This document shows positions 1-43,299 of a DNA stretch of 43,299 bases, piece after piece. Both the position numbers and the translations under genes were made by a program. Below the pieces are notes generated by a model. That model did no database searches and was not told where the DNA came from. It saw nothing but the letters and a program-made list of their open reading frames with translations. This DNA comes from Corallococcus terminator. Lineage in GTDB: Bacteria > Myxococcota > Myxococcia > Myxococcales > Myxococcaceae. The DNA is taken from NCBI RefSeq assembly GCF_003611635.1, contig NZ_RAVZ01000034.1:1-43299 (forward strand), read 5' to 3'. Numbering within the stretch: the stretch's first letter is position 1; the number at the start of each line of letters is the position of its first letter.

Positions 1-543
1 GGTGAGGTTCGGACTCCAGGCGACCACGTCCATCCCGAACGCCGCCCCCACCTTCGCGACCCGGCTGCCAATCTTTCCCAGCCCCAATAGCCCCAGCCGC
101 TTGCCGTGGAGATCCACCCCCACGGAGCCCTGCCAGGGGCCAGCCTGACGGAACGCACCGTTCTCTCCCACGATGTTCCGAGCAAGCGCCAGGATCAGCG
201 CCCAGGTCAGTTCCACGGGAGGCTCGGTCGCGCTCGCCGTCCCGCACACCGTCACACCGTGCGCAGCAGCAGCGGACAAGTCGATCGCCGCGTTCCGCAT
301 CCCCGTCGTCACCAACAAGCGCAACCGTGGCAACCGGGCGAAGAGCGCGGCCGGGAAGGGCGTGCGCTCCCGCATGACCACGATGATATCGAAGGAAGCC
401 AGCGCGGCGACCCGTTCCTCCTCCCGGGAGAAGTGGTCGCGGAACACCGTCACCTCGACCTGCCCGCTCAACGAAGACCAGTCCGCGATCTTCGTCGAAA
501 CTCCCTGATAGTCATCCAGGACGGCGCAGCGCAGCTTCTCCAT
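1..543 (-). CDS. D-isomer-specific 2-hydroxyacid dehydrogenase, C-terminus cut by window edge
   Basis: The first 181 codons of an open frame run off the left edge. The protein looks like the substrate/NAD-binding part of the D-2-hydroxyacid dehydrogenase family, which oxidises or reduces 2-hydroxy acids with NAD(P): an N-terminal lobe (FDIIVVMRERTPFP, then LLVTTGMRN around residues 77-84), the TEPPVELTWALILALARN helix, and a Rossmann GLGKIG loop at 154-159. The catalytic Arg/Glu/His lie beyond the edge, so activity and substrate cannot be judged. The ATG at 543 has a GGAG about 7 bases upstream. It lies on the same strand as exoI and downstream of it, but a terminator-like hairpin (560-591) separates them, so I do not count it as part of the exo operon. 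Confidence 0.85.
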   Translation of the reverse strand, partial: MEKLRCAVLDDYQGVSTKIADWSSLSGQVEVTVFRDHFSREEERVAALASFDIIVVMRERTPFPAALFARLPRLRLLVTTGMRNAAIDLSAAAAHGVTVCGTASATEPPVELTWALILALARNIVGENGAFRQAGPWQGSVGVDLHGKRLGLLGLGKIGSRVAKVGAAFGMDVVAWSPNLT

Positions 544-559
544 GGCGGCTCCAAAGCGA

Positions 560-591
560 AAGACCCCGCTGCCAAGGGCAGACAGGGTCTT
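560..591 (-). terminator. Terminator-like hairpin after exoI
   Basis: The arms AAGACCC (560-566) and GGGTCTT (585-591) enclose a second stem CTGCC (569-573)/GGCAG (577-581) with an AAG loop. Read on the minus strand it is followed by TTTCGCTTT. It sits 30 bases past the exoI stop and only 16 bases before the ATG of the dehydrogenase, so it is both the likely end of the exo operon and part of the leader of the next gene. Confidence 0.6.
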
Positions 592-620
592 CGCTCTTCA
601 GGATACCGCCAAGCCCGTCG

Positions 621-1877
621 TCAATGCACCGCCGCCTTGCGGCGACGCAGCCGGCGCACCTTCTCCACCAGCTCATCCGTCAGCACGCTCTTCACCGCGT
701 TGCGCGCCTTCCGGGCCAGCTCCTCGGTCTGGGTGAACCACGCACCGCCCATGCCCGCGCCGTGCACGCGCAGCGACACCGTCTGACGTTGCTTCGTCAC
801 CCAATCCGCCTTGTAGGACTCCGTGCCTCGCAGGAAGTCGTACTCCGTCATCCCCATGTCGATGGCGTCCTTGAACGTCTCGCCCACCAACACCAGACCC
901 ACGCTGCGGTTGCGCCACGCCGGGTCATAGCCGGACTGGAAGTACACGAACGACTTCTCATGCAGGATGCCGTACACCGACGCCACGGCCTGGCCGCCCA
1001 CCTTCATCGTGTACATCCGCAGCCGGCCCCGCTCCGCCAGCAATTGCGTCGCATCCCGGTGGAACGCCTCCACCCCGGCGCCCTTGATGCCCTGCGACCC
1101 TCCATCCGAGGACCAGCGCAGCGCATGCAACCGGAAAAAGTCTGTCATCGGCCCCGCCAGGTCACCCGGTGCGTCCGTGCGCTCGATGCGGTAGCCGTCC
1201 TGCTTCTCCAACCACTTGCGCCGACGCAGGTAGTTGTCCCGGCGCCCCGTGCGCTTCAGGAACGCGTCGAACGGCTCGCCTGGCACCAACGTCTCGTAGG
1301 GGCAGACATACCGGTCCGTCTTGCGCACGTTCGTGTCGCCAAACACCTCGCGCGCCACGCCCAGCGTCACCGAACCCTCGCGCAGGTCCGTCAAATCCAA
1401 CACATCCCATTCGTCGCGCAGCCCCTGGAGCACCTGGAAGAACGCGCGCGCCACCTCCGCCTCCCGGCCCTTGCGCGCCACCACGTCCAGGTAGTCGCTG
1501 CCCACGTGCGTCTCACCCAGGAAGCCCAGGCGCCGCACGCGCACGCCGTTCACCCAGCGGTGCTCCAATCCCAGCGGCAGCAGGCCCACCAGCGTGCCCA
1601 GCCTGTCGCGGGCCGTCAGCACCAGCGGCCGCACGTCCGGCGAGATGCGCCGACACCACGGATACAGCCATTCCCAGGCGTTGAAGGGACCGGCGGTGCT
1701 CGCGTCCAACAGCGCGTTCCACTCCGCCCGCATCCCCGACAACTGCGAAGCACTGCCCACCGCCGCCACGTCCAGCTTCGGCGCGACCTGCGGCCCTGAC
1801 GTCAACTCGTCTTCGCGGATCACCGCGTCACCCTGATGCCTTTCACGATGCACCGCCACCTGGCTCCCGTCAGTCAT
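621..1877 (-). CDS. exoI: ExoI, GNAT/FemAB-like (CelD/BcsL-type) acyltransferase
   Basis: Last gene of the exo spore-coat polysaccharide operon. The protein of about 418 residues has the two-lobed acyltransferase fold of the Acetyltransf_6/CelD group, a relative of FemAB. Visible landmarks are FNAWEWLYPWCRRISP near the N-terminus, a basic LRRRKWLEK patch mid-protein, and in the second lobe a run (VASVYGILHEKSFVYFQSGYDP, shown in two parts by SVGLVLVGE and YDFLRGTESYKADW) matching the family's typical C-terminal half. It probably acylates an amino sugar or adds an amino acid during coat synthesis. I chose the ATG at 1877; a GTG at 1898 is in frame and would leave 10 bases after exoH. It resembles ExoG in layout, so the two are likely old paralogues. 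The assignment rests on gene order and fold. Confidence 0.85.
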   Translation of the reverse strand: MTDGSQVAVHRERHQGDAVIREDELTSGPQVAPKLDVAAVGSASQLSGMRAEWNALLDASTAGPFNAWEWLYPWCRRISPDVRPLVLTARDRLGTLVGLLPLGLEHRWVNGVRVRRLGFLGETHVGSDYLDVVARKGREAEVARAFFQVLQGLRDEWDVLDLTDLREGSVTLGVAREVFGDTNVRKTDRYVCPYETLVPGEPFDAFLKRTGRRDNYLRRRKWLEKQDGYRIERTDAPGDLAGPMTDFFRLHALRWSSDGGSQGIKGAGVEAFHRDATQLLAERGRLRMYTMKVGGQAVASVYGILHEKSFVYFQSGYDPAWRNRSVGLVLVGETFKDAIDMGMTEYDFLRGTESYKADWVTKQRQTVSLRVHGAGMGGAWFTQTEELARKARNAVKSVLTDELVEKVRRLRRRKAAVH

Positions 1878-1908
1878 TGCAACCCGGGAGCCAGCCACCC
1901 ATCCCCAC

Positions 1909-3090
1909 TCATCCCGTGCGCTTGCTCGGGCGGCGCTCCGCCTTCAGCGCGTCCCGCACCGCCTCGGCCACCTCCGCCATCACCTCCGGCGACAGGTCCT
2001 GGTGGCAGGGAATCTCCAGGATCGTCCGCCGGAGCTGCGCGACCTCCGGGAACTCCGAAGGGTCGCAAGCCGGATGGAAGCGCTTCCAGAAGTCGATGGC
2101 GTCGATGCCCCGCTCGCGCAGCCGCGCCAGCAACGCTTCCTTGTCCTGCACCACCATCGGGTAGAACAGCGGACACACACCCGGCGGAAGCTGGTTGAAG
2201 AGCGGCGGCGACACATCCCGCAGCCGGCCCAAGAGGAAGAAGTAGTTGCGGCGGCGCGCCTCGACGATGGCCTCCAGGTCCTGCGACAGGGCGATCCGCT
2301 TCGTCAGCGGGCTCATGCCCAGGTCCACGTGCCTGCGGTCGAAGTGCTGCGTGCCCGTGGCCACGCGCTCGATGCTCGCGGCCTTCACCGTGCCATGGCC
2401 CACCGAACGCACCAGGCCTCGCAGGCCCCGGCCCACCGCCCCACCGCGCAGCTCCAGGTTCTGCAGGAGCGCGGACACGGTGTGGCTGAAGGTGGACGCC
2501 AGGGGCGGCGCCGGAGGCTCCGGCAGGCTGTACTGCCGCGGCCCGTTGACGACCAGGGCGCCCCCATTGGGCACCGGCAGCGTCTTGTAGAGACAGAAGA
2601 TGCCCACGTCCCCCGTGGTGCCCAGCGGCGTCGCGCCATCCGACGACAGCAGCGACAGCGCGCAGTCCTCGAGGAGCGGGATGGCGTGCTCGTCCGCCAG
2701 CTTGCGCATGGCGTCCACCGGCCCCGGGAAGCCCGCGTAGTGGATGAGGTAGAGCGCCCTCGTCTTCGGCCCGATGCGCTTCGCCACGTCCTCCAGGTCC
2801 ACGTCCCAGCGGGCGCCCACGCGGTAGAAGCGCGGCGTCGCGCCCGCGTCCACCACCGCCTCCACCTCCACGCCGTGGTGGTAGGAGGGCATCAGCACCT
2901 CGCCGCCATCCAGGCGCAGCATCTTCATCGTCAGCCAGACGGCGTTGCGCGCGAAGTAGAAGTAGCGCGCGCTCGGCGAGGAGAACGGAGGCAGCGAACC
3001 GGGGCGGGCCCCGGCCAGCAGCATTCCCGGCCACAGCGTGGGCAGGGACGGAACGAACAGCTTGCTGTCGGACTTCTTCACCGCTTCCAT
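1909..3090 (-). CDS. exoH: ExoH, DegT/DnrJ/EryC1/StrS-type aminotransferase
   Basis: PLP-dependent sugar aminotransferase fold of about 393 residues. The cofactor region is recognisable: YFYFARNAVW near the N-terminus, the DGGEVLMPSYHHGVE strand, the PKTRALYLIHYAGFPG segment, IPLLEDCALSLLS (the Asp that contacts the pyridine nitrogen) and FCLYKTLPVPNGGALV with the presumed Schiff-base Lys. In the exo locus it would make an amino sugar nucleotide or a related amine for the coat polymer; the substrate is unknown. A GTG at 3141 is in frame, but the ATG at 3090 has an upstream AGAGG and gives a 13-base overlap with the exoG stop, typical of translational coupling, so I prefer it. Confidence 0.87.
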   Translation of the reverse strand: MEAVKKSDSKLFVPSLPTLWPGMLLAGARPGSLPPFSSPSARYFYFARNAVWLTMKMLRLDGGEVLMPSYHHGVEVEAVVDAGATPRFYRVGARWDVDLEDVAKRIGPKTRALYLIHYAGFPGPVDAMRKLADEHAIPLLEDCALSLLSSDGATPLGTTGDVGIFCLYKTLPVPNGGALVVNGPRQYSLPEPPAPPLASTFSHTVSALLQNLELRGGAVGRGLRGLVRSVGHGTVKAASIERVATGTQHFDRRHVDLGMSPLTKRIALSQDLEAIVEARRRNYFFLLGRLRDVSPPLFNQLPPGVCPLFYPMVVQDKEALLARLRERGIDAIDFWKRFHPACDPSEFPEVAQLRRTILEIPCHQDLSPEVMAEVAEAVRDALKAERRPSKRTG

Positions 3091-4196
3091 CGCGCCACCG
3101 CCTCTTTCGCCGCCGGTACCCACCGGAACTTCGTCGCGCACAGGGCCCGACCGAAGGTGGTGTCATTGAACACGTAGAGCCAGGTGTGCTTGCGGACCTG
3201 ATTCGTCCAGTCGCGCTTCCACACCATGTCCGGCCCCAGGAAATCGAACTCGGTCAGCCCCCGGTCCAGGCAGGCCCCCAGCACCTCTTCGGTCAACAAC
3301 TGACCGGGGCTGCACTCCTTGAGACTCTCGTCGTAGCCAGGCTTCAGGAGGAAGTAGCGCTTGCCGTATTCCAGGCCGTACTGGAACGCGACCGCGCGCC
3401 CGTCCAGACGCAGGAAGTACAGCGCCAGCCGCCCGCGGTAGGCCGAGTCGCGCGCCAGCTCCGTGTAGAAGCCCCGCGTCTTCCCGTCCTGCGCCATGGC
3501 CGTGCCGTTCTGCCCCTTCCAACCGCTCTGCTCCAGCAGCAGCCCCTCCTCCAGCGAGCCCTCCAGGTCCAGACCGCCGGACACGCACTCGAAGGTGACC
3601 TTCCCCTTCTCCTCCAGCTTGCGGCGACGCCGACGGCAGTTCGCCTTGAACTTGGATGGCAGCGACGCGAAGTACGCGTCCTTCGTCGCGGGCAGCGGCA
3701 CATAGGGAGACTGCAACGACTCCCACTCGCCCACCGGCATGCCGCGGCGCTTCGCCTCGGCCAGCAGACGGAAGCCCACCCCGCCGTCCGGCACATCCGT
3801 CAGCCGCAGCACGTCCCAGCCACCCGTCTGCTTCAGGTGCGTGAGGAACGCGTCCGCCGCCACTTCCGCATCCCTGGCCAGCAGGTCGAAACGACAGGAG
3901 TGCGCGTTGGCGGCGGAGGTGAGCTGCCGCACCGGCACGCCGTACATCGACGTGCGCTCCTCCACCAGCGGCAGCGCGGCGGTCAGTTCGCCGTCCGGGC
4001 CTCGCAGCAGGAGCACCCGCATGCGACCGCCGGCGGCGAAGTTGTCCAACCACAGACGCAGGAACTCATGCCGGTAGAACAGCTCGTTGGAGGTGCTCTC
4101 CACGAGCTGGTTCCACTCGGCGTCCAGGGACATGAAGGCCGCCCGGTCGTTGACTTCCACGACGTGCGGGTCGGCACGAAGGTTTCTGGCTTCCAT
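3078..4196 (-). CDS. exoG: ExoG, GNAT/FemAB-like acyltransferase
   Basis: About 372 residues of the same Acetyltransf_6/FemAB-like family as ExoI. Landmarks are FYRHEFLRLWLDNFA in the first lobe, a strongly basic KANCRRRRRKLEEKG element at the inter-lobe position, and LTEFDFLGPDMVWKRDW near the end, parallel to YDFLRGTESYKADW of ExoI. Family members transfer acyl or aminoacyl groups to amine or hydroxyl acceptors. The M. xanthus spore coat is reported to contain glycine along with GalNAc and glucose, so an aminoacyl-transfer role is attractive but unproven. ATG at 4196 chosen; a TTG at 4211 is possible. It overlaps exoH by 13 bases. Confidence 0.85.
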   Translation of the reverse strand: MEARNLRADPHVVEVNDRAAFMSLDAEWNQLVESTSNELFYRHEFLRLWLDNFAAGGRMRVLLLRGPDGELTAALPLVEERTSMYGVPVRQLTSAANAHSCRFDLLARDAEVAADAFLTHLKQTGGWDVLRLTDVPDGGVGFRLLAEAKRRGMPVGEWESLQSPYVPLPATKDAYFASLPSKFKANCRRRRRKLEEKGKVTFECVSGGLDLEGSLEEGLLLEQSGWKGQNGTAMAQDGKTRGFYTELARDSAYRGRLALYFLRLDGRAVAFQYGLEYGKRYFLLKPGYDESLKECSPGQLLTEEVLGACLDRGLTEFDFLGPDMVWKRDWTNQVRKHTWLYVFNDTTFGRALCATKFRWVPAAKEAVARWKR

Positions 4197-4232
4197 AGGA
4201 GCGGGCCCCAAGGTGGTGATGGGTGCGGCGGC

Positions 4233-5339
4233 CTACAAGCCGCTGCGCGCCATCTTCAGCAGGCAGGCGGCGACCTTGCGGCTGTCGTGTCGGATCTTGG
4301 ACCCATCCTTGAGCAGGTCGGCCTGCACCGGGATGACGCCCGACGACAACAGCTCCCGCGTCTCCGCCGTCACCACGAACGAGCCCTTGCGCGCATAGCG
4401 CTGGATGGACTCCTCCGTCGGCTGCCGGCCATTGACGAGCACCGCGTCCAGCACCGGCCCGACGTGCTCGATGACCGCCTGCACGTGGTCCAGGCAGTTC
4501 ATGCCGTCCGTCTCGCCCGGCTGGGTCATCAGGTTGGCCACCATGACCTTCAGCGCGCGCGTCTCCTTCAGCGCCTGGGCCACGCCGTCCACCAGCAGGT
4601 TGGGCAGCACGCTCGAGTACAGCGAGCCCGGCCCGATGGCGATGAGGTCCGCCGAATAGATGGCCTCCAGGAGGCCGTCCACCGGGGGCGGCGAGCGCGG
4701 GCTCAGCGACACGCGACGCACGCGACCGTGGGCACGGCAGATGTTGCGCTCGCCCACGACCTCCGTGTCGTCATGCATCTGCGCCACGAGCTGCACCGAC
4801 GCCAGCGTGCTGGGCAACACCTGGCCCTGCGCGCCCAACAGCTCCCCGGACAGCCGCACGGCCTCCAGGAAGTCACCCTTCAGCTCCGCCAGCGCGGCGA
4901 TGAGCAGGTTGCCCACCGCGTGGCCCGCGAGGCCCTTCGCGCCGCCGAAGCGGTACTGGAAGACATCCTTCAGGGCGCTCTTGCCACCCGCGAGCGCCAC
5001 CAGGCAGTTGCGGATGTCGCCCGGGGGCAGCGCGCCGTGCAGGCGGCGCAGGCGGCCGGAGCTGCCGCCGTCGTCGCTCATCGCCACGACCGCGGTGATG
5101 TCCACGCCAGGCGAGCCCGGCTTGGGCGTCGCGCGGCGGGCAAGCCCACGCAGCACCATGGGAAGGCCCGTGCCACCGCCCATCGCGACGATGCGCGTGG
5201 GGCGGGTCTTCGGGGCCTGCAACAATTCATTGCGCTCGGCGTTCTGCTGCTTGCGCGCGTCGTCCTGGCTCCACTCCGCGAACGGCGCATCCACATCCAT
5301 GCCCACCATGTTCCGACCCCCTCGCCCATCCCAATCCAT
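4233..5339 (-). CDS. exoF: ExoF, YvcK/CofD-like nucleotide-sugar-binding protein
   Basis: Member of the YvcK (gluconeogenesis factor) branch of the CofD-like fold. The diagnostic segments are present: RIVAMGGGTGLPMVLRGL at about residues 49-66, VVAMSDDGGSSGRLRR, ALPPGDIRNCLVALAGG, VGNLLIAAL and LIAIGPGSLYSSVLPNLL. YvcK proteins bind UDP-sugars and act in cell envelope control in Bacillus; the role within exo is not known. The start is ambiguous: ATG 5339 follows GGGTGAGC, whereas ATG 5309 has a stronger GAGGGGG 8 bases upstream. Its conserved core begins after both. It is separated from exoE by a 67-base gap holding a strong hairpin (5361-5386). Confidence 0.87.
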   Translation of the reverse strand: MDWDGRGGRNMVGMDVDAPFAEWSQDDARKQQNAERNELLQAPKTRPTRIVAMGGGTGLPMVLRGLARRATPKPGSPGVDITAVVAMSDDGGSSGRLRRLHGALPPGDIRNCLVALAGGKSALKDVFQYRFGGAKGLAGHAVGNLLIAALAELKGDFLEAVRLSGELLGAQGQVLPSTLASVQLVAQMHDDTEVVGERNICRAHGRVRRVSLSPRSPPPVDGLLEAIYSADLIAIGPGSLYSSVLPNLLVDGVAQALKETRALKVMVANLMTQPGETDGMNCLDHVQAVIEHVGPVLDAVLVNGRQPTEESIQRYARKGSFVVTAETRELLSSGVIPVQADLLKDGSKIRHDSRKVAACLLKMARSGL

Positions 5340-5360
5340 GGCTGCTCACCCTTGACATCC

Positions 5361-5386
5361 CGGCCTCCCCCGACAACCGGAGGCCG
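5361..5386. repeat. Intra-operon hairpin between exoE and exoF (REP-like)
   Basis: CGGCCTCC (5361-5368) is exactly complementary to GGAGGCCG (5379-5386), with a 10-base loop. There is no T-run on the minus strand, so it looks more like an RNA-stability or REP-type element than a classical terminator. A similar C-rich/G-rich hairpin lies on the other side of exoE (6821-6841). Confidence 0.55.
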
Positions 5387-5406
5387 CGGAACGTGACGAC
5401 TGCGAA

Positions 5407-6774
5407 CTACCGAGCACCCCGCCCCAACAACACGTGCCGGACGGTGTGGAAGATAATGCCGACATCCAGAAACAACGACCCGTTCTTCACATAATACAAA
5501 TCGAACTCGAGCTTGTTGCGCGCGTCCTCCACCGAGGCCCCATAGGGGTAGCGGATCTGCGCCCAACCCGTGATGCCCGGCTTCGTCGCCTCACGCACGC
5601 CATAGAACGGAATCTGCTGCTTGAGCTGTTCGGTGAACACCGGACGCTCGGGACGCGGGCCCACGAAGCTCATGTGGCCCATGAGCACGTTGAACACCTG
5701 GGGAATCTCATCGATGCGCGTCTTGCGGATGAACTTGCCCACCCGCGTGACGCGGTCATCGTTGGAGCGCGCCCACACCGCGCCGTCCTTCTCCGCGTCG
5801 GTGCGCATGCTGCGGAACTTCCACAAGGGGTAGGAGCGGCCACCCAATCCCACGCGGTCCTGCCGGTAGAAGATGGGGCCCTTGGAGTCCAGTTTGATGG
5901 CCAGCGTCACCAGCACCAGGAAGGGCGACGCCAGGAGCAGCAGGAGCGACGCCACCGCCAGGTCGAACGCGCGCTTGAAGGCCCGGCGCAGGGGCGACAC
6001 CGTCATCTCATCCGCGAAGGCGAAGTCGCTCGCCCGGAGGAACTGCACCGGGATGCGGCGCAGCACGCGCTCGCAGAAGCCAGACGCTTCGTACACCCGC
6101 CGCCCGTCCAGCCGGCAGCGCAACAGCGCGTCCACCCAGTTGGCGCCGCGCATGTCATCCGCAGCCTGCACCACATAGGAGGCATTGAGCCGCGCCGCCA
6201 TCGCATCCAGCGGCTCGTCCACCTTGCGCGGGTCCACCAGGGCCACCACGCGGAAGGAACCCTCGCCGCCGGCCTCGATGGCGCTCGCCACCGCGCGGGC
6301 CTTGAGGCCATCCCCGATGATGAGGACCGCGTCGGGCTCACCCACCAGGGCGCGGATGGAGACGCGCACCGCCAGCGTGCCGGCCAGGGCGCCCATCGCG
6401 CCGCCCAAGAGCGTGCCGGGAGGCAGGGACACCGGAAGGGCCAGCGGCAGCAGCAGCATCACCCCGCCCGCCACCATCGCGGTGACGCCCGCGGCCTTGA
6501 GGAAGCGGTAGCCGCGCGTCCGGTCTTCCGCGGCGACCCGAAGGTCATAGAGGTCCAACAGGTACAGCGTGAACTGGAAGGTGACGACGAAGGCCAGGCC
6601 CAATCCCACCAGCGTCGGCCACAGCGTGGCGAGCGGCGGCCAGGTACCCGGAGGCGCGAAGAGGGCCGCGCAGGCCGCGGCACCCGCGACACAGGCCAGC
6701 GCGATCGCCGTGCTCTCGGCGAGGAAGAACGTCAGCTTCTTGGCAGAAAAATAGTGGTGAAAAACGCGAAGCAC
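5407..6774 (-). CDS. exoE: ExoE, polyisoprenyl-phosphate hexose-1-phosphate transferase (initiating sugar transferase)
   Basis: Starts coat repeat-unit synthesis by moving a hexose-1-phosphate from a nucleotide sugar to undecaprenyl phosphate in the inner membrane. At 455 residues it has the WbaP-like layout: four N-terminal membrane helices (to about residue 140), a CoA-binding-like domain (VLIIGDGLKARAVASAIE), one membrane hairpin (LAVASLLLLLASPFLVLVTLAI) and the C-terminal catalytic bacterial sugar transferase domain with KFRSMRTDAE, RKTRIDEIPQVFNVL, SFVGPRPERP and KPGITGWAQI. I chose the GTG at 6774 because GGAGGAG lies 5 bases upstream; longer readings add a Pro/Arg-rich stretch that is the translated intergenic hairpin. 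Confidence 0.93.
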   Translation of the reverse strand: MLRVFHHYFSAKKLTFFLAESTAIALACVAGAAACAALFAPPGTWPPLATLWPTLVGLGLAFVVTFQFTLYLLDLYDLRVAAEDRTRGYRFLKAAGVTAMVAGGVMLLLPLALPVSLPPGTLLGGAMGALAGTLAVRVSIRALVGEPDAVLIIGDGLKARAVASAIEAGGEGSFRVVALVDPRKVDEPLDAMAARLNASYVVQAADDMRGANWVDALLRCRLDGRRVYEASGFCERVLRRIPVQFLRASDFAFADEMTVSPLRRAFKRAFDLAVASLLLLLASPFLVLVTLAIKLDSKGPIFYRQDRVGLGGRSYPLWKFRSMRTDAEKDGAVWARSNDDRVTRVGKFIRKTRIDEIPQVFNVLMGHMSFVGPRPERPVFTEQLKQQIPFYGVREATKPGITGWAQIRYPYGASVEDARNKLEFDLYYVKNGSLFLDVGIIFHTVRHVLLGRGAR

Positions 6775-6820
6775 GTGACTCCTCCAACCCCGACCCGCCC
6801 ACTCCACTCCAGGCCCCGCC

Positions 6821-6841
6821 CCCCTCCGCATAGGAGGGGGA
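6821..6841. repeat. Strong hairpin between exoD and exoE (REP-like)
   Basis: CCCCCTCC (6821-6828) pairs perfectly with GGAGGGGG (6834-6841) around a GCATA loop. Flanking GGCC blocks (near 6813 and 6848) can extend the stem. It sits in the 117-base gap between the exoD stop and the exoE start. It lacks a T-run and may be a REP-type element or a transcript-processing/stability site. Confidence 0.65.
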
Positions 6842-6891
6842 CGGAAGGCCAGACAGACTGCACTCACCTGCACGTCGTGCTGCTTGGGCTG

Positions 6892-7629
6892 CTACTTCTT
6901 CACGTAGTTCTTCAGGTACGGGGTCGCGTTCACTTCCGCCCCGTTGAGCACGCAGCCCACCAGCGCCGCGCCCGCCAACTGCTCCACCGCCTGGTTCACC
7001 ACCTTGGAGGGGGTGACGTTGGCGCGGATGACCATCAGCACGCCGTCCATCTGGTGGCCGAGGATGGCCGCGTCCGCGAAGGGCAGCGTGGGAGGCAGGT
7101 CCACGTACACCTCGTCGAAGCCCTCGCGCACCGCCTTGAGGAACTGCTTCATCCGGGCGCTCGCCAGCACCTGGGTGCTCTCCTCCGGCGTGGCGCCGGC
7201 GGGGATGACCGCCAGCCGCGTGGCGTTGAAGCGGCGCACCACGTCGCGCACATCGCACTCACCGGCCAGCAGCTCCGCCAGACCCTGCTTGTTGCGCATG
7301 CCCAGCGTGGGGGCCACCTGGCCCCGGCGCAGGTCCGCGTCCACCAGCAGGATGCGGCGCTCCGGGTTCGCCCGGGCGGCGGCCAGCGCCAGGTTGACGC
7401 TCGTCACCGTCTTGCCCTCGCCCGGCATGGCCGAGGTGAGCGCCACCACCTTCATCGGGCGCTGCTCCCGCATCCGCTCCAGCCGGTAGTACAGCGTCCG
7501 GTACTGCTCGGCGGCCGCGGAGGCCGGGGCCGTCAGCGTCACCACCCGACGGTCCACCGCGTTCGAGGAAGTCGCGCTCTCATCCACACGCGGGAGGAAG
7601 TTTCCGGCCCGCTCCATCGTCGAATCCAT
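6892..7629 (-). CDS. exoD: ExoD (BtkA), BY-type tyrosine kinase, cytoplasmic half of a split Wzc
   Basis: 245-residue P-loop ATPase of the bacterial tyrosine (BY) kinase family. Walker A is SAMPGEGKT at 66-74, Walker A' is ILLVDADLRR at about 93-102, and a Walker B-like VYVDLPP follows. In this operon it should partner ExoC, whose C-terminal membrane end would activate it, as in the split CapA/CapB systems of Firmicutes; its M. xanthus counterpart is described as BtkA, needed for mature spores. The tail has only a few tyrosines (TPYLKNYVKK), so a Wzc-like Tyr cluster is reduced. ATG 7629 has GGAG 7 bases upstream; a TTG at 7665 is less likely. Confidence 0.92.
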   Translation of the reverse strand: MDSTMERAGNFLPRVDESATSSNAVDRRVVTLTAPASAAAEQYRTLYYRLERMREQRPMKVVALTSAMPGEGKTVTSVNLALAAARANPERRILLVDADLRRGQVAPTLGMRNKQGLAELLAGECDVRDVVRRFNATRLAVIPAGATPEESTQVLASARMKQFLKAVREGFDEVYVDLPPTLPFADAAILGHQMDGVLMVIRANVTPSKVVNQAVEQLAGAALVGCVLNGAEVNATPYLKNYVKK

Positions 7630-7665
7630 CTGAGTGCTCCAATCTTTTCCGTAGGGGGTCGGCAA

Positions 7666-9075
7666 TTAATTCAGCGAAGTCGGCGAGGAGACGCTGTTCT
7701 TGCTCCCAGCCATGGGCATCAACACCCGCTTCTCCGTCTTCCCTTGCATGTTCGGGACCACCGCCAGGACAGGCAGCGTGATGCGCTCGCGGACCTCGGT
7801 GCCGTCGCGCAGGCTGTCGTCGCGCATCTCCAGCACGGTGCCGGTGAGGACACCCAGCGACAGGGCCAGGAGGGCCGCGATGAGCAGGCCGCTCAGGCGG
7901 TCCGGGCGGGCCGGAGCGGAAGGCACCCCGGCGGGCGAGATGACGTTGAACAGGCTCTGGGCACTCTTGGCCTCCAGCTCCTGGGCGATCTCCGCCTCCA
8001 CCTTGCGGCTCACCACGCTCTGGTACTTGGTGCGGGCGATTTCGTAGTCCCGGTTCATCACCGCCAGCTCATGCGCCCAGCGGGGGGTGTTGTTCAGCCG
8101 CGCCTGGTAGGCCTCGGCCTGCTTCTGCAGGTCCACGATGTCCTTCTGGATGCTGCCCACCAGCGTGGTGACGCGGGCCCGCTCGTTGCGCTCGGCGAAC
8201 ATCCGGCCTTCGGCGTCCTTGCGCTGCTCGGACACGTTGCCCAGCTCGCGCTCCATCCGCTTCACTTCCGGGTGGTCCTCGGTCCACTGCGTCTTGGCCT
8301 GGGTGAGCGTCCGGGACAGCCCGCTCTGCGCGGCCTCCAGGCGCCCCGCCTCGCTGTCCGCGGCGTTGCGGGCCCGGGCCAGGTCGGAGCGACGGGCCTC
8401 GGCGGCGCGCAGCTCCTCGGACTTGGTCTGCAGTTGGGCGCTGATGCGCTCCAGGCCGCGCATGTTCATCTCCATCTGCTCGGGAAGCTCGCCCAGGTGG
8501 TCCACCTTGAAGCGGCTGATGTTCGCCTCCCACGCGGAGACCGCCTTGCCCATGTTCACCATCTCCTCCGTGAAGAGGTTGGTGGCGCGGGCCGCCTGCG
8601 CCTGGCGGATCTTCAGCGTCTCCTCGGAGAAGATGGCCGGCAGGCGGTTGGTCACCTGCGCGACGACCTGCGGGTCGCGGCCCGCGTACGTCAGTTCGAA
8701 GGCCGTCTCACCTTCGACGCGCACCGTGAGGTCCTTGCGCATCTGCTCCACCGCCGCCTCGATGCCCTTCTCGGAGACCAGCTCCGGGTAGAGGTTCATC
8801 TCCTCGATGGCCTTCTGGAGCACCGGCCGGGCCAGGAGCTCCTGGCGGACCGTCACCAGCCGCTGCTCGATGAGCTCGCTCACCGTGCGCTGCACCATCT
8901 CCTCACCGGGGCGCTGCGGTTCCACGCGCACCACCACCGACGCTTCATAAATGCTAGGCCGCGTCATCACGATCGCCGCGCCCACCACGAAAATTGCAGC
9001 AGCGATCGCCCCCACCAGGGCCTTGCGACGCCACAGCGCCGAAAGCATCTGGTCCGCCGTCATCCCACGCTCCAT
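7666..9075 (-). CDS. exoC: ExoC, Wzc-like polysaccharide co-polymerase lacking the kinase domain
   Basis: Chain-length/co-polymerase protein of the Wzz family, about 469 residues. Membrane helix 1 follows SALWRRK (AIAAAIFVVGAAIVM), then the Wzz periplasmic base, a long coiled-coil region (roughly 170-360, rich in Glu, Arg, Ala), a Pro-containing segment ISPAGVPSAPARP, and membrane helix 2 (GLLIAALLALSLGVLTGTVLEM). There is no kinase domain; that is ExoD, encoded 36 bases downstream. Four in-frame ATGs occur at 9105, 9090, 9075 and 9063. I chose 9075 because GGAGGAG sits 7 bases before it; the first would overlap nothing but leave only 5 bases after exoB. Confidence 0.9.
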   Translation of the reverse strand: MERGMTADQMLSALWRRKALVGAIAAAIFVVGAAIVMTRPSIYEASVVVRVEPQRPGEEMVQRTVSELIEQRLVTVRQELLARPVLQKAIEEMNLYPELVSEKGIEAAVEQMRKDLTVRVEGETAFELTYAGRDPQVVAQVTNRLPAIFSEETLKIRQAQAARATNLFTEEMVNMGKAVSAWEANISRFKVDHLGELPEQMEMNMRGLERISAQLQTKSEELRAAEARRSDLARARNAADSEAGRLEAAQSGLSRTLTQAKTQWTEDHPEVKRMERELGNVSEQRKDAEGRMFAERNERARVTTLVGSIQKDIVDLQKQAEAYQARLNNTPRWAHELAVMNRDYEIARTKYQSVVSRKVEAEIAQELEAKSAQSLFNVISPAGVPSAPARPDRLSGLLIAALLALSLGVLTGTVLEMRDDSLRDGTEVRERITLPVLAVVPNMQGKTEKRVLMPMAGSKNSVSSPTSLN

Positions 9076-9110
9076 GATCCGCTCCTCCATGCCTCGCACT
9101 CGCATGCTCC

Positions 9111-10307
9111 CTACCAAGGTGTCATGACCAGACGGAGAGCAAACACATTGCGTGTCAGATCCCCTGCCCCGGCGATGTCCGCCGCGCCCACTTGCGCGAT
9201 GCGATCCACCGCCCCCTGCAACGCGAGCTTCCGGTTCATCCGGTACTCGACGCCGCCTCCCACTGCATAGCCCTGCGACACGTTCGTGGTGTTGCGCCAC
9301 TCCGTGTAGTTGAAATTCGGCGCGGTGCCGTTGCGGAAGAAGCTGGCCGCCCCAAAGGCAGACAACTTCGCCGTGAACCGGTGCGCCGCCATCAGTGATG
9401 CGTAATCCGCCCAGACCGCGCCGGAGAACCCGCTGGCACCCACCAGATCGTGTCCCATGGCGAAGCCGACGTCTGAACGCTCTCCTTCACGAACCAGCTC
9501 CAGCGCCACGCGGGGCAGCCAGCCCCCGCGGGATGAATCCGCCGGCATGTAGCGCACCGGCCCGCCCCGGAGGGTGAGCGTGGTGGGCCGCGTCAGCCGG
9601 TAGCGCAGGGCCGCCGAAGCGCCGTGCGCCTGGCTGTAGTCCCCCGCGTAGAGGAAGCCCTGATAACGATATTCAGCGCCCAACGACAACCGGCGCGTGG
9701 AGCGGTACCACAACTCCACCGACGGGGTGTGCGCGTAACCGGCCTCGCGTCCCGGTTCGATGATGCGCGTGGCTTCGAACGAATAGTTGCCGCGCACATC
9801 CATGCGGTCCGTCACCCGCCCCGTCAACCCCACCTTCGACTGCGCATAGAAGGTGGGAGAGGTGGAGCGCGCCAGACCGTCACGCGGCAGCGAGGTGGGG
9901 TCGGTGACCCGGAACACCCTGGCGCTCGCGTCCAATCGCAGCCGGCGCGACAGCACGTCGCGCAGGCCGAACCCGCCCCGGTGATCCAACGTCGTCTTGC
10001 CAGAGCCGTGTCGGGCGAGCAGGTCCGCGGCGTAGAACGTATCCAGGGTGAGCTGCTCGTTCTTCACATCCAGGCCCAGCCGGGGCGACAGCTTCGTCAT
10101 GAACTGCCCGCCGGTGGCCCCTGCTCCGCCGCCCAGGCGCAGGTCGTTGTCGAAGCGCTCCTCCGCCGTCAGGCGCAGTCGCGGCTCCAGGATGGTGGCT
10201 GCCTGAGCAGCCGGTCCAGCGATGAGACAGCCTGCAATCACTGCCCGCTTCCAGTTGCCCCTCACCGCCGCCCTCCCATCCTTACCCACGCCCGCGCCCT
10301 TGTTCAT
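9111..10307 (-). CDS. exoB: ExoB, outer-membrane beta-barrel of the spore-coat exporter
   Basis: A protein of about 398 residues with a signal peptide (basic start, then AVIAGCLIAGPAAQA) and then alternating aromatic/polar beta-strand patterns to the end, such as LSLGAEYRYQGFLY, RVALELVREGERSDVGFAMG and KLALQGAVDRIAQVG, closing with FALRLVMTPW, a typical barrel-terminal strand. In myxobacteria the short OPX lipoprotein lacks its own outer-membrane helix and a separate barrel (ExoB/WzpS) is thought to complete the export channel. ATG 10307 has GGAAG just upstream. A GTG at 10352 overlaps the exoA stop as GTGA, so coupled initiation there is also plausible. Confidence 0.87.
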   Translation of the reverse strand: MNKGAGVGKDGRAAVRGNWKRAVIAGCLIAGPAAQAATILEPRLRLTAEERFDNDLRLGGGAGATGGQFMTKLSPRLGLDVKNEQLTLDTFYAADLLARHGSGKTTLDHRGGFGLRDVLSRRLRLDASARVFRVTDPTSLPRDGLARSTSPTFYAQSKVGLTGRVTDRMDVRGNYSFEATRIIEPGREAGYAHTPSVELWYRSTRRLSLGAEYRYQGFLYAGDYSQAHGASAALRYRLTRPTTLTLRGGPVRYMPADSSRGGWLPRVALELVREGERSDVGFAMGHDLVGASGFSGAVWADYASLMAAHRFTAKLSAFGAASFFRNGTAPNFNYTEWRNTTNVSQGYAVGGGVEYRMNRKLALQGAVDRIAQVGAADIAGAGDLTRNVFALRLVMTPW

Positions 10308-10348
10308 ATCTTCCGGATGTCTGTGTTTTAAGTTGCGTCCGTCATGCT

Positions 10349-10918
10349 TCACGGGACGACGACGGTGTCACCGGGACGCAGGATGACGTTCTCGCCGTCA
10401 GGGGAGACCAGGTCGCTGTAGCGAACCGGGATCTGCCCGCCCTTGCCGTCCGTGCGGATGACGACGATGCCGTCGGAGTTGGCGAAGTCGGTGAAGCCGC
10501 CCGCCAGCGCGATGGCCTGGAGCAGCGACACGCGACCGCGCAGCGGGTAGGCGCCCGGGTGGGCCACTTCGCCCGTCACGAACACGCGGGTGCTGTTGAC
10601 CTCGCGGACGATGACCGTCACGCGGGGCTCCTGCACATACGGCTGCAGCCCCGTCTTGAGTGCCTCCGCCAGCTCCGTGGGCGTCATGCCCGCGGCCTGG
10701 ATCTCCCCCACCATGGGGACGGAGATGTAACCGTCGGGCCGCACCGGCACCGTGCGCGACAGCTCCGCGTCACGCCACACGCTGACGTCCAGGACGTCCT
10801 CGCGGCCGATGCGGTACGGCTGATCCGCGTTGTCCACCTTCAGCGTCTGCTGGTGAGCACATCCCGACAGGAGGAGCATCCCCAACCCCACCCAGAACCC
10901 CGTGCGCCGCATTCCCAT
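10349..10918 (-). CDS. exoA: ExoA (FdgA), OPX/Wza-like polysaccharide export lipoprotein
   Basis: First gene of the exo operon. It makes a 189-residue lipoprotein with lipobox LLSGC (Cys20), followed by a Poly_export domain (YRIGREDVLDVSVW, VPVRPDGYISVPMVGEIQAAG) and one SLBB-type domain (RVFVTGEVAHPGAYPL). It lacks the long C-terminal region that forms the outer-membrane ring in E. coli Wza, which fits a partner barrel (ExoB). The M. xanthus orthologue fdgA/exoA is a FruA target needed for spore coat export. ATG 10918 has AAGGAG 9 bases upstream; ATG 10912 is two codons inside. A sigma-54 element lies upstream (11010-11024). Confidence 0.93.
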   Translation of the reverse strand: MGMRRTGFWVGLGMLLLSGCAHQQTLKVDNADQPYRIGREDVLDVSVWRDAELSRTVPVRPDGYISVPMVGEIQAAGMTPTELAEALKTGLQPYVQEPRVTVIVREVNSTRVFVTGEVAHPGAYPLRGRVSLLQAIALAGGFTDFANSDGIVVIRTDGKGGQIPVRYSDLVSPDGENVILRPGDTVVVP

Positions 10919-11328
10919 CTTCCGCTCTCCTTCGTTCACTGATGTCTGGCGAGTGCCGCCGTCCACCGGCCCTGCGGGCCGAGCAGCACGCTTCTGGCGG
11001 TGTCCCTTAGCAGCGCGTGTGCCAGCGGCTTGTAAGAGGGAAAACCCTTGGACTTCGGTGGGTTACGGCGTGCCACATCAGGCGCACATGGGGGGAATCG
11101 GGAAAAATTCCGGTCGTACCCCGGTGTTCTCCCCTGTGCTTTCTGCCGATCGCTTCCGTGCGGTGGAAGAGGTTTGCCCAATCCAGTCCCTCCCCGTTCC
11201 ACGCGCTCCAGCACATGTGAGGAGCCCTCCTGTGCGAGCACTTCGGCACGGGTCTTGAAGAGGGACTGCCCGTCGGACGCATCGGTAGGGTTTCAGGGCG
11301 TCACAACCGTCACACGGGGGACAACGGA
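10919..11328. other. Intergenic region upstream of exoA and of the small ORF at 11329
   Basis: No gene is convincing in these 410 bases. Going away from exoA it holds a leader hairpin CGGCCC-TGC-GGGCCG (10967-10981), the sigma-54 element (11010-11024), then imperfect inverted repeats around 11094-11113 (arms GGAAT/ATTCC) that could be activator sites. Near the other end is a tandem CGTCACA (11299-11305 and 11308-11314), which reads TGTGACG on the other strand, similar to half-sites of CRP-family regulators. Divergent promoters are expected here. Confidence 0.6.
11010..11024 (-). promoter_or_regulatory. Sigma-54 (-24/-12) promoter of the exo operon
   Basis: The minus strand reads TGGCACACGCGCTGC, matching TGGCAC-N5-TTGC with one mismatch and exact GG-to-GC spacing. 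Transcription would start near 10998, giving a leader of about 80 bases before the exoA ATG. The M. xanthus exo operon is reported to be controlled by sigma-54 activators (Nla6) and by FruA, so this fits known biology. Confidence 0.72.
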
Positions 11329-11520
11329 ATGGGCAAGGCTGCTGGGGCGATGGGGTTGGTCTTCATGGTGGGTACCAGCGTGGTGGGCCTGATGGGCGCG
11401 GCGATGGGCAGCAGCATCGAAGCCGGCGTCCTGGGAATGGTGGGCCTGGCCCTGTATGGGGGCAGCGCGCTGCTCAACGGCAAGGCGGCGGAGCCGGCCG
11501 GCGTCGCGAAGCAGGCGTAG
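11329..11520 (+). CDS. Small hydrophobic protein, 63 residues
   Basis: Not recognised. The product is rich in Gly, Ala, Met and Val, with two likely membrane helices (about residues 7-25 and 32-49, in the latter GVLGMVGLALYGGSALL) and a short polar C-terminus ending KQA. The ATG at 11329 follows GGGGGA with 7 bases spacing, which supports translation. It is divergent from exoA and convergent with the cardiolipin-synthase-like gene. It could be a small inner-membrane protein; it could also be a chance ORF in GC-rich DNA, although the hydrophobic pattern and RBS argue against chance. Confidence 0.55.
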   Translation: MGKAAGAMGLVFMVGTSVVGLMGAAMGSSIEAGVLGMVGLALYGGSALLNGKAAEPAGVAKQA

Positions 11521-11583
11521 GCAGGTGGCCTGATAAAGGCTGAAGGACTGTAGGAATCACGGGGCCTCGGGCCTGGACGCGAT

Positions 11584-11600
11584 GGGAAGCAACGCTTCCC
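11584..11600. terminator. Hairpin in the convergent gap 11521-11732
   Basis: GGGAAGC-AAC-GCTTCCC is a perfect 7-base stem with a 3-base loop. It lies between two convergent genes and may end both transcripts. More stem-loops follow in the same gap: GCGCG/CGCGC near 11630-11642 and CGA(A)GCT/AGCTCG near 11664-11681. No T-runs are seen, so a repeat element is an alternative. Confidence 0.45.
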
Positions 11601-11732
11601 GCGCTCCGACCCGGCGGCCCCGTTTCATTTGCGCGAGCGCGCAAGCCATGAAGCGCGCGAACGCCGAAGCTCGCAAGCTCGGAGGCTTTCCCCTGGAGGC
11701 ACGCCATGAGCGCGCCCGGCGGAGGAGAAACT

Positions 11733-13307
11733 TCAGGGCTGCTGCCGCTCCGCTTCCGACACGTGCACGGGCTCCGCTTCCGCGATGAGCCGCGACTCCA
11801 CCGTGACGGTCGGCATGGGCGGCACGTCGGACTCCGGCAGGGGCCTCTGTGTTTCAGGCGTTTCGGCTTCCTGTCGGCGCAGGCGCGCGGCGCGACTCCA
11901 CAGGGCGATGCCGGCCCAGGCGGAGAGGAGCGCCGCGGGCACGGCCACCACCTGCGGCCACCACAGCGCCACGCCCGCGAGCGCCAGGGGCACCACGCCC
12001 GCGCCAAAGACGAGCTTCGACTCCGTGCGCCCCAGCTCGCGGTGGTTGGTGACGGCGGCGCCCACCGTGTTGCCCAGGCGCACCGCGCCCGCGGCCGCGC
12101 GGCTCATGCTGCCCCGCCGTCCGGGCGCGCCCCGCTGGGAGCGCGGAAGCGGGCGCGGGTGCGGGTTCATGGACATCAGGCGCCGGTCCCTTCCGCTGAG
12201 CACGACCTCCGTCGCGTGCTCCAGGTCCTGCTGGTACATGGCCTCCATCTGCTGGGCGAAGTGGATGTCCTCCACCGCCACGTCGATTTCGGAGTTGCCC
12301 AGCCAGCTCGCGGGGTTGAGGTTGGAGGAGCCCACGCGGGCCCACAGCCCATCCGCCACCGCCGTCTTGGCGTGGAGCATGGTGCCGTTCCACTCATAGA
12401 CGCGGATGCCCGCCTCCAGCAGGGGGCGGTAGCCGGACTGGGTGAGAGGGCGCAGCAGGGGGATGTCGCTGCTGCCGGGCACCAGCAGCCGCACGTCCAC
12501 GCCGTCGCGCGAAGCGGCCCGGAGCGCCTGCACATAGGCGGCGGTGCCCACGAAGTACGCGTCCGTGAGCCACAATCGCTTGCGCGCGAGCGACGCGATG
12601 AGCTGGTCCACGCGGAACAGGCCCGCGCTCCAGGGCACGCCGGCCACCACGCGCAGGGCCACGTCCCCCATCGGCTCGGGCGCGCGGGCGGAAAGACAGG
12701 CGTCCTCGTCCAGGGGAGTGCCCACGGTGGCCCAGCCCTGGGCGAAGGCGCGCACGAGGTCCGCCACGGCCGGGCCGCGAATCGCGAGGCCGGTGTCGCG
12801 CCACGGGGCCACGTGCTTCTCCGGGTCCCCCACCCACTTGTGGCTCACGCACAGGCCGGAGACGAAGCCCACCTCACCGTCCACGGTGAGCGTCTTGCGG
12901 TGGTTGCGGCCCAGCCAGGCCAGGGGCCGGTCGAACTGGAAGGGATTGAAGCAGCGCACCTCCACGCCCGCCTCGCGCAGCCGGCGCCAGAAGCGGCTGG
13001 ACGCGGTGCCCTGGCAGCCCAGCCAGTCATAGAGCACGCAGACGCGCACGCCGTCGCGGGCCCGGGCCTCCAGCGCGTCCGCGAAGGAGCGGCCCACGTC
13101 GTCGTCCTCGATGATGTAGTTCTCGAAGAGGACGGAGCGGCGGGCCAGGTGGATGGCGCTCAGCCACGCGGGGTAGTTCTCCCGCGCGTCGCGCAGCAGG
13201 TGCACGTCGTTGCCCGGCACGAGCGGCGCGCCCGCGGCCCGGGAGAAGACCTGCTCCGCCAGCCCGCGCTGGGGTCCGCTGATGCCCGTCGATTTCACGA
13301 TGGCCAC
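11733..13307 (-). CDS. Phospholipase D/cardiolipin synthase-like protein with C-terminal membrane tail
   Basis: Two HKD motifs mark the PLD superfamily: NHRKTLTVDG (His136, Lys138) and LHAKTAVADG (His312, Lys314), each followed by GS/SG and Asn-rich loops (VGSSNLNPASW). Such enzymes join two phosphatidylglycerols or transfer phosphatidyl groups at the inner membrane. Classic Cls proteins carry membrane helices at the N-terminus; here the N-terminus is soluble. About 145 residues follow the second HKD, with a Pro/Arg-rich linker (about 380-398), two hydrophobic segments (about 425-470) and a charged end. GTG 13307 has AGGAGG 7 bases upstream. Acyl-donor and acceptor specificity cannot be read from sequence. 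Confidence 0.88.
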   Translation of the reverse strand: MAIVKSTGISGPQRGLAEQVFSRAAGAPLVPGNDVHLLRDARENYPAWLSAIHLARRSVLFENYIIEDDDVGRSFADALEARARDGVRVCVLYDWLGCQGTASSRFWRRLREAGVEVRCFNPFQFDRPLAWLGRNHRKTLTVDGEVGFVSGLCVSHKWVGDPEKHVAPWRDTGLAIRGPAVADLVRAFAQGWATVGTPLDEDACLSARAPEPMGDVALRVVAGVPWSAGLFRVDQLIASLARKRLWLTDAYFVGTAAYVQALRAASRDGVDVRLLVPGSSDIPLLRPLTQSGYRPLLEAGIRVYEWNGTMLHAKTAVADGLWARVGSSNLNPASWLGNSEIDVAVEDIHFAQQMEAMYQQDLEHATEVVLSGRDRRLMSMNPHPRPLPRSQRGAPGRRGSMSRAAAGAVRLGNTVGAAVTNHRELGRTESKLVFGAGVVPLALAGVALWWPQVVAVPAALLSAWAGIALWSRAARLRRQEAETPETQRPLPESDVPPMPTVTVESRLIAEAEPVHVSEAERQQP

Positions 13308-13808
13308 GCCGTTCCTCCTCGGGCCGGAACATCCGGGTGCCCGCGCCCGTCCACGTTCCGCATCGCCGGGGCGGCCCCCTCTCTATAGGAGAAGCGCCCA
13401 CGAAGGTCCTGGGTGAGGTGCGGTTCCTTCCAGGCCGTCGCAAGGGACCTGGGAGCGGGCTCGCGCTCACATGCGTGGCGACAGCCAGGGCCTGCCCCTC
13501 CTGTCGGCCTGCGGGCAGCCTGGGGAGCGTACGGAGCACAGGGGCCCTGCGGCAACGGTCGCGCGCTGCGCACGCCGAGCCACCGGGCTCCTCCCGCCCG
13601 GGAGCACGGACGCTGCAAGGCACGAACGCCGATGCTCAACCTACCTTCGAGCGAGATGCGCCGCGCGCCCGAAAGCGAAGCCCCGACGGACCGGGGGACG
13701 ATGCCGGGCCAGCCCCTGCTTCCTACCCTTCCCCCCTCGCCTCCGCCACGGGGCCGCCCCTCTTGGGATGTCCGGCGGACGCATGGGCCATGGATTGGAG
13801 AACGCAGG
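13308..13808. other. 501-base divergent intergenic region
   Basis: This lies between the divergent cardiolipin-synthase-like gene and treZ. Open frames here have no plausible protein character or RBS. I see no convincing promoter consensus or strong hairpin; both genes' promoters should be inside. The treZ frame stays open upstream to 13413, but the TreZ family N-terminus starts at 13809. Confidence 0.6.
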
Positions 13809-15692
13809 ATGGGGATCACTCCCGCATCACTTTCATTGGGCGCACAGCCGTTGGACAAGGGGCGCACCCGCTTCCGTGTCTGGGCACCGCGCCGTCACAC
13901 CGTGGAGGTGTTGCTGTCCGAGCCCCAGGGCATCCGCGCGCTGCCGCTCCAGGAGGAGTCGCACGGCTACTTCGCGGGCACCCACGCGGTCGCCGTGGGC
14001 ACCCGCTACAAGTACCGCCTGGACGGAGGGGACGCGTTTCCTGATCCCTGTTCACGCTTCCAGCCGGAAGGGCCGCACGGCCCTTCGCAGGTGGTGGACC
14101 CCAGCCGCTTCGCCTGGACGGACGCCGGCTGGAAGGGCATCGAGGCGCACGGCCAGGTGCTGTACGAGCTGCACGTGGGGACCTTCACCCCAGAGGGCAC
14201 CTATTCGGGCGTCGCCTCGAAGCTGGCCCTCTTGAAGGACGTGGGCGTCACCACCGTGGAGCTGATGCCGCTCAACACGTTCCCGGGTCATCACAACTGG
14301 GGTTACGACGGCGTGTCGCTGTTCGCCCCCTGCGCCGTGTATGGCGATCCGGACGACCTGCGGCGGCTGGTGGACGAAGCGCACCGCATGGGGCTCGGCG
14401 TCATCCTGGACGTCGTCTACAACCACCTGGGGCCGGACGGGAACTACCTGGCGCAGTACTCGAAGGGCTACTTCAATTCGAAGTATCCGAACGATTGGGG
14501 AGACCCCACGAACTTCGACGACGGCAAGGACGCGGGAGCGTCGCGCGACTTCTTCCTCCAGAACGCGGCCCATTGGATTGCCGAGTACCACCTGGACGGC
14601 CTGCGCCTGGACGCCACGCAGAGCCTCTACGACGCCTCGCCCCGGAACATCGTCGGCGAGCTTGTCTCGCGTTCCCGGGAGGCGGCGGGAGGGCGGCGCA
14701 TCCTCCTCATCGCGGAGAACGAACCCCAGGACGTGAACATCGTCACGCCCCCGGAGGCGCGGGGCCAGGGCGCGGACGGGCTCTGGGTGGATGACTTCCA
14801 CCACTCCGCGCGGGTGGCGATGACGGGCCACCCGGAGGCGTACCTCTCCGACTACCAGGGCACCGCGCAGGAGCTGCTGTCGTGCGCGCTGCGCAACTCG
14901 CTGTACCAGGGCCAGTACTACCGCTGGCACAAGAAGAAGCGCGGCTCACCCCTGGGCCGGGTGCCGGCGGAGCGCGTCGTCTTCTACCTGCAGAACCATG
15001 ATCAGCTCGCCAACACGCTGCGCGGCGACCGGCTCCAACTTCTGGCGGGGCTGCCCCGGATGCGCGCGCTCACCACCTTCTTCCTGCTGTTGCCGCAGAC
15101 GCCCATGCTCTTCATGGGGCAGGAGTTCTTCGCCTCCACGCCGTTCCACTACTTCGTGGACCACGACGACAAGCTCCAGCCGCTGGTGCAGAAGGGCCGG
15201 GATGACTTCCTCGCGCAGTTCGCCAGCGCGCGGCAGGCGATGGAGGAGGACGATTTCCACCTGCCCATCGGAGAGGAGGCCTTCGGCCGCTCCAAGCTGG
15301 ACTGGAGCGAACACGCCCGGAACACCGAGGCGTTGGCGTTGCACCGGGACCTGTTGCGCCTGCGCCGGGAGGATCCGGTGTTCGCCGCGCAGGACCTCAC
15401 GCGCGTGGCGGGAGCCGTCCTGGGGCCGCGGGCGCTGGTGCTGCGCTATTCGGGCAGCGAGCAGGAAGGCGATCGGCTGATCCTCCTCAACCTGGGCACG
15501 GGACTGGATTCGGAGCCGTGTCCGGAACCACTGCTCGCCCCACCTTCGGGAAGGCGCTGGCGGAAGTTGTTGTCCAGTGACCAGGCCCGCTACGGCGGGA
15601 TGGGCACGCCACCGATTCCAGAGGATGGACGGTTGCCACTGCCCGGACAGACCGCGCTCGTGTTGACGAGCGAGGAGGAGACCACGGCGTGA
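13809..15692 (+). CDS. treZ: Malto-oligosyltrehalose trehalohydrolase (TreZ)
   Basis: GH13 enzyme that releases trehalose from maltooligosyl trehalose made by TreY. 627 residues: an N-terminal CBM48-like domain (RFRVWAPRRHTVEVLL), then the TIM barrel with VILDVVYNHLGPDGN (region I), DGLRLDATQSL with nucleophile Asp268, LIAENEPQD with acid/base Glu303, and LQNHDQLAN with Asp398. TPMLFMGQEFFASTPFHYFVDHDDKL is a TreZ-typical segment that separates it from GlgB and isoamylase. ATG 13809 has GGAG about 9 bases upstream. It overlaps the next gene by GTGA, so trehalose formation is coupled to glycogen debranching. No treY is in the window. Confidence 0.93.
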   Translation: MGITPASLSLGAQPLDKGRTRFRVWAPRRHTVEVLLSEPQGIRALPLQEESHGYFAGTHAVAVGTRYKYRLDGGDAFPDPCSRFQPEGPHGPSQVVDPSRFAWTDAGWKGIEAHGQVLYELHVGTFTPEGTYSGVASKLALLKDVGVTTVELMPLNTFPGHHNWGYDGVSLFAPCAVYGDPDDLRRLVDEAHRMGLGVILDVVYNHLGPDGNYLAQYSKGYFNSKYPNDWGDPTNFDDGKDAGASRDFFLQNAAHWIAEYHLDGLRLDATQSLYDASPRNIVGELVSRSREAAGGRRILLIAENEPQDVNIVTPPEARGQGADGLWVDDFHHSARVAMTGHPEAYLSDYQGTAQELLSCALRNSLYQGQYYRWHKKKRGSPLGRVPAERVVFYLQNHDQLANTLRGDRLQLLAGLPRMRALTTFFLLLPQTPMLFMGQEFFASTPFHYFVDHDDKLQPLVQKGRDDFLAQFASARQAMEEDDFHLPIGEEAFGRSKLDWSEHARNTEALALHRDLLRLRREDPVFAAQDLTRVAGAVLGPRALVLRYSGSEQEGDRLILLNLGTGLDSEPCPEPLLAPPSGRRWRKLLSSDQARYGGMGTPPIPEDGRLPLPGQTALVLTSEEETTA

Positions 15693-17719
15693 ATTCATCT
15701 GCCCCCGACCTGCCCCGCCTCGCGTTCGATTGGAAGGACGGCGCCGACTTCGGCGTCGGCGTGCACCACGAGTGGCTGATCACCAATGGCCGGGGGGGCT
15801 ACGCGTCCGGCACGCTGGTGGGGTGCAACACGCGCCGCTACCACGGCCTGTTCATTCCCACGTTGGAGAAGCTGGGTCGCACGGTGCTGATGGCGCGGAT
15901 GGACGAAGTGGCCTTCGTGGATGGTCAGCGCTACCGGCTGACCTCCGAGGAGCACGCGGACGGCACGGCGCTGGAGGACGGCGCGCGCCACCTGCGGCAC
16001 TTCCATCTGGAGGGGCTCATCCCCGTCTGGGAGTACGCAGTGGGGAGGACGCGGCTGCGTCGAAGCCTGGTGATGGTGCACGGCGAGGACACGGTGTTCA
16101 TCGAGTGGCAGCACCTGTCCGGTCCGGAGGCCACCCTGCACCTGCGGCCCTTCCCGGTGCTGCGCCCGCATGATGGGCCGCTGCTCGAGAAGGTGGAGGA
16201 CGCCATCGTCACGCTGCGAGGGCCGCTGGTGACGTTACGCAACGGCGAGGACGGCCCGTCCATGAGGATGCGGCTGTATTCGGACGGGCCCACGCCGTTC
16301 GTGAGCCTGGAAGAGACGTCCAAGCCGCAGCACCTGCGCGTGGAGAAGGCGCGCGGCTATGACTTCACGGAAATGCAGCACTCGCCAGGCTATTTCACCG
16401 CCACCCTGAAGCCGGGGAGCACCCTGGCCTTCGGCCTCACCGTGGAGACCGCGGAACATCTGGAGCGGGACCCCGCCGTGGTGTTCGAACGGGAGCTGAC
16501 GCGGCAGCAGCGCCTGTTGGAGCGCGCTCCAGAGCATGCGCGCTCCGGTGTTCCGGCGCGGCTGGTGCTGGCGGCGGATCAATTCATCATCGATCCGCCG
16601 AGGCCCGCGGACGCGGCCTGGGCGCGGTCCATGGGCCTGGATGCTCGAAGCGTCATCGCGGGCTACCCGTGGTTCACCGACTGGGGCCGCGACACGATGA
16701 TCAGTCTGGACGGGCTGACGCTGGCCACGGGGCGCTACCGCGAGGCGGCGGCCATCCTGCGCACCTTCCAGCACTACGTGAAGGACGGCCTGATTCCGAA
16801 CTACTTCCCGGACGGGGAGAACGAGGGCGTCTACCACACGGCGGATGCCACGCTCTGGTTCTTCCACGCGGTGGACCGCTACCTGGAGGAGACGGGGGAC
16901 GAGAACCTCCTGCGCGACCTGTACCCCACGCTGAGCGACATCGTGGCGCATCACCAGAAGGGCACGCGCTTCCACATCGGGGTGGATCCGACGGATGGAT
17001 TGCTGCGCCAGGGACAGGAGGGCTACCAGCTCACCTGGATGGACGCGAAGGTGGATGGTTGGGTGGTGACGCCGCGCCGGGGCAAGGCGGTGGAGATCAA
17101 CGCCCTGTGGTTCAACGCCCTCAAGCTGATGGCGGAGTGGGCGGAGCGGCTGGGCCAGGACTCGGCGCCGTACCGGCTCGCCGCGGAGCGGACCCATGGC
17201 AGCTTCAACCAGCGCTTCTGGAATGAAGCGGCCGGGTGTCTCTACGACGTGGTGGACGGAGACGCGGCCCGAGAGGACGCGCACGTGCGGCCCAACCAAG
17301 TCTTCGCCATCTCGTTGAAGCACCCGGTGCTCAAGCGCGAGCACTGGGCGCGGGTGCTGGACGTGGTGCGCCGTGAGCTGGTGACGCCCGTGGGATTGAG
17401 GAGCCTCGCGCCGGGCAGCAAGGACTACAAGCCGAAGTATGACGGCGACCTGCGCACGCGCGACGCGGCCTATCACCAGGGCACGGTGTGGGGCTGGCTC
17501 ATCGGTCACTACGTGGACGCGACGTTGAAGGTGACGCCAGACCTGAAGGCGGCGCGCGCGCTGCTGGCGGGGATGGAGGACCACCTGTCGCACGGGGGCA
17601 TCGGTCAGATTTCGGAGATCTTCGACGCGACGGAGCCCTACCACCCGCGAGGCTGCTTCGCCCAGGCCTGGAGCGTGGCGGAGGCGCTGCGCGTGTTCAG
17701 CAAGACGAACATCGGGTGA
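15689..17719 (+). CDS. Glycogen debranching enzyme, amylo-alpha-1,6-glucosidase type
   Basis: 676 residues with the GDE N-terminal beta domain (HEWLITNGRGGYASGTLVGCNTRRYHGL, given here as the run WLITNGRGGYAS then NTRRYHGL) and the GDE_C alpha/alpha barrel, including GYPWFTDWGRDTMISLDGL, HTADATLWFFHAVDRYLEETGD and AVEINALWFNALKLM. Family members hydrolyse alpha-1,6 branch stubs of glycogen or starch in the cytosol. The start GTG 15689 overlaps the treZ stop by four bases, and GAGGAGGAG lies 8 bases upstream, so coupled translation is very likely. Together with TreZ it would channel glycogen-derived maltodextrins to trehalose, an osmo- and spore-protectant. Confidence 0.92.
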   Translation: MNSSAPDLPRLAFDWKDGADFGVGVHHEWLITNGRGGYASGTLVGCNTRRYHGLFIPTLEKLGRTVLMARMDEVAFVDGQRYRLTSEEHADGTALEDGARHLRHFHLEGLIPVWEYAVGRTRLRRSLVMVHGEDTVFIEWQHLSGPEATLHLRPFPVLRPHDGPLLEKVEDAIVTLRGPLVTLRNGEDGPSMRMRLYSDGPTPFVSLEETSKPQHLRVEKARGYDFTEMQHSPGYFTATLKPGSTLAFGLTVETAEHLERDPAVVFERELTRQQRLLERAPEHARSGVPARLVLAADQFIIDPPRPADAAWARSMGLDARSVIAGYPWFTDWGRDTMISLDGLTLATGRYREAAAILRTFQHYVKDGLIPNYFPDGENEGVYHTADATLWFFHAVDRYLEETGDENLLRDLYPTLSDIVAHHQKGTRFHIGVDPTDGLLRQGQEGYQLTWMDAKVDGWVVTPRRGKAVEINALWFNALKLMAEWAERLGQDSAPYRLAAERTHGSFNQRFWNEAAGCLYDVVDGDAAREDAHVRPNQVFAISLKHPVLKREHWARVLDVVRRELVTPVGLRSLAPGSKDYKPKYDGDLRTRDAAYHQGTVWGWLIGHYVDATLKVTPDLKAARALLAGMEDHLSHGGIGQISEIFDATEPYHPRGCFAQAWSVAEALRVFSKTNIG

Positions 17720-17766
17720 GTCGTGACGGATGACGTCCAGGGGGACTTCGTGGGAGTTTCCCGCCC

Positions 17767-18432
17767 ATGTCCCTTCCGAAGACACACTTCCTGGACTGCA
17801 CCCTGCGTTCACCGCTGATGCACCTGCCCGTGCGCACCGCGGTCTTCGAGCTGGAGCAGGCGCGGGTGCTGCTCTCACCGGGGTCGAAGCTCACGCCCGG
17901 GCAGCTCCAGGAAGCCGGTGCGGTCACCGACATCGTGGCCCCCAGCCTGATGCACACCGGCGGCATGAAGGCCGCCGCGCAGGCGCATCCGAACGCGAAG
18001 CTCTGGGGCCCGGTGGGCGCGCGGGAGAAGCATCCCGAGCTGAACTGGCACGGCATCCTCGGAGAGACGCCGTGGCCCTTCGAGAGCGAGCTTGGGCTCG
18101 TGCCCATCCCGGGCATGCCGAAGATGAACGAGAGCGCGTTCCTGCACCGTCCCTCGAAGGCGCTCTACCTGACCGACATGGTCTTCAACATCACCGAGCC
18201 GAAGGGGCTCGCCGCCTGGATGTTCTTCGGGCTGTTCGGCACCTACAAGCGCTTCGCCGTGAGCCGGCTGTTCCTCCGCTTCGCCAAGGACCGGGCTGCG
18301 TTCGACACGGCCATCGCGAAGATCGCCGGGCTCGACTTCGAGCACGTGGTTCCCTCTCACGGAGAGGCGATGCTGAACGAGGGCAAGCCCCGGCTGCTCG
18401 CCGCGTTCCGAGAGCGGGGGTTGATCAAATAG
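17767..18432 (+). CDS. DUF4336 protein (metallo-beta-lactamase-fold relative)
   Basis: 221 residues matching DUF4336 proteins, which keep a metallo-beta-lactamase-like fold. Seen: HLPVRTAVFEL strands, TDIVAPSLMHTGGMKAA in the place of the usual HxHxDH loop, FLHRPSKALYLTDMVFNI, AVSRLFLRFAKDRAAF and a late VVPSHGEAML with a conserved-looking His. The canonical metal-binding motif is incomplete, so hydrolase activity is uncertain. It begins 47 bases after the debranching enzyme on the same strand and may be co-transcribed; GGGAG lies about 11 bases before the ATG. It converges with the WD40 gene, with only 8 bases between. Confidence 0.72.
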   Translation: MSLPKTHFLDCTLRSPLMHLPVRTAVFELEQARVLLSPGSKLTPGQLQEAGAVTDIVAPSLMHTGGMKAAAQAHPNAKLWGPVGAREKHPELNWHGILGETPWPFESELGLVPIPGMPKMNESAFLHRPSKALYLTDMVFNITEPKGLAAWMFFGLFGTYKRFAVSRLFLRFAKDRAAFDTAIAKIAGLDFEHVVPSHGEAMLNEGKPRLLAAFRERGLIK

Positions 18433-18440
18433 GGCGGACA

Positions 18441-19427
18441 TCAGTCGGCCACGCCCCACAGGCTGACCGTTCCATCTCCGTGCCCCCAGGCGATGCACCG
18501 GCCGTCGGGGGAGATGACGGCGTCGCTCGTCTGCATGTCGTCACCGTCACCGTCACCGAACAGCTCCTCCCCTGTGTCGAACCGGTGGACGGAGAAGCCA
18601 GAGCCATCTCCCGAGGCGACGAGCAGCGCTCCGTCCGGACTGAAGTCGAGGTTGCAGGCGTAGCCGCCAACCCCGGTCAGCGTCCGCACGACACGACGCG
18701 CATGCGCATCCACCACCGTGACCTCGTCCGAGTTTCCGCCAATGACCAGGAGCGGCTGCGTGGGATGGAAGGCGACGCTCCAGGCGATGGGCCACTTCAG
18801 GGACAGACGCCACGGTTTGTCCTGTGTGCGCAAATCCCAGAGCCAGAGGCACTCACCTCCCCTTTCATGGGAAGTGCCCACCACCGCCACGAAGCGACCG
18901 TCGGGGGAGACGGCGCAGTCCTTCAGGGTGATGTCGGCCTCCATGGCCGCCAGTTCGCGCACCGGTCGCCACGACCGCACATCCCACAGCAGCGCTTCGC
19001 CGCCTTCGAACAACACCGCCAGGGTGCCAACCTTGGATGCCCCCAGTCCGATGACGGTGTGGGGCATGGTGGCCTCGTGCTGGAGCGTGCCGTCCTGCGT
19101 GGACAGGGCCACAAGCCGGGGCCGCCAGGGCGTGGCGGCCGCGCCCACCGGAGGACCCGCGCCCACGATGAGCTGCCCGACGGACAGGACGTCCACCCTG
19201 AACTCGAGGGTCAGGTCCACCGAGCACACAGGCGAGTCCGAGGCCGCACCCTGTGCCCACCAGCGCAGGGGCGACCCCAACCAGCCCTTCACGACGAGCA
19301 CGGTGCCGGAGGGGTCGAAGGCGAGCTGGTGCCTGGAGCAATGGACGTCGAGCGCGGGACCCAGTCGTCGTACGGGCTTCAAGAGCGTGGCGTTGGCAGG
19401 GGTGAGGACGGCCAGGGAGGAAGTCAT
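18441..19427 (-). CDS. WD40-like beta-propeller protein
   Basis: 328 residues with repeated propeller blades: LKDCAVSPDGRFVAVVG, AWSVAFHPTQPLLVIGGN, ACNLDFSPDGALLVASGDG and DAVISPDGRCIAWGHGDGTVSLWG, each followed by a strand ending in a W-D-like pair (ECLWLWDLR, EALLWDVR). Roughly six or seven blades fit the length. There is no signal peptide, so it should be cytosolic. Such propellers serve as protein-interaction platforms; the partner is unknown. ATG 19427 has GGAG 8 bases upstream. Its upstream region is shared with the acidic protein gene at 19844. Confidence 0.75.
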   Translation of the reverse strand: MTSSLAVLTPANATLLKPVRRLGPALDVHCSRHQLAFDPSGTVLVVKGWLGSPLRWWAQGAASDSPVCSVDLTLEFRVDVLSVGQLIVGAGPPVGAAATPWRPRLVALSTQDGTLQHEATMPHTVIGLGASKVGTLAVLFEGGEALLWDVRSWRPVRELAAMEADITLKDCAVSPDGRFVAVVGTSHERGGECLWLWDLRTQDKPWRLSLKWPIAWSVAFHPTQPLLVIGGNSDEVTVVDAHARRVVRTLTGVGGYACNLDFSPDGALLVASGDGSGFSVHRFDTGEELFGDGDGDDMQTSDAVISPDGRCIAWGHGDGTVSLWGVAD

Positions 19428-19843
19428 TTACGAACTCCAGGCGAGAAGGCTTCTGCTCTTTCGACCTCCCCCCGGACCGACGCGGCGGCCGGGACCTGAC
19501 CCACGTCGTTTCCCGGCCCGCCGCGACGCATGGCGCCACTCCTAGAAATCGGGAATGGCAGGGGCGGGACAACATCCCATCGAGCAGGTTTCCATTGGCA
19601 GGCAGGCGCCGGGGACCGCGAGGAACGGTCCTCCACCGCCTGACTTCGACGCACCGCACCGTCTCCGCGCTGGGCCCCAGGAAACATTTCACCCCGCATG
19701 TAGGATGGCACCCCACTTCGCGAGAATCCCGGCGGCCATTTCTCACAAAGTGATGCGGGGTCGGAAACTCTCCGCTGGCATTTCGGAGAATAGGGAAAAG
19801 CTGGCGCCGAACCTGGCGCCGTTCCTTCGAAATCGAGCCCGCC
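19428..19843. other. 416-base divergent intergenic region with inverted repeats
   Basis: No gene recognised. It holds a perfect 9-base inverted repeat, ACCCCGCAT (19691-19699) and ATGCGGGGT (19753-19761), 53 bases apart; a TCAC-AAA-GTGA hairpin at 19743-19753; three CATTTC-like words; and a tandem CTGGCGCCG (19800-19808 and 19812-19820). These may be operators for the divergent genes at 19427 and 19844. Confidence 0.55.
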
Positions 19844-20818
19844 ATGTCCACGCCCATCGGCTACCGCCCGCCTCCGCCTCCCCCGCCGCGGCCCGTCGCG
19901 CCTCCGCCCGTCGCGCCGAACCTGGCGAAGAACGGTCAGAAGCCCGCCACGGCACCGGCCGGCTCGCGCGTGGACACGTCGGCGACGGCGCAGGGTTCCG
20001 TGCAGTCGAACTCGCGCAATGTGCTGAACGGCCAGTCGAGCTTCGAGGCTGGCGGCGCGCGCTCCGAGGTCAACGGCACCGGCCCGGGCGGCATCAACAC
20101 CAACGCCTACGTGCAGGGCCCGACGTTCAGCGCGGATGCCTCCGTGGACGCCGACATCGGCCTGTCCGGCATCGACGTGAACGTGCAGGTGGACGTGTCC
20201 GCCAACCTGCTGGAAGCGGGCGCCAGCGCCACCAAGACGGTGGAGTTCGAGATCGCCGGTGAGCAGTACTCCGTCGAACTGGACCTCTCCGCGCTGGGCA
20301 AGATTGGCGCCGAGGGCAGCATCGACCTGGACCTGCACGTCGGCACCGACGGCGACGTGTCCATCAGCGCCGCGGCGTCCGGCTTCGCGGGCGCGCAGGC
20401 CAGCCTCACGGGCGCCATCGAGTTGAAGCACGAGGGTGACACCCTGGCCTCCGCCAGCATCACCGCCAGCGCCAGCGCTGGCGTGAGCGGCGACGCCCAC
20501 GCGGACATCGGCCTGAACGGCGGCAACCTGGAGTTCGACGTCGGCGTGGAGGCCACGGCCGGCCTGGGCCTGGGCGTCGAGGTGGAAGGCTCCGTCAACC
20601 CCGGCAACATCCTCAAGGCGGTCGGCGAGACGGCCGCCGCGGCCGGTGGCGAGATCCTGGAGAACGTGGCCGAGGGCGCCATCAACGCGGGCGGCGCGGT
20701 GCTGGACGCGGCCGGCGATGTGTTCTCCGGCGCGGTGGATGCCGCGGGCGACCTCATCGAAGGCGCTGGCGACGTGATTGGCGGGATCGGCGGCGCGGTG
20801 GGTGGACTGTTCGACTGA
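19844..20818 (+). CDS. Acidic Ala/Gly/Ser-rich protein with polyproline N-terminus, unknown function
   Basis: Not recognised. 324 residues and no signal peptide. Residues 1-40 are Pro-rich with seven consecutive Pro at 9-15. Residues 45-270 are short beta-like repeats full of Ala, Ser, Gly, Asp and Val (for example SADASVDADIGLSGIDVNVQ, SGFAGAQASLTG, ASASAGVSGDAHADIG). Residues 270-324 are an amphipathic, small-residue tail with repeated Ala-Gly-Asp/Glu units (VLDAAGDVFSGAVDAAGDLI). Few Lys or Arg occur, so it is strongly acidic. FAGA-type repeats remind me of pre-toxin regions of some large secreted proteins, but this is only an impression. The RBS is weak. A terminator-like hairpin follows. 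Confidence 0.75.
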   Translation: MSTPIGYRPPPPPPPRPVAPPPVAPNLAKNGQKPATAPAGSRVDTSATAQGSVQSNSRNVLNGQSSFEAGGARSEVNGTGPGGINTNAYVQGPTFSADASVDADIGLSGIDVNVQVDVSANLLEAGASATKTVEFEIAGEQYSVELDLSALGKIGAEGSIDLDLHVGTDGDVSISAAASGFAGAQASLTGAIELKHEGDTLASASITASASAGVSGDAHADIGLNGGNLEFDVGVEATAGLGLGVEVEGSVNPGNILKAVGETAAAAGGEILENVAEGAINAGGAVLDAAGDVFSGAVDAAGDLIEGAGDVIGGIGGAVGGLFD

Positions 20819-20822
20819 TGTC

Positions 20823-20851
20823 CCCCGGGAGACTGCCCGGCCCTTCCGGGG
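20823..20851 (+). terminator. Terminator-like hairpin after the acidic protein gene
   Basis: CCCCGG (20823-20828) pairs with CCGGGG (20846-20851) around a 17-base loop that itself is GC-rich. No strong T-run follows. It lies 5 bases after the stop and 20 bases before the next ATG. Confidence 0.4.
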
Positions 20852-20871
20852 CTAGGCTATCCTCTTGAGCC

Positions 20872-22044
20872 ATGGCCGTCTCCAAACAGGCAACCTCCGC
20901 GGCACGTCTGATGAAGCAGGGCCTCCTCAAGGATGCCGCGCTCGAATTCGAGCGCGCCCTCAAGCAGGACCCGAAGGACGCCGCCGCGATGCTCGGGCTC
21001 GCACGTCTGCGCCTCGCGCAGCATGACGAGCCCGCCGCGCGCGCCATGCTCCAGCGGCTCGTGGAGCAGCACCCCAGCCACCCCGAAGCGCTCAGCCACC
21101 TGGCCCGGCTCGATGCCGAAAAGGGTGATGCCCGGCAGCTCGCGGTGCTGGAGGCGCTCGCGGCCCAGCCGAAGGCGGGCTTCTTCGAGGTCGTCAACCA
21201 CGGTCGGGGGCTGCTCGCCCATCACCAGTACCCCGCCGCGATCCCGGTGCTGGAGAAGGCGCTCGCCCTGCAACCGGGCAATCCCCAGACGCTGACGTAC
21301 CTGGGCATGGCGCTCCAGGGCGACAAGCAACTGGACCGCGCGCTGCGGCGCTACCAGGAGGCCGCGGAGGCCAGCCGCACGGAGCACCTGCCGCTGCTGC
21401 TCGCCGCGCGCGTGCAGGTCCTCCAGGGGCACGTGGGCGCCGCGCTGACGACGCTGCAACAGGCCATCCTGCGCAGCCCCCGCGAGCCGTCCCTCATCCG
21501 CGAGTTCGCCTCGCTGTGCTTCTTCGCGGGCGCGCCCGAGCCGGCCATCAAGGCCGCCATCGACCTGCGCATGCAGCAGCCCGACAACGCGGACGCCATC
21601 TACCTGCACGGGCTTGCGTCCTTCGTGGCCGGCAAGAACGAGGACGCGGATCGCATCCTGCGCGAAGCGCTCGCCAAGGTGCCGGACAACGCCGCCGTGC
21701 GCATCGCGCTGGCCAAGGTCCGCCGCCGGCTGGGCGACGACACGGAAGCGCAGACGCTGCTGGAGGCCGCCATCGCCGTCGATCCGTCCGAAGTGGGCGC
21801 GGCCAACGACCTCGCGGTGCTGCACCTGTCCCGCCCCGGCGGAGCCACCGCCGCGCGCGCCGTGCTGACCCAGGCGCTGAAGACGCACCCGGACGATGTC
21901 GGCGTGCACCTCAACTTGGCCCTGGCCCTGGCGGACACCGACAAGGCCCAGGCCCGGACGCACGCGACGAAGGCCCAGGCCAGCACCGACAAGCACATCC
22001 GCGAACAGGCGGACCGGCTCATCGCCGCGCTGGGCGCGAAGTAG
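20872..22044 (+). CDS. TPR-repeat protein
   Basis: 390 residues made almost wholly of tetratricopeptide-like helix pairs: AARLMKQGLLKDAALEFERALKQDP, AAMLGLARLRLAQHDEPAARAML, ALSHLARLDAEKGD, PQTLTYLGMALQGDKQLDRALRRY, NADAIYLHGLASFVAGKNEDADRIL and later repeats to the C-terminus. No signal peptide or membrane segment is seen, so it is probably a cytosolic scaffold. It has no catalytic domain. The ATG at 20872 is preceded by TTGAG only, a weak RBS. It starts the rightward run TPR, EVE, DUF4291, pheA genes, with short gaps (58, overlap, 41 bases) that allow one transcript, but no functional link is visible. Confidence 0.82.
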   Translation: MAVSKQATSAARLMKQGLLKDAALEFERALKQDPKDAAAMLGLARLRLAQHDEPAARAMLQRLVEQHPSHPEALSHLARLDAEKGDARQLAVLEALAAQPKAGFFEVVNHGRGLLAHHQYPAAIPVLEKALALQPGNPQTLTYLGMALQGDKQLDRALRRYQEAAEASRTEHLPLLLAARVQVLQGHVGAALTTLQQAILRSPREPSLIREFASLCFFAGAPEPAIKAAIDLRMQQPDNADAIYLHGLASFVAGKNEDADRILREALAKVPDNAAVRIALAKVRRRLGDDTEAQTLLEAAIAVDPSEVGAANDLAVLHLSRPGGATAARAVLTQALKTHPDDVGVHLNLALALADTDKAQARTHATKAQASTDKHIREQADRLIAALGAK

Positions 22045-22102
22045 TCCCCCTGGCACTCAGGGCCGCTGGCCTCCGGGCGGCCCTGCGCTAGGGTGCGCCG
22101 CC

Positions 22103-22579
22103 ATGGCGACTGGCCGGTACTGGTTGATCAAGAGCGAGCCCTCCGTCTACGCGTACGCACGGCTGGAAGCGGACGGACGGACGGAGTGGACGGGCGTGCG
22201 CAACTTCGAGGCGCGCAACAACCTGCGGGCCATGAAGCCCGGGGACCTGTGCCTCTACTACCACTCCAACGAGGACAAGGCCGTCGTGGGCGTGGCGCGC
22301 GTGCTCACGAAGCCGGGCCCCGACCCCACCGCGCCCGGTGAGGACTGGGCCTCCGTGGACGTGGGCCCCGTGGTCGCCTTCACTGCCCCCGTGACGCTCG
22401 CCACCATCAAGGCCACGCCCGCGCTCAAGGACTTCCCGCTGCTCACCCGCAGCCGCCTGAGCGTGACGCCCACCCCCGTGGAGCACTTCGAGCTCGTCCT
22501 GGAGATGGGCCGCACGAAGCTGCCCAAGGCCCCCGCGTCCAAGCCGAAGGCGAAAGCGAAGTCCGGGGCCCGCCCATGA
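22103..22579 (+). CDS. EVE domain protein (THYN1-like)
   Basis: 158 residues; the first 135 are a single EVE domain of the PUA-like fold: YWLIKSEPSVYAYARL, TEWTGVRNFEARNNLRAMKPGDLCLYYHSNE (shown here as TEWTGVRNFEAR then MKPGDLCLYYHS), VVGVARVL and VEHFELVLEMGR. EVE domains bind modified nucleobases in DNA or RNA and are found stand-alone in bacteria or fused to restriction enzymes. The remaining Lys/Ala/Pro tail (KAPASKPKAKAKSGARP) is likely disordered and could bind nucleic acid. Its stop overlaps the next ATG as ATGA, so the DUF4291 protein is probably made together with it. Confidence 0.9.
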   Translation: MATGRYWLIKSEPSVYAYARLEADGRTEWTGVRNFEARNNLRAMKPGDLCLYYHSNEDKAVVGVARVLTKPGPDPTAPGEDWASVDVGPVVAFTAPVTLATIKATPALKDFPLLTRSRLSVTPTPVEHFELVLEMGRTKLPKAPASKPKAKAKSGARP

Positions 22580-23166
22580 GCGCCGCGCGGGAAGTCCGAG
22601 CCGACTTCGACCGCGCGTCCATCGTGATGTACCAGGCCTATCCGGACGCCATCGCGGACGTGGCCGTGAAGCAGCAGAAGTTCGGTCCGCCCTTCTCCGT
22701 GGGGCGGATGACGTGGATCAAACCCAGCTTCCTGTGGCTCATGCACCGCTCCAACTGGGGCCGCAAGAGCGGGCAGGAGCGCACGCTGGCGGTGCGCATC
22801 AAGCGCTCCGGCTGGGAAGAGGCCCTGGGCGCTGGCGTCCTCACCGCCTACGAACCGAAGGCGCACGGCACCCAGGAAGCGTGGCGCAAGGCCTTCGAAT
22901 CCGCGCCCGTCCACATCCAGTGGGACCCCGAGCGCACCCTGCGCGGCGCGGGCCTGCCCCACGACAGCATCCAGGTGGGCTTGAGCCGCGCCGTCATCCA
23001 GCGCTTCGTGGACGACTGGACCGTCTCCATCACGGACCTGACGCCGCTCACGCAGAAGCTGCGCAAGCACCTGGACGACGGGCGCGCGGACCAGGCCACC
23101 CGCCTGCTCCCGAAGGAGTCCGTCTACCCGGTACCGCCGGAGCTCGCCCGCCGGCTCGGGATGTAA
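22576..23166 (+). CDS. DUF4291 protein
   Basis: 196 residues that match DUF4291 over their whole length: IVMYQAYPDAIADVAV, FGPPFSVGRMTWIKPSFLWLMHRSNWG (seen as PPFSVGRMTWIKPSFLWLMH), ERTLAVRIKRSGWEEAL, VHIQWDPER and IQVGLSRAVIQRFVDDW. The biochemical role of the family is not known to me; the dense set of Trp, His, Arg and Tyr suggests a ligand- or nucleotide-binding pocket. The ATG overlaps the EVE stop by four bases (22576-22579). No membrane segment is seen. Confidence 0.87.
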   Translation: MSAAREVRADFDRASIVMYQAYPDAIADVAVKQQKFGPPFSVGRMTWIKPSFLWLMHRSNWGRKSGQERTLAVRIKRSGWEEALGAGVLTAYEPKAHGTQEAWRKAFESAPVHIQWDPERTLRGAGLPHDSIQVGLSRAVIQRFVDDWTVSITDLTPLTQKLRKHLDDGRADQATRLLPKESVYPVPPELARRLGM

Positions 23167-23207
23167 CCGGATGACCGTTCCCTGACGCGAGTTGTTATGT
23201 TCTCGCG

Positions 23208-24347
23208 ATGGCGGACACCCCGGACCTGGACACCCTGCGGACAGCCCTCGAACGCGTCGACGACGACATCCTCGACGCGCTCCAGCGGCGCATGGCCCTG
23301 GCGGATGACGTGGCGCGCGCCAAGCTGGTGACGGCCTGGCCCTTTCGAGACCCGCAACGCGAGGACCTGCTCCTGCGCAAGCTGCGCGGCCGGGCCGCCG
23401 AGCGCGGGTTGGATCCGCATGAGGTGGAGCGCCTCTACCGCGTCATCCTGGACATGTCCGTCGCGCGGCAGCAGGCGCTCGTCACGCGGCTGGACACCAC
23501 GCCCCTGCGCGTGGGGTATCTGGGCGTCGAGGGCTCCTACAGCCACCTGGCCGCACGCCAGCGCTACGGCCACCGTCCGGGCGGCGTGCTCCTCACCGGC
23601 TTCGACTCCGCGCGGCAGGCGGTGGAGGCCCTGAAGAAGGGCGACCAGGACCTGCTCCTGATGCCCATCGAGAACACCACCGCCGGCACCATCAACGAGA
23701 CCTACGACGTGCTCGCCGCGGGCGATGGCGTCATCACGGGCGAGCTGGTGAGCCAGGTGGATCACCGGCTCCTGGGCGTGAAGGGCGCGAAGCTGGAGGA
23801 CCTGCGCGAGGTGCTGTCGCATCCGCAGGCCCTGGCCCAGTGCGAGGACTACCTGCGCACGCACGTGCCGTGGGCCCGCGCCGTGCTGGGACCGGACACC
23901 GCCGTCGCCGCGCGCACGGTGGCGGACCGCAACGACGTCACGGTGGCCGCCATCGCCAGTGAGTCCGCGGCCAGTCGCTTCGGTCTCGTGGTGCTCGCCA
24001 GCGACCTTCAACCCGGCGCCGACTTCACGCGCTTCGTGGAGGTGGGGCGCGAACCCACGCCGCTCGCGCCAGATGTGCCCTGCAAGACGTCGCTGCTGGT
24101 GGTGCTGGAACACCGCCCGGGCGCGCTGGGCCAGGTGCTGCAACGGCTCACGCAGCGCGGGGTGAACCTCACCAAGCTGGAGTCGCGCCCCATCCCCGGC
24201 GCGCCGTGGCAGTACCGCTTCTACCTGGACGTGGAGGGCCACGCCGCGTCCGCGTCGGTGACTGCGGCGCTGGAGGACTTGCGTTCGCTCACATCGTCGC
24301 TGCGCGTGCTGGGCACGTATCCGCGCGCGGAGCCCATCGATGGATGA
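23208..24347 (+). CDS. pheA: Bifunctional chorismate mutase/prephenate dehydratase (P-protein)
   Basis: 379 residues. An AroQ chorismate mutase domain (about 5-88; LRTALERVDDDIL, RRMALADDVARAK, DPQRED) is followed by prephenate dehydratase (about 100-280; GVEGSYSHLAAR, PIENTTAG at 153-160, SHPQALAQC, FTRF ending at 276) and an ACT domain with ESRP at 325-328 for phenylalanine feedback. It converts chorismate to phenylpyruvate in the cytosol. All dehydratase residues I know to matter in E. coli PheA (Asn of PIEN, Ser/Gln of SHPQ, Thr of TRF) are kept, although the usual Asn before TRF is Asp. The ACT GALV motif is GALG, so feedback may differ. It overlaps the next gene by 8 bases. Confidence 0.93.
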   Translation: MADTPDLDTLRTALERVDDDILDALQRRMALADDVARAKLVTAWPFRDPQREDLLLRKLRGRAAERGLDPHEVERLYRVILDMSVARQQALVTRLDTTPLRVGYLGVEGSYSHLAARQRYGHRPGGVLLTGFDSARQAVEALKKGDQDLLLMPIENTTAGTINETYDVLAAGDGVITGELVSQVDHRLLGVKGAKLEDLREVLSHPQALAQCEDYLRTHVPWARAVLGPDTAVAARTVADRNDVTVAAIASESAASRFGLVVLASDLQPGADFTRFVEVGREPTPLAPDVPCKTSLLVVLEHRPGALGQVLQRLTQRGVNLTKLESRPIPGAPWQYRFYLDVEGHAASASVTAALEDLRSLTSSLRVLGTYPRAEPIDG

Positions 24348-25173
24348 CGCCGCCCCCCGCCGCATCGCCTTCCAGGGTGAGCGCGGCGCGTACGGCGACG
24401 AGGCCACGCGGGCCTTCTTCGGCCCCACGGTGGCGTTGGTCCCCTGCCCTTCCTTCCGCGCCGTGCTCGAAGCCGTCGCCGAAGGCCGGGTGGACGGCGG
24501 CGTCCTGCCCCTGGAGAGCGCGCTCGCGGGCCCGGTGGCGGAGGTGGTGGACCTGCTGCTGGAGTTCACCCCGCGCCTGTCCGGAGAGATGCGCCTGCGC
24601 GTGCGCCACTGTCTGCTCGCGCCGCCAGGGCGTTCGCTCGCGAGCCTCACCCGCGCGCTGTCCCATCCCCAGGCGCTGGCGCAGTGCTCGGGCTGGCTGC
24701 GCAAACACCACCTGCAACCGGTGCCGGAGGTGAACACCGCGGTCGCCGCGCGGCGCGTGGGCGAGGAGGCTCCCGCGGGTACGGCGGCCATCGCCAGTCG
24801 GGCGGCGGCGGACCTCTACGGCCTGGCGGTCCTCGCCGAAGGCATCGAGGACTCACCGGACAACGCCACCCGCTTCCTCGCGGTGGGCCCGGCCATCCCG
24901 CCCCACCTGGGCTCCCGATGGAAGACGTCCGTGGTGCTCACCGTGAACGACGGGCCCGGCGCGCTCGCGGGTGTGCTGGGGGCCTTCGCCGCGCGAGGGG
25001 TGAACGTCGCGCGGCTGGAGTCCCGCCCCGGCGGCGTCCGCGCCTGGGACTACCGCTGGTGCCTGGACGTGGACGGCCGCGAGGATGCGGCGTCCGTGCG
25101 GGCCGCGTTGGAGGAGGCCCGGAGCGCTTGCACGTCGCTCCAGGTCCTCGGCAGCTACGCGCTCAGCGACTGA
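24340..25173 (+). CDS. Prephenate dehydratase-ACT paralogue, possibly regulatory
   Basis: 277 residues with a dehydratase domain (FQGERGAYGDEATRAFF, SHPQALAQC, AAADLYGLAVLAEGIED, DNATRF at 174-179) and an ACT domain (GPGALAGVL, RLESRP ending at 230), but no chorismate mutase. The segment that is PIEN in active enzymes reads PLES (57-60), replacing an Asn known to be important for catalysis. It may be a weak dehydratase, an arogenate/cyclohexadienyl variant, or a non-catalytic partner of the upstream P-protein. Its ATG lies 8 bases inside the end of pheA, so the two are co-translated. Its 3' end overlaps the convergent DAHP synthase by 11 bases. Confidence 0.85.
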   Translation: MDDAAPRRIAFQGERGAYGDEATRAFFGPTVALVPCPSFRAVLEAVAEGRVDGGVLPLESALAGPVAEVVDLLLEFTPRLSGEMRLRVRHCLLAPPGRSLASLTRALSHPQALAQCSGWLRKHHLQPVPEVNTAVAARRVGEEAPAGTAAIASRAAADLYGLAVLAEGIEDSPDNATRFLAVGPAIPPHLGSRWKTSVVLTVNDGPGALAGVLGAFAARGVNVARLESRPGGVRAWDYRWCLDVDGREDAASVRAALEEARSACTSLQVLGSYALSD

Positions 25174-26296
25174 CCTGCGCGCTGGCCTTGGAGGCCGTCC
25201 CGTCGCCGTTCTTCACGGCTTCCGTGTACGCGCCGCGCACGATGTTCGTGTAGCGCTGGAGCGCGCCCAACTGCTCCAGGCGCAGCGCCTGCGGACCGTC
25301 GCACAGGGCGATCTCCGGGTGCGGGTGGAAGTCCACCAGCACCATGGACGCGCCCGCGATGAGGCCCTGGCCAATGGCGTGGAAGATGTCCGGCAGCCCG
25401 TCCGGCGGGGCCTCCGCGCGCCCGATGGCGTGCGAAGGATCCACGCACACCGGCATGCGCGTCAGCCGGCGCACGACGGGCACGTGCGCGAAATCCACCA
25501 TGTTGCGGTGCGGGTCGCCCAGGTGCGTCTTCACGCCGCGCAGGCAGAAGACGATCTTCGGGTTGCCCTCGCTCGCCACGTACTCGCACGCGTTGAGGGA
25601 CTCCTCCAGCGTGATGCCCATGCCGCGCTTGAAGAGCACCGGGAACGCGCGCTGCTGGCCAATGCTCTTGAGCAGCTCGAAGTTCTGCGCGTTGCGCGTG
25701 CCCACCTGGAGCATCACGCCCGTGGGATTTCCCGCCTGCTTGAGCGCGTCGTTGATCTCATCGATGTGGCGCGGGTTCGTCACCTCCATCGCGACCACCT
25801 TGATGCCGTGCTTGCCCGCGGACTCGAACACCCACGGCAGGCACTTGGCGCCCAGGCCCTGGAACTCGTAGGGGTTCGTGCGCGGCTTGTACGCCCCCAT
25901 GCGCGTCGTCTGGATGCCGCAGCGCGCGAGCGCCGCCATCATCGAGTCCACGCTCTCCAGCGAATCCACCGCGCACAGGCCCGCGAAGATGTTCACGGAG
26001 CTGTCATCGAAGGACACGCCGTTGTACTCGAAGCCCGCCGTGGTGCGCTGGCCGCCGTGCCGGCCGATGATCCGGTACTTCTGCGACACGCGCACCACCT
26101 GGCGCACGCCGGGAAGCTGCTGGAACGGCTCCAACGGCACCTGCGCGGTGGAGCCCAGCAGGTACAGCTCCGTGATGGTGGACTCGGCGCCCTGGACCAC
26201 GTGCGCGCGGGGCGTGACGCCCTCGTACTGCGAAGCCAGATGGAGGACGGCATTCACGACGGATTCCGGGGAATCCGGCTCGAGCATCACGATCAT
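25163..26296 (-). CDS. aroF: 3-deoxy-7-phosphoheptulonate synthase (DAHP synthase, Thermotoga-like class)
   Basis: First committed step of the shikimate pathway: PEP plus erythrose 4-phosphate to DAHP. 377 residues: an N-terminal ferredoxin-like regulatory domain (about 1-75, MIVMLEPDSPESVV) as in the Thermotoga maritima enzyme, then the TIM barrel with FAGLCAVDSLES, MGAYKPRTNPYEFQGLG, VMLQVGTRNAQNFELLK, LFKRGMG, FCLRGVKTH, CVDPSHAIGR and DFHPHPEIALCDGPQAL. Metal ligands (Cys, His, Glu, Asp of these motifs) are present. The regulatory domain suggests Tyr/Phe inhibition. ATG 26296 has GGAGAA 9 bases upstream. It faces the two dehydratase genes, giving a Phe/shikimate block. Confidence 0.93.
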   Translation of the reverse strand: MIVMLEPDSPESVVNAVLHLASQYEGVTPRAHVVQGAESTITELYLLGSTAQVPLEPFQQLPGVRQVVRVSQKYRIIGRHGGQRTTAGFEYNGVSFDDSSVNIFAGLCAVDSLESVDSMMAALARCGIQTTRMGAYKPRTNPYEFQGLGAKCLPWVFESAGKHGIKVVAMEVTNPRHIDEINDALKQAGNPTGVMLQVGTRNAQNFELLKSIGQQRAFPVLFKRGMGITLEESLNACEYVASEGNPKIVFCLRGVKTHLGDPHRNMVDFAHVPVVRRLTRMPVCVDPSHAIGRAEAPPDGLPDIFHAIGQGLIAGASMVLVDFHPHPEIALCDGPQALRLEQLGALQRYTNIVRGAYTEAVKNGDGTASKASAQVSR

Positions 26297-26392
26297 GCGA
26301 AGGGTTCTCCTGAAGAAGGGCGTCCAGTCGGCATTCAACACCCACGGCGCGCCCTTTCCCTCCGCTTTTATGGAAAATTGAAACGGGACGGC

Positions 26393-26959
26393 TCAGGAGG
26401 AAGCGGGGCGCAGGCGGGTCGCAAGCTGGGCGTAGTGCTCCTGCTGGGTAGGGTCACCCAGGTGCTCCCACACGTCCGCCAGGGCCTTGGCGGCCTCGAC
26501 GTAGGCGGGGGACAGCTCCAGCGCCAGTTCGAAGACCTGCCGGGCCAGCCGGTAGCGGGCCTTGTCCGGGCGCCGTCCCTGGGTCAGGAGCGCGTTACCC
26601 AGGTGGTAGACCTCCACGGCGGCGGCCTCGCGGTAGCCGGGGGTGGGGTTGAGCTGCACGGCGCGCTCCATCAGGAGGGCGGCGGCTTCCGGCTCGCCCA
26701 ACTCCAGTTGGCAGAGGGCGGCCTCGCGCAGGGGGTCGGCGGCGGTGGGCTCCAGTTCGACGGCGCGCTGGAAGCCCTTCAGGGCCTCCGCGGTCCGGCC
26801 CAACTGCTTGAGCGCGGACGCCTTGGCGGTGAGCGCGGGAAAGTGACGTGGATCCACGGCGAGGACCTGATCGAACGACTGGACCGCGGCCTCGTGGTTG
26901 CCGGACATGGAACGGTGGACGCCCTCGTTGAACGCCGCGAACAACAACGACCTGGACAT
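26393..26959 (-). CDS. Small TPR-repeat protein
   Basis: 188 residues with at least four TPR-like pairs: LFAAFNEGVHRSMSGNHEAAVQSFDQVLAVDP, FPALTAKASALKQLGRTAEALKGFQRAVELEP, DPLREAALCQLELGEPEAAALLMERAVQLNP (each of which shows the Ala/Gly/Pro spacing of the repeat) and AYVEAAKALADVWEHLGD. No signal peptide. The ATG at 26959 has GGGGGAACG just upstream. It lies before the DAHP synthase on the same strand with a gap of 96 bases. Function unknown; probably a protein-interaction module. Confidence 0.82.
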   Translation of the reverse strand: MSRSLLFAAFNEGVHRSMSGNHEAAVQSFDQVLAVDPRHFPALTAKASALKQLGRTAEALKGFQRAVELEPTAADPLREAALCQLELGEPEAAALLMERAVQLNPTPGYREAAAVEVYHLGNALLTQGRRPDKARYRLARQVFELALELSPAYVEAAKALADVWEHLGDPTQQEHYAQLATRLRPASS

Positions 26960-27219
26960 CGTTCCCCCAGGGAACAGGGTTGCGAGGGCCCCGCATCCGC
27001 ACGCGGCCCGAAAGCGCTAGCCTGTCACCGGGGAACACCGCTCCGCAAAGCCGCGCCCCTGCCCCGGCTGATGGCATCCATCGCGTTGCGCTGATGACGC
27101 GCGCGCCCCTCGTGGGTACGACGGGTTGCGGCGTCGGCGATTCGCCACTGTCCGGAACCGGTATTCCTGCGTTACGCCGCTGGATTCCAGGCGGCGGATT
27201 GTTCCCCTGGGAGGGCCCC

Positions 27220-28860
27220 ATGCTCGTGTTCGAGATCGTCATCGCGCTGCTGCTCGGAGGCGCGCTGCTCGCGGCGCTGTCCCGGCGGATTGGCACGCCC
27301 TACCCGGCGCTGGTCGCGTTCGCGGGGGCGGTGCTGGCGCTCGTGCCAGGGACGCCGGAGCTGGTGTTGGATCCGGAGCTGGCGCTCACGCTCTTCGTCG
27401 CGCCGGTGCTGCTGGACGCGGCCTTCGACGCCTCGCCCCGGGACCTGCGGGCGAACTGGCGGCCGGTGGTGGGGCTGGCGCTGGGCGCGGTGGTGCTCAC
27501 GGTCATCGCGGTGGCGGTCGCGGTCCACTGGCTCGTGCCGGACATGCCCTGGGCGGCGGCCATCGCGCTGGGCGCCATCGTCGCGCCCCCGGACGCGGCG
27601 GCGGCCACTGCGGTGTTGAAGCAACTGCGGCCTCCGCACCGACTGCTCGTCATCCTCGAAGGCGAGAGCCTCTTCAACGACGCCAGCGCCCTGCTCATCT
27701 ACCGGCTCGCGCTGGGGGCCGTGGCGGCGGGGGGCATCCTGGGCTGGAGCGCGCTGCCCATGCTGCTCATCGTCACGGTGGGCAGCGTGGTGCTGGGGTA
27801 CGTGCTCGCCAGGGTCACCCTCGCCGTGAACCGGTTCATCGAGGACGTGTCCACGGCGGTCATCGTGCAGTTCGGTAGCACGTTCGCGGTGTGGATCCTC
27901 GCCGAGCGGCTGCACCTGTCCGGCATCCTCACGACGGTCGTCTACGCGATGACGGCCTCGCGGATCGCGGCCCTGGTGACGCCCGCTCGGATCCGCATCC
28001 CGGCGTACGCGGTGTGGGAGGTGGCGGTGTTCGTGTTGAACGTGCTCGCCTTCATCCTCGTGGGCTTCCAGCTCAAGTCCATCGTCGCGCGGCTCGACCG
28101 GCCCACGTGGCTGGAGTACGCGGGCATCGCGGCGGTGGTGACCGGGGTGGCCATCCTCGCGCGCATCGTCTGGGTGATGGGCGTGGCGGCGCTTGGCCGC
28201 TGGCGCGAGCGCCGGACCTCCGCCAAGACCCCGGGCAGCGCCCACGCGGTCGCGCTGTCACCGCGCGCGGCCATGCTGGTGGGCTGGTGCGGAATGCGCG
28301 GCATCGTGACGCTCGCGGCGGCCCTGGCCCTGCCGACCGGTGGCGAGGCAAGCCCCCCGTTCCCCTACCGGGACCTCATCCTCTTCACGTCCTTCGCGGT
28401 GGTGCTGGGCACGCTCGTCCTCCAGGGCATGACGCTGCGGCCCCTGATGACGCGCCTGAAGCTGGACGACGACGGCGCGGTCGACCACGAGGTGAGGCTC
28501 GCCCGGGTGCAGACCCTGCGCGCGGCGCTGGATGCGACCGACGCCTCTCCGGGCACGGAGATGGCGGCCCTCGTGCGGCGGCGGTACGAGCTCCAGCTCC
28601 AGCGGGCGAAGCAGTTGCTGGAAGGGCGCGCGGAAGCACCCGCCGAAGCCCGTCCGGGCGGGGCAGCGGCCCCCTGGGGACCACCCTCCGCCGACGCGGA
28701 CATGGTGCGCACCGCGATGGCGGCCGAGCGGCGGCGGCTGCTGGAGCTGCGCGCGAACGGGACCATCGGGGATGCCGCGTTCCAGCAGGTGGAGCAGGAG
28801 CTGGACTGGGCGGAGCTCGACCTCCAGCAGATCCTGCGCGCGGAAGCCGCCGAGCACTGA
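27220..28860 (+). CDS. Na+/H+ antiporter, CPA1 (NhaP-like) family
   Basis: 546 residues with 11-12 hydrophobic helices over about residues 1-420 and a cytosolic C-terminal tail. The ion-binding region is clear: GAIVAPPDAAAATAVL, then HRLLVILEGESLFNDASALLIYRLALGA (read as ILEGESLFNDASALLIYRL), both diagnostic of CPA1 antiporters; MRGIVTLAAALALP follows late. It exchanges cytosolic Na+ (or K+) for protons. The tail (about 430-546) is helical and charged and could be regulatory. The ATG at 27220 has GGGAGGG upstream; the frame stays open to 26980 but that part has no antiporter character. Confidence 0.9.
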   Translation: MLVFEIVIALLLGGALLAALSRRIGTPYPALVAFAGAVLALVPGTPELVLDPELALTLFVAPVLLDAAFDASPRDLRANWRPVVGLALGAVVLTVIAVAVAVHWLVPDMPWAAAIALGAIVAPPDAAAATAVLKQLRPPHRLLVILEGESLFNDASALLIYRLALGAVAAGGILGWSALPMLLIVTVGSVVLGYVLARVTLAVNRFIEDVSTAVIVQFGSTFAVWILAERLHLSGILTTVVYAMTASRIAALVTPARIRIPAYAVWEVAVFVLNVLAFILVGFQLKSIVARLDRPTWLEYAGIAAVVTGVAILARIVWVMGVAALGRWRERRTSAKTPGSAHAVALSPRAAMLVGWCGMRGIVTLAAALALPTGGEASPPFPYRDLILFTSFAVVLGTLVLQGMTLRPLMTRLKLDDDGAVDHEVRLARVQTLRAALDATDASPGTEMAALVRRRYELQLQRAKQLLEGRAEAPAEARPGGAAAPWGPPSADADMVRTAMAAERRRLLELRANGTIGDAAFQQVEQELDWAELDLQQILRAEAAEH

Positions 28861-28875
28861 CCGTCGGACGACGTG

Positions 28876-29679
28876 TCACCCCCGGGCTTCTTCCTCCATG
28901 GCCGCGACGAAGCCGGTCGTGAAATCCGGGTAGCGGGGCGTCCAGCCCAGGGCCTCCAGCTTCGCGCCGCTGATGGCCCGGTCCCCGCGCAGGGATTCAT
29001 GGAGCGACTCGAAGGGGACGCGGGGCGGCATGGGGAGGGACAGGTGCTGGCAGAGCCAGGTGGCCGTCTCCTCCTGGGTCGCGGGGCGCCGGTCCGCCAC
29101 GCAATACATGTCCCCAGGAGCACCGCGTTCGAGCACCACCCGAACGGCCTCCACCAGGTCATCCACATGGACGCGGGACAGCCGACCGCCACCGGACTCG
29201 GGAATGCGCAGCGTGCCCGCCTTCAGCCGTCCTGAGGTCCCACGGCCAGGGCCGTAGATGCCCGCGATGCGCATCACGCTCGCGCCCAGGGGAAGGAAGC
29301 ACGCCTCCGCCTCCAGCCGGGCTCGCGCGACGGAGGACGTCATGTCCACGGGCGTCGTCTCATCCACGTGTCCGCGCGCGGAGCCATACACGCCCGTGGA
29401 CGACAGGTAGACGAGCCGGGAAGGCCGGGCCCGGGACAGCACGTCCGCGAAGTGCGCATCCAGCCCGGCTTCGGGAGGGACCGAGTCCACGACGTGGGCC
29501 CCCTCGACCCGCGCCAGGGCATCTTCGAGCGATAGCACCCGCACGCCCGCGCCTTCCAGCACCGCGCGGCGCGACGCATCCCGCGTGGTCGCGAGGACCT
29601 CACGGCCACAGCGCGCCTCCACCCGCGCGAACCGCGTGAGCGTGTAGCCACAGCCGAGCAGGATGAGCGGAGCCGTCAT
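28876..29679 (-). CDS. NAD(P)-dependent epimerase/dehydratase-like protein (YeeZ/SDR type)
   Basis: 267 residues of an atypical short-chain dehydrogenase. The N-terminal loop is LLGCGYTLTRFA, as in YeeZ-like proteins, which replace GxxGxxG. VYLSSTGVYGSARG holds Ser and Tyr, but the usual Lys four residues after Tyr is not seen, while MRIAGIYGPGRG and RVHVDDLVEAVRVVLERG are normal for extended SDRs. It may act on a sugar nucleotide or have lost catalysis. ATG 29679 has GGAGG close by. It is convergent with the antiporter (15-base gap) and lies after actB, but a terminator-like hairpin (29794-29828) separates them. Confidence 0.8.
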   Translation of the reverse strand: MTAPLILLGCGYTLTRFARVEARCGREVLATTRDASRRAVLEGAGVRVLSLEDALARVEGAHVVDSVPPEAGLDAHFADVLSRARPSRLVYLSSTGVYGSARGHVDETTPVDMTSSVARARLEAEACFLPLGASVMRIAGIYGPGRGTSGRLKAGTLRIPESGGGRLSRVHVDDLVEAVRVVLERGAPGDMYCVADRRPATQEETATWLCQHLSLPMPPRVPFESLHESLRGDRAISGAKLEALGWTPRYPDFTTGFVAAMEEEARG

Positions 29680-29793
29680 ACCCTCCGCGATATCGGCCAA
29701 CCCCCGTCCCACGCAAGAGGGGCCCCGCCACGCAACCCGTCGTCGCGGATCCAGCCCAAGCTCCAGGGGCGCAAGGCAGCCCCCGCAAACGGA

Positions 29794-29828
29794 ACGGCCC
29801 TCCTTCCATCCGCTGGAAGAAGGGCCGT
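29794..29828 (-). terminator. Terminator-like hairpin downstream of actB
   Basis: ACGGCCCT (29794-29801) and AGGGCCGT (29821-29828) form an 8-base stem, extended inside by TTCCA/TGGAA. On the minus strand it is followed by TCCGTTTG. It lies 42 bases past the actB stop and likely ends the actAB transcript. Confidence 0.65.
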
Positions 29829-29869
29829 CGTTCACGCATTCCCGCCCGAGGACACGGGCAGGAGCGGCG

Positions 29870-31549
29870 CTAGAACTCGGCGCTCGCGCGAGGATCGATG
29901 ATGCCGCACTCCTTGATCTTGTAGAGCAGCGCCTTGTAGCTGATGCGCAGCTTGCCGGCGGCGCGGCGCTTGTTCCACGCGGTGCGCTGGAGCATGGCCA
30001 GTATCGCTTCACGCTCCGCGAGCATCGCGGCGCGCTTGCCAATGTCCTTGAGCGACAGCTCCCCGGCCGGAGGCGGCGGAGGCGGCGGCTGGGGCGCGTC
30101 GAACGGATTGGCGTAGCGCTGGGGCGCCACGGCATTGAACGGCGAAGCGTCCGACACCAGGGCCACCGGAGGAGGCGTCACCGTGCCGCGCGCGGGCATC
30201 TCCAGCACCTGCACGCCCGAGCCATTCGAGGACGCCATCTGGGACGGAGGGGCCGCGAAGACACGGGCCGGCTCGTCGTAGTGACGCGAATGCGAAGGCG
30301 GAGGGCTGAAATCGTCACCCGCGAAGGACGTGGGCAGCGACGGAGCGCTCGCCGGGGTCCGGCCACCCCCTCGAATCTCGTCCAGCACCAGCGTCGGATC
30401 CTTCAGCACGCACAGGCGGCGAACCATGTTCTCCAGCTCGCGCACGTTGCCCGGCCACTCGTAGTCCGTGAAGGCGTGGAGCACTTCCGTGGGCAGCTCG
30501 GAGACGCCCGCCATGAAGCCCTTGCCGTACTTCTTCAGGAAGTGGTCGGTGAGCGGCACCACGTCCTCGCGGCGCTCGCGGAGGGGCGGCAGGCGGATGG
30601 CCACGACGTTGAGGCGGTAGTACAGGTCCTCGCGGAAGTTGCCGAGCGCGATCTCCTTCTCCAGGTCGCGGTTGGTCGCCACCACCACGCGGCTGTCCAC
30701 GCGAACGCTCTTCTTGCCACCGACGCGGAAGAACTCCTCGTCCTGCAGCACCTGGAGCAGCTTCGCCTGGAGGCGGATGGCCATCTCGCCAATCTCGTCC
30801 AGGAAGATGGTGCCCTGGTCCGCCAGTTCGAACTTGCCCGGCTTCTCCGCCGTGGCGCCCGTGAAGGCACCGCGCTCGTGGCCGAACAGCTCGCTCTCCA
30901 GCAACTCACCCGGCAGCGCCGCGCAGTTCACCTTGATGAAGGGGCGACCATGGCGCTGGCTGCGCGCGTGGATCTCACGGGCGATCACTTCCTTGCCCGT
31001 GCCGGACTCACCGAGCAGCAGCACCGGCACGTCCGTGTCCGCGATGCGCTCCACCAGCGCGCGGGCCCGGCGCATGGCCGGCGACGTGGAGATGAGCACG
31101 CGAGCCTCCGCCGCGGCCTCCGCCGACGTCAGCATCACGCGGGGCGCGGGAGGCACCGGCGCCGAAATCTGGCGCTCCGGCACGCGGGTCCCCAGGGCAC
31201 GCGCGAGCACGTCCTGCAGCTCGTCGTTGCCGAAGGGCTTCGCCAGATAGTCGGACGCGCCCATCTTCAGCGCCCGCACCGCGTCGTCCGCGCCGGACAG
31301 CGCGCTCAGCACGATGACCGGGGCATTGCCGCCGTTGCCCCGGTAGCGGCGCAGAACCTCCAGGCCGCTCATCTCCGGCATCACCACGTCCAGCAGCACC
31401 GCGTCGAACGAGCCACCGGAGAGCATCTCCAGCGCCTGGGAACCGCCCGACGCACACCGCACCTGGTAACCCGAGCTGCCCAACAGCTCGGACAGGAACG
31501 TGCGCACCGACTCTTCGTCATCCACCACCAGCACCGCGATCCGATCCAT
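29870..31549 (-). CDS. actB: ActB-like NtrC-family sigma-54 activator (response regulator)
   Basis: 559 residues: a receiver with DDE at 10-12, phospho-Asp54 and Lys104; an AAA+ domain with Walker A GESGTGKE (180-187), GAFTGA (227-232) and FLDEIGE (249-255); a Pro-rich linker of more than 100 residues (about 395-510, with PPPPPPP); and a Fis-type helix-turn-helix at the C-terminus (AGKLRISYKALLYKIKECGI). The intact GAFTGA means it should open sigma-54 promoters. In M. xanthus actB controls C-signal (csgA) levels during development. Identification rests on pairing with a receiver-GGDEF protein and order relative to rel and exo. ATG 31549 has GGAGG 8 bases upstream; ATG 31597 overlaps the actA stop (TGATG) and is also possible. 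Confidence 0.85.
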   Translation of the reverse strand: MDRIAVLVVDDEESVRTFLSELLGSSGYQVRCASGGSQALEMLSGGSFDAVLLDVVMPEMSGLEVLRRYRGNGGNAPVIVLSALSGADDAVRALKMGASDYLAKPFGNDELQDVLARALGTRVPERQISAPVPPAPRVMLTSAEAAAEARVLISTSPAMRRARALVERIADTDVPVLLLGESGTGKEVIAREIHARSQRHGRPFIKVNCAALPGELLESELFGHERGAFTGATAEKPGKFELADQGTIFLDEIGEMAIRLQAKLLQVLQDEEFFRVGGKKSVRVDSRVVVATNRDLEKEIALGNFREDLYYRLNVVAIRLPPLRERREDVVPLTDHFLKKYGKGFMAGVSELPTEVLHAFTDYEWPGNVRELENMVRRLCVLKDPTLVLDEIRGGGRTPASAPSLPTSFAGDDFSPPPSHSRHYDEPARVFAAPPSQMASSNGSGVQVLEMPARGTVTPPPVALVSDASPFNAVAPQRYANPFDAPQPPPPPPPAGELSLKDIGKRAAMLAEREAILAMLQRTAWNKRRAAGKLRISYKALLYKIKECGIIDPRASAEF

Positions 31550-31596
31550 CCCCACGCCTCCGCTCGCCCTGTGCATCAAATCCTCAGTGAACTTCA

Positions 31597-32550
31597 TCAG
31601 ACCGACAACAGCCGGGCCGGACCGGCCGCCCGCCGAATCTCACGTGTACGCCTCAAGGTCAGCAGTGCCGCGCTCAGCAACTGGGTGGGAGCCCCCACCG
31701 TGTCCGGGAAGCTGACCGCCCCCAGATCCAGCGCCGTGCGCACCACGCGACCCTCCATCTGGAACCGTGCCGCCTCGAACCGGGCCTCCACCCGCGCCAG
31801 CACCTCTGGCACCGACTCCGCGGGCGTGCCCGGCAGCAGCATCGCGAACTCACTGTCCCCCACCCTCGCCACCGCGTCCGCCTCACGCACCGTCTGCCCC
31901 AGCACCACCGCGCTGTAGACGAGCAGCCGCTCCGCCATGGACCTGCCGTGCTCCTTGCGAAGCGCGCTCCAGCCACTCACCTCCGCCGCCACCACGGAGA
32001 AGGTGCCCCCGTAGCGCTCCGTCCTCCGGGCCTCCAGGCCGATGAGCGCCAGCAGGAAGGGCCGGTTGTAGAGGCCCGTCACCGGATCATGCAGCGCCAG
32101 CGCCGTGCCGGCCTCTTCACCGGCCGCCGCGCGCTCCACCGACTGCTTGAGCCGCATCTGCGCGTGCAGCTTCATGGACAGCTCCGCGCCATCCACCGTG
32201 CGCGGCACCACGTCCACGCACTGCCCCTTCTCCACGCAGAAGCGCCAGGCATCCCGGTCGTGCGAATCCACCAGGTACAGCATCGGCACCGTGCCCTTGC
32301 TCACCTGCCGCAGGCGCCGCGCCGTCTGCACCGCCGAGTAGTCCGGCGGCTGGGCGGCGAGCAACACCGCGTCCGGGCGGATCACTTCGAAGAGCGGCAC
32401 CGCCGCGTCGAAACGCGTGAGCGGAACCACGCGAAAGCCCGCCTCGCCCAGGAGCGCCCGGGTGCGCTCCAGGTCCTCCGCCCGAGGCTCCACCAGCAAC
32501 ACCGTAGGAGGCTGCCCCGACTTTCCTGTCCGCTTGCGCTTCAGACCCAC
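31597..32550 (-). CDS. actA: ActA-like protein, degenerate receiver plus degenerate GGDEF domain
   Basis: 317 residues. The receiver-like domain (about 16-128) lacks the acidic pair (LLVEPRAED), has Ala65 where the phospho-Asp belongs (DAVLLAAQPP) and no KP motif. The GGDEF-like domain (about 150-310) keeps HDPVTGLYNRPFLLALI, but the signature is VGDSEF (GDSEF at 231-235) in place of GGDEF, so diguanylate cyclase activity is unlikely. Both domains probably serve protein contact or ligand sensing. In M. xanthus actA is the first gene of the act operon that sets C-signal production. GTG 32550 has GGGAGGG about 9 bases upstream. Its stop overlaps a possible actB start. Confidence 0.8.
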   Translation of the reverse strand: MGLKRKRTGKSGQPPTVLLVEPRAEDLERTRALLGEAGFRVVPLTRFDAAVPLFEVIRPDAVLLAAQPPDYSAVQTARRLRQVSKGTVPMLYLVDSHDRDAWRFCVEKGQCVDVVPRTVDGAELSMKLHAQMRLKQSVERAAAGEEAGTALALHDPVTGLYNRPFLLALIGLEARRTERYGGTFSVVAAEVSGWSALRKEHGRSMAERLLVYSAVVLGQTVREADAVARVGDSEFAMLLPGTPAESVPEVLARVEARFEAARFQMEGRVVRTALDLGAVSFPDTVGAPTQLLSAALLTLRRTREIRRAAGPARLLSV

Positions 32551-32670
32551 CGCCGTGCCCTCCCTTCCTGGAATTTCTGCCCCACCGCCCCTCCCGACCG
32601 CCCAGATTTACAGCCTCGTCACTTTTGCGCCCTTCGTATCCCCCCGGATTTCTTGGAGAAGGGCACTTTG

Positions 32671-32949
32671 TTACCCATCCTGGCCCACGGTTTTAGCAAT
32701 GGGTGTGCCATTCATCACCTCACGGAGGCGCGCTTCGAGGACCTCTGGATCCACGCGGTATTTGAAGGCGGGGACGCCTTCAATCAGGACCACGGGGATG
32801 TCGTAACGCCAGGTCTCGAAGAGCTCCGGGCTCTGGAGGATGTCGGTGACGTAGAGCTCGAAGGGCAGTCGGGCCTGCACCTCCTCCACCACGGCACGGG
32901 CCTTCTCACAGAGGGAACACCGGGGTTTCGAGTAGATATCGACGCGCAT
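32671..32949 (-). CDS. Glutaredoxin-like thioredoxin-fold protein
   Basis: 92 residues matching the small glutaredoxin-like (DUF836) family: RVDIYSKPRCSLCEKARAVV with CxxC at Cys11 and Cys14, a short thioredoxin-fold core (FELYVTDILQSPELFETW), the cis-Pro segment YDIPVVLIEGVPAF and a final helix. It would handle thiol-disulfide exchange in the cytosol. There is no alternative start near the required N-terminus. The start is only 21 bases from the divergent start of the DUF4388 gene, and its RBS is weak. It lies 120 bases upstream of actA on the same strand, so it could share a transcript with actAB. Confidence 0.85.
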   Translation of the reverse strand: MRVDIYSKPRCSLCEKARAVVEEVQARLPFELYVTDILQSPELFETWRYDIPVVLIEGVPAFKYRVDPEVLEARLREVMNGTPIAKTVGQDG

Positions 32950-32970
32950 GCGTTGCAGGATGGGCGTTCG

Positions 32971-34164
32971 ATGCGCGGCGTGTCTGGTGATTTTTCGACG
33001 ATGCCCCTCAAGGACCTGGTCGTCCACCTCGGGAATCGCCGGTCCACCGGCACCCTGAACGTGGAGCGGGGAGACGTGCGCAAGCAGTTGCTGCTGCGCG
33101 ACGGACACGTCATCACCGCCAGCTCCAACCAGCCGCGCGAATACTTCGGTCAGTTCCTCATCAACATGGGGCACCTGACCGAGGACCAGTTGGAGCGAGC
33201 GTTCGCCACCCAGGCGGAGACGCACATCCTCTTGGGGAAGATCCTGATCATGACGGGCTCGGTGACGGAAGCCACCGTGCGCACCACGCTCTCCCACAAG
33301 TTCCGGGAGATGCTGCTGGATGCCTTCACCTGGGAAGAAGGCGGCTTCGACTTCCGGGCCACGGACGTCGCCCCGGAGCTGGAGGGCCTGGACGTCAGCG
33401 TGGACCTGCTGGACGTGCACCGCGAGGGCGAGTTCCGTGAGACGGCGTGGCAGGCCATCCGCGCGGTGTTCCCCTCCGGCGGGGTGCGGCTGGAGGTGGA
33501 CGAGCGGAAGCTCGCGGACCGCAAGGCCGGCAGCATGGACGACCGCATCGTCCAGCTCGCGCGCGAGGGGCTGAGCATCGACGGCATCGCGCTGGCGCTG
33601 CACGCCACCGACTTCTTCCTCTACCAGCGCCTGTACGCGCTCTACCGGCAGGACGCGCTGAGGGTGTCGGACGAAGCGCCCCTGCCCGCCCCGGAGCGCG
33701 GCGCGCCCACCGTGGTGGTGGTGGAAGAGGATGACGACGACGAGAACGGGGGCGGCGTCATCGGCTCCGAGTCCTCGTCGGACGAGGTGCTCCAGGCCGC
33801 CCAGCTCTTCCTCGACGCGGGCAACCTGCGCGACGGCGAAGCGCTGGCCCGGAGGGCTCACGAAATCTCACCGTCCGAGCACACCCAGAAGCTCCTGCGC
33901 GACGCGGAGGCCCGGCTGCTCGCGGAGCTGCGCAAGGCGCTGATGGAGCCCTCGCGCGTGCCGACGCTGCGGGTGTCCGCGCCGCACCTGAAGACGCTGC
34001 CCCTGTCCTCCCCGGAGCGCTACCTGCTGTCGCGCATCGACGGGAAGCGCGACGTGGCGGCCATCGTGCACGTCTCGCCGTTGCAGGAGCTGGAGGCGCT
34101 GAAGTTCTTCCAGGGCTTCGTGGACACGGAGCTCGTGAAGCTCACCCTGCGTCCGCTGTCCTGA
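32971..34164 (+). CDS. DUF4388 protein with TPR-like and winged-helix-like C-terminal parts
   Basis: 397 residues. The N-terminus is a DUF4388 domain (GDFSTMPLKDLVVHLGNRRSTGTLNV, given here as GDFSTMPLKDLVVHLGNRR), common in myxobacterial signalling proteins. The body has helical segments (YFGQFLINMGHLTEDQLERA, ILLGKILIMTGSVTEATV), then an acidic linker with EEDDDDE at about 252-258, a TPR-like pair (AAQLFLDAGNLRDGEALARRAHEI) and a C-terminal helical domain (ERYLLSRIDGKRDVAAIVHV). No catalytic motif. ATG 32971 has AGGATGGG upstream; ATG 33001 is inside the conserved domain. Its stop and that of the PBP gene form TGATCA with no base between. Confidence 0.83.
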   Translation: MRGVSGDFSTMPLKDLVVHLGNRRSTGTLNVERGDVRKQLLLRDGHVITASSNQPREYFGQFLINMGHLTEDQLERAFATQAETHILLGKILIMTGSVTEATVRTTLSHKFREMLLDAFTWEEGGFDFRATDVAPELEGLDVSVDLLDVHREGEFRETAWQAIRAVFPSGGVRLEVDERKLADRKAGSMDDRIVQLAREGLSIDGIALALHATDFFLYQRLYALYRQDALRVSDEAPLPAPERGAPTVVVVEEDDDDENGGGVIGSESSSDEVLQAAQLFLDAGNLRDGEALARRAHEISPSEHTQKLLRDAEARLLAELRKALMEPSRVPTLRVSAPHLKTLPLSSPERYLLSRIDGKRDVAAIVHVSPLQELEALKFFQGFVDTELVKLTLRPLS

Positions 34165-35778
34165 TCAGTGCTTGCCGGCGGCGCCCGCCGGGGCCGTCAC
34201 TTCCACGGGCGCGGGGATGCGCTCCAGGGCGAGCCGCAGGGCCTCGCGGCCCAGGTAGGAGCCGCGGATGCGCCACTTCGGATCATTGACGATGAGGGCG
34301 GCCACGGCCACGCGGGGATTGTCCTTGGGTGCGAAGCCGACGAACCACGAGTAGTCGCGGAAGGGCTCGCGGTCCGCGAGCGTGCCCGTCTTGCCCACGG
34401 CGTCCTTCACCTGGAAGCCGCGCTCGCGGAACACGGCGCGCGCGGTGCCATGGGTGACGGTCTCCTCCAGCATGCGCGTGAGGGCGTGCGCGGCGGTGGG
34501 CGTGAGCACGGGCTCCGGCTCCGGCAGGGGCATGAAGGGCTCCGGCTCCACCAGCACCGGATCCACCCAGCGGCCCTCGTTGGCGGCCACCGCGGCCAGC
34601 AGCGCGCCGTGCAGCGGCGACAGGTACACGTCCCCGAAGCCCGCGCCGGTGTTGGCCAGCGCGAAGCCGTCCTCCGGGATGTACGCCAGCGACACGTCCA
34701 GGGGCTGGGCGAAGGGGATCTCGCGGTTGAAGCGCATGCGCGCGGCCATCCGCTTGAGGGCGTCCGCGCTCAGGTGCTTGTTCGTCATCTTGGCGAAGAT
34801 GACGTTGGCGCTCTTGCCCATGGCCAGCGCCAGCGAATAGCAGGCGCCGTCGCGGTCGGTGTCCGCAAGCTGCCGCTCGGAGAGGCTGCGCTTGCCGCCG
34901 TGGAAGCACGACTCGGTCTCCGGCGCCACGCCGGCCTCCAGGAGCGCGCTGCCGGTGACGATCTTGAAGATGCTCGCGGCGGGGAACACCGCGCGGATGG
35001 GCAGCCCGCGCAGTTCGGGCTTCGCCTCGGAATGCTCCGCCATCGCCAGGACGCGGCCCGTGGAGGGATCCAGCACCACCGCGGCGCCGTAGGGCACCTG
35101 GTAGTTCTGCATGATCTTCGTGAGTGACGCCTGGAGGCCGGGGTCGATGGTGAGCACCTGATCCGGCGCGCTCTTGCCCCCCTTCACGACGAGCTTGTTG
35201 CCTTCCAGCTTCGCGCGCGCCACCAGGTCCTGCGCCCGGGGCAGGCCCTGCATCTTGCCGAACGGAGGCGCCTTCTCCCGCGAGGGCACCGGCGACGGAG
35301 GAACCATGCCGGGCTCGAAGGACACGTCGCTCTTCGAGGACAGCGCCTCCGCCAGCGCGCGAGCATCCACCGGGCGCGTGTCCACGCCCTGCCCCGCCGG
35401 AGCCGCGGGCACGCCGGGCGTCACGTCCGCCGGGGTGGCCGCGAGGTGGGCACCGGCGGCCCCCGCGTCCGGAGCACCGGAGCCCTGCGCGAGGTTCGAG
35501 CCAGCGGCCTTCGCGTCCGGCGCACCAGCGTCTGGAGCCAGCCCGACCGCCGCCGTGGACGCCGCCGCGCGCTGCTCGGCCTCCACCTTCTCCACCAGGG
35601 CATGGGCGCCCACGGGGCCCGCGTCCGTCTCCAGCGCGTTGAGCGCGGCGGCCAGCGTCTGGGCATCCGAAGGGGCGACGGCCGCGGAGGGCACGACGCC
35701 AGCGTCCGGGGCCGAGGCGCCCAGCAGCATCGAGAGGGGAAACAGCGGCAGGGCGGCGAGGAAGCGGCGAATCGTCAT
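34165..35778 (-). CDS. Stand-alone penicillin-binding protein transpeptidase
   Basis: 537 residues. A signal peptide or anchor (FLAALPLFPLSMLLGASA) leads into about 150 residues of Ala/Pro/Asp/Gly-rich linker with several APDAG repeats, then a PBP transpeptidase domain with SIFK (Ser269, Lys272), SAN (323-325) and KTGT (463-466). It lacks the usual PBP dimerisation domain, so it may cross-link peptidoglycan in the periplasm as a divergent class B-like enzyme. ATG 35778 follows AAGGAG with about 12 bases spacing. It is divergent from the ABC exporter genes (168-base gap). Confidence 0.87.
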   Translation of the reverse strand: MTIRRFLAALPLFPLSMLLGASAPDAGVVPSAAVAPSDAQTLAAALNALETDAGPVGAHALVEKVEAEQRAAASTAAVGLAPDAGAPDAKAAGSNLAQGSGAPDAGAAGAHLAATPADVTPGVPAAPAGQGVDTRPVDARALAEALSSKSDVSFEPGMVPPSPVPSREKAPPFGKMQGLPRAQDLVARAKLEGNKLVVKGGKSAPDQVLTIDPGLQASLTKIMQNYQVPYGAAVVLDPSTGRVLAMAEHSEAKPELRGLPIRAVFPAASIFKIVTGSALLEAGVAPETESCFHGGKRSLSERQLADTDRDGACYSLALAMGKSANVIFAKMTNKHLSADALKRMAARMRFNREIPFAQPLDVSLAYIPEDGFALANTGAGFGDVYLSPLHGALLAAVAANEGRWVDPVLVEPEPFMPLPEPEPVLTPTAAHALTRMLEETVTHGTARAVFRERGFQVKDAVGKTGTLADREPFRDYSWFVGFAPKDNPRVAVAALIVNDPKWRIRGSYLGREALRLALERIPAPVEVTAPAGAAGKH

Positions 35779-35946
35779 GCTTCGGGGCTCTCCTTGGGGG
35801 GGCAGGGAGCAGGCCGCCGAATCGTAGCCGTTGAGGGCGCGCTGTCCACGGCTTGCTCCCTCGACTGCTTCGTTCGTCCGGGAGAAACCTGGGAAGGTGC
35901 CCGGAGGTCCAGTAGGGTCCTGTGCACCTTGGACGGACCTAAAGAG

Positions 35947-36816
35947 ATGATGGTGATCTGGGCCGCGGAGCTGCGCCGGGCGGTGCGCAGTGGCCGCGCG
36001 CTCGTGCTGCTCGGGCTCTACAGCATGTTCTCCGCGCTGGTGCTGCTCGTCGTGGGCTTCGTGACCCGCGAGCTGCAAGGCCAGGTGAACGAGAAGCTCA
36101 TGGAGGCCGGCGCAGACTCGGAGGCCACCGCCCGCGCCGCGGACGAGATGCAGCAGGGCGTGCTGGGCTTCCTCACCAGCAACGACACCGCGATGATGCA
36201 GGCGCTGTCGCAGGTGCCCATCGTCGTCCTCATCGTCTTCAAGATCACCCTCTTCTTCCTCCCCGCCTACATCGCGCTGATGGGCTTCGACCAGGTGAGC
36301 GGCGAGGTGGGCCCGCGCTCCATCCGCTACCTCACCGTGCGCGCGCGCCGCTCGTCGGTGCTGCTGGGCAAGTTCCTGTCCCAGGCCACGCTGCTGCTGG
36401 GGCTGGTGCTGGTCATCGACCTGGCCATCTTCGTCTACGCGCGCATCCTCAACCCGGACTTCGCCTTCGGGGTGCTGGCGACGAACCTCCTGAAGTTCTG
36501 GGGCGCGACCATCGTGTTCTCGCTGGCGTACGTGGCCCTCACCACCCTGTGCTCCAGCCTGTTCCGCAGCCCGGCCGTGAGCCTCGTCTTCAACTTCATC
36601 CTGCTGTTCGTCTTCTGGCTGATGGACTCCGTGGGACGCGCCGTGGCCGACACCAGCCCCGTGCGCTTCGTGCGCTACCTGTCCCCGTCGTACTACTCGG
36701 GCAACCTGCTGCACCCGCAGCTCGCCGAGTTCGCCGGCAGCGGTGGGGCCTACGCCGCCTTCGCGGCCATCTTCCTGGTGGGCGCCTACGGCGTCCTGCG
36801 CGCGAGGGACCTGTGA
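35947..36816 (+). CDS. ABC exporter permease subunit (ABC-2 type)
   Basis: 289 residues with six predicted helices: ALVLLGLYSMFSALVLLVVGFV near the start, IVVLIVFKITLFFLPAYIALMG, LLLGLVLVIDLAIFVYA, TIVFSLAYVALTTL, FNFILLFVFWLMDSV and AAFAAIFLVGAYGVL. Between helices 1 and 2 is a periplasmic stretch of about 55 residues. The layout is that of ABC-2 permeases such as those for antibiotics or lipids; the substrate is unknown. ATG 35947 (or 35950). The stop overlaps the ATPase start as GTGA. Confidence 0.87.
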   Translation: MMVIWAAELRRAVRSGRALVLLGLYSMFSALVLLVVGFVTRELQGQVNEKLMEAGADSEATARAADEMQQGVLGFLTSNDTAMMQALSQVPIVVLIVFKITLFFLPAYIALMGFDQVSGEVGPRSIRYLTVRARRSSVLLGKFLSQATLLLGLVLVIDLAIFVYARILNPDFAFGVLATNLLKFWGATIVFSLAYVALTTLCSSLFRSPAVSLVFNFILLFVFWLMDSVGRAVADTSPVRFVRYLSPSYYSGNLLHPQLAEFAGSGGAYAAFAAIFLVGAYGVLRARDL

Positions 36817-37724
36817 GCGACCTGGCCATTGAACTGTCGGGCGTGTCCAAGCACTTCGGACCCAAGGTCGCCGTCAACGCGGTGAGCCTCACGGTGCGCC
36901 AGGGCGACGTCTTCGGTCTCATCGGGCCCAACGGCGCCGGCAAGACGACCACGTTCTCCATGATGTGCGGCTACCTCTACCCGTCCGCAGGCTCCCTCAA
37001 GGTGATGGGCGTGTCGCCCACCACGCCCGGCGCCCTCAAGGGCCGCGTGGGCGCGCTGCCCCAGGACGCGGTGCTGCCGCCGGGCTGGGAGGTGGGCGCG
37101 CTGCTCATGTACTGGGCGCGGCTGTCGGACCTGCCCCAGCCGGAGCATGAAGCGCGCGGCGCCCTGGAAAAGGTGGGCCTGATGGAGGCCTGGAAGGTGC
37201 AGACCCAGGCCCTCAGCCACGGCATGGCCAAGCGGGCCGCCATGGCCCAGGCCCTCATGGGGCGCCCTCCCCTCGTGCTCCTGGATGAGCCCACCGCTGG
37301 CCTGGATCCGCGCATCGCCGCCCAGGTGCGTCAGGTCATCAAGGACATGAAGGGCACGCAGACCGTCGTCGTCTCCAGCCACAACCTCCAGGAGCTGGAG
37401 GAGCTGTGCGACGCGGCCGCCATCCTCGACAAGGGCTCGCTCGCGCAGGCCGGCACCATGTCCGAGCTCACCGGCCAGGGCGCCGAGTTCCGCGTCCAGA
37501 TTGCCCGGGGCGACGTCATCATCCCGGAGATCACCTCCCTGCCCGGCGTCATCGGCGCGCGCATGGAAGGCACCGACGTGCTGTGCGTGCGCTTCGACGG
37601 CCAGGCCCACAAGGCCGAGGAGGTCATCAGCCGCACCGTGGGCCACCTCATCCAGCACCAGACGTTGATCCTCGGCGTTAGCCGGGGCCGCCGCCTGGAG
37701 GACCGCGTCCTCCAACTGCTGTAG
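36813..37724 (+). CDS. ABC exporter ATP-binding subunit
   Basis: 303 residues. Walker A GPNGAGKT (38-45), Q-loop region LPQDAVLPPGWEVGA, signature LSHGM (for the usual LSGGQ-like sequence), Walker B PLVLLDEPTAGLDP and H-loop VVSSHNLQE are all present. The last 90 residues form a small C-terminal domain seen in ABC-2 exporters. GTG 36813 overlaps the permease stop by four bases, with GAGGGACC upstream, so the two are co-translated and form one exporter. What it exports is not evident. Confidence 0.92.
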   Translation: MSDLAIELSGVSKHFGPKVAVNAVSLTVRQGDVFGLIGPNGAGKTTTFSMMCGYLYPSAGSLKVMGVSPTTPGALKGRVGALPQDAVLPPGWEVGALLMYWARLSDLPQPEHEARGALEKVGLMEAWKVQTQALSHGMAKRAAMAQALMGRPPLVLLDEPTAGLDPRIAAQVRQVIKDMKGTQTVVVSSHNLQELEELCDAAAILDKGSLAQAGTMSELTGQGAEFRVQIARGDVIIPEITSLPGVIGARMEGTDVLCVRFDGQAHKAEEVISRTVGHLIQHQTLILGVSRGRRLEDRVLQLL

Positions 37725-37743
37725 GCCCGCGCCCCACGGACGC

Positions 37744-37974
37744 TCACCCCGCCTTGCGCACCCAGCCCACATAGTGGGTGCCCCGCCGCTCCAGGCGGAC
37801 GAGTTCGTTGCCGGTCGCCTCGCACCACGCGGGCAGGTCCGCCTCCAGCCCCCGGTCGGTGGACACCAGCTCCACCAGCGTCCCGGGCGCAAGGCGCCGC
37901 ATCGCCTTCGCGATTTCGAGGATGGGCACCGGGCAGAAGGCCCCGGAGGTATCCACGCGCACACCTGCTTCCAT
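37744..37974 (-). CDS. TusA-family sulfurtransferase-like protein
   Basis: 76 residues with the TusA core: VDTSGAFCPVPILEIAKAMR with the reactive Cys at 14, and TLVELVSTDRGLEADLPAWCEATGN. TusA proteins carry sulfur as a persulfide for tRNA thiolation or other sulfur transfer. The conserved Cys-Pro-x-Pro is intact. ATG 37974 (AGGAT nearby) gives a normal TusA length; ATG 37992 and GTG 38040 are alternatives. It converges with the ABC ATPase gene (19-base gap) and is divergent from the triple-DsbA gene. Confidence 0.85.
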   Translation of the reverse strand: MEAGVRVDTSGAFCPVPILEIAKAMRRLAPGTLVELVSTDRGLEADLPAWCEATGNELVRLERRGTHYVGWVRKAG

Positions 37975-38186
37975 GGGCTCGCATCCTGTCATGGGCGCCG
38001 AACGCACGCGGGCTCGTGATGAGAGGGAATTTTGATCCACCCCGCGTCGTTGTCCGCCCCTTCGGGAGCTTCCGGATGTGGCGGACGCAGGCGGTCATCG
38101 CGGCTTGCGTGTCTGGAATTCCCTCTGTTAAGTACGCCGCCCTTTCCCTACCCAGACACCCGCTTGGGCCCTTCGGAGTCGGACCT

Positions 38187-40166
38187 ATGGCGCAGGAGCA
38201 TTCCCAACCCATGAAGCCCAATGTCATCGTGGCCCTGTTGGTGGGCCTGGTGCTCGGGTTCGTTGGCGGCCGTGCCGCCAGCGGCTCGAAAGCCACCCCC
38301 ACCCCCGGCAGCACGCCCACCGTCGCGCAGGCGGCCAAGCCCGGCGCGCGCCAGGTGGACCCCACCGTCTTCAAGGTGCCCATCGACGGCGCCCCGGTGA
38401 AGGGCAGCGTCAACGCGCTCGTCACCATCGTGGAGTTCTCCGACTACGAGTGCCCGTTCTGCAGCCGCGCGCACAACACCGTCGTGCAGCTCCAGAAGGA
38501 CTACGGCAGCAAGCTGCGCGTGGTGATGCGCCAGAACCCGCTGTCCTTCCACGCGCACGCCAAGCCCGCGGCCCTCGCCGCGCTCGCGGCCGGTGAGCAG
38601 GGCAAGTACTGGGACATGCACGACCTGCTCTTCGCCAACCAGAAGAAGCTGGATGGGGAGAGCCTGGAGAAGTACGCCCGGGAGATCGGCCTGGACGTCG
38701 CGAAGTGGAAGGAGGACATGACCGCGTCCCGTCTGTCCGACGTCATCGCCAAGGAGCAGGCCCTGGCCTCGCAGTTGGGCGCCAACGGCACGCCGGCCTT
38801 CTTCATCAACGGCCGCTTCCTGTCGGGCGCGCAGCCCATCGACAACTTCAAGAGCCTCATCGACGAGGAGCTCGCCAAGGCCGAAGGCCTGGTCAAGAGC
38901 GGCGTCGCCCCTGGTCAGGTCTACGCGCGCACCATCGAGAAGGGCGTCGAGCGCGCCCCGTCGCGTCCCCAGGGCAACGCGGAGCCCGCCGCCGCCGCGA
39001 AGAAGGTGGAAGTCCCCGCGAACGCGCCGTCGTTCGGCCCGGCCACCGCGAAGGTCACCATCGTGGAGTGGTCCGACTTCGAGTGCCCGTTCTGCAGCCG
39101 CGCGGTGCCCACGCTCAACCGCATCAAGGAGACCTACGGCAAGGACGTGCGCGTGGTGTTCCGCCAGCAGCCGCTGCCCATGCACCCGAACGCGAAGATC
39201 GCCGCCCAGGCGTCGCTCGCCGCCCACGAGCAGGGCAAGTTCTGGGAGATGCACGACAAGATGTTCGCCAACCAGCGCGCGCTGGATCGCAACTCCCTGG
39301 AGAAGTACGCCGAGGAGCTGAAGCTGGACATGGCGAAGTTCAAGGCCGCCCTGGACAGCGGCAAGTTCAACGCGCAGGTCGCGGCGGACTCCGATGCGGG
39401 CAGCGCGGTGGGCGCCAATGGCACCCCGGCCTTCTTCATCAACGGCCGCTTCCTGTCGGGCGCGCAGCCCTTCGAAGCCTTCAAGCCCCTCATCGACGAT
39501 GAGATCGCCAAGGCCGACAAGGCGCTGGCCGCCGGCACCAAGGCGGAGGACCTCTACGCCAAGCTGAACCAGGACAACGTGAACGCCGCCCCGGCCGCCC
39601 CCGCGGCGCCCGCCGAACCGGCCGTGCAGAAGGTGGACGTGGGCAACGCGCCGGTGCGCGGTCCCGCCAAGGCCCCGGTGACCATCGTCGCCTGGTCCGA
39701 CTTCGAGTGCCCGTTCTGCAGCCGCGCGGTGCCGACGCTGGAGCAGGTGGAGAAGGCCTACGAGGGCAAGGTGAAGATCGCCTTCAAGCACCAGCCGCTG
39801 CCCTTCCACCAGCACGCCAAGCTCGCCGCGAAGGCCTCCATGGCCGCCCACGAGCAGGGCAAGTTCTGGCAGATGCACGACAAGCTCTTCGCCAACCAGC
39901 GCGCGCTGGATCGCGAGTCCCTGGAGAAGTACGCGCAGGAGCTGAAGCTGGACATGGCCAAGTTCAAGTCCGGCCTGGACAGCGACAAGTTCGACGCGCA
40001 GATCGACGCGGACATGGCCACCGGCTCCGCCCTGGGCGCGAACGGCACGCCCACGTTCTTCATCAACGGCCGCACCCTCGTGGGCGCCCAGCCCTTCGAC
40101 GCCTTCAAGCGCGTCATCGACGAGGAGCTGAAGAAGGCCGGCGCGGTCGCGGCGGACGCGAAGTAA
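38187..40166 (+). CDS. Membrane-anchored protein with three tandem DsbA-like domains
   Basis: 659 residues. A helix at about 13-28 (VIVALLVGLVLGFVGG) anchors or exports it, then three DsbA-type thioredoxin domains follow, each with ECPFCSRA: Cys89/92, Cys300/303 and Cys508/511. Spacing is 211 and 208 residues. Each module has a GANGTPAFFINGR-type cis-Pro loop and ends in a helix joined by an Ala/Pro-rich linker (EPAAAAKK, NAAPAAPAAPAEPAVQK). It should act in periplasmic disulfide formation or isomerisation. Modules 2 and 3 are very alike, which suggests internal duplication. ATG 38187 has GGAG 8 bases upstream; ATG 38211 is possible. Confidence 0.93.
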   Translation: MAQEHSQPMKPNVIVALLVGLVLGFVGGRAASGSKATPTPGSTPTVAQAAKPGARQVDPTVFKVPIDGAPVKGSVNALVTIVEFSDYECPFCSRAHNTVVQLQKDYGSKLRVVMRQNPLSFHAHAKPAALAALAAGEQGKYWDMHDLLFANQKKLDGESLEKYAREIGLDVAKWKEDMTASRLSDVIAKEQALASQLGANGTPAFFINGRFLSGAQPIDNFKSLIDEELAKAEGLVKSGVAPGQVYARTIEKGVERAPSRPQGNAEPAAAAKKVEVPANAPSFGPATAKVTIVEWSDFECPFCSRAVPTLNRIKETYGKDVRVVFRQQPLPMHPNAKIAAQASLAAHEQGKFWEMHDKMFANQRALDRNSLEKYAEELKLDMAKFKAALDSGKFNAQVAADSDAGSAVGANGTPAFFINGRFLSGAQPFEAFKPLIDDEIAKADKALAAGTKAEDLYAKLNQDNVNAAPAAPAAPAEPAVQKVDVGNAPVRGPAKAPVTIVAWSDFECPFCSRAVPTLEQVEKAYEGKVKIAFKHQPLPFHQHAKLAAKASMAAHEQGKFWQMHDKLFANQRALDRESLEKYAQELKLDMAKFKSGLDSDKFDAQIDADMATGSALGANGTPTFFINGRTLVGAQPFDAFKRVIDEELKKAGAVAADAK

Positions 40167-40192
40167 TCCGCTTCACTGAAGCCTGAAGCACT

Positions 40193-40231
40193 GAAGGCCG
40201 TCGGCTCCCACAGCGGGAACCGGCGGCCTTC
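40193..40231 (+). terminator. Terminator between the triple-DsbA gene and ridA
   Basis: GAAGGCCG (40193-40200) pairs with CGGCCTTC (40224-40231), and inner CGG/CCG bases extend the stem. GTGTTT follows. It lies in the gap between convergent genes and could end both transcripts. Confidence 0.7.
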
Positions 40232-40269
40232 GTGTTTCCAGCGCTTCGCGTCCCCTCAAGCCGGGGGCG

Positions 40270-40656
40270 TCAGGAGACGGCGATGGCGTCGATCTCCACC
40301 TTGGAGCCGCGAGGCAGCGCGGACACCTGCACGGTGGCGCGGGCCGGGGGCGCGCCGGTGAAGGCGCGGCCGTACACCTCGTTCACCTTGGCGAAGTCGC
40401 CCAGGTCGGTGAGGAAGATGGTGCAGCGCACGACGTGGGAGAAGTCCAGGCCGCTGGCGGCGAGCACCGCCTTGAGGTTCTCCATCACGCGCTCGGCCTG
40501 CGCGACGACGTCACCGGGGACGATCTCCATCGTCTTGGGGTCCAGGGGAATCTGCCCGGACAGGAACGTCAGCTTCCCGGCGTCCACCTGCACGGCCTGG
40601 GAGTAGGGGCCAATCGCCTTGGGGGCGTCGTCGGAGTGGATTGCCTTGCGCGCCAT
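40270..40656 (-). CDS. ridA: RidA-family reactive enamine/imine deaminase
   Basis: 128 residues matching the YjgF/YER057c/UK114 family: AIGPYSQAV, LTFLSGQIPLDP, AQAERVMENLKAVLAASG, VVRCTIFLTDLGDFAKVNEVYG, and PARATVQVSALPRGSKVEIDAIAV. The catalytic Arg106 (in PARATV) and Glu121 are in place, as in E. coli RidA, so hydrolysis of enamine/imine intermediates of PLP enzymes is expected. ATG 40656 has GAGGTG 9 bases upstream. It lies after rel on the same strand, but a hairpin at 40677-40704 separates them. Confidence 0.92.
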   Translation of the reverse strand: MARKAIHSDDAPKAIGPYSQAVQVDAGKLTFLSGQIPLDPKTMEIVPGDVVAQAERVMENLKAVLAASGLDFSHVVRCTIFLTDLGDFAKVNEVYGRAFTGAPPARATVQVSALPRGSKVEIDAIAVS

Positions 40657-40676
40657 GCAGCACACCTCGCGTTGAG

Positions 40677-40704
40677 GCGGCCCCGAAAGGACATCAGGGG
40701 CCGC
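40677..40704 (-). terminator. Hairpin between rel and ridA
   Basis: GCGGCCCC (40677-40684) pairs with GGGGCCGC (40697-40704), with a 12-base loop. It lies 37 bases past the rel stop. On the minus strand the following bases are TCAACGCGAGG with no T-run, so strength as a terminator is uncertain. Confidence 0.55.
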
Positions 40705-40740
40705 GGGTCCGCCGCGCGCTGTAGCACATCCAGGCCAGGG

Positions 40741-42963
40741 CTAGATTCGCTCGACGGAGTAGACGCCCGTCAAACGCTCGATGGAGCGCATCAGGTCCGT
40801 GAGCTGCTTGAGGTCGGAGATGGTGACCTCGAAGGTGTTCACCGCCCGGTCATCGCCCGTGGCCCGGCAGTTCGCCTGGGAGATGTTGACGCTCTTCTTG
40901 GAGAACGTGTGGGTGATGTCCGCCAGCAGGCCCGGCCTGTCCGCCGTCAGTACGCGCAGCGTGACGGGCCGCTTGAAGTCGCCCTTCACGTCCCAGGACA
41001 CGTCCACGCGCCGCTCGGGGTCGGTGGCCAGGGCCTTCTCACACCCCACCGTGTGCACCGTCACGCCCCGCCCCCGGGTGATGAACCCCGCGATGGGGTC
41101 CCCGGGAACGGGGTTGCAACAGCGCCCGAAGCGCACCAGCACGTCGTCCACGCCGCCAATCTGGACGCCGCTGCGGCTGTTGCGGCCCACCAGCCGCTTG
41201 GCCAGGTCCGTCATGCGCGACAGGCCCGGCAGCATGGACGTGTTGCCCGTCCCGTTGCCGTTGCCGTTCCCATTGCCGGCATCCGGCCGAGGGGGCGGCT
41301 CCGCCTGCGCCAGCTTGTCCTGCGGCACGATTCGCTGCACCAACTGCTGCGGCGTCACCTTGCCGTAGCCAATGGCCACGAGCAGGTCGTCCTCGACGCG
41401 GAAGCCCAGCTCCTCGGCCACCTTCTTGAGCTCGCCGGACTTCATCTGCTTGTTGAAGTTGAGCTGGAAGCGCTTGAACTCGCGCTCCACCAGCTCACGG
41501 CCCAGTTGCAGGCTCTTGTCCCGCTGCTGCTGCTTGATGAACCCGCGGATGCGCTGCTGCGCGCGGCTCGTCTTGACGAAGGTGAGCCAGTCCTTGGACG
41601 GGTGCGCCTGCGGGCTGGTGAGCACCTCCACCGTGTCGCCGTTCTTCAGCTTGTAGCGCAGGGGGACGATCTTCCCGTTCACCTTGGCGCCCACGCACCG
41701 GCCGCCCACGTCCGAGTGGATGGCGTACGCGAAGTCCACCGGCGTCGCCCCGCGCGGCAGGCTGCGCACGTCGCCCTTGGGCGTGAAGACGAAGACTTCG
41801 TCGGTGAAGAGGTCCACCTTCACCGTCTCGAGGAACTCCTTGGGGTCCTTGAGGTCCTGCTGCCACTCCATCAACTGGCGCAGCCAGGCGAACTTCTCGT
41901 CATCCTTGGAGATGGGCGCGCGGCCCTCTTTGTAGGCCCAGTGCGCGGCGATGCCCTCTTCGGCGATCTTGTGCATCTCCGAGGTGCGGATCTGCACCTC
42001 CACGCGTTCGCTCAACGGACCAATCACCGTGGTGTGCAGGGACTGGTACATGTTGGGCTTCGGGATGGCGATGAAGTCCTTGAAGCGCCCCGGCACCGGC
42101 TTCCACATCTGGTGCACCATGCCCAGCGCCTCGTAGCAGGCGGGCACGGCGGGCGCGATGATGCGGAAGGCGATGATGTCGTGGATCTGATCGAAGTCGA
42201 TGCCTTGCGACTTGATCTTCTTCCAGATGCTGTAGACGTGCTTGAAGCGACCGCTGACGTCGCCCTTGAGGCCGCGCTCCTGGAGCTTGGCGCGCATCAG
42301 GTCGCACGTGTCCTCGATGTACGCCTCGCGCTCCTTCTTGCGCTTGTTGAGCTGCTCCTCCAGCGCGAAGAACTCCTGGGGCTTCACGTAGCGGAAGGAC
42401 AGGTCCTCCAGCTCCGTCTTGATCCAGGAGATGCCCAGGCGGTTGGCCAGGGGCGCGTAGATGTCCAGCGTCTCCTGTCCGATGCGGGCCTGCTTCTCCT
42501 CGGACATGTGATCCAGCGTCCGCATGTTGTGCGTGCGGTCCGCCAGCTTCACGAGGATGACGCGGATGTCCTGCGCCATCGCGATGATCATCTTGCGGAA
42601 GTTCTCCGCCTGCTTCTCCTCCTGGGAGAGCGTCGCGGACGCGGAGAACTTGGACAGCTTCGTCACGCCGTCCACGAGCTGGGCGACTTCGGGCCCGAAG
42701 AGCTCCGTGAGCTCTTCCGCGGTGGCGAGCGTGTCCTCGATGGTGTCGTGGAGCAGGCCGGTGACGATGGACGCCTCGTCCAGCTTGAGCTCCGCGAGGA
42801 TGCCCGCCACCTCCAGGGGATGAATCAGGTAGGGCTCACCGGACTTCCGGAGCTGCCCCTGATGGACCTTGGCCGAGTAGACGTACGCCTTCTTGATGAT
42901 GTCCAGGTCGGGGTCCGGGTGGTACGACGCAACCCGCTGCAGGATGTCGTTCAGGCGAATCAT
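40741..42963 (-). CDS. relA: Bifunctional (p)ppGpp synthetase/hydrolase, RelA/SpoT family
   Basis: 740 residues with the full long-RSH layout: HD hydrolase (His48, HD at 72-73, ED at 76-77), synthetase (GRFKHVYSIWKK, RFKD at 293-296, VEVQIRTSEMHKIAEEG), TGS (VFVFTPKGDVRSLPRGATPVDFAYAIH), a conserved Cys region (FGRCCNPVPGD) and a C-terminal ACT domain. RFKD is the RxKD motif typical of bifunctional enzymes, as opposed to ExDD in RelA-only enzymes, and the hydrolase motif is intact. It makes and removes (p)ppGpp during starvation, the known start signal for myxobacterial development. Start ATG 42963 fits the family N-terminus; longer in-frame options reach GTG 43035. Confidence 0.95.
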   Translation of the reverse strand: MIRLNDILQRVASYHPDPDLDIIKKAYVYSAKVHQGQLRKSGEPYLIHPLEVAGILAELKLDEASIVTGLLHDTIEDTLATAEELTELFGPEVAQLVDGVTKLSKFSASATLSQEEKQAENFRKMIIAMAQDIRVILVKLADRTHNMRTLDHMSEEKQARIGQETLDIYAPLANRLGISWIKTELEDLSFRYVKPQEFFALEEQLNKRKKEREAYIEDTCDLMRAKLQERGLKGDVSGRFKHVYSIWKKIKSQGIDFDQIHDIIAFRIIAPAVPACYEALGMVHQMWKPVPGRFKDFIAIPKPNMYQSLHTTVIGPLSERVEVQIRTSEMHKIAEEGIAAHWAYKEGRAPISKDDEKFAWLRQLMEWQQDLKDPKEFLETVKVDLFTDEVFVFTPKGDVRSLPRGATPVDFAYAIHSDVGGRCVGAKVNGKIVPLRYKLKNGDTVEVLTSPQAHPSKDWLTFVKTSRAQQRIRGFIKQQQRDKSLQLGRELVEREFKRFQLNFNKQMKSGELKKVAEELGFRVEDDLLVAIGYGKVTPQQLVQRIVPQDKLAQAEPPPRPDAGNGNGNGNGTGNTSMLPGLSRMTDLAKRLVGRNSRSGVQIGGVDDVLVRFGRCCNPVPGDPIAGFITRGRGVTVHTVGCEKALATDPERRVDVSWDVKGDFKRPVTLRVLTADRPGLLADITHTFSKKSVNISQANCRATGDDRAVNTFEVTISDLKQLTDLMRSIERLTGVYSVERI

Positions 42964-42998
42964 CGAGGCGGTGGCAATCGTAACTGCCTCAAACAGCA

Positions 42999-43077
42999 GG
43001 GGCAACGTTCCCCTGGAACATCGTACTTCCTTCACGGGCGTTGGAAGCCTGGAGCGCTGGTTCCGGCAGCCTGCCGG
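42999..43077. promoter_or_regulatory. Two palindromes upstream of rel
   Basis: A near-palindrome GGGG(C)AACGTTCCCC at 42999-43013 and a perfect CCGGCAG-C-CTGCCGG at 43063-43077 lie in the 162-base gap between rel and the divergent zinc-ribbon gene. They could be operators or, for the second, a hairpin in a leader RNA. No known consensus is recognised. Confidence 0.4.
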
Positions 43078-43125
43078 CTTTCATTGACCCGACGTTTCAG
43101 GCCCCCCTAGATTGGCCCCAAGACC

Positions 43126-43299
43126 ATGTCTCAGCTCCTGTTGTCCGCGCTCCCGGTGGTCTGCCCGAATTGTGACGGGTACAACCCGCCACGCTCGGCC
43201 ACCTGTGTGCTCTGCGGCCAGGCGCTGGAAGAGGCCGCTCCCGCCCCCCGTCGGACGCCCGCGCCGGCGGTGATGCGGCCGGTGACGCCCCCTCCGGGC
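43126..43299 (+). CDS. Zinc-ribbon protein, N-terminal part cut by window edge
   Basis: Only 58 codons are visible. They encode a CPNC (Cys13, Cys16) and CVLC (Cys27, Cys30) pair, a rubredoxin-like zinc ribbon, followed by an Ala/Pro-rich linker (APAPRRTPAPAVMRP). In myxobacteria such ribbons often head proteins with FHA or other signalling domains, but nothing after the linker is seen here. It is divergent from rel. No clear RBS is visible before the ATG. Confidence 0.7.
   Translation, partial: MSQLLLSALPVVCPNCDGYNPPRSATCVLCGQALEEAAPAPRRTPAPAVMRPVTPPPG

Follow-up and report, generated by a model that had tools for sequence, protein, structure and literature searches.

What does a two-domain signalling protein do once the residues of both of its active centres are gone? 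The question is raised by a minus-strand open reading frame at 32550..31597 of the window (the whole stretch of DNA analysed, 43,299 nucleotides from Corallococcus terminator), which begins with GTG and encodes a 317-residue orthologue of ActA. The genome is Corallococcus-like, with matches of 92–98% identity in all 15 other searched genomes of the genus and of 93–97% identity in contigs named Corallococcus. A first-pass annotation had described ActA as a key developmental regulator that works without phosphorylation or c-di-GMP synthesis, perhaps as an adaptor for ActB. Comparison across orthologues leads us to a different reading, to which we give a probability of about 0.7, namely that ActA would be a catalytically dead, phosphorylation-independent c-di-GMP receptor of the SgmT/PopA kind. 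The features discussed below are the following, with the evidence for each in brackets.

31597..32550, minus strand: actA, pseudo-receiver plus degenerate GGDEF domain (open reading frame, domain search, purifying selection)
32146..32511, minus strand: pseudo-receiver domain, about residues 14–135, with E21-P22, Ala65, Val94 and Arg117-Thr118 (Pfam, structure model, orthologue alignment)
32356..32358, minus strand: codon of Ala65, at the place of the phospho-acceptor Asp (alignment)
31642..32097, minus strand: GGDEF domain, residues 152–303 (PF00990 at E 2.4e-19, structure model, fold searches)
31957..31959, minus strand: R198, where PleD has N335, the Asn that binds substrate guanine (orthologue alignment)
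31876..31887, minus strand: intact primary I-site R222-E-A-D225, PleD R359xxD362 (orthologue alignment, tree)
31846..31860, minus strand: degenerate A-site GDSEF, residues 231–235 (orthologue alignment)
31792..31794, minus strand: R253, in the register of the secondary I-site arginine, PleD R390 (PleD alignment)
29870..31549, minus strand: actB, starting at the conserved ATG; its product is NtrC-like, with receiver, sigma-54 AAA+ and Fis-type HTH domains (domain search, loci comparison)
31557..31561, minus strand: GGAGG, likely ribosome-binding site of actB (loci comparison)
32695..32710, minus strand: sigma-54 promoter TGGCACA-N4-TTGCT, within the glutaredoxin-like gene upstream (exact match)

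The act locus and the actA/actB junction

The gene downstream of actA on the same strand is actB, encoding the ActB orthologue, and a glutaredoxin-like gene lies upstream, also on this strand. Within the latter, the sequence TGGCACACCCATTGCT at 32710..32695 fits TGGCACA-N4-TTGCT, the element given for the actB locus of M. xanthus in Table 1 of PMC9765219. Allowing one mismatch, the sigma-54 pattern is matched twice in the window, against 0.08 matches expected. Among the loci of at least 60% identity, 64 of 65 have a match with at most two mismatches 159–213 nt upstream of the aligned start, and in the one exception, L022, just 122 nt of sequence precede the start. L090 and L091 show weaker matches, and L089, too, lacks upstream sequence. 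Half-sites resembling those of Nla28 occur upstream of the promoter as weak matches, one with a single mismatch and three with two. Directly 5' of actB on the same strand, and with a sigma-54 promoter upstream, actA thus has the arrangement of an act-operon orthologue. Two side observations concern other parts of the window: a second sigma-54-like sequence, TGGCACACGCGCTGCT, lies at 11009–11024 on the minus strand, one mismatch from the searched pattern, and the interval 23208–26341, near the act region, holds genes resembling aromatic amino-acid entry steps (two prephenate-dehydratase-like open reading frames, judged by eye, and a DAHP synthase at 25163–26341, minus strand).

The two genes had been proposed to be translationally coupled through TGATG at the actA stop. 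This motif is present in the window (31599..31595) and in 8 of the 68 loci altogether, and is absent from the other 60. Two loci, the window and L010, have the motif in the frame of actB; in the remaining six its ATG opens another frame, which ends at a stop. In every one of the 65 loci with an identity of 60% or more, a conserved actB ATG follows a G-rich block 19–82 nt past the actA stop. The window has it at 31549, at a distance of 47 nt from that stop, and both here and in the other 15 loci of the genus GGAGG precedes it by seven bases. With actB having its own GGAGG-preceded start downstream and the motif in frame so rarely, coupling by TGATG is not borne out, and the overlap was rejected as a conserved coupling device over the 68 loci. 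An ActB start at 31597 was likewise set aside for 31549, since the TGATG frame runs into a stop in six of eight loci and the later ATG block is conserved, while an intermediate ATG (MHRAS in the window) is a less likely start, being absent from L069, L070 and L072. Some coupling of actA and actB across the 47-nt gap may nevertheless occur.

Of the 147 genomes of the class, 68 gave ActA matches at E up to 1e-50 in an alignment search, all of one family. Separately, the receiver part is weakly matched once in a Verrucomicrobia metagenome-assembled genome (L053), at 27% over residues 15–141. Where ActB has a match at E up to 1e-200, actA lies directly upstream in 66 of 68 genomes. The two others, G043 and G051, have no actA beside actB, and neither genome yields a match to ActA at the 1e-40 threshold. 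G048 has a shorter actB-like gene (L094), its receiver seemingly absent by eye, and actA is absent; in G081 and G082 an ActA-like protein (37–39% identity) is present, and no actB start was found within 260 nt after it. ActA is therefore usually, not always, tied to ActB. Adjacency and the conserved promoter make a role of ActA on ActB plausible, a proposal that we regard as tentative.

The coding sequence itself is maintained. In 7 of 7 Corallococcus pairs tried, actA has a dN/dS of 0.08–0.15, and the first 300 codons of actB give 0.014–0.099 in seven pairs of the genus. ActA is under purifying selection, weaker than that on ActB in all seven, and no stop falls inside the actA match in any of the 68 loci.

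Altered active centres and a conserved I-site

The N-terminal domain of ActA scores 14.8 bits against the Pfam receiver model, below the cut-off of 30.2. At the phospho-acceptor place stands Ala65, within VLLAA (residues 62–66), as the first-pass annotation had said; among the 68 orthologues this place is Ala in 66, Ser in one, Gly in one and Asp in none. The acidic-pair place reads E21-P22, and is Glu-Pro in 65 orthologues, Asp-Glu in two and Asp-Pro in one. The earlier statement that no acidic pair is present therefore holds in that the pair is broken, and needs amending in that one acidic residue usually remains. Absence of the Lys-Pro was confirmed, with R117-T118 in its stead; Lys-Pro is found in 2 of 68 orthologues, both the most distant ones. 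A65, E21-P22, V94 and R117 thus occupy the places at which a phosphorylatable receiver carries its Asp, acidic pair, Thr/Ser and Lys. In the alignment of ActA with PleD, the second receiver of PleD likewise lacks the Asp, having Asn at the acceptor place, and it carries Val and Arg instead of the customary Thr and Lys. A dead receiver ahead of a GGDEF domain is therefore nothing odd in itself.

The C-terminal domain matches the GGDEF model (PF00990) at 70.1 bits against a cut-off of 23.8, with E 2.4e-19, and ActA as a whole scores 67.3 bits on the NCBIfam PleD model, which has a cut-off of 474. For the A-site and I-site places we use the residue numbers of PleD (R359, D362, R390 and N335), and PleD N335 binds the guanine of the substrate. 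The reading of the signature as GDSEF proved correct: the place is occupied by 24 different motifs across the 68 orthologues, and canonical GG[D/E]EF is found in none. The place of PleD N335 is Arg in 63 orthologues, Cys in four, His in one and Asn in none, and that of PleD D327 is Glu in 46, Ala in ten, Ser in nine, Arg in two and Cys in one. ActA of the window itself has Ser at the catalytic position, Glu at the D327 place and Arg at the N335 place. In 17 of the 68 orthologues the third and fourth letters of the signature remain acidic (GEDEF, GEEEF, SDEEF and similar), so the loss of the A-site is not complete at every catalytic place; these same 17 have Ala or Ser at the D327 place and Arg or Cys at the N335 place. 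Compared with an active diguanylate cyclase, which has GG[D/E]EF, a catalytic acid and the guanine-binding Asn, ActA has GDSEF and R198.

A different picture is given by the inhibitory site, which the first-pass annotation had overlooked. Nine residues before GDSEF, READ forms an I-site of the RxxD type that lines up with R359xxD362 of PleD, and R253 aligns with PleD R390. None of the 68 orthologues, three of them at 37–41% identity, differs at R222, D225 or R253. An I-site that is intact points to a c-di-GMP receptor. A degenerate A-site with an intact I-site was already printed for M. xanthus ActA in 2012 (PMC3509222, in the part available).

Structure prediction agrees with this domain assignment. 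An AlphaFold2 model of ActA, built from 45 of the 68 orthologues, has two domains with a mean pLDDT of 84.7 and a pTM of 0.66, the relative placing of the domains not being trusted. The best PDB sequence match is PleD, with ActA 17–280 aligned to chain residues 155–418 (its second receiver and the larger part of its GGDEF domain). Foldseek at full length places 3bre (PA3702), PleD and DgcR on top, PleD being second, with a large rmsd because of domain orientation. In VIA-align the GGDEF part fits best (model residues 152–306 against 4yme, Z 22.1, rmsd 1.6, 154 aligned), and PleD comes eighth, with Z 21.5 over 286 residues and an rmsd of 21.2.

Rates of change were compared with DmxB, the developmental cyclase of M. 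xanthus (PMC4877007, in the part available), by counting parsimony changes per site on a common tree of the 65 genomes in which ActA and DmxB both occur. In the DmxB orthologue of the window genome (L003), D60, R210 and D221 match the numbering of the M. xanthus DmxB variants. ActA changes faster than DmxB overall (4.26 vs 2.54 changes per site). Each of the three I-site places of ActA has undergone no change on this tree, and positions 1–5 of its A-site have undergone 5, 7, 12, 6 and 0; in DmxB all eleven corresponding places have none, and the residues are kept in 65 of 65 genomes. As 38 of the 161 sites in the GGDEF domain of ActA never change on the tree, three unchanged sites would be met by random draw with p of about 0.012, a result short of overwhelming. 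Taken together, the six catalytic columns were not significantly more variable than random sites of the ActA GGDEF domain (p about 0.14).

The window genome has 20 GGDEF matches. Among the 19 besides ActA, the Arg and Asp of the I-site are kept in 12 and not in seven, so a GGDEF domain need not have the motif; the weakest few alignments (scores under 20) are unsure, including some of the seven. The Asn of N335 is replaced in three domains (ActA, L195 and L198), and all three keep the Arg, the Asp and the second Arg. L198:1000-1992 (contig C121 of the same genome, G000; GGDEF part 7281–7715) encodes a 330-residue receiver-GGDEF protein with a broken A-site, ADSRF, and an intact I-site, RDID plus second Arg. 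Its receiver seemingly lacks the usual Asp by eye, yet scores above the Pfam receiver cut-off. From these residues, L198 may be another silent c-di-GMP receptor. L195:970-2820 (contig C666) encodes a 616-residue receiver-(GAF-like)-GGDEF protein with an intact-looking receiver, a broken A-site (SDQEF) and an intact I-site (RDSD and second Arg).

Receptor, adaptor or relic

For M. xanthus, published genetics contradict the title of key developmental regulator. According to the available text of PMC4877007, 24 genes for GGDEF, EAL or HD-GYP proteins were mutated singly and 20 of these, actA included, gave no developmental defect; an in-frame deletion of actA develops normally, and the older phenotype is suggested to have been polar on actB. 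Our search of the open-access literature found no test of a developmental role of ActA in Corallococcus and no c-di-GMP binding data for the protein. Two points about the locus are thereby corrected: M. xanthus has been found to develop without ActA, and no conserved TGATG overlap joins actA to actB. Function without phosphorylation or c-di-GMP synthesis, as claimed earlier, is supported by the comparison of residues among orthologues.

In the receptor reading, ActA would derive from a receiver-GGDEF protein that lost both activities. Judged from its residues, the receiver lacks what phosphorylation needs, and the GGDEF domain, having lost its metal-binding, guanine-binding and signature residues, should not make c-di-GMP. 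The kept inhibitory site (R222, D225, R253) probably binds c-di-GMP, and binding would, by analogy with PopA and SgmT, alter dimerisation or partner contact. The likeliest partner might be ActB, whose gene directly follows, with ActA perhaps acting as a non-essential modulator. This reading is favoured by the conservation of the I-site triad together with the loss of the A-site and of the N335 Asn across 68 orthologues, by the top PDB sequence match to PleD, whose I-site is known, by the lack of RxxD in seven of the other GGDEF domains of the genome, by the purifying selection on actA and by the c-di-GMP binding of SgmT through its I-site. Against it count the normal development of the actA deletion, the chance of about 0.012 of drawing three unchanged sites, the unremarkable variability of the catalytic columns, the acidic signature residues left in 17 orthologues, the presence of actB without adjoining actA in G043 and G051 and of an actB-like gene without actA in G048, and TmoK, a GGDEF protein of M. 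xanthus that neither makes nor binds c-di-GMP (PMC4877007, in the part available).

That ActA simply contacts ActB as a protein-protein adaptor, its domains serving as ligand-free scaffolds and its I-site kept for fold or interface, would fit the loss of both active centres, the position of actA directly before actB in nearly all genomes and the conservation of the pseudo-receiver residues E21, P22 and A65 themselves. We consider it unlikely, as the ligand triad is unchanged while four of five A-site positions drift, RxxD is absent from 7 of the 19 other GGDEF domains of the genome, and actB occurs without adjoining actA in two genomes and, as an actB-like gene, alone in G048. Alternatively, ActA could be a dispensable, decaying former cyclase, its gene surviving chiefly as the leading part of the actB transcript. 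The lack of a developmental phenotype in M. xanthus, the faster change relative to DmxB, a dN/dS above that of ActB in each of the seven pairs and the missing actA in G043 and G051 speak for decay, but the low dN/dS of actA, reading frames free of stops, A65 in 66 of 68 orthologues and the I-site in all 68 make it quite improbable. Residual cyclase or other nucleotide activity despite an altered signature is a further alternative, for which the two acidic signature residues kept in 17 orthologues may be cited along with CbrR of Campylobacter jejuni (SAEKI motif), for which low-level c-di-GMP synthesis in E. coli is reported in the accessible part of PMC8779298. With Ser at the catalytic position, Glu at the D327 place and Arg at the N335 place in the window, and no Asn there in any orthologue, such activity is very doubtful.

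If ActA is a receptor and does bind c-di-GMP, it would add one more receptor to those of M. xanthus and a direct route from c-di-GMP to the act operon. The receptors verified in that species as of 2022 are SgmT, Nla24, PixA, PixB, CdbA and CdbB, and ActA is unlisted among them in the available text of PMC8844925. More speculatively, ActA might read the c-di-GMP that DmxB makes in starvation through its I-site and adjust the enhancer-binding protein ActB as a c-di-GMP-gated partner, giving the timing of the C-signal a c-di-GMP input that needs no phosphorylated ActA; this proposal, which we hold to be rather unlikely as a whole, includes a redundant input that masks the loss of actA in laboratory tests.

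Relation to known GGDEF proteins

The nearest counterpart is M. xanthus ActA, an orthologue from another genus with receiver and GGDEF domains, which is encoded in the act operon upstream of actB (PMC4877007, in the part available) and has the same sigma-54 element. SgmT, a hybrid kinase of M. xanthus, shares the degenerate A-site and intact I-site with ActA and binds c-di-GMP in vitro through its RxxD motif, as the available part of PMC3509222 describes. Unlike ActA, which has a pseudo-receiver only, SgmT carries GAF, kinase and receiver domains and has a known partner, DigR. The GGDEF domain of FimX from Pseudomonas aeruginosa has a similarly broken signature, GDSIF, but has Gly and Ala at the places of R222 and D225, where ActA keeps its I-site. 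PleD of Caulobacter crescentus aligns with ActA through its second receiver, which like that of ActA lacks the acceptor Asp, and its GGDEF domain; PleD, however, is an active, phosphorylated cyclase. PopA, from the same bacterium, has two receivers before its GGDEF domain and acts in polar localisation, whereas ActA has one receiver and its gene stands beside an NtrC-like gene. With a single receiver in 317 residues, ActA was not filed as PopA, although by analogy it may work like it. In its GGDEF fold, lost A-site and substrate residues and conserved RxxD, ActA has the sequence features of the receptor class, and it probably belongs to this known kind of inactive GGDEF proteins that serve as c-di-GMP receptors.
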